From positions 1 through 38,607 of the forward strand of contig CAJQIB010000006.1 of NCBI GenBank assembly GCA_905478325.1: a stretch of DNA of 38,607 nucleotides, given 5' to 3'. A program made the translations under genes and the position numbers. Positions within the stretch are counted from its first letter, which is position 1; every line of letters begins with the position of its first letter. Under the pieces are notes generated by a model. It did no database searches, was not told the origin of the DNA, and saw only the letters and a list, made by a program, of their open reading frames with translations. The stretch is from an uncultured Flavobacteriales bacterium (GTDB lineage Bacteria; Bacteroidota; Bacteroidia; Flavobacteriales_D; Sanyastnellaceae). Below are positions 1 to 38,607 of the stretch, one piece after another.

Positions 1-125
1 CACGAGTTGTCTCGTCAGCAATGTCAGAAGCGTTTACACCTTCAGCTGCCATCGCACGAGTTGTCTCGTCAGAAATAGCAGTAGCGTTTACACCTTCAGC
101 AGCCATCGCACGAGTTGTCTCGTCA
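1..125 (-). repeat. 54-bp tandem repeat array, distal block
   Basis: The core CGCACGAGTTGTCTCGTCAG (plus strand) recurs with exact 54-bp spacing. Copies begin near 53 and 107, and one is cut by the left edge. On the coding (minus) strand the unit encodes the 18-residue ISDETTRAMAAEGVNATA motif. More copies may lie beyond the edge. Confidence 0.9.
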
Positions 126-2174
126 GAGATAGCCGTTGCGTTTGCAGACTGAGCACCAGCGTCAAGAGTCGCTTGGTCAGCGTCAGCAGTAGCGTTTGCA
201 GCAAGAGCAAGCGCATCAGCAGCAGCCTGGTCGGCGTCAGCAGTAGCGTTTGCAGCAAGAGCAAGTGCATCAGCAGAAGCCTGGTTGGCGTCAGCAGTAG
301 CGTTTGCAGCAAGAGCAGCGTCCAATGCAACGTCAGCACCCACTAAAGTAGAAACAGCATCCAAATGCGCCGTTCCTTCATATCCTGGGTGAGTTGGTAC
401 GTTATCAACGGAACCTACTTCGCTCGTCTCAAAACCGAGATCTGCAGCAGTCATTCCGATACGAAGTTCGTTGTCGCTAATGTCAGAAGCGTTTACGCCT
501 TCAGCAGCCATCGCACGAGTTGTCTCGTCAGCAATAGCAGTAGCGTTTACACCTTCAGCAGCCATCGCACGAGTTGTCTCGTCAGCAATAGCAGTAGCGT
601 TCACGCCTTCAGCAGCCATCGCACGAGTTGTCTCGTCAGCAATGTCAGAAGCGTTTACACCTTCAGCTGCCATCGCACGAGTTGTCTCGTCAGAAATAGC
701 AGTAGCGTTTACACCTTCAGCAGCCATCGCACGAGTTGTCTCGTCAGAAATAGCAGTAGCGTTTACACCTTCAGCTGCCATCGCACGAGTTGTCTCGTCA
801 GAAATAGCAGTAGCGTTTACACCTTCAGCAGCCATCGCACGAGTTGTCTCGTCAGAAATAGCAGTAGCGTTAGCAGACTGAGCACCAGCGTCAAGAGTCG
901 CTTGGTCAGCGTCAGCGGTAGCGTTCGCAGCTAGAGCAAGTGCATCAGCAGAAGCCTGGTTGGCGTCAGCAGTAGCGTTCGCAGCTAGAGCAAGTGCATC
1001 AGCAGAAGCCTGGTCAGCATCAGCAGTAGCGTTGTCCGCAATGGCTTGAGCAAGTGCAGCGTCTCCAGCATCAGCATAGGCTTCAGTTGTGAGGACGTTT
1101 CCACCGGCAGTTACCGTTCCGGAAACTTCAACATCCCCAAGGATGCCTACGTCACCAAGACCGAGAGCCTCAGCGAATACCAAATCTTCAATTTGAGCAG
1201 ATTCAGCTTGCATGTCCTCGAAATCAGCGTTGTTCGCTGCGAGGTTATTGAATAAAGCTGTACCTGCGCTGAAAGAACCTTCAATGTCGAGGCTACCAGT
1301 GATTGTCAAATCTTCAACAGTAATTCCTGTTTCGTCGATTTGGATCACACCGAGCAAATCTCCTAGGTCAGCCGTGTTGGCTGCAGTCGATGATTGCAAG
1401 ATGGAGATTTCACCATCGTTGCTCTCAATGAGACCTAACAGATACGCTTCGCTCGCTTCAATTGCTGATTGCAAGGCCGCGTCAGCAGCATCACCTTCAG
1501 AACTTTCAGTAGCATCAGCGGCTGCATTTGCGGCAAGCGCGTCAGAAGCGGCGGCAATCGCAGCAGCATCAGCGGCAGCATTCGCAGCAAGCGCGTCAGC
1601 ACCAGCAGTTGATTCAGCAGCGTCAGCAGCGGCATTAGCAGCTAGAGCGGCTTCCAGATCACCATTAGCGGCAGTATTGTCCGCAACAGCATCCTGCAAG
1701 TCTCCAACAAAGCCATCAACGTCGGAGTCTAAACCGTCCAACTGGCTTTGCAAAGCTGCAATTTCTTCTTCCTGCCCATTGAGCGCATACATGGCAATTG
1801 GAACTGCCTGCACATCAACTTCTCCGAAAGAAGCATACCCCGCACCGGCGTCCACCTCAATAGAGAAGGATAAACCAGCGACAGACCAATCGACCATGTC
1901 GAGGGATTCTGTCATTCCAGGAGTCGCCGCGCCATCACCGATGGTGAGGGCGAGATTCCCGAATTGAGAGGTTGTTACAGATTGAGTTTCCTGCCACAAG
2001 GCGCCGCTACTACCCATGAGGGTAATTCGGACATCAAGTGCAGCGACCGAAAGAGGGTCGCCATCAGCATCACGGGCAACCGCCTGATAGGCGATTCCGT
2101 GGGATTGATCCTGCGCTTGCAGGACCGTTAAAGCTCCGAATAAACAGAGCAGGGAGAGGAAAAGTGTACGCATC
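1..2174 (-). CDS. Large secreted 18-residue-repeat protein (partial, runs off left edge)
   Basis: The frame is open from an ATG at 2174 to the left edge, about 724 codons without a stop, so the C-terminus is missing. It starts with a signal peptide (MRTLFLSLLCLFGAL, cleavage near VLQAQ). Residues about 20-125 resemble the exported N-terminal domain common in Bacteroidota, with a GIAYQAVARDADGDPL-like opening and a VPIAMYAL-like end. A short coiled-coil-like stretch, Ala-rich repeats and a predicted beta-like segment (near ITVEDLTITGSLDIEG) follow. The rest is two families of 18-residue repeats, one around ISDETTRAMAAEGVNATA and one around ADADQASADALALAANAT. A surface fibre or adhesin-like role is inferred from this architecture only; no catalytic motif is visible. 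Plus-strand open frames over the same bases are antisense to the repeats. The gene is divergent from the DUF4286 gene. Confidence 0.85.
140..330 (-). repeat. 54-bp tandem repeat, second family, distal block
   Basis: Three near-identical 54-bp units lie at about 179, 233 and 287 (GCGTCAGCAGTAGCGTTTGC on plus). They encode the ADAxQASADALALAANAT motif. The block is preceded by the same junction (QATLDAGAQSANAT) as in the proximal block. Confidence 0.85.
470..870 (-). repeat. 54-bp tandem repeat array, proximal block (7 copies)
   Basis: Cores start at 512, 566, 620, 674, 728, 782 and 836, exactly 54 bp apart. They encode the same 18-residue unit as the block at 1-125. A variant unit containing AATGTCAGAAGCG occurs at 641 here and at 20 in the distal block. 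From that variant to the array end there are two more units here than in the distal block, which points to unequal expansion. Confidence 0.9.
880..1045 (-). repeat. 54-bp tandem repeat, second family, proximal block
   Basis: Three units of the ADAxQASADALALAANAT family, equivalent to those at 140-330. The junction GCAGACTGAGCACCAGCG occurs at 873 and at 144, a 729-bp (243-codon) higher-order spacing. Confidence 0.85.
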
Positions 2175-2203
2175 ACTTTATCTTGGTTAAGATTTCAGAA
2201 CTC

Positions 2204-2211
2204 GAATATAC
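2204..2211 (-). promoter_or_regulatory. Possible -7 box for the repeat-protein gene
   Basis: The minus strand reads TATATTCG, one base from the Bacteroidota -7 consensus TAnnTTTG, and lies 29 nt before the ATG at 2174. I see no convincing -33 TTG. Confidence 0.35.
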
Positions 2212-2240
2212 AAGAAAAATCTCGACAAACCACCAAACCA

Positions 2241-2606
2241 TTGCGACAAATTTCTATTAACCGTCGGTCAAATCGTGTTTTATACAATGTCACGATCAGT
2301 GTAGATTCCTTGAAATACGAGGAATGGCTACTATTTATGCGGGAGGAACACATTCCCAAAATATTTTCATCCCTTTGCTTTGAATCCTATAGAATATGTA
2401 AGATTCTGGGCGAAGAGGCAGGCGGAACTGCCGTTGCTGTTCAATATGTCGCTTATTCTACCGAATCATTTGAAAAGTATAATACGGAGTTCGCCCCGAG
2501 ACTTCAGGCAGAACACCAAGAACGGTTTGGTACTTCAGCCGCAGCATACAGGACAACCTTGGAGATTATTGAAGAGGGACACTTGGTTGATGATTCAGTC
2601 GAGTAG
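2241..2606 (+). CDS. DUF4286 family protein
   Basis: The frame encodes about 121 residues and resembles the small DUF4286 proteins that often lie beside rsmA in Bacteroidota. Recognisable features are VLYNVTISVD near the start, a YEEWLLFMREEHIPKI helix, a central GGTAVAVQY strand and AYRTTLEII at the end. The fold looks like a dimeric alpha/beta barrel, but no function is known to me. The only in-frame start of a usual type is TTG at 2241. It leaves about 12 residues before the point where family members normally begin, so the true start is uncertain. It ends 27 nt before rsmA and is probably co-transcribed with it. Confidence 0.7.
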   Translation: MRQISINRRSNRVLYNVTISVDSLKYEEWLLFMREEHIPKIFSSLCFESYRICKILGEEAGGTAVAVQYVAYSTESFEKYNTEFAPRLQAEHQERFGTSAAAYRTTLEIIEEGHLVDDSVE

Positions 2607-2633
2607 AGCGACCTTTGCTGTAGAAAGTATTAT

Positions 2634-3428
2634 ATGAAGCAATCCCACTCAGTGAAAGCCAAGAAACATCTTGGCCAACACTTTCTTGCCGACCAGCACA
2701 CAGCGCAGCGAATCGCAGACAGCCTTGTCTCTGTTCAAGGATTAGCCGTTCTTGAAATCGGTCCTGGGACAGGAGCCCTGACACGGCCCCTGCTGGACCG
2801 AAGCGATATTGACCTTTGGGTGATCGATGTAGATCATGAAAGTGTCGCGCATTTGAAAGAGCAAGACTGGATGCCATCTGACCGCATTCTAGAAGGCGAT
2901 TTTTTAAAGATGGCACTCTCGAGCTCATTCAACGAGAAGCAAGTGGTTGTGTGCGGCAACTTCCCGTATAACATCAGTTCTCAAATTCTCTTCAAGACAC
3001 TGGACACGATACACCAGGTGCCCCAGTTAGTTGGTATGTTTCAAAAAGAGGTGGCTGAGCGCGTCTGCTCCTCTCACGGTTCCAAGGTCTATGGGATTCT
3101 CAGTGTGTTGATTCAGACCTACTATGACGCTGAATATCTATTCACCGTGCCTCCAGAGGTGTTCATCCCTCCTCCCAAGGTGCATAGCGGCGTGCTCCGT
3201 TTGATCCGAAAAGAAGTTCAACCTGAAGGGTTTCGGTTTGGCCACTTGAAGACCATTGTAAAGGCCGCATTCAATCAAAGACGCAAGACTTTGCGCAACG
3301 CGTTGCGCTCTGCAGGACTGTCATTAGAAGGAATCGACACCGCAACATTGGGGCTTCGTGCAGAGCAACTCAGCCCTGAGGATTTTCAAGACCTCGCTCG
3401 CGTTATACAAGAGACTCACGAGGCGTAG
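2634..3428 (+). CDS. rsmA: 16S rRNA (adenine1518/1519-N6)-dimethyltransferase RsmA/KsgA
   Basis: This cytoplasmic enzyme transfers four methyl groups from SAM to two adjacent adenines in helix 45 of 16S rRNA during late 30S assembly. The protein has 264 residues, normal for the family. It begins with KKHLGQHFLAD, the usual RsmA N-terminus. The SAM-binding motif I is LEIGPGTGALT, and the catalytic motif IV is NFPYNIS (family NLPYNI). The C-terminal rRNA-binding helical part includes FNQRRKTLRNAL. The start at 2634 fits the family length. The stop at 3426 is followed by a 62-nt gap before fbp. Confidence 0.96.
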   Translation: MKQSHSVKAKKHLGQHFLADQHTAQRIADSLVSVQGLAVLEIGPGTGALTRPLLDRSDIDLWVIDVDHESVAHLKEQDWMPSDRILEGDFLKMALSSSFNEKQVVVCGNFPYNISSQILFKTLDTIHQVPQLVGMFQKEVAERVCSSHGSKVYGILSVLIQTYYDAEYLFTVPPEVFIPPPKVHSGVLRLIRKEVQPEGFRFGHLKTIVKAAFNQRRKTLRNALRSAGLSLEGIDTATLGLRAEQLSPEDFQDLARVIQETHEA

Positions 3429-3451
3429 GCCACAGTCTATCTGACGTGCGT

Positions 3452-3459
3452 TAACTTCG
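3452..3459 (+). promoter_or_regulatory. Possible -7 box upstream of fbp
   Basis: TAACTTCG is one base from TAnnTTTG and lies 31 nt before the fbp ATG. The same octamer precedes mfd at 4511. No clear -33 element is visible. Confidence 0.3.
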
Positions 3460-3490
3460 TCTCCGGTTATGAAATGAACAAAACCGCCGA

Positions 3491-4486
3491 ATGCGAAAAA
3501 CCATTACCCTCCAGGAGTTTATCATGGACACACAAGCGGAATTCCCGTTTGTTTCCGGTCAACTCACACGACTTCTTACCGACATCGGCGTTGCCGCAAA
3601 AATTGTCAATCACCAAGTAAATCGCGCGGGACTCGCCGGAATTCTTGGAGACGCCGGGTCTGAAAATACCCACAATGAAGCCCAGCAAAAGCTAGACGTT
3701 TTCGCTGACCGCACCTTCATGAGAATCTTGACAGCTGGCAAATCAGTTGCCGGAATCGGATCAGAAGAACAAGAGGACTACATCCTTTGCGGGGATCAAG
3801 GCAAATCCGGGAAATACGTTGTGATGATTGACCCTTTGGACGGAAGTTCGAATGCGGATGTCAACGTCAGTATTGGCACAATATTCAGCATTTTCAGGCG
3901 TGTAACTCCGATGGGAGAGTCTTTGAGTGACCAAGACTTCCTCCAACGAGGCACTGAACAAGTCGTCGCTGGATACATTCTCTACGGCTCCTCCACTATG
4001 CTCGTGTATACCACGGGGTCAGGAGTCAACGGATTCACGCTAGACCCCGCTGTTGGAGAGTTCTTCTTGTCACATGCCAAAATGCAATTCCCTGAAACTG
4101 GAAGCATCTATTCAATCAATGATGCGCTGCTCAGCGAGGCGAATCAAGCGACAAAGAGCTTTATCGCCGGTTGCCGTGAAACACCCGAAGTGGGGTTCAA
4201 AAGCCGCTACATCGGAAGTTTGGTGTCAGACTTTCACCGCAATCTCATCAAAGGCGGTATCTATCTCTACCCCAGTACTAAGAGCTATCCTCACGGCAAA
4301 TTACGGCTCTGTTACGAGTGTGCTCCGTTGGCATTTTTGGCGTTGGAAGCAGGTGGTGCGGCAGAAGATGACCTCGGGTCAATCCTCGAAAAACTCCCAG
4401 AAACACTGCATGAACGCTCTCCATTTTACGTGGGAAGCGTACATCTCATCCAAGGCCTGCGTTCTTGTTGGATGGAAAATCAATAA
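3491..4486 (+). CDS. fbp: Fructose-1,6-bisphosphatase class I
   Basis: This enzyme hydrolyses fructose-1,6-bisphosphate to fructose-6-phosphate and phosphate, the committed step of gluconeogenesis, in the cytosol. The 331-residue length is typical of class I. Visible motifs are the N-terminal TLQEFIMDTQ helix, GSEEQED, the metal-binding DPLDGSSNADVNVS signature, and the substrate-binding KLRLCYECAPLAFLALEAGG near the C-terminus. The ATG at 3491 gives the expected N-terminus. It lies between rsmA and mfd on the same strand with gaps of about 60 nt, so independent transcription is possible. Confidence 0.96.
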   Translation: MRKTITLQEFIMDTQAEFPFVSGQLTRLLTDIGVAAKIVNHQVNRAGLAGILGDAGSENTHNEAQQKLDVFADRTFMRILTAGKSVAGIGSEEQEDYILCGDQGKSGKYVVMIDPLDGSSNADVNVSIGTIFSIFRRVTPMGESLSDQDFLQRGTEQVVAGYILYGSSTMLVYTTGSGVNGFTLDPAVGEFFLSHAKMQFPETGSIYSINDALLSEANQATKSFIAGCRETPEVGFKSRYIGSLVSDFHRNLIKGGIYLYPSTKSYPHGKLRLCYECAPLAFLALEAGGAAEDDLGSILEKLPETLHERSPFYVGSVHLIQGLRSCWMENQ

Positions 4487-4510
4487 AAGAAATTGAACGG
4501 AGAATCCCCG

Positions 4511-4518
4511 TAACTTCG
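4511..4518 (+). promoter_or_regulatory. Possible -7 box upstream of mfd
   Basis: TAACTTCG lies 25 nt before the mfd ATG, one mismatch from TAnnTTTG and identical to the element before fbp. A TTG at 4493 is 15 nt upstream, closer than the usual spacing. Confidence 0.3.
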
Positions 4519-4543
4519 CGTCCGAAAATCTCGAATTTCAGCG

Positions 4544-7500
4544 ATGCGTGTTGAAGACCTGTTGGCGTTTTATCGATCGGACCCTCGCGCTCAAATGCTG
4601 CGGAGGACCTGGGAGCAAGCGTCAGCGAAAACAGAACTTAAAGGCATTGTCGGTTCCGCGACAGCCCTGCTAGCCGCTGCTTGTGTCGATGTGGAACTGG
4701 AACAAGCCGCTGCAAGTGAGCCCCGTGCTAGCCACCTGTTCATATTGGACGATAAAGAGTCCGCCGCCTACCTTCTCAACGACTTGGAGCAATTGCTTGG
4801 CAAGCGGCAGCACGTGCTTTTCTTTCCGCGTTCTGCGCGGGTTCCCTATCAAGAAGAGGTCACGGAGAACGCCAACATTGCCATGCGCGCTGAAGTGCTC
4901 AATGAGATCAATCGGGCACAGAGTGGCTTGGTCATTGTCACCTTTGCTGAGGCCATTGCAGAACAGGTCATCAGCCGAAGAGAGCTCTCCAAACAAACCT
5001 TCACCCTCTCCTTAGGCGAGTCCTACACCCTTGACTTCTTGGACGAGGTCTTTATTGAATACGGCTTTCAGAAAGTTGATTTTGTGTATGAACCGGGGCA
5101 TTACGCCATACGCGGGGGCATTGTGGATGTGTTTTCATTCTCCTTTGACCATCCTTACCGCATCGAGTTCTTTGGCGATGAGGTCGAATCCATTCGGAAG
5201 TTCAATCCAATCAACCAGCTCAGCATCAACAAGATGACCCGTGCCGTAATCGTCCCCAATGTGGGAGATCGCAATCTGCATGAAACGGTTGAGCCCATTT
5301 TCAATTTTATCCCCGGCAATACGCGCATTTGGATGACCGATGCCAACCGCTGCGAGAAGCATTTGGAAAAGGCCATGGAGCGTGCTGAGTCTGCATTTGA
5401 AAGGGTTTCCGACCAAATGGCCTTCACTCCGCCATCCGATTTATTCATCGGTCCACAGAACTTCAAACGGCTAATTGAACCATTCCATGTCCAAGAATTC
5501 GACGGAGGAACCAGCTTTCCTGAACGTGTCGTCATCGCTTGGGATATGATTCCACAGCCCAGTTTCAATAAGAACTTCGACCTGATTACCTCGAATTTAC
5601 AGGGCAATCATCGGCAAGGGTACCACAACGTCATTGTTGCCGGTCAAGCCACACAAATCGAGCGTTTACACGACATTTTCGCCGACCGCCAGGAGGAGGT
5701 ACCACACCAACCGATTCCACTCGAATTGAGCGCCGGATTTGTCGACAAAGACCTGAAACTCCTTGTCTACACAGACCACGAGCTATTTGAGCGATACCAT
5801 CGATTTCGTCTGAAGGACGGATTCCAGAAGAACAAGCAAGCGCTCACTCTCAAAGAGTTAATGGCCCTGCAGCCTGGCGATTTCGTCGTTCATATCGACC
5901 ACGGCATAGGGGAATTCAGCGGGTTACAGAAGATTGAAGTCAACGGAAAAGAGCAGGAGGCCATTCGGCTGACATACAAAGGCGGTGACGTCTTGTACGT
6001 CAACATTCACTCGCTCCACCGCATCTCGAAATACACTTCGAAGGAGGGAACGAAGCCAAAAATCAGCAAACTGGGTACGGGCGCTTGGGCCGCGACCAAA
6101 GCCAAAACGAAAACCCGTGTCAAGGAGTTGGCGTTCGATCTGCTCAAGCTCTACGCCCAACGAAAACAAGCGGAGGGCATTGCGTTTTCTCCCGACAACT
6201 ATATGCTTCATGAGCTGGAAGCGAGTTTCATGTTTGAAGAGACCCCCGATCAACACGCCGCCATTGAAGCTGTCAAACGCGACATGGAAAAGCCCATTCC
6301 AATGGACCGTCTTGTGTGCGGTGACGTAGGGTTTGGGAAAACCGAGGTCGCCATACGTGCCGCGTTCAAAGCTGCAGCAGACGGCAAGCAGGTCGCGGTA
6401 CTTGTACCCACAACAATCTTATCCATGCAACACTTCCGGAGCTTTGCACGGAGATTGCGCGATTTTCCTGTGACGGTCGATTACATCAACCGTTTCAAGA
6501 CGGGCAAAGCCTTGACGGAAACCATCCAGAACTTGGAAGCCGGCAAAGTCGACATCCTCATCGGGACGCACGCATTGGTTGGTAAAAGAGTCAAATTCAA
6601 AGACTTGGGGTTACTCATTATTGACGAAGAACAGAAGTTCGGTGTCGCCGTTAAGGACAAGCTCAAAATGCTCCGGGCCAACGTCGATACGTTGACCCTC
6701 ACGGCTACGCCGATTCCGCGGACGCTTCAATTCAGCCTGATGGGAGCGCGGGATTTGAGCACCATTGCGACCCCTCCTCCCAATCGACAGCCGGTAGAAA
6801 CCACCATTGCACCGTTCCAAGAGGAGATCATTCGTGATGCGATTAGCTATGAAGTCAGTCGCGGAGGACAAGTTTATTTCGTCAACAACCGCGTCAAAAA
6901 CATCCAGGAAGTGGCGGGAATGATCACACGACTCGTTCCGGAAGCACGCGTAGGAATTGGACACGGTCAGATGGACGGCAAACAGTTAGAGGATGTCATG
7001 GCCCGCTTCATTGAAGGCTCCTTTGATGTATTGGTCGCCACCACCATCATCGAGTCAGGCATCGACATTTCTAACGCCAACACCATGATTATCAATGACG
7101 CTCATCAATTTGGGCTCAGCGATCTTCACCAGTTGCGCGGACGGGTTGGCCGGTCGAATAAAAAAGCATTTTGCTATCTCCTTGCTCCTCCTATGAGCGT
7201 TCTGCCGGATGAAAGCCGCAAGCGCCTTCAAGCCATTGAGCAGTTCAGCGACTTGGGAAGTGGAATTCAGATTGCCATGCGAGACCTCGATATTCGAGGG
7301 GCCGGCGATCTTTTAGGAGGTGAGCAGAGCGGTTTTATCTCGGAGCTTGGTTTCGATATGTACCAGAAAATCCTATCGGAAGCAGTACGCGAATTGAAAG
7401 AGGAATCTTTCAAGGAGTTGTTCGAAGAGGATCGCAAAGCAGACCGTCGTTATGTTTCAGAGGCTTCCATTGAAACCGATTTCACTTTATTGATTCCCGA

Positions 7501-7951
7501 TCACTATGTGAATGACATCCCTGAACGCATCGCTCTTTACCGAGAGCTTGACGACTTGGATAAGGAAGCTGATTTGTCTGAATTCAAAGCCCGCTTGGAA
7601 GACCGTTTCGGGCCATTGCCTCAGGAAACAGAAGACCTCATCGATACCATCCGCCTCAGGTGGCTCGCGGAATTCTTGGGGATGGAAAAAATCGTCCTGA
7701 AGTCCGGAAAGCTGATTGCAGCCTTTATTAGCAACCAGGAGAGCGCCTTTTACCAAGAGGCAACCTTCAATCGGATTTTGGAATACCTCAAGCACCATGC
7801 GCGTGACACCAAGATGTATCAGCGAAACGGGGGGTTGCGCATGAGCATCGAAGGCATACAAACTCCTTTAGCGGCCTTGCGCGTTATGGAAGACATCGCA
7901 GGGATTCAAGCGGCCGAAGCTGCCCCTGACTTCAAGCAACCAGCGTCATAA
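4544..7951 (+). CDS. mfd: Transcription-repair coupling factor Mfd
   Basis: Mfd is a DNA translocase that removes RNA polymerase stalled at lesions and recruits UvrA for nucleotide excision repair. The protein has 1135 residues, full length for the family. It shows a UvrB-like N-terminal module, a CarD-like RNA-polymerase-interacting domain (GDFVVHIDHGIGEFSGLQ, about residues 445-465), Walker A GFGKT at 596-600, and the DEEQ box at 694-697. Further on are the LTATPIPRTL motif, the QLRGRVGR motif VI, and a C-terminal TRCF domain. All helicase motifs look intact. It is the second DNA-damage locus in the window, but no inverted repeat like those near the S24 repressor lies upstream of it. Confidence 0.97.
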   Translation: MRVEDLLAFYRSDPRAQMLRRTWEQASAKTELKGIVGSATALLAAACVDVELEQAAASEPRASHLFILDDKESAAYLLNDLEQLLGKRQHVLFFPRSARVPYQEEVTENANIAMRAEVLNEINRAQSGLVIVTFAEAIAEQVISRRELSKQTFTLSLGESYTLDFLDEVFIEYGFQKVDFVYEPGHYAIRGGIVDVFSFSFDHPYRIEFFGDEVESIRKFNPINQLSINKMTRAVIVPNVGDRNLHETVEPIFNFIPGNTRIWMTDANRCEKHLEKAMERAESAFERVSDQMAFTPPSDLFIGPQNFKRLIEPFHVQEFDGGTSFPERVVIAWDMIPQPSFNKNFDLITSNLQGNHRQGYHNVIVAGQATQIERLHDIFADRQEEVPHQPIPLELSAGFVDKDLKLLVYTDHELFERYHRFRLKDGFQKNKQALTLKELMALQPGDFVVHIDHGIGEFSGLQKIEVNGKEQEAIRLTYKGGDVLYVNIHSLHRISKYTSKEGTKPKISKLGTGAWAATKAKTKTRVKELAFDLLKLYAQRKQAEGIAFSPDNYMLHELEASFMFEETPDQHAAIEAVKRDMEKPIPMDRLVCGDVGFGKTEVAIRAAFKAAADGKQVAVLVPTTILSMQHFRSFARRLRDFPVTVDYINRFKTGKALTETIQNLEAGKVDILIGTHALVGKRVKFKDLGLLIIDEEQKFGVAVKDKLKMLRANVDTLTLTATPIPRTLQFSLMGARDLSTIATPPPNRQPVETTIAPFQEEIIRDAISYEVSRGGQVYFVNNRVKNIQEVAGMITRLVPEARVGIGHGQMDGKQLEDVMARFIEGSFDVLVATTIIESGIDISNANTMIINDAHQFGLSDLHQLRGRVGRSNKKAFCYLLAPPMSVLPDESRKRLQAIEQFSDLGSGIQIAMRDLDIRGAGDLLGGEQSGFISELGFDMYQKILSEAVRELKEESFKELFEEDRKADRRYVSEASIETDFTLLIPDHYVNDIPERIALYRELDDLDKEADLSEFKARLEDRFGPLPQETEDLIDTIRLRWLAEFLGMEKIVLKSGKLIAAFISNQESAFYQEATFNRILEYLKHHARDTKMYQRNGGLRMSIEGIQTPLAALRVMEDIAGIQAAEAAPDFKQPAS

Positions 7952-7967
7952 ACACCCGCCGCTCACT

Positions 7968-7975
7968 TAGTTTTG
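7968..7975 (+). promoter_or_regulatory. -7 box (TAnnTTTG) immediately before truB
   Basis: TAGTTTTG matches the Bacteroidota -7 consensus and ends exactly 4 nt before the ATG at 7980, so the predicted transcript would start at or next to the start codon. The same 4-nt spacing is seen before the carboxyltransferase gene and nfu. No -33 TTG is evident. Confidence 0.6.
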
Positions 7976-7979
7976 CATC

Positions 7980-8759
7980 ATGGACCCCACTTCTCCCGCT
8001 CCGTTACGTGTCATGGATTTCACCCTGGCAGAAGATTTTGGTGAAGGCCAAGTCCTGCTGATCGATAAACCCTTGCACTGGACGTCATTTGATGTGGTCA
8101 ATAAGCTGCGCGGAGCCATTCGCGGAGCCTTGGGGTATCGCAAGCTCAAAGTGGGACACGCGGGGACGTTGGACCCTCTGGCTAGCGGCGTATTGGTCGT
8201 CTGCACAGGGAAGTCTACCAAGCGCATCGCTGAACTGCAAGCTCAGGACAAAGAATACCGCGCAATCATCCGGTTGGGGGCCACGACGGCCTGTCTCGAC
8301 GCCGAATTGCCCGTGGAAGCGTGGGTTGATGCTTCCGAACTTACCCTGGAATCCATTCAGACCGCTTCAAAAGACTGGTCTGGGGAGTATTTTCAAATGC
8401 CCCCCGCATACAGCGCCAAAAAGGTTGATGGCCAAAAAGCGTATGCGATTGCCCGAAAGGGTGGAGAGATCAATCTCAAACCAGCACCTATTTGCGTCTC
8501 GCGTTATGATATCCACTCCATCGAACACCGTATTGTCGATGGCCACAACGTATGTGATGCCCACGTGACAATCGCTTGCACCAAGGGAACTTATATCCGC
8601 GCACTCGCCCGAGATCTGGGCAAAACGTTAGCCGTTGGAGGGCACTTGATACAGCTTCAACGCACAGTCAATGGACCCTTCGAATTGAGCGCTTGCAAAT
8701 CTATGGAGGAGATTTTGGAGGTCATTCATGGGTTACCTCCATTGGCTGTTGACCTTTGA
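7980..8759 (+). CDS. truB: tRNA pseudouridine(55) synthase TruB
   Basis: TruB converts U55 of the tRNA T-loop to pseudouridine. The protein has 259 residues. Key motifs are VLLIDKPLHWTSFDVVNKL near the N-terminus and GHAGTLDPLASGVL with catalytic Asp65. YFQMPPAYSAKKVDGQKAYAIAR and CTKGTYIRALARDLG, which shape the tRNA-binding cleft, also match the family. An internal ATG at 8013 (MDFTLAEDF) is an alternative start and would give a leader of about 30 nt. I prefer 7980 because its spacing to the -7 box matches two other genes here. It lies between mfd and queA on the same strand. Confidence 0.95.
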   Translation: MDPTSPAPLRVMDFTLAEDFGEGQVLLIDKPLHWTSFDVVNKLRGAIRGALGYRKLKVGHAGTLDPLASGVLVVCTGKSTKRIAELQAQDKEYRAIIRLGATTACLDAELPVEAWVDASELTLESIQTASKDWSGEYFQMPPAYSAKKVDGQKAYAIARKGGEINLKPAPICVSRYDIHSIEHRIVDGHNVCDAHVTIACTKGTYIRALARDLGKTLAVGGHLIQLQRTVNGPFELSACKSMEEILEVIHGLPPLAVDL

Positions 8760-8779
8760 TTGCGAATTCCGTAGTTTTG
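8749..8779 (+). promoter_or_regulatory. Predicted queA promoter
   Basis: TTG (8749-8751), a 20-nt spacer and TAGTTTTG (8772-8779) match the -33/-7 arrangement described for Bacteroidota. The -7 box lies 40 nt before the queA ATG. The -33 element falls inside the end of truB. Confidence 0.55.
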
Positions 8780-8819
8780 CCGACCTTCAACGCTCCCGAT
8801 AACGGATCCCCCCCTTTCT

Positions 8820-9869
8820 ATGAAACTAACTTCCTTTAAGTACGACATCCCTGAGGAACTGATTGCTCAAAAGCCATTAGACAATCGTGATGACAGCCGT
8901 TTGATGGTCGTGGATCGCGAAAGCGGTACCATCGAGCACAAAATGTTCAAGGATGTTTTGGATGAGTTTGATGAAGGAGATGTATTCGTCGCCAACGACA
9001 CACGCGTCTTTCCAGCCAAACTTTATGGCAACAAGGAAAAAACCGGCGCGGTCATCGAGGTGTTCTTGTTACGTGAACTGAACCGTGAGAGCATCCTGTG
9101 GGATGTACTCGTTGATCCCGCTCGGAAAATTAGAATTGGCAACAAACTCTATTTTGGCGAGAATGATGAACTCATCGCAGAAGTCATCGACAATACCACC
9201 TCACGAGGACGGACACTTCGTTTCTTGTTCGATGGGTCCTATGAAGAATTCATGGATGTCATCTTCCAGCTAGGAGAGACTCCTTTGCCAAAGTACATCG
9301 CCCGGGAGGTTGAAGCGGATGACCGTGAGCGGTTTCAAACCATTTACGCTAAGAACCTCGGAGCTGTAGCAGTACCAACGGCTGGACTCCACTTTTCGAA
9401 GCAGCTCATGAAGCGACTCGAAATCAAGGGAATTGACATGACCTACCTCACGTTGCACATCGGTCTGGGTACATTCAGACCTGTGGAGGTCGAAGATTTG
9501 ACCAAGCACAAAGTGGATTCCGAGCAATTGATTATTCCTGAAAGCTGCGTTGACCGCGTCAATCGAGCTAAAACAGAAGGAAAACGCATTGTCTCTGTTG
9601 GAGCAACGGCTATGCGGGCCATGGAAACATCCGTGAGCACCACAAATACCTTGAAGCCTTACAACGGATGGACCAACAAGTTCATCTTCCCGAAGTACGA
9701 CTTCAAGATTTCAGACGCGTTGATCACCAACTTTCATACGCCACAAAGCACGTTGCTGATGCTCTCTTCAGCCTTTGCAGGGCACGACCTCGTTATGGAG
9801 GCATACGCTCTGGCTCAGAAGGAGAAATATCGCTTTTTCGCATACGGCGATGCCTTGCTAATCAAGTAA
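8820..9869 (+). CDS. queA: S-adenosylmethionine:tRNA ribosyltransferase-isomerase QueA
   Basis: QueA transfers and isomerises the ribose of SAM onto 7-aminomethyl-7-deazaguanine in tRNA, giving epoxyqueuosine at the wobble position. The 349-residue length is standard. Recognisable segments are [23 protein letters not shown] at the N-terminus (split here as [13 protein letters not shown] and RDDSRLMV), [49 protein letters not shown] and [15 protein letters not shown] near the end. The following 80 nt hold a weak stem at 9882-9897 and then the redoxin gene. TruB-QueA adjacency is common in Bacteroidota. Confidence 0.96.
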
Positions 9870-9949
9870 TTTGAATCTTTTGGCGAGAGGGCTCGTCATT
9901 GTGGAACTTCTTGAACGAGATTTGAAGCCTTATTAAAGGTCAAGTCTCC

Positions 9950-10615
9950 ATGAACATTTCGAACATCTCTTTGAGCCGGGTTTTCACTGCCTGTGCCATT
10001 TTAGCAGCCGGTACGTTTTTCGCCAGTGCTTCTATCACTCCTACAGAACCCAACGCTGAATTGGCGATTGGTGCTGTAGCACCGCTTTCTGACGTCAAAA
10101 TGACAAACGTAGACGGTTCTGCCATGAGCCTCGTGGATGCTGCCGGTAAAAATGGACTTCTGGTTGTTTTTAGCTGCAACACCTGTCCTTTTGTTGTCGG
10201 TAACGGAACGAAAAGTGATGGCTGGGAAGGGCGTTACAATGAAACCGCTGCGAAAGCTGCAGCCTATGGTTTTGGGATGGTATTGATCAACTCAAACGAA
10301 GCCAAGCGCGACAACCACGATAGCATGGAAGCCATGCAATCTCATTCCAAAGAGCAGGGCTATTCGATGCCATACCTCATGGATTCGAAGCACGCACTTG
10401 CTGATGCATTCGGAGCTTTGAAGACTCCACATGTTTACCTGTTGGACCAGGACATGACATTGATTTACCGCGGTTCATTGGATGACAACGTCAGCGATGC
10501 TGCGGCAGTCACGTCATCTTACGCCATGGATGCAATGGAAGCCGCCAGCATGGGAAAACCATGCGAGGTGTCCACAACCAAAGCCATTGGTTGTTCCATC
10601 AAGCGCGTTCAGTAA
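9950..10615 (+). CDS. Secreted thioredoxin-like (redoxin/PRX-like) protein
   Basis: The protein has 221 residues with an N-terminal signal peptide (hydrophobic VFTACAILAAGTFFASAS), so it is predicted periplasmic. Its thioredoxin fold carries the active-site motif SCNTCPFV with Cys76 and Cys79, in the position used by the AhpC/TSA-like PRX_like1 group. GMVLINSNEAKRDNHDSMEAM and TPHVYLLDQDMTLIYRG are typical of that group. The role is probably thiol-disulfide or peroxide chemistry, but the substrate cannot be told. The gene ends 6 nt from the end of the convergent carboxyltransferase gene, leaving no room for a separate terminator. Confidence 0.8.
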   Translation: MNISNISLSRVFTACAILAAGTFFASASITPTEPNAELAIGAVAPLSDVKMTNVDGSAMSLVDAAGKNGLLVVFSCNTCPFVVGNGTKSDGWEGRYNETAAKAAAYGFGMVLINSNEAKRDNHDSMEAMQSHSKEQGYSMPYLMDSKHALADAFGALKTPHVYLLDQDMTLIYRGSLDDNVSDAAAVTSSYAMDAMEAASMGKPCEVSTTKAIGCSIKRVQ

Positions 10616-10621
10616 TCCCTT

Positions 10622-12163
10622 TTAAAGCGGCAAGTTTCCGTGCTTCTTGCGCGGCAACGTGTCCACTTTATTCTCGAGCATTTTGAATGCTCGAATCAGC
10701 TTGGCCCGGGTGTTGCGCGGAAGAATTACTTCATCCACGTAGCCTCGGGCCGCTGCATTGTATGGGTGCGCAAACAATTCGGCGTATTCCGACTCCTTCT
10801 CCTTCCACGTAGCCTCTGGATCGGGTGACGCTGCGATTTCCTTTCGGAATATGATTTCTGCCGCACCTTTTGCCCCCATGACAGCGATCTCAGCCTTGGG
10901 CCAAGCAAAGACCAAGTCCGCTCCGATGTGCTGGCTATTCATCACGTCATACGCGCCTCCGTAAGCCTTCCGTGTGATCACCGTAATACGAGGAACAGTC
11001 GCTTCGCTGAATGCATAAAGCAGTTTGGCGCCGTTGGTAATGATGCCGTTCCATTCCTGATCCGTTCCAGGTAAAAAACCGGGAACATCCTCAAACACCA
11101 ACAGCGGAACATTGAATGCGTCACACGTCCGCACAAACCGAGCGGCCTTTGTCGATGCTTTAATATCCAAAACCCCCGCCAAAAAAGCGGGCTGGTTTGC
11201 AACAACACCGATACTTTGCCCGGCAATTCGTGCAAATCCGCATACCATGTTTTCCGCATGGTCCTTCTGAACCTCTTTGAACGAATCGGCATCTACCGTC
11301 TCGTGGATGACTTGGCGGATGTCATACGGCTGCTGTGCACTTTCCGGAATCACCGTGTCGAGATTGGGACGGGTTTCGTCCCCCCCTGCGTAATCCAAGC
11401 GCATCGGCTCCTCTTCACAATTCTGAGGCAAGTAACTCAGGACATCCTTGATGTCTTGGATTACCATCGCTTCATTTGGGGCCGTAAAATGGGTGACGCC
11501 TGATTTGGTGGCATGCGCTTTCGCTCCTCCCAAATCTTCACTAGTAACCTCTTCATGCGTCACGGTCTTCACCACGTTGGGCCCGGTTACGAACATATAG
11601 CTCGATCCCTCCGCCATAAAAATAAAGTCCGTCAATGCAGGCGAATAGACTGCTCCTCCAGCGCAGGGGCCCAGAATTCCACTCAATTGAGGAATCACTC
11701 CACTTGCTCGAACATTCCGATAAAAGATATCGGCATAGCCCCCCAACGAAACCACACCCTCTTGTATCCTGGCTCCTCCACTGTCATTCAAGCCGATCAA
11801 CGGCGCGCCATTTTTCATCGCCAAATCCATGATCCGGCATATTTTTTTGGCATGCGCTTCAGCCAATGATCCGCCCAAAACGGTAAAGTCTTGAGAGAAC
11901 ACATACACCAAACGGCCATCGATGTGTCCATACCCTGTGACCACTCCGTCTCCCAAAAACTGCTGCTTATCCAATCCAAAGTTGGTCGAACGGTGTTTCA
12001 CCAACATACCCAACTCCTCAAAACTTCCGGGGTCCAGCAGCAAATCAATCCGCTCGCGCGCGGTCAGTTTGCCCTTGCCATGTTGTGCTTGTACGCGCGC
12101 CTCTCCACCACCCTGAAGGGCTTCAGCACGCAATCGATCTAGTCGTTCAAACGGTTGCTCCAT
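10622..12163 (-). CDS. Acyl-CoA carboxylase carboxyltransferase subunit (propionyl-CoA carboxylase beta-like)
   Basis: The protein has 513 residues and matches the biotin-dependent carboxyltransferase family (PccB/MmdA type), which moves CO2 from carboxybiotin to an acyl-CoA such as propionyl-CoA. Motifs are GKGKLTARERIDLLLDPGSF near the N-terminus, GLNDSGGARIQEGV, GPCAGGAVYSPALTDF (oxyanion glycines) and ITRKAYGGAYDVM in the C-terminal half. Both crotonase-like halves are complete. No biotin carboxylase or biotin-carrier gene lies in the window, so carboxylase cannot be separated from decarboxylase by context. The ATG at 12163 gives the family's usual N-terminus and lies 4 nt after a perfect -7 box. 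Confidence 0.9.
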   Translation of the reverse strand: MEQPFERLDRLRAEALQGGGEARVQAQHGKGKLTARERIDLLLDPGSFEELGMLVKHRSTNFGLDKQQFLGDGVVTGYGHIDGRLVYVFSQDFTVLGGSLAEAHAKKICRIMDLAMKNGAPLIGLNDSGGARIQEGVVSLGGYADIFYRNVRASGVIPQLSGILGPCAGGAVYSPALTDFIFMAEGSSYMFVTGPNVVKTVTHEEVTSEDLGGAKAHATKSGVTHFTAPNEAMVIQDIKDVLSYLPQNCEEEPMRLDYAGGDETRPNLDTVIPESAQQPYDIRQVIHETVDADSFKEVQKDHAENMVCGFARIAGQSIGVVANQPAFLAGVLDIKASTKAARFVRTCDAFNVPLLVFEDVPGFLPGTDQEWNGIITNGAKLLYAFSEATVPRITVITRKAYGGAYDVMNSQHIGADLVFAWPKAEIAVMGAKGAAEIIFRKEIAASPDPEATWKEKESEYAELFAHPYNAAARGYVDEVILPRNTRAKLIRAFKMLENKVDTLPRKKHGNLPL

Positions 12164-12167
12164 GTCA

Positions 12168-12175
12168 CAAATCTA
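12168..12175 (-). promoter_or_regulatory. -7 box (TAnnTTTG) immediately before the carboxyltransferase gene
   Basis: The minus strand reads TAGATTTG, then TGAC, then the ATG at 12163. The octamer is a perfect match to the Bacteroidota -7 consensus with 4-nt spacing to the start codon. Confidence 0.6.
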
Positions 12176-12256
12176 AGGATTGGGCCTCCGGTTGAGACTT
12201 TGACGACCCGAAGATTCGACGACCACTTGCCATTCGAAAGAAGACAAATCGCGCGC

Positions 12257-12264
12257 TACCTTTG
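12257..12264 (+). promoter_or_regulatory. -7 box upstream of aspS
   Basis: TACCTTTG matches TAnnTTTG and lies 40 nt before the aspS ATG, the same leader length as queA. A TTG at 12227 is too far upstream for a standard -33. Confidence 0.5.
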
Positions 12265-12304
12265 CGAAAGGCAAGAAACTCCTCTTGCCCAATGCTAGAA
12301 TACA

Positions 12305-14068
12305 ATGCATCGGACTCACACTTGCGGCGAATTGCGCGCCGATCATGATGGACAACAGGTTACCCTCAGCGGATGGGTGCAGCGGACCCGCGATCTCGGA
12401 GGGATGACCTTTGTGGATTTGCGCGATCGTTATGGCTTGACACAGCTGGCTTTCAACATGGACTCGAATGAGGCGTTGTGTCTACAAGCCCGAAAATTGG
12501 GAAGAGAATTCGTTGTCAAGGTGACCGGTAAAGTGCTCATTCGTGAGTCCAAGAATGCTCAAATGAGCACGGGTGATATTGAAATCGAAGTCACGGAATT
12601 GGACATCCTCAACGCGAGTAAAACTCCTCCGTTTACCATCGAAGACGACACGGATGGCGGAGACGATTTGCGCATGAAATACCGGTACCTCGACCTGCGA
12701 AGGAAACCGGTTCAGCAAAACTTGATGCTGCGCCATAAGCTGAGCATTGAAACGCGCAAGTATTTGGACAGCGTCGAATTCATCGAAGTGGAAACGCCGT
12801 ATTTGATCAAGTCTACGCCTGAGGGCGCGCGCGATTTCGTTGTGCCTTCTCGCATGAATCCCGGTCAATTCTACGCATTGCCACAAAGCCCGCAGACATT
12901 CAAGCAATTGCTGATGGTCAGTGGGTATGATCGGTACTATCAAATTGTCAAGTGCTTCCGAGACGAAGACTTGCGTGCAGACCGGCAACCGGAATTCACA
13001 CAAATTGATTGTGAGATGGCCTTCGTGGAGCAGGAGGATATCCTCAACACCTTCGAAGGAATGGTCCGCCATTTGTTCAAAGTCGTACTCGACACCACCG
13101 TCCCTGAGTTTCCTCGGATCACGTATGACGAGGCCATGGCCCGCTATGGAAGCGACAAACCCGACGTGCGTTTTGGAATGGAATTCGTTGACTTTGGCGC
13201 TGTTGCACAAGGCAAAGGGTTTGGTGTCTTTGATTCCGCTGAAGCGGTTGTGGGCATCGTAGCTCCAGGATGTGCTGAGTACTCTCGCAAACAGCTTGAT
13301 GGACTCACGGAATGGGTCAAACGACCACAGATTGGAGCCAAAGGATTGGTTTACTGTAAGGTCAATGCTGATGGCACCTTCAAATCCAGTGTCGACAAAT
13401 TTTTCGATGCGGAAGCTCAGGCCGCTTGGGCCTCACACGCGGAAGCGAAGCCCGGCGATTTGATTCTCATGCTATCCGGCGATCTGGACCGCGTGCGCAA
13501 ACAATTGAATGAAGTGCGCTTGCACATGGGAGAAGCTTTAGGCTTGCGAGACCCTAAAGTATTCCGACCGTTGTGGGTGATGGACTTCCCTTTACTCGAA
13601 TGGGATGAGGCAACAGAACGTTACCATGCCATGCACCATCCATTTACCTCACCCAAGCCAGAGCACATGGACCTCATCGATAACGATCCCGGAGCCGTCC
13701 GTGCCAATGCGTATGACATGGTCGTCAACGGGGTTGAAATCGGAGGAGGGTCCATTCGAATTCACGACAAAACCATTCAAGCGCGGATGTTCGACTTGCT
13801 CGGGTTTTCTCCCGAAGAAGCGGAAGCGCAATTTGGCTTTTTGATGAATGCGTTTGAATATGGAGCCCCTCCTCACGGTGGTCTCGCTCTCGGGTTTGAC
13901 CGACTTTGTTCCCTGTTTGGTGGAAGTGATTCCATCCGAGATTTTATCGCTTTCCCTAAAAACAACAGTGGACGCGATGTCATGATCGACGCACCTAGCC
14001 CGATCCATGACGAACAATTCACTGAATTACACTTACAGTCTACCGCTCCGAGTAAGACTGAATCTTAA
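12305..14068 (+). CDS. aspS: Aspartyl-tRNA synthetase
   Basis: This class II enzyme charges tRNA-Asp with aspartate. The protein has 587 residues, typical of the bacterial form with a GAD insertion domain. The order is an OB-fold anticodon-binding domain ([21 protein letters not shown], split as [13 protein letters not shown] and FVDLRD), motif 2 at [18 protein letters not shown], the insertion domain, [11 protein letters not shown], and motif 3 [15 protein letters not shown] near the C-terminus. The ATG at 12305 gives [11 protein letters not shown], the normal N-terminus. The bacilliredoxin-like gene follows after 9 nt and trpS after that, so these three probably form one transcript. Confidence 0.97.
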
Positions 14069-14077
14069 CTTTACACC

Positions 14078-14488
14078 ATGTACCCTCCTGAACTAGTTGC
14101 CCCGAAAAAAGCCGAGCTCACCGAAGCCGGTTTTTCTGAAATGATCTCCGTCGACGATGTCGACGCGACCATTGCAAAGCCTGGAAGCACGATGATTGTC
14201 ATCAATAGCGTCTGCGGTTGTGCCGCCTCTTCCATGCGACCCGGTGTCCTCAAAGCACTGAAGAACGAAAAACTCCCCACTCACTTGACCACTTCGTTTG
14301 CAGGAGTTGACCAAGCGGCCGTTGAGCGCGTTCGGAAGTTTTTGTTGCCTTACCCTCCGAGCTCTCCGAGCATTGCGTTGTTTAAAGACGGACGATTGCT
14401 GCACATGGTTGAGCGCCATCACATTGAAGGCCGCAACGCCGATATGATCGCCGACCATTTGAAAATGGTATTCGACGAGCACTGTTGA
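14078..14488 (+). CDS. BrxA/BrxB family bacilliredoxin-like protein
   Basis: The protein has 136 residues and belongs to the YphP/DUF1094 family, with a thioredoxin-like fold and the unusual CGC active site (VINSVCGCAA, Cys46 and Cys48). In Bacillus, family members remove bacillithiol from oxidised proteins. The N-terminal MYPPELVAPKKAELTEAGF and the C-terminal RHHIEGRNADMIADHL also fit. It sits 9 nt after aspS and 9 nt before trpS, so it is co-transcribed with two aminoacyl-tRNA synthetases. Whether this organism makes bacillithiol cannot be judged here, since no bsh genes are present. Confidence 0.88.
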   Translation: MYPPELVAPKKAELTEAGFSEMISVDDVDATIAKPGSTMIVINSVCGCAASSMRPGVLKALKNEKLPTHLTTSFAGVDQAAVERVRKFLLPYPPSSPSIALFKDGRLLHMVERHHIEGRNADMIADHLKMVFDEHC

Positions 14489-14497
14489 TCCCACCCC

Positions 14498-15469
14498 ATG
14501 GCACGGATTCTCACTGGCATACAAAGCACCGGAACCCCGCACCTGGGCAATTTACTTGGGGCCATTCGCCCTGCCATTGATTTGGCGAACGATGCCGCGA
14601 ACGATTCTTTCTTATTCATTGCAGACTTGCATTCTCTCACGCAGGTCAAGAATGGAACCGAACTTCGACACAACACGTATGCCGTAGCCGCTGCGTGGCT
14701 CGCATTCGGACTGGATACAAGTCGCACGGCGTTTTACCGCCAAAGCGATGTCCCTGAAGTCACAGAGTTGGCTTGGTACCTCAATTGCTTTTTTCCATAC
14801 CAGCGATTGACCTTAGCGCATAGCTTCAAGGACAAGGCGGAGCGGTTAGAAGATGTAAACGGAGGACTGTTTTCGTATCCCATGCTCATGGCGGCGGATA
14901 TTCTTCTCTATGATGCCGACTTTGTTCCCGTGGGGAAAGACCAGTTGCAGCATTTAGAAATGACGCGAGACGTGGCTGCCCGCTTCAATCATCGCATGGG
15001 CGACACGTTCGTTGTTCCTCAGGAAATGATCCGATCTGAGACGATGTTGATTCCCGGGTTGGACGGCGCCAAGATGTCGAAGTCCAAGGCCAATACGCTG
15101 AATATCTTTGACGATCCTTCGGCATTGAAAAAGCGCATCAACAAAGAAATCATTACAGATGCGACTCCATTGGAGGATCCGAAGGACCCCGACAATGCTG
15201 TCGTTTGGAAGTTGTACCAATCCATCGCCGGTGATGCTGAAGGCCAGCGCATGGCCGAAAAACTAAGAGCTGGTGGCTATGGTTGGGGGCACGCTAAGAA
15301 GGAGCTGCTCGAAGCCATTGTCGATGGTTTTGCTGAGGAACGCGATGCGTTCAATCGATGGATGACAGACTTGGGGGGACTCGATGCCGAATTGTCCAAA
15401 GGTGCTGTCCAAGCCCGAGAAGTCGCCGCGACTGTGCTCGATCGTGTGCGTACAAAAATTGGATACTAA
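14498..15469 (+). CDS. trpS: Tryptophanyl-tRNA synthetase
   Basis: This class I enzyme charges tRNA-Trp. The protein has 323 residues, normal for the bacterial form. The HIGH-type signature is PHLGNLLGA (His15), preceded by ILTGIQSTGTPH. The KMSKS loop is KMSKSKANTL from Lys192. Other typical segments are the FLFIADLHSLT strand, YPMLMAADILLYDADFVPVG and DQLQHLEMTRDVA. It is the last gene of the aspS-bacilliredoxin-trpS group. A strong stem-loop lies 30 nt after its stop. Confidence 0.97.
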   Translation: MARILTGIQSTGTPHLGNLLGAIRPAIDLANDAANDSFLFIADLHSLTQVKNGTELRHNTYAVAAAWLAFGLDTSRTAFYRQSDVPEVTELAWYLNCFFPYQRLTLAHSFKDKAERLEDVNGGLFSYPMLMAADILLYDADFVPVGKDQLQHLEMTRDVAARFNHRMGDTFVVPQEMIRSETMLIPGLDGAKMSKSKANTLNIFDDPSALKKRINKEIITDATPLEDPKDPDNAVVWKLYQSIAGDAEGQRMAEKLRAGGYGWGHAKKELLEAIVDGFAEERDAFNRWMTDLGGLDAELSKGAVQAREVAATVLDRVRTKIGY

Positions 15470-15498
15470 AGGTCCTATTCCTTTTTGGCATGTTCCTT

Positions 15499-15526
15499 GG
15501 TTAGAGGGGTGAAACACCCTTTAACC
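15499..15526. other. Strong stem-loop between trpS and the MuiA-like gene
   Basis: GGTTA, a bulged G, AGGGGTG, an AAA loop, CACCCTT and TAACC form 12 pairs with one bulge. No T tract follows on either strand, so a classical terminator is not supported. It ends 8 nt before the next start codon and could affect translation of that gene or mark the end of the trpS transcript. Confidence 0.5.
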
Positions 15527-15534
15527 CCAACATC

Positions 15535-17475
15535 ATGCCCATTGCCCGTTTTCAGACCCTTCTTGCCATCGTTTGGATGGGGGCCGCCCTCGCTCCATCC
15601 GTTGGTCGTGCCAACAAGCCCGCCAGTCCTCCCAGCGAACAATTCCTAGAAACGACGATTGACCACGTGGTGATCTACCAACAAGGGGCACAAGTCGAAC
15701 GCGTCTCCAAGGTCCGCGTCCCGCTGGGAATTTCCACCCTCGTCTTTTCAGAGCTTAACACCAGCATTGATCCGTCTCAACTCCGCATCACAGGCGACGG
15801 TGATTTCAAGGTGATCAGCATCACCCACCGATACCATACGGACACTTTGGGCGGCGCTGAATCAGCCTCTGAACGCATTGTGCTACAACGGACACGAAAC
15901 AGCTTGCAGCGAGAGATCAGTACCATCCAAAACAGGCGGGTCATTTACGACCGAGAAGAACAGTTGTTGCTGAACAACCAAGGCTTTTCAGTAAAAGACA
16001 GTGGGGTCGACTTAGAGCGCCTGATGCAAGCATCGGTATTCTACCGGGAGCGATTCCAAGCCATTCAAGAAGGGCGACATCTTCTGGACGAAGAAATTCA
16101 GACCGTTCAGCAACACATTCAAACCATCGATGAGCAGATGAGGCTTCTCCCCGCTTTACTCACCGAATCTTTCTTGGAAGTTGTCGTTCGCGTTGAAGCC
16201 AAAAAACCTACGAATGGTTCATTGCTTTTAAGCTACTGGATGCAGCAAGCGGGATGGAACCCCTCCTACAATGCGCGTGTAGAAAACATCGCTGATCCGC
16301 TAAAATTGGAATACCAGGCTATGGTCTTTCAAAACACAGGAGAAAATTGGGACAATGTAGGATTGAGTATTGCCACGGGAACACCGAGTAAGAATCGCTC
16401 CAAGCCTTCTTTGCATCCTTGGATGCTCGATGGAAATCAACGAAACGTTTCCGGAGGAATCGCTGCAACCGCGAATGCGTGGCTAAAAGCTCAACCGTTC
16501 AATCCCAATGTCCGGCAAGTCCGTGGTCAATTGTATGACGCTAACGGAAATCCACTCGTCGGCGCCCAAGTTGTTGCTGGCGGTGCGCAGGTCGTCACGG
16601 ACATCAACGGTTTTTATTCGCTCGATGTACCCAATGGGGTTAGTCATGTGCAATACAGCTCTGTTGGCCATCGGATTGAAGCACTCAGTATCAGTGATCC
16701 GGTAATGAATGTCAATCTTGCACCCGCAATGGAAATTCTCGAGAGCATCGTCATGAGTGAAGACGCCGCTCCAAAAGAAGCCCTCTTTGCGTCAAGAACA
16801 CGCCGTCGGGAGGCATTCGACAATGCAGACCCTCTCAATTATGCTCCCGTTGCCGTGGAACATAGCCCGACCCAAACCCGCTTTGACATCGATGCGAAAT
16901 ACGACATCCCCACCGATGGGACGCACCACGCTGTCCGGATACTCGAGCACCACATTGCCGTCGACTACCTCTACCAATGCACACCCAAACTGGACCCACA
17001 AGTTTACCTCACGGCCTTGTTTACCGACTGGGAAGATTTGGATCTACTCAATGGACGCATGCACATCTATTTCGAAGACGATTATGTAGGAGAAAGTCAA
17101 CTGAAACTAGACTTTGCGAAAGACACCTTGGCCATTTCGCTGGGCCCTGATCCATCCATCCAAGTCCGACGCAAGCGCACAGCGTTAGAAGACCGTTCTA
17201 GTTTAATTAGCGGAAAACGAGAATTCCTTCGGGAATATGCATTCACCATTACCAATCGGAAGACCTCCCCAATCCATATTCAAATGGACGATCAGCTGCC
17301 GTTGGCTCAAAACGAAGACATCGAAATCAATCGGCTGAAATTGGATGGAGCTGAGGTTGAAAAGGAATCAGGTCGGGTCGTCTGGGATTTGGAAATAGAT
17401 CCCGGAGAGGAAGTTAAAAAGCTCTTCCGCTTCGAAGTCAAGTCCCCCAAAGATTTGATGGTACAACTGCGCTAA
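15535..17475 (+). CDS. MuiA-like protein with DUF4140/DUF4139 and inserted CarboxypepD-reg-like domain
   Basis: The protein has 646 residues with an N-terminal signal peptide (FQTLLAIVWMGAALAPSVG). Residues about 35-130 form the DUF4140-like domain (TIDHVVIYQQGAQVERVSKV). A charged coiled-coil region follows (about 120-215), then DUF4139 begins near LLLSYWMQQAGWNPSYNARV. A beta-sandwich of the CarboxypepD-reg-like type (VRGQLYDANGNPLVGAQVV, from residue 329) is inserted into DUF4139, which resumes and runs to the end. This architecture recurs in Bacteroidota. The family is named after a Streptomyces-unrelated mucoidy-inhibitor homologue, and its biochemical function is unknown to me. It probably acts in the periplasm or at the outer surface. 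It is convergent with the amidohydrolase pair. Confidence 0.82.
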   Translation: MPIARFQTLLAIVWMGAALAPSVGRANKPASPPSEQFLETTIDHVVIYQQGAQVERVSKVRVPLGISTLVFSELNTSIDPSQLRITGDGDFKVISITHRYHTDTLGGAESASERIVLQRTRNSLQREISTIQNRRVIYDREEQLLLNNQGFSVKDSGVDLERLMQASVFYRERFQAIQEGRHLLDEEIQTVQQHIQTIDEQMRLLPALLTESFLEVVVRVEAKKPTNGSLLLSYWMQQAGWNPSYNARVENIADPLKLEYQAMVFQNTGENWDNVGLSIATGTPSKNRSKPSLHPWMLDGNQRNVSGGIAATANAWLKAQPFNPNVRQVRGQLYDANGNPLVGAQVVAGGAQVVTDINGFYSLDVPNGVSHVQYSSVGHRIEALSISDPVMNVNLAPAMEILESIVMSEDAAPKEALFASRTRRREAFDNADPLNYAPVAVEHSPTQTRFDIDAKYDIPTDGTHHAVRILEHHIAVDYLYQCTPKLDPQVYLTALFTDWEDLDLLNGRMHIYFEDDYVGESQLKLDFAKDTLAISLGPDPSIQVRRKRTALEDRSSLISGKREFLREYAFTITNRKTSPIHIQMDDQLPLAQNEDIEINRLKLDGAEVEKESGRVVWDLEIDPGEEVKKLFRFEVKSPKDLMVQLR

Positions 17476-17484
17476 ACAACGGCC

Positions 17485-18804
17485 TCAATCCAAAAGAGGC
17501 GCACCGTATTTGTTCTGATACTTTCGGTACAATTCGCGCTGCCGGTTGTCCAAATCAATTGAACGGCCTTGAATAAAAGCGTGAGACAAACGGTTGGTCA
17601 TCATGTCGAGGGCGTCACCTTCTGAAATAAAGAGGGTGGCGTCCTTTCCTGTTTCTATGCTGCCGCACTGGTCATCAATTCCAAGGATGCGCGCCGCATT
17701 CAGCGTGACACTCCGAACAGCTTGTTCGTAGGTGAGGCCATAGGCGTGGGCTGTTCCGGCATAAAAGGGCAAGTTCCGAGTTCCCATGTGTTCCATGTCC
17801 CCCGCATTTTGCAAGCAATACAAGACCCCCTCATCCTCCAGTTGTTTGGGAATTCTGAAGGGAAGGGAAACATCGTCCTCGGCATACCTGGGCAATTCAT
17901 GGACCCTGCGCACCATAACAGACACGCCATTGTCTCGAAGCAAATCTGCAACAAGAGGGGCGTCATACCCGCCGACTATGGTCAATTCAGAAATCCCAAT
18001 CGCTCGTTTGAAATGCACCGCTTCTGTTATCTGGCGAATGTCATCCGCATGCACGTACAAGCGTAAACTTCCATCAAACAAACCGCGCATCGCCTCTTGG
18101 CGCAAATCTTTCTTACTCGTTGCATTGCGCTTGGGTTGCTGAGCATATGCTTGAGCAGACTCGAAAAAATGTGTGATTTCTTGAAGCTCCTGATCGTACG
18201 TTTTTAGTTTTTTAATGTCCACCGTGCCGTCAGCACGATGGCGATGGTGTGTTCTGGGCCAATTCAGATGAATGCCATCCACCATCATGATCGCCGCGTC
18301 CTCCCAGTTCCATCCGTCAAAATGGACGATGCCACTTGACCCACTAATGGTGCCCCCCCGGGGGGTGATTTGCCCCATCAAAACCCCGTTGGTCCGAACC
18401 GTTGGAGTGACCTCACTATCGGTGTTGAAAGCGATCACAGAACGAACATGTGGCTTGAACGTTCCCGTTTCTCTATCATCACGCGTGGCCCGAACCGCTC
18501 CAATTTCCTGCAAGCCAAGTGTCGAGTTGGGCGCAATGAATCCCGGATACACATGCTGTCCATGTGCCATGATGACCTCATCGTAACGCGCACGATCTGC
18601 GTCTTGCGCAAAACCAACGAAGTCAATTTTTCCATTTCGCAACCCAATGGCTGCATCCTTCAACACATCACCCGTTCCCAGGTGTGCCGTTCCTCCCATT
18701 ACCAAAATGGATGTTGACTGCTCCGGTGCTGGTGTCTGCTGAGCAAACACTCCCCATGTCAAAAGACAACTGGTCAGCGCCAAAATGTAGTGCAATGATT
18801 TCAT
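17485..18804 (-). CDS. Secreted amidohydrolase-family protein lacking the HxH metal motif
   Basis: The protein has 439 residues and a signal peptide (SLHYILALTSCLLTWGVFA). It has the amidohydrolase frame: an N-terminal beta segment (ILVMGGTAHLGTGDVLKDAAIGLRNGKIDFVG, in family position), a barrel, and the typical end AARILGIDDQCGSIETGKDATLFISEGD. Where the family has PGFIDxHxH this protein reads PGFIAPNSTLGL, so the two first metal ligands are absent. It is therefore probably non-catalytic, or a partner of the larger upstream protein. Its ATG overlaps the stop codon of that gene by 4 bp, indicating translational coupling. A C7G6 run lies inside it at 18353-18365. Confidence 0.82.
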   Translation of the reverse strand: MKSLHYILALTSCLLTWGVFAQQTPAPEQSTSILVMGGTAHLGTGDVLKDAAIGLRNGKIDFVGFAQDADRARYDEVIMAHGQHVYPGFIAPNSTLGLQEIGAVRATRDDRETGTFKPHVRSVIAFNTDSEVTPTVRTNGVLMGQITPRGGTISGSSGIVHFDGWNWEDAAIMMVDGIHLNWPRTHHRHRADGTVDIKKLKTYDQELQEITHFFESAQAYAQQPKRNATSKKDLRQEAMRGLFDGSLRLYVHADDIRQITEAVHFKRAIGISELTIVGGYDAPLVADLLRDNGVSVMVRRVHELPRYAEDDVSLPFRIPKQLEDEGVLYCLQNAGDMEHMGTRNLPFYAGTAHAYGLTYEQAVRSVTLNAARILGIDDQCGSIETGKDATLFISEGDALDMMTNRLSHAFIQGRSIDLDNRQRELYRKYQNKYGAPLLD

Positions 18805-21800
18805 CGGTTCTCGTCTGTCAGTGTTTCACAATGGTAATCGACTCGAATACGTTCAGTCGGCGCCCTTCCGCGGCCGCCGCCTTCCCGGCCGCTTTGATCC
18901 AATTTCATGGCCTGCATCAACCGCGCTCTTTCCGCGCGCATCCAATCCCGCTTTGCCGCATCGTCCTCCAGGTCAAAGTACTTGACGCCATCGACAAACG
19001 TCTGTTCAGCTTGCGCATAAACGCTCAATGGATGGTCACTCCAAACGACAATATCAGCATCCTTGCCAACTGCGAGCGATCCCACCCGATGATCAACCCG
19101 TAGCAATTTGGCGGGGTTTAATGTGACAAACTTCAGGGCCTCTTCCTCTGACACTCCGCCATACTTGACCGCTTTGGCTGCTTCTTGATTGAGTCGGCGC
19201 GCCATTTCAGCATCGTCCGAATTGAATGCCGTCACGATGCCCTGACCGTGCAAGACCGCCCCATTGTATGGGATGGCGTCTTTGACTTCATACTTGTAGG
19301 CCCACCAATCGCTAAAGCTAGAGGCTCCCGCACCGTGCGCCGCCATTTTGTCTGCCACCTTGTAGCCCTCCAAAATGTGCGTGAACGTATTCATTGTAAA
19401 GCCCATGGAATCCGCAACGTGCATCAGCATATTGATTTCATCTTGTCGGTAGCTATGGCACGTCACAAAACGCTCGCTATTGAGGATCTGACTCAACGTT
19501 TCCAATTCCAAATCACGTCGAGGCGCAGCAGGAAGCGTGTTGTTGCGCTTTGCCTTACGGCTAGCCGTGCGCAGCATTTGTGCGTGGTCTTTCCACGCTT
19601 GTTCATACTCCCGCGCACGAATGAAATGGTCATAATACACTTGCTCCACACCCATGCGCGTTTGCGGAAAACGCGAGCGGTAATCGTTGCCCCAATTGCT
19701 TTGCTTGACATTTTCACCAAGGGCAAACTTGATGAACGGAGGTGCAGCATCAAACATCATCGCTTGAGGCGAAGCGCCCCAGCGGAATTTGATGATGGCA
19801 CTTTGACCCCCGATTGGATTGGCAGAACCGTGCAAGATCTGCGCTGACGTAACCCCTCCGGCAAGCTGACGGTAGATATTCACGTCCTCACTATTGACAC
19901 ATGTTTCGATGCTCACCTCAGCACTACTCGCTTGCGTCCCTTCGTTGATTCCCCGTGTGGCAGCAATGTGCGTATGCTCGTCGATGATGCCCGGAGTCAC
20001 GTGCTTTCCGCGGCCGTCCACCAATTCAAACGTCGGAATTTGGCTTCCAAACACGTCCTCTGCAATCAAATCCTGACCAATGGCGAGAATCTTTCCATCC
20101 TGCAAGATGACATCCGCTTGTTCGATCCGGCCTTCCGCTTCACAAGTCCAGACGGTAGCGCCTCGAATCCATGTGGTCTCCGCTTGAGGCCGTTCCGCGT
20201 TGCCATAGGCTGTAAATGGCCAAATTATTTCTCCGACCTCGGGACCCGCCTCTGCCGCTTTATCGTTCTGAGCTGGGACCTCATCAGCAGCATTCGCATC
20301 TTGACGAATGGCGCTCCATTCAAACCATGTGCCGTCACTGCGCTGTCCTTTTCCTTCCCAAATTCGGCTATCCATCCAGACGTTGCCAGAAGCGCGCCAC
20401 CAGCCGTTCAAGTCCAAGGTGTCCAAGGTGAACTCAAATCCGACCGTCCGACCATCCAATTCCATTCCCAATTTGAATTCCGTGGAGTCGAGAAGAAAAT
20501 GTGCTTTGGGGTTCTCTGCAGAACCTTTGACTTCCATTCGCCACACCTGTTCATCCAATGTGACATCATACATGCCGCGGATGTCTACGATGTCCCGATT
20601 CTGGTAAATCTGTTGCTCCCCTTGCACCCAATGTTCATACAGCACGGTCGACGCGTCAAACAAGGGACCGTCCGTGATCAGCATGTTCGCTTCAAACCCT
20701 GGCTGAATCTGACCGACTCTGTTTTCGGCACCGACCATGGCGGCCGGCACTTCGGTTAAAGCGGCCAAGGCGGCATCGGCAGGCAAGCCATGTTGGATGC
20801 ATTTCCGCACCGCAGACCACGTCGATCCAACATCATTCAATCCATCGGTTGTAAACGCAAATCGAATGCCTGCCATGTGAACACGGGCAGCGTTGGACGG
20901 AGCCAATTCCCAGTGCTTTAATTCATCCAATCCAATGAGCCGACTCAAATACGGGTCGCTCACATCAAAAGGCGTGGGGAAATTCAAGGAAAGCACCAAA
21001 TCAGATCCGGTTGCCTTTACCTCTTCTAAACGCTGGTACGTGTCGTTTCCAGCAAACATGATGTAGGGGGTCTTCAACGCGACCACGTCTGCGACCGCCG
21101 AAGCCCGCAAGATGTCTTGCCATCCACCAGCATGAAAAAACACAGGCAAATCGCGTTGGCCATTGAATGCTTCTAAGGACAGGTTGGTTTCCAAGCGTTC
21201 ATTCAATCGGCTGGCATCCGCATACCATGTGGCGTCAAAATAAGTTTGCTTGAGTAAGGCCGTCGCTCCCATGAGCGAACGCGGGTAATCCTGAGAGGAT
21301 GAGCCTTTTCGAAAACTAAAATGCGCTGAAGCATCAGGGATGAGCAGGGCTCGTCGGGGATCTTCGGACAAAACAGCTAGCGCACCCGTTCCACGGACAA
21401 TGCCATCCTGAACATGCGATAGAACCGTTCCAAACCCTGCCTTTAAATACGCCTCTCTTTTCTTTTCAGCCCCGGCCATCGAGGGGTCTAACAGTGCCGC
21501 CGCGCGGGTCTCAGGGCGAATGGCCTCATTCCATCCATAGGCGCCTTTCTTATCGCTGAGGTCTTGAGAGCCCCGCGAGTAGCGTTCCTCTTGAGCCGAA
21601 GGCATTCCCCAGCGTGAACTCAACTCGACAAAGGATGGATACACATGAAAACCGGTCAAATCTTCGCGAACTGCTGGACCGGCAACTTGCAGGGTAGCTG
21701 TCGGACCCACCGCTTCGATGCGGCCTTTAAAAACAACCACAGAAGCGTCTTCTAAAACTTCTCCAGACTGCGTATGTACCATTGCGTGATCGAAAACAGT

Positions 21801-21935
21801 GCGCACTAACGCCTTGTCGACAACGCCATTTACAGGAAATGTCTCCTGCGCAGTCACCGTTAATGCCGCCAAGACCAAGAGGCACAGGGTCGACGTTACT
21901 CCTCGGACCACCCGAAATCGATTGGGATTGTTCAT
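18801..21935 (-). CDS. Large secreted protein with two amidohydrolase domains (N-terminal one degenerate)
   Basis: The ATG at 21935 gives 1044 residues and a good signal peptide (VTSTLCLLVLAALTVTAQ). An ATG at 21962 would add nine residues and is less likely. The N-terminal half is amidohydrolase-like but reads YPSFVELSSRWGM where PGFIDxHxH is expected, so it lacks metal ligands. After a linker with a beta-rich segment, the C-terminal half is canonical: PGIIDEHTHIAA with His654 and His656, then TCHSYRQDEINML, FTHILEGYKVA and FNSDDAEMARRL with the terminal aspartate. It ends with a Gly/Arg-rich tail (GREGGGRGRAP). The substrate is unknown; related proteins are often called imidazolonepropionase-like. 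It forms an overlapping pair with the downstream gene. Confidence 0.85.
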   Translation of the reverse strand: MNNPNRFRVVRGVTSTLCLLVLAALTVTAQETFPVNGVVDKALVRTVFDHAMVHTQSGEVLEDASVVVFKGRIEAVGPTATLQVAGPAVREDLTGFHVYPSFVELSSRWGMPSAQEERYSRGSQDLSDKKGAYGWNEAIRPETRAAALLDPSMAGAEKKREAYLKAGFGTVLSHVQDGIVRGTGALAVLSEDPRRALLIPDASAHFSFRKGSSSQDYPRSLMGATALLKQTYFDATWYADASRLNERLETNLSLEAFNGQRDLPVFFHAGGWQDILRASAVADVVALKTPYIMFAGNDTYQRLEEVKATGSDLVLSLNFPTPFDVSDPYLSRLIGLDELKHWELAPSNAARVHMAGIRFAFTTDGLNDVGSTWSAVRKCIQHGLPADAALAALTEVPAAMVGAENRVGQIQPGFEANMLITDGPLFDASTVLYEHWVQGEQQIYQNRDIVDIRGMYDVTLDEQVWRMEVKGSAENPKAHFLLDSTEFKLGMELDGRTVGFEFTLDTLDLNGWWRASGNVWMDSRIWEGKGQRSDGTWFEWSAIRQDANAADEVPAQNDKAAEAGPEVGEIIWPFTAYGNAERPQAETTWIRGATVWTCEAEGRIEQADVILQDGKILAIGQDLIAEDVFGSQIPTFELVDGRGKHVTPGIIDEHTHIAATRGINEGTQASSAEVSIETCVNSEDVNIYRQLAGGVTSAQILHGSANPIGGQSAIIKFRWGASPQAMMFDAAPPFIKFALGENVKQSNWGNDYRSRFPQTRMGVEQVYYDHFIRAREYEQAWKDHAQMLRTASRKAKRNNTLPAAPRRDLELETLSQILNSERFVTCHSYRQDEINMLMHVADSMGFTMNTFTHILEGYKVADKMAAHGAGASSFSDWWAYKYEVKDAIPYNGAVLHGQGIVTAFNSDDAEMARRLNQEAAKAVKYGGVSEEEALKFVTLNPAKLLRVDHRVGSLAVGKDADIVVWSDHPLSVYAQAEQTFVDGVKYFDLEDDAAKRDWMRAERARLMQAMKLDQSGREGGGRGRAPTERIRVDYHCETLTDENR

Positions 21936-21978
21936 TTGGAAAGATTCAAAAAGAAATGGCAAGTTAAGCGGTGCAAAC

Positions 21979-21986
21979 TACCTTTG
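21979..21986 (+). promoter_or_regulatory. -7 box (TAnnTTTG) immediately before nfu
   Basis: TACCTTTG is a perfect match and is followed by CCAC and the ATG at 21991, again a 4-nt spacing. It lies in the 55-nt divergent region shared with the amidohydrolase gene. Confidence 0.6.
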
Positions 21987-21990
21987 CCAC

Positions 21991-22635
21991 ATGGCTATTC
22001 CAACAAGTGTTTACGCAGAAATGACGCCGAATCCGGCCGTGATGAAATTTGTCGCCGATCGTCTTTTGATTGAAGGCGGATATCAGGCCGAGTTGCGCTC
22101 ACAAAATGAGGCGTCCTTGTGTTCGCCTCTTGCCGAAGAATTATTCAACTTTCCTTTTGTAACAGGCATTTTCATCAGTGGACACTTTGTTTCTGTGACC
22201 AAAGACGAGAGTTTGGGCTGGGAAATGATCGTTCAACAGTTGCGTGAATACATCCGTGAGTGGCTCATGGAAAACCCGGTTGCTATTGACACCAAGGCCT
22301 TCGAAAAAGTCATGGAGCAATTGGCTAAACCCGATGTACAAGCCGCCAGCCCATCGGCTTCTAGCAACGTTGCCTTTTTGGATGAATCCGAAATGTCACC
22401 AAGCGAGTACGATGATGAAATCAAGGATCTTTTGGATGAATTCGTTCGTCCAGCGGTAGAACAGGACGGTGGTGCCATTGATTTTAAAGCCTTCAAAGAA
22501 GGGAAGGTCTACGTTCACATGCGAGGCGCTTGCAGTGGCTGCCCTTCCAGCATGCAAACCTTGAAAGGCGGCATCGAGCAATTGCTCACATCGAAACTTG
22601 ACGCTGTGGAAGAGGTTGTTGCTCTCGGGGTTTAA
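21991..22635 (+). CDS. NifU/Nfu-type iron-sulfur carrier protein
   Basis: The protein has 214 residues from the ATG at 21991; an upstream extension of the frame is not supported by the family. The N-terminal Nfu scaffold domain is seen at SVYAEMTPNPAVMKFVADR, with family-typical TPNPxxMKF. The C-terminal NifU-like domain begins near EIKDLLDEFVRPAVEQDGG and holds the CSGCPSS motif whose two cysteines bridge an Fe-S cluster between subunits. It probably delivers 4Fe-4S clusters to target enzymes in the cytosol. Candidates in this window include SdhB, but that link is inference. It is convergent with the S24 repressor gene, 16 nt apart. Confidence 0.92.
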   Translation: MAIPTSVYAEMTPNPAVMKFVADRLLIEGGYQAELRSQNEASLCSPLAEELFNFPFVTGIFISGHFVSVTKDESLGWEMIVQQLREYIREWLMENPVAIDTKAFEKVMEQLAKPDVQAASPSASSNVAFLDESEMSPSEYDDEIKDLLDEFVRPAVEQDGGAIDFKAFKEGKVYVHMRGACSGCPSSMQTLKGGIEQLLTSKLDAVEEVVALGV

Positions 22636-22651
22636 GCGAGAAGACGCGCCT

Positions 22652-23458
22652 TCAATTGTTGGAGACCTCTCCTTTCATGGAGCCAATCTCCTGGCGCAAC
22701 GCATCCAGGGTTCCTTGAATCCGTTCCATTCCAGAAAATGCCGGTGTTGGCCAATCGAAAGCGAGATACGCTTGAGCGCGCCACACTTCTGCAATCTGAT
22801 CGGGTTGGACCGCATAGGGAGGATAATCTGGATTGTCCGAGATCATCCGGAAATCCTCGTGATCCGTATCCAATCGATTTTCAATGCGCTTGAAAACAAT
22901 CCCATCGTTTCGCGTGACCACGATATACGGTCGCATCCCCCCCGAATGATTCCAATCCGGTTCGAACGAAGCCAAAATGTAACTTCCGCTTGGGATGGGC
23001 AACATGCTGTCCCCTTCTATTTGAAACAAGCGATACGTTCGATACGGGGACACTTCGGGGATGGGCAAATCAAAGGTCGGAAGGGTTTGCACAAAGTCCG
23101 GATCGCTATAGCCCTCCAAATAACCCGCAGCTGCGCGAACAGGCACCACGGCCACATGCTCCTCGTTCGTTTCGTTGTTCACGGGAACGGTAAGCACTCG
23201 TAAGCGATGCCCGTTGGTTCGGTTTTCTTGAATTTCCTTGGCATTCACCCCGCGCATCATGGCATCAGTCGACACCCCTAACAAGTCGGCCATGGCCAGA
23301 ACATTTGCCAACCGCGGCTCAGATCGACCCTCCTCATAAGCGCCTAGGGCAGCGCGCTTAATCCCCATGCGGTCCGCCAACTCTTGTTGCGTCCAGCCCT
23401 TCGCTTTCCGCAAGGACTTGAGGTTCTTAGCAAACAAAGGAAGCGAGGTATTGGACAT
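22652..23458 (-). CDS. LexA-like HTH/S24 repressor, probable regulator of the mutagenesis operon
   Basis: From the ATG at 23458 the protein has 268 residues; the frame extends 25 codons upstream but that part runs through the operator and promoter. Residues about 8-62 form an XRE-type helix-turn-helix (GWTQQELADRMGIKRAALGAYEEG). The C-terminal half is a LexA/UmuD-like S24 domain with nucleophile Ser151 (IEGDSMLPI) and general base Lys190 (GIVFKRIE). Ala111-Gly112 in VRAAAGYLEGY sits where LexA-type proteins cut themselves. Thus it has all parts for damage-induced autocleavage. An inverted repeat TTGCTA-N7-TAGCAA covers its own -7 box. The same repeat precedes the polymerase operon, so I infer an SOS-type repressor. 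RecA dependence is not shown by sequence. Confidence 0.88.
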   Translation of the reverse strand: MSNTSLPLFAKNLKSLRKAKGWTQQELADRMGIKRAALGAYEEGRSEPRLANVLAMADLLGVSTDAMMRGVNAKEIQENRTNGHRLRVLTVPVNNETNEEHVAVVPVRAAAGYLEGYSDPDFVQTLPTFDLPIPEVSPYRTYRLFQIEGDSMLPIPSGSYILASFEPDWNHSGGMRPYIVVTRNDGIVFKRIENRLDTDHEDFRMISDNPDYPPYAVQPDQIAEVWRAQAYLAFDWPTPAFSGMERIQGTLDALRQEIGSMKGEVSNN

Positions 23459-23472
23459 ATTTTTGAACTGTT

Positions 23473-23491
23473 TTGCTATCAAATGTAGCAA
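23473..23491. promoter_or_regulatory. Predicted S24-repressor operator at the repressor/protease divergent promoters
   Basis: This perfect inverted repeat reads TTGCTA, 7 nt, TAGCAA on either strand. Read on the minus strand it shares 15 of 19 positions with the site before the Y-family polymerase. It starts 15 nt upstream of the repressor ATG and lies about 50 nt upstream of the protease ATG. Confidence 0.78.
23480..23487 (-). promoter_or_regulatory. -7 box of the S24 repressor gene, inside the operator
   Basis: The minus strand reads TACATTTG, a perfect TAnnTTTG. It overlaps the operator spacer and parts of both arms, 21 nt before the ATG. Repressor binding would directly block RNA polymerase, consistent with autorepression. 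Confidence 0.6.
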
Positions 23492-23513
23492 TGCAAACGA
23501 AAAGGTACCTAAA

Positions 23514-23521
23514 TAAATTTG
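23514..23521 (+). promoter_or_regulatory. -7 box of the secreted zinc-protease gene
   Basis: TAAATTTG matches TAnnTTTG and lies 21 nt before the ATG at 23543. The operator at 23473-23491 ends 22 nt upstream of it, roughly where the -33 region lies. Confidence 0.5.
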
Positions 23522-23542
23522 ATTTATCTTCATTGAGCCAAA

Positions 23543-24985
23543 ATGCCTTTGATGCCGCGCTCATTTCTCGCCTCATATGTTCTGTTTGTACTCGCTTCCG
23601 TTTGGGGGCACTCCCTGTTCGCACAGCGACACTTTGGGATTGAACACGCGTGCAGTCATCCGAGCGCGTGTGGAGATGGACTGGTGGCCCTTGAAGAGAA
23701 CGCATTCAGCTACACCCCTCCACCGGCATGGATCGATGAATTCACGGATCGAGACGCCTCGTTTCTCGTGACTTACAGCAACTTTCCAGCCGAAGCAGTA
23801 CTCGCTTTTGATGCCGCAGTTGACATCTGGTCGGCCTTTTTAACTTCTGATATCACCATACGCATTGACGCCTCGTGGGAAACGTTGACCGTAGGAACCT
23901 TAGCACAAGCTGGCCCAAACAACTTGCATGAAAATTTTCAAGGTGCCGCTTTTGCAGACACGTATTATGCGGCAGCTCTGGCCAATGCGCTCAACGGAAA
24001 TGACCTCAGCCCCCAGTCCGATATCGCGTGTTCGTTTAACAGCGCGGCCAACTGGTATTTCGGCCTAGACGGCCAAACCCCGGCTGGTCATTACGATTTC
24101 ATCACCGCCGCTTTGCATGAAATCGGGCATGGGATCGGATTCATTGGAAGCGCATACTTCACCAACGGATTCGGATTCTTAGGCACAGCCAACACACCGT
24201 ATGTGTATGATCACTTTACGGAAACCATCGACTCCATTGCCTTGTTGGATCTCAGTAATGGTTCCTCTGCACTGGGGAATGCCCTCACGTCCAACCAACT
24301 CTATTGGAACGGGAGCAATGGTGCTGAGGGCGTGGGTGGAGGACGGCCGCGTTTGCACGCCCCCTCCAATTACGAACCTGGATCGAGCTATTCCCACCTG
24401 AACGAAGCGACCTATCCGGCAGGAAGTCCCAATGCCTTGATGACACCTGCTTTGAACGCAGCCGAATCGAATCACAACCCGGGACCCGCCATCTTGGGCA
24501 TGTTCGAAGACATGGGGTGGGTCATTGGCGGTTGTCAGTGGACGGACATCGCCCTTGGTCCACAAACGTCATGCAATGAAGATCTAGGAACCTATAGCCA
24601 AGAAATTACACTCAGCTATCAAGCCGAACCGTCCACCGGTCTGATTCAAGTGAACGGAGCGCTCTACCTGACGACTGAAAGCCCGCAAACAATCAATCTC
24701 ACAGGGCTAGAAGCCAATGGACTGCCTGTAGACATCAGCGTTCACTTTACCGCTGAGGCCTCCTGTAGCGCGGTGTACGAGAACGCCTTTATTGCTCCCA
24801 TTTCATGCGGTTGCCTGACCGATCTGAGCGGGAACGGTCTCACCGAAATACAAGATGTGCTTCTTCTACTGGCTGACTTTGGTTGTTTAGAAGAGTGTTC
24901 GGGTGACGTTACAGGCGATGGAGCGAGCACAATCGAGGATATTTTAGCGATCCTTTCCGCTTTTGGACAACCCTGTATGCTATAA
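23543..24985 (+). CDS. Secreted metzincin-like zinc protease with C-terminal dockerin-like repeats
   Basis: The protein has 480 residues with a signal peptide (ASYVLFVLASVWGHSLFAQ). The catalytic motif is HEIGHGIGFIGS from His192, with Glu193 as general base and His196 as second ligand. A possible Met-turn is NALMTPALN. The third zinc ligand is unclear, since the usual HExxHxxGxxH ends in Ser here. The last 60 residues hold two EF-hand/dockerin-like calcium loops (DLSGNGLTEIQDVLLLLADFG and GDVTGDGASTIEDILAILSAFG, each family-typical), as seen in exported proteins of marine Bacteroidota. It lies between the repressor and the polymerase operon and starts divergently from the repressor. Co-regulation is possible but unproven. 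Confidence 0.82.
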   Translation: MPLMPRSFLASYVLFVLASVWGHSLFAQRHFGIEHACSHPSACGDGLVALEENAFSYTPPPAWIDEFTDRDASFLVTYSNFPAEAVLAFDAAVDIWSAFLTSDITIRIDASWETLTVGTLAQAGPNNLHENFQGAAFADTYYAAALANALNGNDLSPQSDIACSFNSAANWYFGLDGQTPAGHYDFITAALHEIGHGIGFIGSAYFTNGFGFLGTANTPYVYDHFTETIDSIALLDLSNGSSALGNALTSNQLYWNGSNGAEGVGGGRPRLHAPSNYEPGSSYSHLNEATYPAGSPNALMTPALNAAESNHNPGPAILGMFEDMGWVIGGCQWTDIALGPQTSCNEDLGTYSQEITLSYQAEPSTGLIQVNGALYLTTESPQTINLTGLEANGLPVDISVHFTAEASCSAVYENAFIAPISCGCLTDLSGNGLTEIQDVLLLLADFGCLEECSGDVTGDGASTIEDILAILSAFGQPCML

Positions 24986-24990
24986 ATTTT
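24961..24990 (+). promoter_or_regulatory. Candidate promoter of the polymerase operon
   Basis: TTTTG (24961-24965), 17 nt, then TAAATTTT (24983-24990), one base from TAnnTTTG. It overlaps the end of the protease gene and would start RNA near 24997, with the operator in the leader. This is a weak prediction. Confidence 0.3.
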
Positions 24991-25011
24991 AGCCTTTTTG
25001 CTATTTATCAT

Positions 25012-25038
25012 GGATTTGCTACGTATTTTAGCAAATCC
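25012..25038. promoter_or_regulatory. Predicted S24-repressor operator before the polymerase operon
   Basis: This is a perfect inverted repeat with 10-bp arms (GGATTTGCTA and TAGCAAATCC) and a 7-nt spacer, ending 2 nt before the ATG at 25041. Its core TTGCTA-N7-TAGCAA is the same as the site in the repressor promoter. A further TTGCTA half-site lies at 24998-25003, 18 bp upstream. It could also form an RNA hairpin over the translation start. Confidence 0.8.
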
Positions 25039-25040
25039 CG

Positions 25041-26273
25041 ATGAAAACAAATCCAACATCCCCTCAACGGGCTATTCTCCACCTTGATCTCGACACGTTT
25101 TTTGTGTCGGTCGAACGGCTCATGGACCGTCGCCTCAACGGCCAGCCCATTCTGATTGGCGGAACGGGCGATCGAGGTGTGGTTGCTGCCTGCAGCTATG
25201 AGACTCGAGCGTTTGGTGTCCACTCGGGAATGCCGATGCGGCAAGCCCGCTCCATGTGCCCCGAAGCGCTTGTGATTCGCGGGCACTCGAGCAACTACAT
25301 GAAGCACTCGGATTTGGTAACCGAAATTGTACGCGAAGCCGTCCCTGTTTGCGAGAAAACTTCCATCGATGAGTTTTATGCCGACCTCAGCGGCATGGAT
25401 CGGTTTTATGGCTGCTGGGATTTCTCACGTGAATTGCGGCAGAAAGTGATTCGCGAGACCGGGTTGCCCATTTCATTCGGCCTTAGCACGAGTAAAACGG
25501 TGAGTAAGGTCGCTACAGGGGAAGCCAAGCCCTCCGGGAACATCCGGGTCGATAGCGGCACCGAACGCCCCTTTCTCGGACCTCTTTCCATTCGGAAAAT
25601 TCCCCAGGTGGGAACCAAAACCTACCAAACGTTACGGAATCTAGGCGTTCGTCGCATCCATACCATCCAAGAGATGCCCGTGGAATTGATGGAGCAGGTC
25701 TTGGGTCAAAACGGCAGTGCCATTTGGCGAAAGTCCCATGGGATCGATACCAGTCCTGTGGTGGCTTTCAACGAGCGCAAGTCCATTTCTACAGAACGGA
25801 CCTTTGCCAAAGACACCACGGACATCGAAAAGCTTCGCGGGATTTTGATTGCCATGGCGGAAAATCTCGCCTACCAATTGCGGCGCGGCAACAAGCTCAC
25901 TGCTTGCATCTCGGTGAAAATTCGGTACGCCGATTTCGACACCCGCTCACTGCAATCCCGTATTGCGTATACCGCATCCGACCACATCCTGTTGCCCAAA
26001 ATCAAGGCGCTCTTCGAGCAGCTGTACGATCGCAGGGTGCAGGTTCGACTCATTGGCGTCCGATATACCAACCTCCTCGAAGGAGCCTGTCAAATGGATC
26101 TCTTCGAAGACACGGATGAGCGCTTGCACCTCTACCGCGCTTTAGACCGCATTCGCAACCAATATGGCGACCGCAGCATTGTCGCTGCCGCGGGCCTTGA
26201 AGCGCGTACCATCGGCCGTCCCAATCCTTTTAATGGAGAAGCGCCCTTGCTTCTTGCCAACCGTCATCAGTAA
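25041..26273 (+). CDS. Y-family DNA polymerase (DinB/Pol IV-like), damage-tolerance
   Basis: This translesion polymerase has 410 residues. The palm carboxylates are intact: Asp16 in LHLDLDTFF and Asp110-Glu111 in SIDEFYADLSG. The steric-gate position is Phe21, matching Phe13 of E. coli Pol IV. The finger region ACSYETRAFGVHSGMPMRQA is typical, and HhH and little-finger domains follow. A canonical beta-clamp-binding motif, QMDLF, lies at residues 351-355. Because the active site is intact, this is not an ImuB-type non-catalytic protein. It is the first gene of a three-gene operon, with 12 nt to the next gene and the predicted operator directly upstream. I assign the family firmly, but Pol IV versus Pol V subtype is uncertain. 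Confidence 0.93.
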   Translation: MKTNPTSPQRAILHLDLDTFFVSVERLMDRRLNGQPILIGGTGDRGVVAACSYETRAFGVHSGMPMRQARSMCPEALVIRGHSSNYMKHSDLVTEIVREAVPVCEKTSIDEFYADLSGMDRFYGCWDFSRELRQKVIRETGLPISFGLSTSKTVSKVATGEAKPSGNIRVDSGTERPFLGPLSIRKIPQVGTKTYQTLRNLGVRRIHTIQEMPVELMEQVLGQNGSAIWRKSHGIDTSPVVAFNERKSISTERTFAKDTTDIEKLRGILIAMAENLAYQLRRGNKLTACISVKIRYADFDTRSLQSRIAYTASDHILLPKIKALFEQLYDRRVQVRLIGVRYTNLLEGACQMDLFEDTDERLHLYRALDRIRNQYGDRSIVAAAGLEARTIGRPNPFNGEAPLLLANRHQ

Positions 26274-26285
26274 ATTCATCGCATC

Positions 26286-27116
26286 ATGTGTGGTCGCTAC
26301 GTCACCGTCTCTTCTGTTCAAGCCATCGAAAAACGCTTCAACGTGCAATCGACTCCCGAAGTCACCGCAGCTTGGCGTCCCAATGCCAACGTTTCTCACG
26401 GAGAACAGGCTCCTGTCATTGCCAGCGATGCTCCTCAAACACTTCAAATGCAGCAGTTCGGCTTTACACCGCGCTGGGCCAAGAAGCAGTTTTATATGAT
26501 CAATGCCCGATCCGAAGGAGACCACAACAAAGAGGACGATCCGCGCTACACGGGTGCCATGGGCATCATTCAAAAACCCATGTTTCGCCAATCCATCCGC
26601 GACCGGAGGTGCCTGATTCTCGCCGATGCTGTGATTGAAGGTCCCAAGCAGCAAAAACTCACCAAGCCCTACCTCGTCTATCCACGCAATGGTGTCAGAC
26701 CGTTTGCCATGGCGGGGATTTGGGACGAATGGGCAGATCCCAAAACCGGAGAAATCATTCGGTCGTTTGCCATCCTCACCACGGTGGCCAACACCCTCCT
26801 GCAAACCATCGGGCACCACCGCTCACCGGTGTTACTGCCAGAAGAAAACGAGCACGCTTGGCTCGACCTATCCACGCCCCTCGCAGACATTACGGCCATG
26901 CTCGGGCCATTTCCCAGTAATGCGTTCAACGCTTACCCCATTTCACCCGAAATCCGAGACCCCCGGGTCAACGGTTCCGATTTGCTGCAGCCCATTGGCC
27001 AACGCATTCACGTTGAACACGAATTCATGCTCCACCAGGAGCTCGAGCTGTTTGGCATGGGAGAGTCACGCGCGCGCAATCGCCGTTCTGGGGAACAAGG
27101 AGCGCTGTTCTCCTAA
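26286..27116 (+). CDS. SRAP (HMCES/YedK) family abasic-site DNA-protein crosslink protein
   Basis: SRAP proteins form a covalent thiazolidine link with abasic sites in single-stranded DNA and so shield them from cleavage and error-prone bypass. The protein has 276 residues. Catalytic Cys2 is present in MCGRY, which becomes N-terminal after Met removal. Asn73 in INARSEG, Glu118 in ADAVIEGPKQQ and His177 in GHHRSPVLL align with the YedK residues Asn75, Glu105 and His160. The gene lies 12 nt after the Y-family polymerase gene and 11 nt before the DnaE2-like gene, so the three are one operon. Placement of a base-loss shield between two bypass polymerases suggests a shared pathway. Confidence 0.93.
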   Translation: MCGRYVTVSSVQAIEKRFNVQSTPEVTAAWRPNANVSHGEQAPVIASDAPQTLQMQQFGFTPRWAKKQFYMINARSEGDHNKEDDPRYTGAMGIIQKPMFRQSIRDRRCLILADAVIEGPKQQKLTKPYLVYPRNGVRPFAMAGIWDEWADPKTGEIIRSFAILTTVANTLLQTIGHHRSPVLLPEENEHAWLDLSTPLADITAMLGPFPSNAFNAYPISPEIRDPRVNGSDLLQPIGQRIHVEHEFMLHQELELFGMGESRARNRRSGEQGALFS

Positions 27117-27127
27117 CCCGCAAATCG

Positions 27128-30100
27128 ATGCACTTGCACTGCCACTCGTGGTTTAGTCTACGCCATGGACTCATGCGGCCCGAAGAGCTCCTTGCCGAAG
27201 CGCAAGCGGTTGGGGTCACGGAACTGGCGTTGACCGACATCAACAACACTTCGGCCAACTGGGATTTTGTCCGACTGGCCCCGCGTTATGGAATTCGGCC
27301 CGTTTTGGGTACGGATTTTCGAAACAACGGGCACATGCAGTACATCGCTTTGGCTCACAACGTCGCCGGTTATCACGAACTCTGCGCGCACCTCTCACAG
27401 CACCTCCACTCGGGCACCCCCTTTCCTGACCGCGCCCCCGATTTTGCCCATGCCTCCGTGATCTATCCGTGGAGTACGACCAAGCACCTCGATTTACTGC
27501 CCCTGCGCGAACATGAATGGATTGGTGTGCGCCCATGGGAACAAGCTGAATTCCGAATCCTAGAAGGCAATCCCGCACGGCGATCACGCATTCCGTGGGA
27601 TAAATTGCTTGCGCTGCAAACGTTTACGTTTCGTCACAAGCGGGATTGGAATTGCCACCGTCTCTTGCGGGCAATTGACCACAACACCTTACTCAGTAAG
27701 CTTTCCATCGATGCCACCGGCCATGCCTATGACCGGTTGTTGGACGCAGCCAATCTTCACCAGGCATTCGCAGAACGCCCCGAGTGGATTCAGCGGTCCA
27801 AAGCGCTTCTGAGTCAATGCACCATCGCATTGCCTGAACCGGAAGCTGGGCGGATGCACAACAACCAGCACACCTATACCGAAAGCGAAGAGGGGGATGA
27901 ATCTCTGATCCGTAGCCTGTGTGCTGAAGGGCTTGCTTACCGGTATCCCGATCATGAGGAGGCCGTTTTGGAACGGATGGAGAATGAGCTTCATATCATT
28001 CAAAAGCAAGGCTATCTCGCCTATTTCTTGATCAATTGGGACATCACCAGTTATGCCAGAAGTAAGGGGTATTTCTATGTCGGCCGAGGAAGTGGAGCCA
28101 ACAGCTTGGTGGCCTATCTCCTGCGCATCACCGATGTGGACCCCATCGAATTGGATCTGTACTTCGAACGGTTCATCAACCTCTACCGGACGAATCCCCC
28201 CGACTTTGACATTGATTTCTCCTGGACCGACCGGGATGACGTTACCCGGTACATTTTCGAGCGCTTTGACCACGTCGCCCTCGTCGGCGCATACAGCACC
28301 TTTCAACACCGCGCCATCGTCCGAGAATTGGGCAAGGTCTTCGGCCTTCCAAAGCATGAAATCGACGCCCTTGCCGACGGGAAATTCAACCCCAATCAAC
28401 TCAGCGAGATGGCCCAATATGTCGTGCGTTATTCCGGCCACCTCCGGGAGTTTCCCAACGCACTGACGGTCCATTCGTGTGGCATTCTGATTGCTGAACA
28501 TCCCATCCATCACTACGGCGGCACATTCATGCCCCCCAAGGGGTTCCCGACCACCCAATTCGATATGGTCGTGGCGGAAGACGTGGGGCTTTTCAAGTTT
28601 GATATTCTGAGTCAGCGGGGACTCGGAAAGATCCGGGACACCTTGGACCTCATCGCTGTCCACTCGCCGGCCGTTGTCGCGTCCCTCGACATCCACGACA
28701 TGCAGCGGTTCAAAGCCGACCCCAAAATTCAACACTTGCTGCGCGAAGCGCTGGCCGTCGGCTGTTTTTATGTCGAATCGCCCGCCATGCGGATGCTCAT
28801 GCGCAAGTTACAAGTCGATACCTATCTGGGATTGGTTGCCGCCAGTTCCGTCATCCGACCTGGTGTTTCCAAAAGTGGCATGATGCGCACCTACATCGAA
28901 CGGCACCGGGATCCCAAACGGCGAAAAGAAGCCCACCCCGTCCTTCTGAAGTTGATGCCGGAAACCTATGGTGTGATGGTCTATCAAGAAGACGTGATCA
29001 AGGTGGCCCACCACTTCGCTGGGCTCGATCTCGGGGAAGCCGATGTCTTGCGACGCGGTATGAGCGGGAAGTTTCGATCGCGGGACGAGTTTGCAAAAGC
29101 CCGAGACACCTTCATTGAAAAGGCTGTGGAACGCGGCCGGCCGACTTCCTTGGTTCATGAAGTCTGGGACCAAGTGGAAAGCTTTGCCGGGTACGCCTTT
29201 GCCAAAGGCCATTCGGCTTCTTACGCCGTTGAGAGCTATCAAAGTCTCTTCCTCAAGGCCCACTGGCCCCTGGAGTACATGACGGCTTGCATCAACAATT
29301 TCGGGGGGTTCTATCGCACCGAGTTTTATGTGCATGAAGCGCGTATGGTCGGCGCCCGCATGGAGGAGCCGTGCATCAACCGAGGCCACTGGGAAGCCAC
29401 CGTTTACGCCTCTGAACTCCGAATCTTTCTGGGCTTCAACCTCGTGCGCGGGGTCGAGGCGCAAACGGTCGAGGCGGTGATGCGAAATCGTGCGCAATGT
29501 GGTCCGTTCGCTTCACTGGAAGACGCCATTGAACGGCTTGGGTTGGGATTGGAGCAATGCTTGCTTCTGATCCGTTGTGGCGGATTTCGGTTTACGGACT
29601 TGAGCAAACAGCAACTGCTGTGGGAGGCCCATTTTTTGCTTGGGCACCGATCACGCTCCGCCCCCGAAATCACGCTGTTCGCTCCCGAAGCACGACGCTT
29701 CACACTGCCCGCTTTGGAATCGGGGATACTCGAAGATGCCTTCGATCAAATCGAGTTGTTTGGCTTTCCCTTGGTTTCGCCCTTTCTACTGCTCACTGAA
29801 GAGGCGCAAGCAGTGGCGCAACGCAGTGTGAGAAGCGACGCGTTATCTGATTGCATTGGACAAACGGTAGAAGTCGTCGGGTACCTCGTTACGGTCAAGG
29901 AAACAGCCACATCGAAAGGAGACCGGATGTGTTTTGGGTGCTTTGTCGACCGAGAAGGTGCTTGGCTCGACACGGTGCACTTTCCTCCCTCACTGCGCAC
30001 CTATGGGTTTCGAGGCAAAGGCATCTATCGGATTCGCGGTCCCGTACGTGAGGAGTACGGTTGCTACCACGTCGAGGCGTTGTGGATGGAAAAGCTCGCT

Positions 30101-30247
30101 TACATCCCCGATCCACGCTACGCCGAGGGTGGATTGCCCGGTCGTGACGCACGACCTACCAATGCCTCTTCAAAGCGTCGTCCCACCATGCGAGCCAATA
30201 GCAGTGGCGGCCAACTCAAACGGCAAATGCAGTCCAAATCTCGCTAG
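27128..30247 (+). CDS. DnaE2-like error-prone C-family DNA polymerase
   Basis: The protein has 1039 residues, shorter than replicative DnaE (about 1160) and typical of DnaE2. The PHP domain starts immediately at MHLHCHSWFSLRHG. The palm carboxylates are intact: Asp361 and Asp363 in PPDFDIDFSW, and Asp492 in LFKFDILSQRGLG. GRGSGANSLVAYLL and SYAVESYQSLFLKAHWPLEYM are family-typical. A helix-hairpin-helix region and a C-terminal OB-fold (TVEVVGYLVTVKETATSKGD) follow. QIELF at residues 874-878 resembles a beta-clamp-binding motif. DnaE2 proteins extend past lesions inserted by a Y-family partner. Here the partner is encoded two genes upstream. The gene is convergent with the TonB receptor gene, 21 nt apart. 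Confidence 0.92.
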   Translation: MHLHCHSWFSLRHGLMRPEELLAEAQAVGVTELALTDINNTSANWDFVRLAPRYGIRPVLGTDFRNNGHMQYIALAHNVAGYHELCAHLSQHLHSGTPFPDRAPDFAHASVIYPWSTTKHLDLLPLREHEWIGVRPWEQAEFRILEGNPARRSRIPWDKLLALQTFTFRHKRDWNCHRLLRAIDHNTLLSKLSIDATGHAYDRLLDAANLHQAFAERPEWIQRSKALLSQCTIALPEPEAGRMHNNQHTYTESEEGDESLIRSLCAEGLAYRYPDHEEAVLERMENELHIIQKQGYLAYFLINWDITSYARSKGYFYVGRGSGANSLVAYLLRITDVDPIELDLYFERFINLYRTNPPDFDIDFSWTDRDDVTRYIFERFDHVALVGAYSTFQHRAIVRELGKVFGLPKHEIDALADGKFNPNQLSEMAQYVVRYSGHLREFPNALTVHSCGILIAEHPIHHYGGTFMPPKGFPTTQFDMVVAEDVGLFKFDILSQRGLGKIRDTLDLIAVHSPAVVASLDIHDMQRFKADPKIQHLLREALAVGCFYVESPAMRMLMRKLQVDTYLGLVAASSVIRPGVSKSGMMRTYIERHRDPKRRKEAHPVLLKLMPETYGVMVYQEDVIKVAHHFAGLDLGEADVLRRGMSGKFRSRDEFAKARDTFIEKAVERGRPTSLVHEVWDQVESFAGYAFAKGHSASYAVESYQSLFLKAHWPLEYMTACINNFGGFYRTEFYVHEARMVGARMEEPCINRGHWEATVYASELRIFLGFNLVRGVEAQTVEAVMRNRAQCGPFASLEDAIERLGLGLEQCLLLIRCGGFRFTDLSKQQLLWEAHFLLGHRSRSAPEITLFAPEARRFTLPALESGILEDAFDQIELFGFPLVSPFLLLTEEAQAVAQRSVRSDALSDCIGQTVEVVGYLVTVKETATSKGDRMCFGCFVDREGAWLDTVHFPPSLRTYGFRGKGIYRIRGPVREEYGCYHVEALWMEKLAYIPDPRYAEGGLPGRDARPTNASSKRRPTMRANSSGGQLKRQMQSKSR

Positions 30248-30268
30248 GAGACCGGCTCCCTGTTCGCA

Positions 30269-32623
30269 TTAATTCGATGAAGGTGGCAGGATGTTCCAGC
30301 GCAATCCCGCGTAGAGCATCCGTCCAAAGATCGGTGCGTAAACCAAACTGGCATCAAAGTACTGGTTGAAATCACTGGCCGAAACCGGTGAGTCATCATA
30401 AACCGCTCCAATGATCGGACGGTCTTGCTTGTAATTCAAAGCATTCTCAACACCCGCATAGAACGAAAATGACGGGGAAAATTGACGCGTAGCCTGCAAA
30501 TTCAATTGAGTAAAACCCGGTGCCTCGCCTGGACGTTGAAACAATTCCGGGTTCTTCTCCGTTCCTGGCAATCGCTGCGCGCCTACCCATTGAAACGTTG
30601 CATCTGCGAGCCACTGGCTCTGCTTTTCTGAGAGCGCCGAAGCATAGCTCCATTGAACAAATGAGCGGTGTTTTGAGACAAAGGGGTCCTGTGTAGGGTT
30701 CCCAGAGGCCCGATCTGTTTGAGCGTCGACCCAACGATAGGCAATGCGCAAATCAACCCGGCGGTGCACATCCCAATTGAATTCGGCCTGAGCGGATCGG
30801 GCAAAGGACTCGCCATTCAAATTGTACAGTCGAATCTGCTGGGCATCCGCATCGAGATCCACCACCACCTTATTCTCAAACCACGTATTGTATACGTCCA
30901 GCGCGAGGGACGCGTCACGATAATTCAACCGAAATTTACTGGTCAAATTCAGTCCGGCGTTCGTCGCAATTTCAGGCTGGAAATCACCGTATACATCGAC
31001 ATTCCATGTTCGCTGACTCGCCCATGAGCCCAGTTGTTCCATGTAGGGATTCGGCGTTCTGAAGCCACGTCCAGCAGCCAATTTGAGCGATGTGTTTTCG
31101 GTAGCGCTCCAACGAGCGTGCAATCGAGGACTCCAAAATCCACCGAACACATTGTGCTGATCATACCGCACTCCAGCCACCACGCTCAAACGGTCCGCAT
31201 GGTTCAAGGTGAATTCGAAAAAAGCGCCAGGAACGACCTCATCCCGCTGTTGGGAAACGCTCAACGTATCTAATTGTACCTTCTCGTCAAACTGATCTGA
31301 AACAAAGCTGACCCCTGTCGTGAACGCGCGATTGGTGTTGCCCAGAATTCCTGAGTACAAAACATTTCCTCGGAAAAATCGCTCGCTGCCCGTGTACTTC
31401 TGACGACCAAACTGGTGCGCATGTTGGTGATCTGAATACACAAACTGGGCTCCAATGCTTCTCCATTCGGCATCTGGGAAAACAAACCCTGTTTTCGCTG
31501 AAACCTCCATCCTGTCAATGGCCGTAACAGCCGACCACCCCGAATCTGATGGTGATGCCAGCATGTCCATGACGCCTGACCAAGGCATGTCTTGATCAAA
31601 AGCAGCGACCTGTCCGGCAGCGGATTCCGTCTGGATCCAATTCACAGCATATTCGCCACGAATTCCACGATCACCGATGAACTTCCATTCGCTACGCCCG
31701 ATATAGTTTCGCTTCAGTGGACCATCTAAAAATCCGTCAGAATTCCGATCGTTCAACTGGTCGTTGCGCACAGCATGCGTCAAAAGAGTCGTACTCCATC
31801 TCCGGCTAATTCGATGTTTGCTCACATGGTTCCACTCCAATCGTCCCGCAGCATTTCCGTAAATGTTGACATGAAGCGGGTCTGCATTTTCCGGATTCTT
31901 CAATGCTACATTGATCTGACCTGTCATGCTCTCGTATCCTTGAGTCACCGTTCCAGCGCCCTTGCTGATATGGATTTCATGGATCCAATCACCGGGAATG
32001 AACATCAATCCTTGAAGGACATTCAATCCACGGGGTCCTGGCAGGTTGTCAACTTGTATTTGGCTGTACTTGCCGTCGAGCCCCAACATACGGATCTGCC
32101 GTGTACCCGTCACAGCATCGGTAAACGAGGCATCCACAGATGCGTTGGTCTCGAAGGCTTCGGATAAATTGCAGCACGCTGCTTTTGTCAATTCCTTTCG
32201 GTTCAACGATTGAATGTTGAGCGGATTTAAAAGCGATATCTGCGTTGCGCTTCTTTCGGCAGTCACTTCTGCAGAGCCTAAACTCACTCCAGAATCCAGT
32301 GGAATATCGACATATGATTGGCCTGAATAAACCAGCCCTGCCGTTTGGTACCCCACCATACTGACCAAAAGGGTGTCTCCTAAATAAGATGAGACGATCT
32401 TAAAAAAACCAAAGCCATCACTGATTTCAACATTTTCTGGCGCACTAGACCAACGGACATACGCCCCGGGCAATGAAACATATTCCGGTTCATGCACCCC
32501 GCCTTTCTCAAGATCATGGCCTTCATGCGACTCGTAAAGAACTTTCCCCCGAAGGTTGTTCGTCTGTGCAAAAGCTGCAGTACCCAACCCGAAAATCAGT
32601 ACCGCCAAATAGCAAATTTTCAT
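30269..32623 (-). CDS. TonB-dependent outer-membrane receptor, probably metal-related
   Basis: From the ATG at 32623 the protein has 784 residues and a clean signal peptide (MKICYLAVLIFGLGTAAFAQ). A CarboxypepD-reg-like domain follows (NNLRGKVLYESH to about residue 100). The plug carries LTKAACCNLSEAFETNASVD and TGTRQIRMLGLDGKYSQI; the CC pair in the plug is typical of receptors found beside HMA-domain proteins. The barrel ends in a terminal aromatic-rich strand (GRMLYAGLRWNI). Ligand is inferred to be a metal such as copper, from the neighbour only. Its start is 4 nt after the stop of the HMA protein gene, so both are one transcript. An ATG-less upstream extension of the frame overlaps that gene and is rejected. 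Confidence 0.88.
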   Translation of the reverse strand: MKICYLAVLIFGLGTAAFAQTNNLRGKVLYESHEGHDLEKGGVHEPEYVSLPGAYVRWSSAPENVEISDGFGFFKIVSSYLGDTLLVSMVGYQTAGLVYSGQSYVDIPLDSGVSLGSAEVTAERSATQISLLNPLNIQSLNRKELTKAACCNLSEAFETNASVDASFTDAVTGTRQIRMLGLDGKYSQIQVDNLPGPRGLNVLQGLMFIPGDWIHEIHISKGAGTVTQGYESMTGQINVALKNPENADPLHVNIYGNAAGRLEWNHVSKHRISRRWSTTLLTHAVRNDQLNDRNSDGFLDGPLKRNYIGRSEWKFIGDRGIRGEYAVNWIQTESAAGQVAAFDQDMPWSGVMDMLASPSDSGWSAVTAIDRMEVSAKTGFVFPDAEWRSIGAQFVYSDHQHAHQFGRQKYTGSERFFRGNVLYSGILGNTNRAFTTGVSFVSDQFDEKVQLDTLSVSQQRDEVVPGAFFEFTLNHADRLSVVAGVRYDQHNVFGGFWSPRLHARWSATENTSLKLAAGRGFRTPNPYMEQLGSWASQRTWNVDVYGDFQPEIATNAGLNLTSKFRLNYRDASLALDVYNTWFENKVVVDLDADAQQIRLYNLNGESFARSAQAEFNWDVHRRVDLRIAYRWVDAQTDRASGNPTQDPFVSKHRSFVQWSYASALSEKQSQWLADATFQWVGAQRLPGTEKNPELFQRPGEAPGFTQLNLQATRQFSPSFSFYAGVENALNYKQDRPIIGAVYDDSPVSASDFNQYFDASLVYAPIFGRMLYAGLRWNILPPSSN

Positions 32624-32627
32624 ACGA

Positions 32628-32987
32628 TCAATGGTCGTGGTCTTGGCCCTCAGAACCACATGATGCTCCTTCTCTGTATTTACAGCACCCGTGCAATCCA
32701 GCATATTCTTGATCCGTCGCTTTCACTATATCCGTATCGTGTCCTGCTCTGGCAGCAACCGCGTGCAATTGTTCCACAGAAAATTTATCCGTTTTGTACG
32801 CTACGGTCAACTTCTTGGTCTCAAGATTCCAATCTACATTGAGAATGCCCGGCAAGTCGTAAGCCTTTTCTATGCGCGTTTCGCACATGCCACAAACACC
32901 GTCTACGTTGAACGTGAGCTCTGCTTTTTTCTGTCCGAATGCGGCACATGAAAAACAGAATAAACTGAGTGCGATGAAATATTTCAT
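32628..32987 (-). CDS. Secreted heavy-metal-associated (HMA) domain protein
   Basis: From the ATG at 32987 the protein has 119 residues; a longer frame to 33041 adds 18 residues ahead of the signal peptide and is unlikely. The signal peptide is MKYFIALSLFCFSCAAFGQ. The ferredoxin-like HMA fold carries VCGMCETRIE with Cys32 and Cys35, a CxxC metal site. The C-terminus adds more potential ligands: HGCCKYREGASCGSEGQDHDH contains four Cys and several His (C-terminal 21 residues, given by its parts HGCC, ASCGS and HDH). It probably binds copper or a similar metal in the periplasm and hands it to, or takes it from, the TonB system encoded next. An imperfect -7 box, TACTTTAG, lies 4 nt before the ATG. 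Confidence 0.85.
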   Translation of the reverse strand: MKYFIALSLFCFSCAAFGQKKAELTFNVDGVCGMCETRIEKAYDLPGILNVDWNLETKKLTVAYKTDKFSVEQLHAVAARAGHDTDIVKATDQEYAGLHGCCKYREGASCGSEGQDHDH

Positions 32988-33063
32988 TTTGCTAAAGTAC
33001 GAATAGACTGCTCTATTTGCTTCTAAAGGGTTGGCCAACAATTTAAAACAACCCCGATTGAGC

Positions 33064-33816
33064 CTACTTCTTGCTCTTAACCGCGGCGCTCATGAAGTCG
33101 CGATTCATGCGCGCTATGTTGCTTAAATCAATGCCCTTGGGACACTCCACAGCACAAGCACCCGTATTCGTGCAGTTTCCGAAGCCTTCCTTATCCATCT
33201 GCTCCACCATGCGCTGAACACGTGATTCCCTTTCAGGCTGGCCTTGAGGTAAGAGCGCAAATTGAGAGACTTTCGCGGACACAAAGAGCATCGCTGAAGC
33301 ATTCTTGCACGAAGCAACGCATGCTCCACAACCAATGCATGTCGCCGCACTAAACGCGTCATCAGCTTGTTCCTTCGGAACGGGAATCGCATTGGCATCA
33401 ATCGTGTTGCCCGAGGTGTTGACAGAGATGTACCCCCCCGCTTGAATGACCCGGTCAAAAGCACTCCGATCGACCGTTAAATCCTTGATCACTGGAAACG
33501 CTTGTGCTCGCCAAGGTTCAATGGCAATGGTATCTCCATCATTGAATGAACGCATGTGCAACTGGCACGTAGTGACCCCTCGGCCTGGACCATGCGCTTC
33601 ACCGTTGATGAACATGGAACACATTCCGCAAATGCCTTCACGGCAATCGTGATCAAACGCAACCGGCTCTCCGCCAGCGCGAATAATCTGGTCGTTGAGC
33701 ATGTCCATCATTTCGAGGAACGACATGTCCGGAGACACCCCTTCCAATGCATGCGTGTCCATGTGTCCTGTCGCTTCCGGGCCGTCTTGGCGCCAAACTT
33801 TCAATGTCAGATTCAT
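33064..33816 (-). CDS. sdhB: Succinate dehydrogenase/fumarate reductase iron-sulfur subunit
   Basis: SdhB carries electrons from the flavin in SdhA to the membrane quinone site through three Fe-S clusters. The protein has 250 residues. The 2Fe-2S ligands are in CREGICGMC (Cys58, Cys63, Cys66) with a further Cys in TTCQLH. The 4Fe-4S and 3Fe-4S ligands are in [13 protein letters not shown] and [14 protein letters not shown]. It is the last gene of sdhCAB, 7 nt after sdhA, and sits on the cytoplasmic side of the inner membrane. The long insertion between the two cluster domains fits the Bacteroidota type. Confidence 0.95.
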
Positions 33817-33823
33817 GACCTTC

Positions 33824-35821
33824 TTACTTGTAGCTGCGTTGCTTCAACTCGATGTTTTCAAAAACCAAATCCTCCTTGATCAACTTGGATTCACTGGGGT
33901 CTCCCGCGAATTCCCAAGCCGACACAAAAGCAAAATTCTCGTCATCCCGAAGAGCTTCTCCTTCCGGAGTTTGATGCTCTTCACGGAAATGCCCTCCACA
34001 GGATTCCTCTCGAGCCAATGCGTCCATGCACATCAACTCTCCTTGCTCTAAGAAATCGGCGACACGCCCTGCCTTATCCAGTTCTGGATTGTAACTCGTC
34101 GCATTTCCTGGAACACGAACGTCCTTCCAAAATTCCTCACGCAATGCGCGAATGTCCGCGATCGCCTTTTTGAGACCGGCTTCGTTTCGCGACATTCCAC
34201 ATTCATTCCACATGATGCGGCCTAAACGTCGGTGGAAATCATCAACTGGCTTGGACCCGTTGTTGTTGATGAGATGGTCAATGCGCTCCTGCACCGCCTT
34301 TTCTGCCGCTTCAAACTCGGCTGAGTTTGATGAGATCGCCCCTGTGCGAATGTCATTTGCCAGGTAATCCCCAATGGTATAAGGCAATACGAAATAGCCG
34401 TCAGCCAGTCCTTGCATCAAAGCAGAAGCGCCCAGTCGATTCGCTCCGTGATCGGAAAAGTTGGATTCGCCTGTTGCATACAACCCCGATACGGAGGTCA
34501 TCAGATTGTAATCCACCCAAAGCCCCCCCATGGTATAGTGAACCGCAGGATAAATCTTCATCGGTGTTTCGTAAGGATTGTCCGCTGCAATCTGCTTGTA
34601 CATGTCGAAGAGGTTGCCATACTTCGCTTTCACCACCTCCTTGCCCAATGTGACAATCTCTTCAGTCGATGGTTGAGACAGCCCGCGAATGCTCGCTTCT
34701 GTTTTGCCGTAACGTTTGAACGCGCTGGCGAAATCCAAGAAGACGGCTTCCCCCGTCTTATTCACGCCAAAGCCCGCGTCGCAGCGCTCCTTGGCGGCAC
34801 GAGAAGCGACGTCCCGTGGGACCAAATTTCCGAATGCAGGATACCGCCGTTCCAAATAGTAATCCCGATCAGCCTCTGCAATCTCCAATGCTGTTTTCGT
34901 TCCCTTCCGAATTGCTTCGGCGTCCTCCTTCTTCGCCGGAACCCAAATGCGACCATCGTTGCGCAAAGACTCCGACATCAATGTCAGTTTCGATTGATGC
35001 TCACCAGACACCGGAATGCACGTCGGGTGAATTTGCGTGAAGCACGGGTTGGCCATATGAGCGCCTTTTTTATGCGCCTTCCAAGCTGCCGACACATTCG
35101 ATCCCATGGCATTCGTGCTCAAGAAGAACACATTGCCGTAACCGCCGGTTGCCAATACAACCGCGTGCGCTGCGTGACGCTCCAATTCTCCCGTAACCAA
35201 ATTCCGAGCGATGATTCCACGGCATTTGCCATCGACCATAACCACATCCATCATTTCGTGGCGGGTCAACATGTCGACCTTGCCTTTGGAAATCTGGCGG
35301 CTTAACGCTGAATAGGCTCCCAACAAGAGCTGCTGGCCTGTCTGGCCCTTCGCATAGAAGGTTCGAGAGACCAACACTCCTCCGAAGGATCGGTTGTCCA
35401 ACAGACCTCCGTACTCACGCGCAAACGGAACACCCTGTGCGACGCATTGGTCAATGATGTTGGTTGAAACCTCCGCCAAGCGATGCACGTTGGCCTCTCG
35501 GCTTCGGTAATCTCCTCCTTTGACCGTGTCATAGAATAAGCGGTGCACCGAGTCCCCATCGTTTTGATAGTTTTTCGCAGCGTTGATTCCGCCCTGAGCA
35601 GCGATTGAGTGAGCTCGTCGTGGGGAATCTTGGAAGCACAGCGCCTTGACATTGTACCCCATTTCAGCAAGGGATGCCGCAGCAGAACTGCCGGCAAGTC
35701 CTGTTCCTACAACAATGACGTCAATGGAGCGCTTATTGGCCGGATTTACCAGCTGAATGTCATCCTTGTACTTCGTCCACTTGTCGGCCAATGGGCCTTC
35801 TGGAATTTTGGAATCGAGCAT
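33824..35821 (-). CDS. sdhA: Succinate dehydrogenase/fumarate reductase flavoprotein subunit
   Basis: SdhA oxidises succinate to fumarate, or the reverse. The protein has 665 residues. The dinucleotide-binding motif is [21 protein letters not shown] (residues about 35-55), and the covalent FAD site is His71 in [13 protein letters not shown]. The substrate-binding segment [12 protein letters not shown] and the catalytic region following it are present, as are [14 protein letters not shown] and [21 protein letters not shown], split here from one longer conserved block. It lies between sdhC (12 nt) and sdhB (7 nt). The length and the [18 protein letters not shown] stretch fit the menaquinone-linked type with a single cytochrome b subunit. 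Confidence 0.96.
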
Positions 35822-35833
35822 CGTTTCGAAACT

Positions 35834-36523
35834 TTAAAGCTGGATAAAGAAAAGGTAAACTGGAATGCTAGCGAACAGCGTTGGAACGCCGATGCCAAAA
35901 AACAAACCCGCCCGCTCAATCAGCGGAGAATATTTTGAATGGCGCAATCCCAAAGATTGAAAGCCACTTTGAAAACCGTGAATCAAGTGAAAGCCCAAGG
36001 CAAACTGCGCCAACACATATCCCGCAACGGCTAGACCTGCTAACCCGTTTTCAGGACCAAAAAAGGTCATGACGACCGTATGCAGATCCTTCAGCCCATC
36101 AGATTCTCCAATTGGACCAAAGTGCATCACGTACCAAAAGTTTTGCATGTGACTCACCAGGAACACCAAGATGATGGTTCCTAGGATGCCCATGTTTCGG
36201 CTGGACCATGAGGCGTTGGCAGAACCTTTTTCTTTCACATACCCCGTTGGTCGCGCTTTGCGGTTCTGCATTGTGAGGGCAATGCCATCCACAACGTGAA
36301 ACAAAACCGCCGCATACGTCAGGTAGCTGAGTAATTTGACCAGCGGGAAGGTGGTCATAAAATGAGCGTATTCGTTGAAGGCCAATTGCCCTTCAGCGCT
36401 TGTATTGAACAGCTGCAAGTTGCCTGCTAAGTGTCCCAAAAGGAAGAGGCATAGAAAAAGCCCTGACAGGGCCATTACATATTTCTTGGCAAGAGACGAA
36501 CGCAAAATTCCTGAGTTACTCAT
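35834..36523 (-). CDS. sdhC: Succinate dehydrogenase cytochrome b558 subunit
   Basis: From the ATG at 36523 the protein has 229 residues; a TTG at 36535 would add four. It is a five-helix membrane anchor of the single-subunit b558 type, which binds heme and reduces or oxidises menaquinone. The first helix carries the typical SSLAKKYVMALSGLFLCLF and GHLAGNLQLF. Further His residues lie in the other helices (VLFHVVDGIAL, FALGFHLIHGFQSGF), as expected for heme axial ligands. It is the first gene of sdhCAB. A perfect 18-bp palindrome lies between its -7 box and ATG. Confidence 0.93.
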   Translation of the reverse strand: MSNSGILRSSLAKKYVMALSGLFLCLFLLGHLAGNLQLFNTSAEGQLAFNEYAHFMTTFPLVKLLSYLTYAAVLFHVVDGIALTMQNRKARPTGYVKEKGSANASWSSRNMGILGTIILVFLVSHMQNFWYVMHFGPIGESDGLKDLHTVVMTFFGPENGLAGLAVAGYVLAQFALGFHLIHGFQSGFQSLGLRHSKYSPLIERAGLFFGIGVPTLFASIPVYLFFIQL

Positions 36524-36526
36524 GGT

Positions 36527-36544
36527 AGAATCCAATTGGATTCT
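36527..36544. promoter_or_regulatory. Perfect 18-bp palindrome at the sdhCAB start
   Basis: AGAATCCAATTGGATTCT is fully self-complementary without a spacer. It starts 4 nt upstream of the sdhC ATG and begins 2 nt after the -7 box, so it covers the predicted transcription start. This fits a repressor operator; the regulator is unknown. Confidence 0.6.
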
Positions 36545-36545
36545 T

Positions 36546-36576
36546 CAAAGATAACATGATGACCTCCGGCTACCAA
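36546..36576 (-). promoter_or_regulatory. Predicted sdhCAB promoter
   Basis: On the minus strand TTG (36576-36574), a 20-nt spacer and TATCTTTG (36553-36546) match the Bacteroidota -33/-7 pattern. The -7 box lies 22 nt before the ATG. Confidence 0.65.
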
Positions 36577-36620
36577 CGCATCACCAGACGAAGGCCGCAA
36601 GGCTGTTCTCCTTCGGGATG

Positions 36621-36651
36621 AAAAGGGGCGCCTCGGTTATCGAAGCGCCCC
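36621..36651 (-). terminator. Rho-independent terminator of ssb
   Basis: On the minus strand, 6 nt after the ssb stop, GGGGCGC and GCGCCCC pair with an additional inner CGA/TCG helix around a short loop, followed by TTTT. It is the clearest terminator in the window. Confidence 0.8.
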
Positions 36652-36656
36652 CACCA

Positions 36657-37013
36657 TCAAGACTCCACAGACTCTACTGGACGGCGATCAAGCATCAACA
36701 TTTCGCTCGCCACGATCTCCGTAACGTAACGCGTATGCCCCTCACCATCTTCGTAAGTGCGGTAAGCCAGACGGCCTTCGATGGCAATTTCCGCGCCCTT
36801 TTTGAGGTATTGACCAGCGACATCCGCCAGCGCACCCCACGTGACCACATCGTGCCACTGTGTGCGCTCCACACGCTCACCCTCACCATTGCGGAAGATT
36901 TCGTTGGTCGCTACCGGAAAAGAGCATTTGGTCTTGCCTTCATCGAAGCTCATCAATTCGGGGTCTTTCCCGAGACGTCCAATCAATTGGACCTTATTTC
37001 TAAGTGCATTCAT
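36657..37013 (-). CDS. ssb: Single-stranded DNA-binding protein, short form
   Basis: The protein has 118 residues and consists of one OB-fold: MNALRNKVQLIGRLGKDPE at the N-terminus, then TQWHDVVTWGALADVAGQYL and GAEIAIEGRLAYRTYED (family-typical segments). It binds single-stranded DNA in replication and repair. It ends at RRPVESVES just after the fold. It therefore lacks both the flexible linker and the acidic DDDIPF-type tip by which SSB recruits partners. It may be a second, specialised SSB, or Bacteroidota may simply use short forms. It is divergent from gltX and ends at a strong terminator. Confidence 0.94.
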   Translation of the reverse strand: MNALRNKVQLIGRLGKDPELMSFDEGKTKCSFPVATNEIFRNGEGERVERTQWHDVVTWGALADVAGQYLKKGAEIAIEGRLAYRTYEDGEGHTRYVTEIVASEMLMLDRRPVESVES

Positions 37014-37101
37014 TTGGTTAATTATTCTTGGCCAAACATCCGACGGTCACTTGCGTCTAGTCGTAACCCGAACGGATACGTTCACCAATTGACACAAGGG
37101 G

Positions 37102-37130
37102 TTTGTCGGCGCGACGAGCGTGTATCTTTG
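37102..37130 (+). promoter_or_regulatory. Predicted gltX promoter
   Basis: TTTG (37102-37105), 17 nt and TATCTTTG (37123-37130). The -7 box is identical to that of sdhCAB and also lies 22 nt before the start codon. Confidence 0.6.
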
Positions 37131-37152
37131 CCCCCACATCTGAACAGTTTCA

Positions 37153-38607
37153 ATGGCTTCTAAAATCCGCGTCCGTTTCGCTCCTAGTCCGACCGGCCCT
37201 CTACACATGGGCGGTGTCCGAACGGCTTTATACAACTACCTCTTCGCTAAGAAACATGGTGGAGATTTCTTGCTTCGCATCGAAGACACCGATCAAAAAC
37301 GCTTCGTTCCGGGAGCCGACACGTACATCCAAAAAGCCCTTGAATGGTGCGGGATTCCGCCTTCTGAGGGCGATGGAATCGGAGGTGACCACGGGCCGTA
37401 TAAACAATCCGATCGCAGTGCGTTGTATGCCACCGAATTGAACCGATTGCTCGAGACAGGCAACGCATACAAAGCCTTCGATACGTCCGAAGAAATGGAT
37501 GTCCTTCGAAAGGCCGCCGAGAAAAACGGAGACGTCTGGCAATACGACGCCAGTACGCGGATGTCCATGCGGAATTCCTTGTCATTAAGCGCTGACCAAA
37601 TGGCTCAATTGGAGGAAAACAACACCCCCTACACCATCCGTTTTCGCATGCCGGACGCCGCTCGAGATTATGGGTTCAACGATGCCATACGCGGCCACAT
37701 TATCGTTTCAACGGGTGTCCTCGACGACAAGGTCCTGATGAAAACAGATGGATTGCCCACCTACCATCTCGCCAACGTGGTCGATGATCATCACATGGCC
37801 ATCAGCCATGTTATTCGCGGAGAAGAGTGGCTTCCAAGCGCACCCCTTCACGGCCTACTGTATGAAGCCTTTGGATGGGATGCTCCCGTCTTTGCGCATT
37901 TGTCATTGATCTTGAAACCAACCGGAAACGGAAAGTTGAGCAAGCGCGATGGCGATCAAGGAGGCTTCCCCATCTTTCCTTTGAATTGGGAAGATCCGCA
38001 AACAGGTGTGGTGTCAAGCGGTTATCGAGAGCAAGGCTATCTGCCCGAGGCTTTCATCAACATGCTCCTCCTCTTGGGATGGAGCAGCGGTGATGAGAAA
38101 GAGTTGTTTTCGATGGAAGAAGCCATCGCCGCATTTGAATTGGAAGGCGTCACCAAATCTGGGGCACGTTTCAATCCGGATAAAACCAAGTGGTTCAACG
38201 AACAGTACTTGCGTCAACTTCCAACGGACGCTGCTGTTGCTGCGTTCCGAGAGAGCGCGAAGGGTGAAGTCGATCAATGGGATGATGCCCGGTGTATTCA
38301 TGTATTGAATATGATGCTCGAACGCGTCAGCTTCATGCACGAGATCAGCGCACATCGGTATCTTTTTGAGGCGCCTGCAACGTTAGACGAGAAGCTTGTG
38401 GCTAAAAAGTGGAAGCCTGAAACAGCAGGCTATGTGCTTCAATTGAAAGCGGTTTTGGCATCCGTCGAGTCTTTTGATTCGAGCAGCATAGAAACGGAAT
38501 TCAAAGCATTCCTAGAGGAAAACAACTTGGGGTTTGGAGCCGTCTTATTGCCCTTTAGACTGGTTCTTACGGGCACAGGAGGCGGGCCGTCTATGTTTGA
38601 TTTCGCT
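37153..38607 (+). CDS. gltX: Glutamyl-tRNA synthetase (partial, cut by right edge)
   Basis: The frame from the ATG at 37153 stays open for 485 codons to the window end, so only the last part is missing. This class I enzyme charges tRNA-Glu, and in many bacteria also tRNA-Gln. The HIGH-type signature is FAPSPTGPLHMGGVRTAL, and the KMSKS-type loop is KLSKR at residues 261-265. Other typical segments are FLLRIEDTDQKRF, LPTYHLANVVDDHHM and ISHVIRGEEWLPSAPLH. A C-terminal helical anticodon-binding region follows. It has its own promoter and is divergent from ssb. Confidence 0.96.
   Translation, partial: MASKIRVRFAPSPTGPLHMGGVRTALYNYLFAKKHGGDFLLRIEDTDQKRFVPGADTYIQKALEWCGIPPSEGDGIGGDHGPYKQSDRSALYATELNRLLETGNAYKAFDTSEEMDVLRKAAEKNGDVWQYDASTRMSMRNSLSLSADQMAQLEENNTPYTIRFRMPDAARDYGFNDAIRGHIIVSTGVLDDKVLMKTDGLPTYHLANVVDDHHMAISHVIRGEEWLPSAPLHGLLYEAFGWDAPVFAHLSLILKPTGNGKLSKRDGDQGGFPIFPLNWEDPQTGVVSSGYREQGYLPEAFINMLLLLGWSSGDEKELFSMEEAIAAFELEGVTKSGARFNPDKTKWFNEQYLRQLPTDAAVAAFRESAKGEVDQWDDARCIHVLNMMLERVSFMHEISAHRYLFEAPATLDEKLVAKKWKPETAGYVLQLKAVLASVESFDSSSIETEFKAFLEENNLGFGAVLLPFRLVLTGTGGGPSMFDFA

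Follow-up and report, generated by a model that had tools for sequence, protein, structure and literature searches.

In Escherichia coli, LexA acts through the SOS box CTGT-N8-ACAG before many operons. The locus described here follows the same logic, that of a cleavable S24 autorepressor over translesion polymerases, but has an unrelated DNA-binding domain and box and is confined to one locus. The "non-canonical LexA" family of Bacteroidetes (Sanchez-Osuna et al. 2021, PMC8565304) provides the closest comparison. As far as the accessible text of that paper goes, the family regulators, their CTAA-N5-TTAG box, autoregulation, and the position of the repressor next to an error-prone polymerase have all been described, and gel shifts with mutated sites were used for binding of family members to CTAA-N5-TTAG. 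The same text reports diverged boxes and, in some clades, small regulons. For example, the box of Elizabethkingia anophelis is TTAC-AAATT-GTAA, and the genes for the regulator and the adjoining error-prone polymerase respond to mitomycin C. Related polymerase modules are also on record in the accessible portions of three further papers: in Bacteroidetes, an apparently active Y-family polymerase paired with DnaE2 (PMC6511836), a DnaE2B–PolY–RecA module that includes a RecA-NT motif in PolY (PMC12926913), and operons that join SRAP to DinB, some of which also have a DnaE paralogue (PMC3765255). No description of a TTGCTA-N7-TAGCAA operator was found in the openly accessible literature.

The window, meaning the whole stretch of 38,607 nucleotides analyzed here, comes from an uncultured marine Flavobacteriales bacterium. 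Arrays of a 54-bp tandem repeat, with up to 7.2 copies and open frames on both strands, occupy positions 1-1033 and 1505-1649. The dyad TTGCTA-N7-TAGCAA occurs twice, neither site being assigned to a strand. Operator 1 (23473-23491) lies 15 bp from the ATG of a repressor gene and 51 bp from that of a metalloprotease gene, and operator 2 (25016-25034) lies 6 bp 5' of a polymerase ATG. The original prediction had reported these two full sites, 15 of 19 shared positions when each is read in gene direction, and 10-bp arms at the second; all were recovered on recomputation, including the flanks that extend operator 2 into perfect arms at 25012-25038. None of 100 dinucleotide shuffles of the window contained an exact site, and across the whole own assembly (2,375,099 bases, 59 contigs, 98.9% complete) the same two sites were the only ones, with none for the reversed control pattern. 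With up to two mismatches allowed, the window has 3 such dyads (mean of 0.99 in shuffles) and the genome has 67, compared with 139 matches to the reversed control pattern, so weak sites are not above background genome-wide. A weaker second dyad, GCTATAAATTTTAGC, lies at 24979-24993 (no strand assigned), 5' of both the polymerase gene and operator 2, and is kept in the close relatives G008, G018, and G020. The polymerase start codon is at 25041 and that of the repressor at 23458. A further in-frame ATG upstream of the repressor, at 23533, would put operator 1 inside the frame, and is less favored because the alignment of homologues supports 23458.

The repressor gene (22652-23458, minus strand) encodes a protein of 268 aa with an N-terminal HTH_3 domain (PF01381, 61.9 bits; cut-off 23) and a C-terminal S24 peptidase domain (PF00717, 28.6 bits; cut-off 23.3). 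Every aligned homologue, 17 of 17 in one set and 38 of 38 in another, has the A111-G112 pair, S151, and K190. A genome search returned a single S24 protein, the window repressor, and in the same genome no LexA winged helix (PF01726) scored above the cut-off (best E 0.73). With no such domain, and with a dyad that is not CTGT-N8-ACAG, canonical LexA was rejected. The original prediction set the operator only against the E. coli and Gram-positive LexA boxes and overlooked the known Bacteroidetes family with its CTAA-N5-TTAG box. In an AlphaFold2 model (pLDDT 81, pTM 0.57), the N-terminal domain is helical, the C-terminal domain is rich in beta structure, and a terminal helix occupies 244-266. 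The best Foldseek matches to this model in the PDB were a lambda-186 hybrid repressor, lambda repressor, and LexA, a likeness that holds domain by domain only because the whole-chain rmsd is 12-18 Å in the top nine. By sequence, the N-terminal domain is akin to XRE- and phage-type domains, including that of P22 C2. Distant relatives of the repressor are present on 25 viral contigs (L282-L306), the best at 36% identity over most of the length. At the recognition helix, the repressor of G023 (L151:8703-9461) has GLTRPTLGAYEEG, compared with GIKRAALGAYEEG in the window; close relatives of the G023 repressor, at loci L207 and L208, are accompanied by TTGCTC-type boxes. This difference possibly reflects a change in specificity, in one lineage only.

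We assign the window repressor to the published non-canonical LexA family. According to the accessible text of PMC8565304, its CTAA-N5-TTAG group has in common with our protein the pairing of HTH_3 with S24 and the Ala-Gly/Ser/Lys residues, and, going by the predicted model, a CI-like N-terminal domain, a LexA/CI-like C-terminal fold, and an extra terminal helix. It likewise has the operator before its own gene and the error-prone polymerase, with the CTA-N7-TAG core in register. The validated regulators of the family are those of Pontibacter actiniarum and of the Salegentibacter type; over nearly the full length, the window repressor shares 38-39% identity with proteins from three other Pontibacter species. 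The region surveyed for boxes comprised 200 bp of upstream sequence plus the first 15 bases, in the best 80 of 547 relatives; six of these belong to the window's genus. CTA-N7-TAG was present in 44 of these 80 homologous loci (4.5 in shuffles; 5/80 for the reversed control) and was not found upstream in 36. CTAA-N5-TTAG was present in 37 of the same 80, in the same register (0.3 in shuffles; 0/80 for the reversed control), including all 3 Pontibacter and all 6 Hymenobacter loci; GGA-N5-TCC was present in one (2.0 in shuffles). Strict CTAA-N5-TTAG is absent from operators 1 and 2, where the CTA-N7-TAG core alone is kept, in register. Since the exact box is absent, we file the window as a variant of the family and not as a member of the standard CTAA-N5-TTAG subgroup. 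In relatives, CTAA sites are mostly preceded by WTR and followed by YAW; therefore, the TTG and CAA arms of the window represent one form of a wider extended box. Judged by its letters, the window box has diverged from CTAA-N5-TTAG in that the inner A/T pair is not kept. It differs from that group in not requiring this pair, and the outer TTG/CAA is nearly fixed in operator 1 of the genus (17/18). With Elizabethkingia anophelis, it has in common a diverged box, autoregulation, and a regulator near an error-prone polymerase gene, going by the accessible part of the same paper. The box itself is another one, however, and in the window repressor and polymerase are separated by a metalloprotease gene, with SRAP and DnaE genes following.

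The surrounding lineages hold related forms of the box. In a 74-row repressor tree, in which some deep joins on long branches are unsure, the TTGCTA-form repressors make up one clade (100/98) nested in the clade of their family. In G029, a near relative in this tree, the shared promoter has TTGCTAAAATTTTTAGCTT, an exact CTAA-N5-TTAG. Loci L207 and L208 have TTGCTC-N7-GAGCAA 5' of the repressor, and G033 has TTGCCA-N7-TGGCAA 5' of the polymerase. The family member G031 carries a perfect TTGCTA-N7-TAGCAA that contains CTAA-N5-TTAG, 5' of the polymerase gene and approximately 120 kb from the repressor gene, which points to action in trans; it also means that the 12 fixed letters as such are found outside the genus as well. 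Among 11 family members outside the genus that have a repressor homologue, at most three (G022, G023, and G029) have a related dyad before the repressor, as judged by eye and with some start codons unsure. The exact motif itself occurs in 8 of 38 genomes outside the genus. Five of the eight places fall within open frames of more than 150 codons and are taken as chance matches; the polymerase promoter of G031 is one of the other three.

Within the genus, both operators are conserved. The original prediction had named conservation before orthologous genes as a check, and it withstood that check. Upstream of the repressor, the dyad was found in all 18 readable members (exact in 17, with one mismatch in G012), starting 28-33 bp before the start codon. 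Upstream of the polymerase, it was found in all 17 readable members, beginning at -25 or -26, with no mismatch in 4 genomes, one in 9, and two in 4; TTGCTCATTATTTTAGCAA is the commonest form. By eye, the dyad and its near surroundings are the best-kept parts of both upstream alignments and the flanks vary; a TTGC element 14 bp 5' of operator 2 is likewise well kept. The gene order Nfu–repressor–metalloprotease–polymerase–SRAP–DnaE holds across the genus as far as contigs extend, with only a piece of the metalloprotease in G012. The exact motif is present in 18 of 22 genus genomes, our own included, and the repressor in those same 18, a co-occurrence that is no independent evidence because the motif sits in the repressor's own locus. 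Motif and repressor are both missing from G003, G004, G005, and G021, which are 64-87% complete. Since the flanking Nfu gene likewise has no good match in these four, loss of the whole module was rejected as evidence; the locus may simply be unassembled there.

Exact and up-to-two-mismatch scans of the genome of origin gave no excess over the reversed control, and a wider regulon was rejected. Four one-mismatch sites were found in that genome, three in long open frames and one between the 3' ends of convergent frames, and so they are not promoter-like. Among the two-mismatch matches listed, none lies on C18, the contig with recA, because the contigs among the matches listed go from C12 to C19. 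A looser genus-wide pattern gave 16 further places, each identical in no more than two genomes and one of them inside the DnaE frame of G010. Of the 20 genus genomes in which recA is complete, 1 has CTA-N7-TAG in the 250 bp preceding that gene (in two of the 20, the start is probably called too early); of 16 readable relatives (18 tried), none has it within 300 bp. On these counts, recA was rejected as a member of the regulon. The exact regulon is apparently one locus with two operators, without recA, and in both respects it differs from the CTAA-N5-TTAG group.

The genes downstream of operator 2 form a compact set on the plus strand. A DinB-like Y-family polymerase (25041-26273; 410 aa; PF00817, 141.2 bits) is followed after 12 bp by a SRAP protein that starts MCGR (26286-27116; PF02586, 153.5 bits) and, after another 11 bp, by an accessory DnaE-type polymerase (27128-30247; 1039 aa; PF07733, PF17657, PF02811). 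The Y-family polymerase has the motifs DLD and SIDE, a clamp-type QMDLF, and a RecA-NT-like C-terminal stretch; its tail LYRALDRIRNQYGDRSIV matches the N-terminus of the organism's own RecA, LQLTLDRMDKTYGKGAVM, at 6 of 18 positions by eye, as would be expected of a RecA-NT motif. The functions ascribed to these motifs are presumptive and draw in part on the accessible portion of PMC12926913. This is the one Y-family gene (PF00817) found in the genome, a search of which gave no second, such as ImuB. The window DnaE scores 467.9 bits with TIGR00594 and 436.8 bits with the error-prone model PRK05672, below the cut-off of 939, and is probably DnaE2. We take it as the accessory copy because a second DnaE, on contig C47, is longer (open frame of 1443 aa) and better scoring (306.6 vs 202.4 bits). 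The operon resembles, in its predicted products, the described Bacteroidetes PolY–DnaE2 module. In the accessible portions of PMC6511836 and PMC12926913, the PolY2–DnaE2 and DnaE2B–PolY–RecA modules likewise combine an apparently active PolY with an accessory DnaE, no second Y-family gene, and a RecA-NT motif, of which the window tail is a candidate, but here a SRAP gene sits in between. The SRAP–DinB operons, as far as PMC3765255 is accessible, similarly have SRAP as a neighbor of DinB and DnaE, with a repressor of LexA-like type close by; the repressor here, however, is of the Bacteroidota type.

In the accessible text of PMC9723704, the -7 box consensus of Flavobacterium psychrophilum is TAnnTTTG. 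A match to this flavobacterial box, TACATTTG, lies inside operator 1 on the minus strand (23480-23487), and the box is found within operator 1 in 18 of 18 genus genomes. Inside operator 2, TATTTTAG (25024-25031) matches with one mismatch and is present in 17 of 17. Because the operators contain these matches, a bound repressor would cover the promoter. The two dyads are, with high probability, operators of the adjacent S24 repressor, a damage-released member of the non-canonical LexA family that would silence itself and the polymerase–SRAP–DnaE operon. A repressor dimer on operator 1, over the -7 box, would bring about autorepression and perhaps also hold down the divergent metalloprotease gene, and a dimer on operator 2 would cover the -7 near-match and keep the operon silent. 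DNA damage would give rise to RecA filaments, which would promote self-cleavage of the repressor between A111 and G112. Both promoters would then be freed and a set of mutagenic polymerases, itself perhaps able to bind RecA, would be produced. The analysis established the sites, their conservation, the cleavage residues, the gene order, the overlap with promoter-box matches, and the confinement of exact sites to one locus; for the window repressor and operon, we infer binding, promoter use, cleavage, induction, and mutagenesis.

A broader reading would also draw in the gene between the two operators, a putative secreted zinc metalloprotease with a HEIGH motif (23543-24985, plus strand), divergent from the repressor, which the original prediction left unmentioned although it shares operator 1. 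Its signal-peptide-like start and dockerin-like tail were recognized by eye; the models NF038122 (71.1 bits; cut-off 80) and GC-type dockerin (21.2 bits; cut-off 29) both scored below cut-off, matrixin was matched at E 0.2 only, and a PDB search gave no match. In 16 of 18 genus loci, the metalloprotease ATG lies 70-84 bp beyond the start of operator 1, the remaining two being G012, with a C-terminal piece of the gene only, and G019, with a run of N. The TTGCTC dyad of L207 and L208 also precedes a metalloprotease gene, and this gene has remained a neighbor of the repressor in the genus as well as in several family members, including cases in which the relative strand differs. However, no matching dyad lies 5' of the metalloprotease in five loci where it is on the repressor's strand, and several divergent loci outside the genus have none, which rules the gene out as a general member of the regulon. 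The pattern suggests shared regulation of repressor and metalloprotease, limited to the genus and to L207 and L208. A metalloprotease–LexA link was not found in the openly accessible literature. We consider it rather unlikely that a one-locus SOS response exists in the full form, in which the cleaved repressor would free itself and the secreted metalloprotease from operator 1 and the polymerase set, its start codon also locked in a hairpin, from operator 2, with recA outside. If true, this arrangement would couple DNA damage to an extracellular activity.

In the read-through mRNA, positions 25004-25045 of the window form a long hairpin that takes in the polymerase start codon, with mixed support in relatives; Rfam gave no match in the window. 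That the second dyad is mainly this RNA hairpin, burying the polymerase start codon in mRNA read through from the metalloprotease gene, is a reading to which we give little credence. The segment 24986-25060 folds at -18.9 kcal/mol (z -5.3), which places the AUG in the stem. Averaged over 17 genus members, the probability of an unpaired AUG is 0.12, compared with 0.34 when the upstream flank is shuffled, and it falls below the shuffled mean in 15 of 17, but the per-genome ranks spread from 0.00 to 0.82. The share of paired alignment cells was reached by just 17 and 29 of 500 shuffles in the two registers, but the covariation score was reached by 119 and 434 of 500. Moreover, the consensus fold retains the dyad alone, with 8 pairs; the loop part TATTTTAG is invariant; and before the repressor, where the same dyad occurs, the RNA fold is unremarkable (z 0.36). 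We treat the start-codon hairpin and the metalloprotease link as leads only.

HTH_3 regulators are numerous in bacteria, and another of them could in principle bind the dyads in place of the neighboring S24 protein. Against this, the operators are common to both ends of the locus, a related motif precedes 37 of the 80 homologous repressor genes examined (the best 80 of 547), and, in the accessible text of PMC8565304, family members bind CTAA-N5-TTAG; a different regulator is therefore very improbable. An ordinary prophage-type repressor without a role in DNA damage, which the likeness of the N-terminal domain to the phage repressors P22 C2 and lambda and the distant relatives on 25 viral contigs (best 36% identity) might suggest, is hardly credible, given that the order Nfu–repressor–(metalloprotease)–PolY–SRAP–DnaE is kept over the genus, that the neighbors identified by domain are not phage genes, and that the targets are repair-type polymerases. 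Chance palindromes, for which only the total of two sites speaks, have a negligible probability in view of the empty window shuffles and are refuted by conservation at 18/18 and 17/17 readable orthologous places.

The reading that we prefer, with the dyads as operators of the adjacent S24 repressor, describes a system that is real, conserved, and functional-looking, and that is a variant, particular to its lineage, of a repressor family already published, not a new kind. Of the SOS-like operator first proposed, the functional part gained from conservation, the cleavage residues, and the confinement of exact sites to one locus, but the claim to novelty did not hold, as a related family and box are published (PMC8565304, in its accessible part). 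What seems new here is the diverged operator, a regulon that seemingly leaves out recA and is limited to one locus, and the sharing of operator 1 with a metalloprotease gene. The finding supplies a further step in how SOS boxes evolve: in one family of uncultured Flavobacteriales, the box shifts symmetrically from CTAA-N5-TTAG to TTGCTA and TTGCTC with N7, and perhaps to TTGCCA, while the protein family, its place, and its target stay constant. With apparently one locus and two operators, and without recA, it also provides a small case for asking what the core of the SOS response is.
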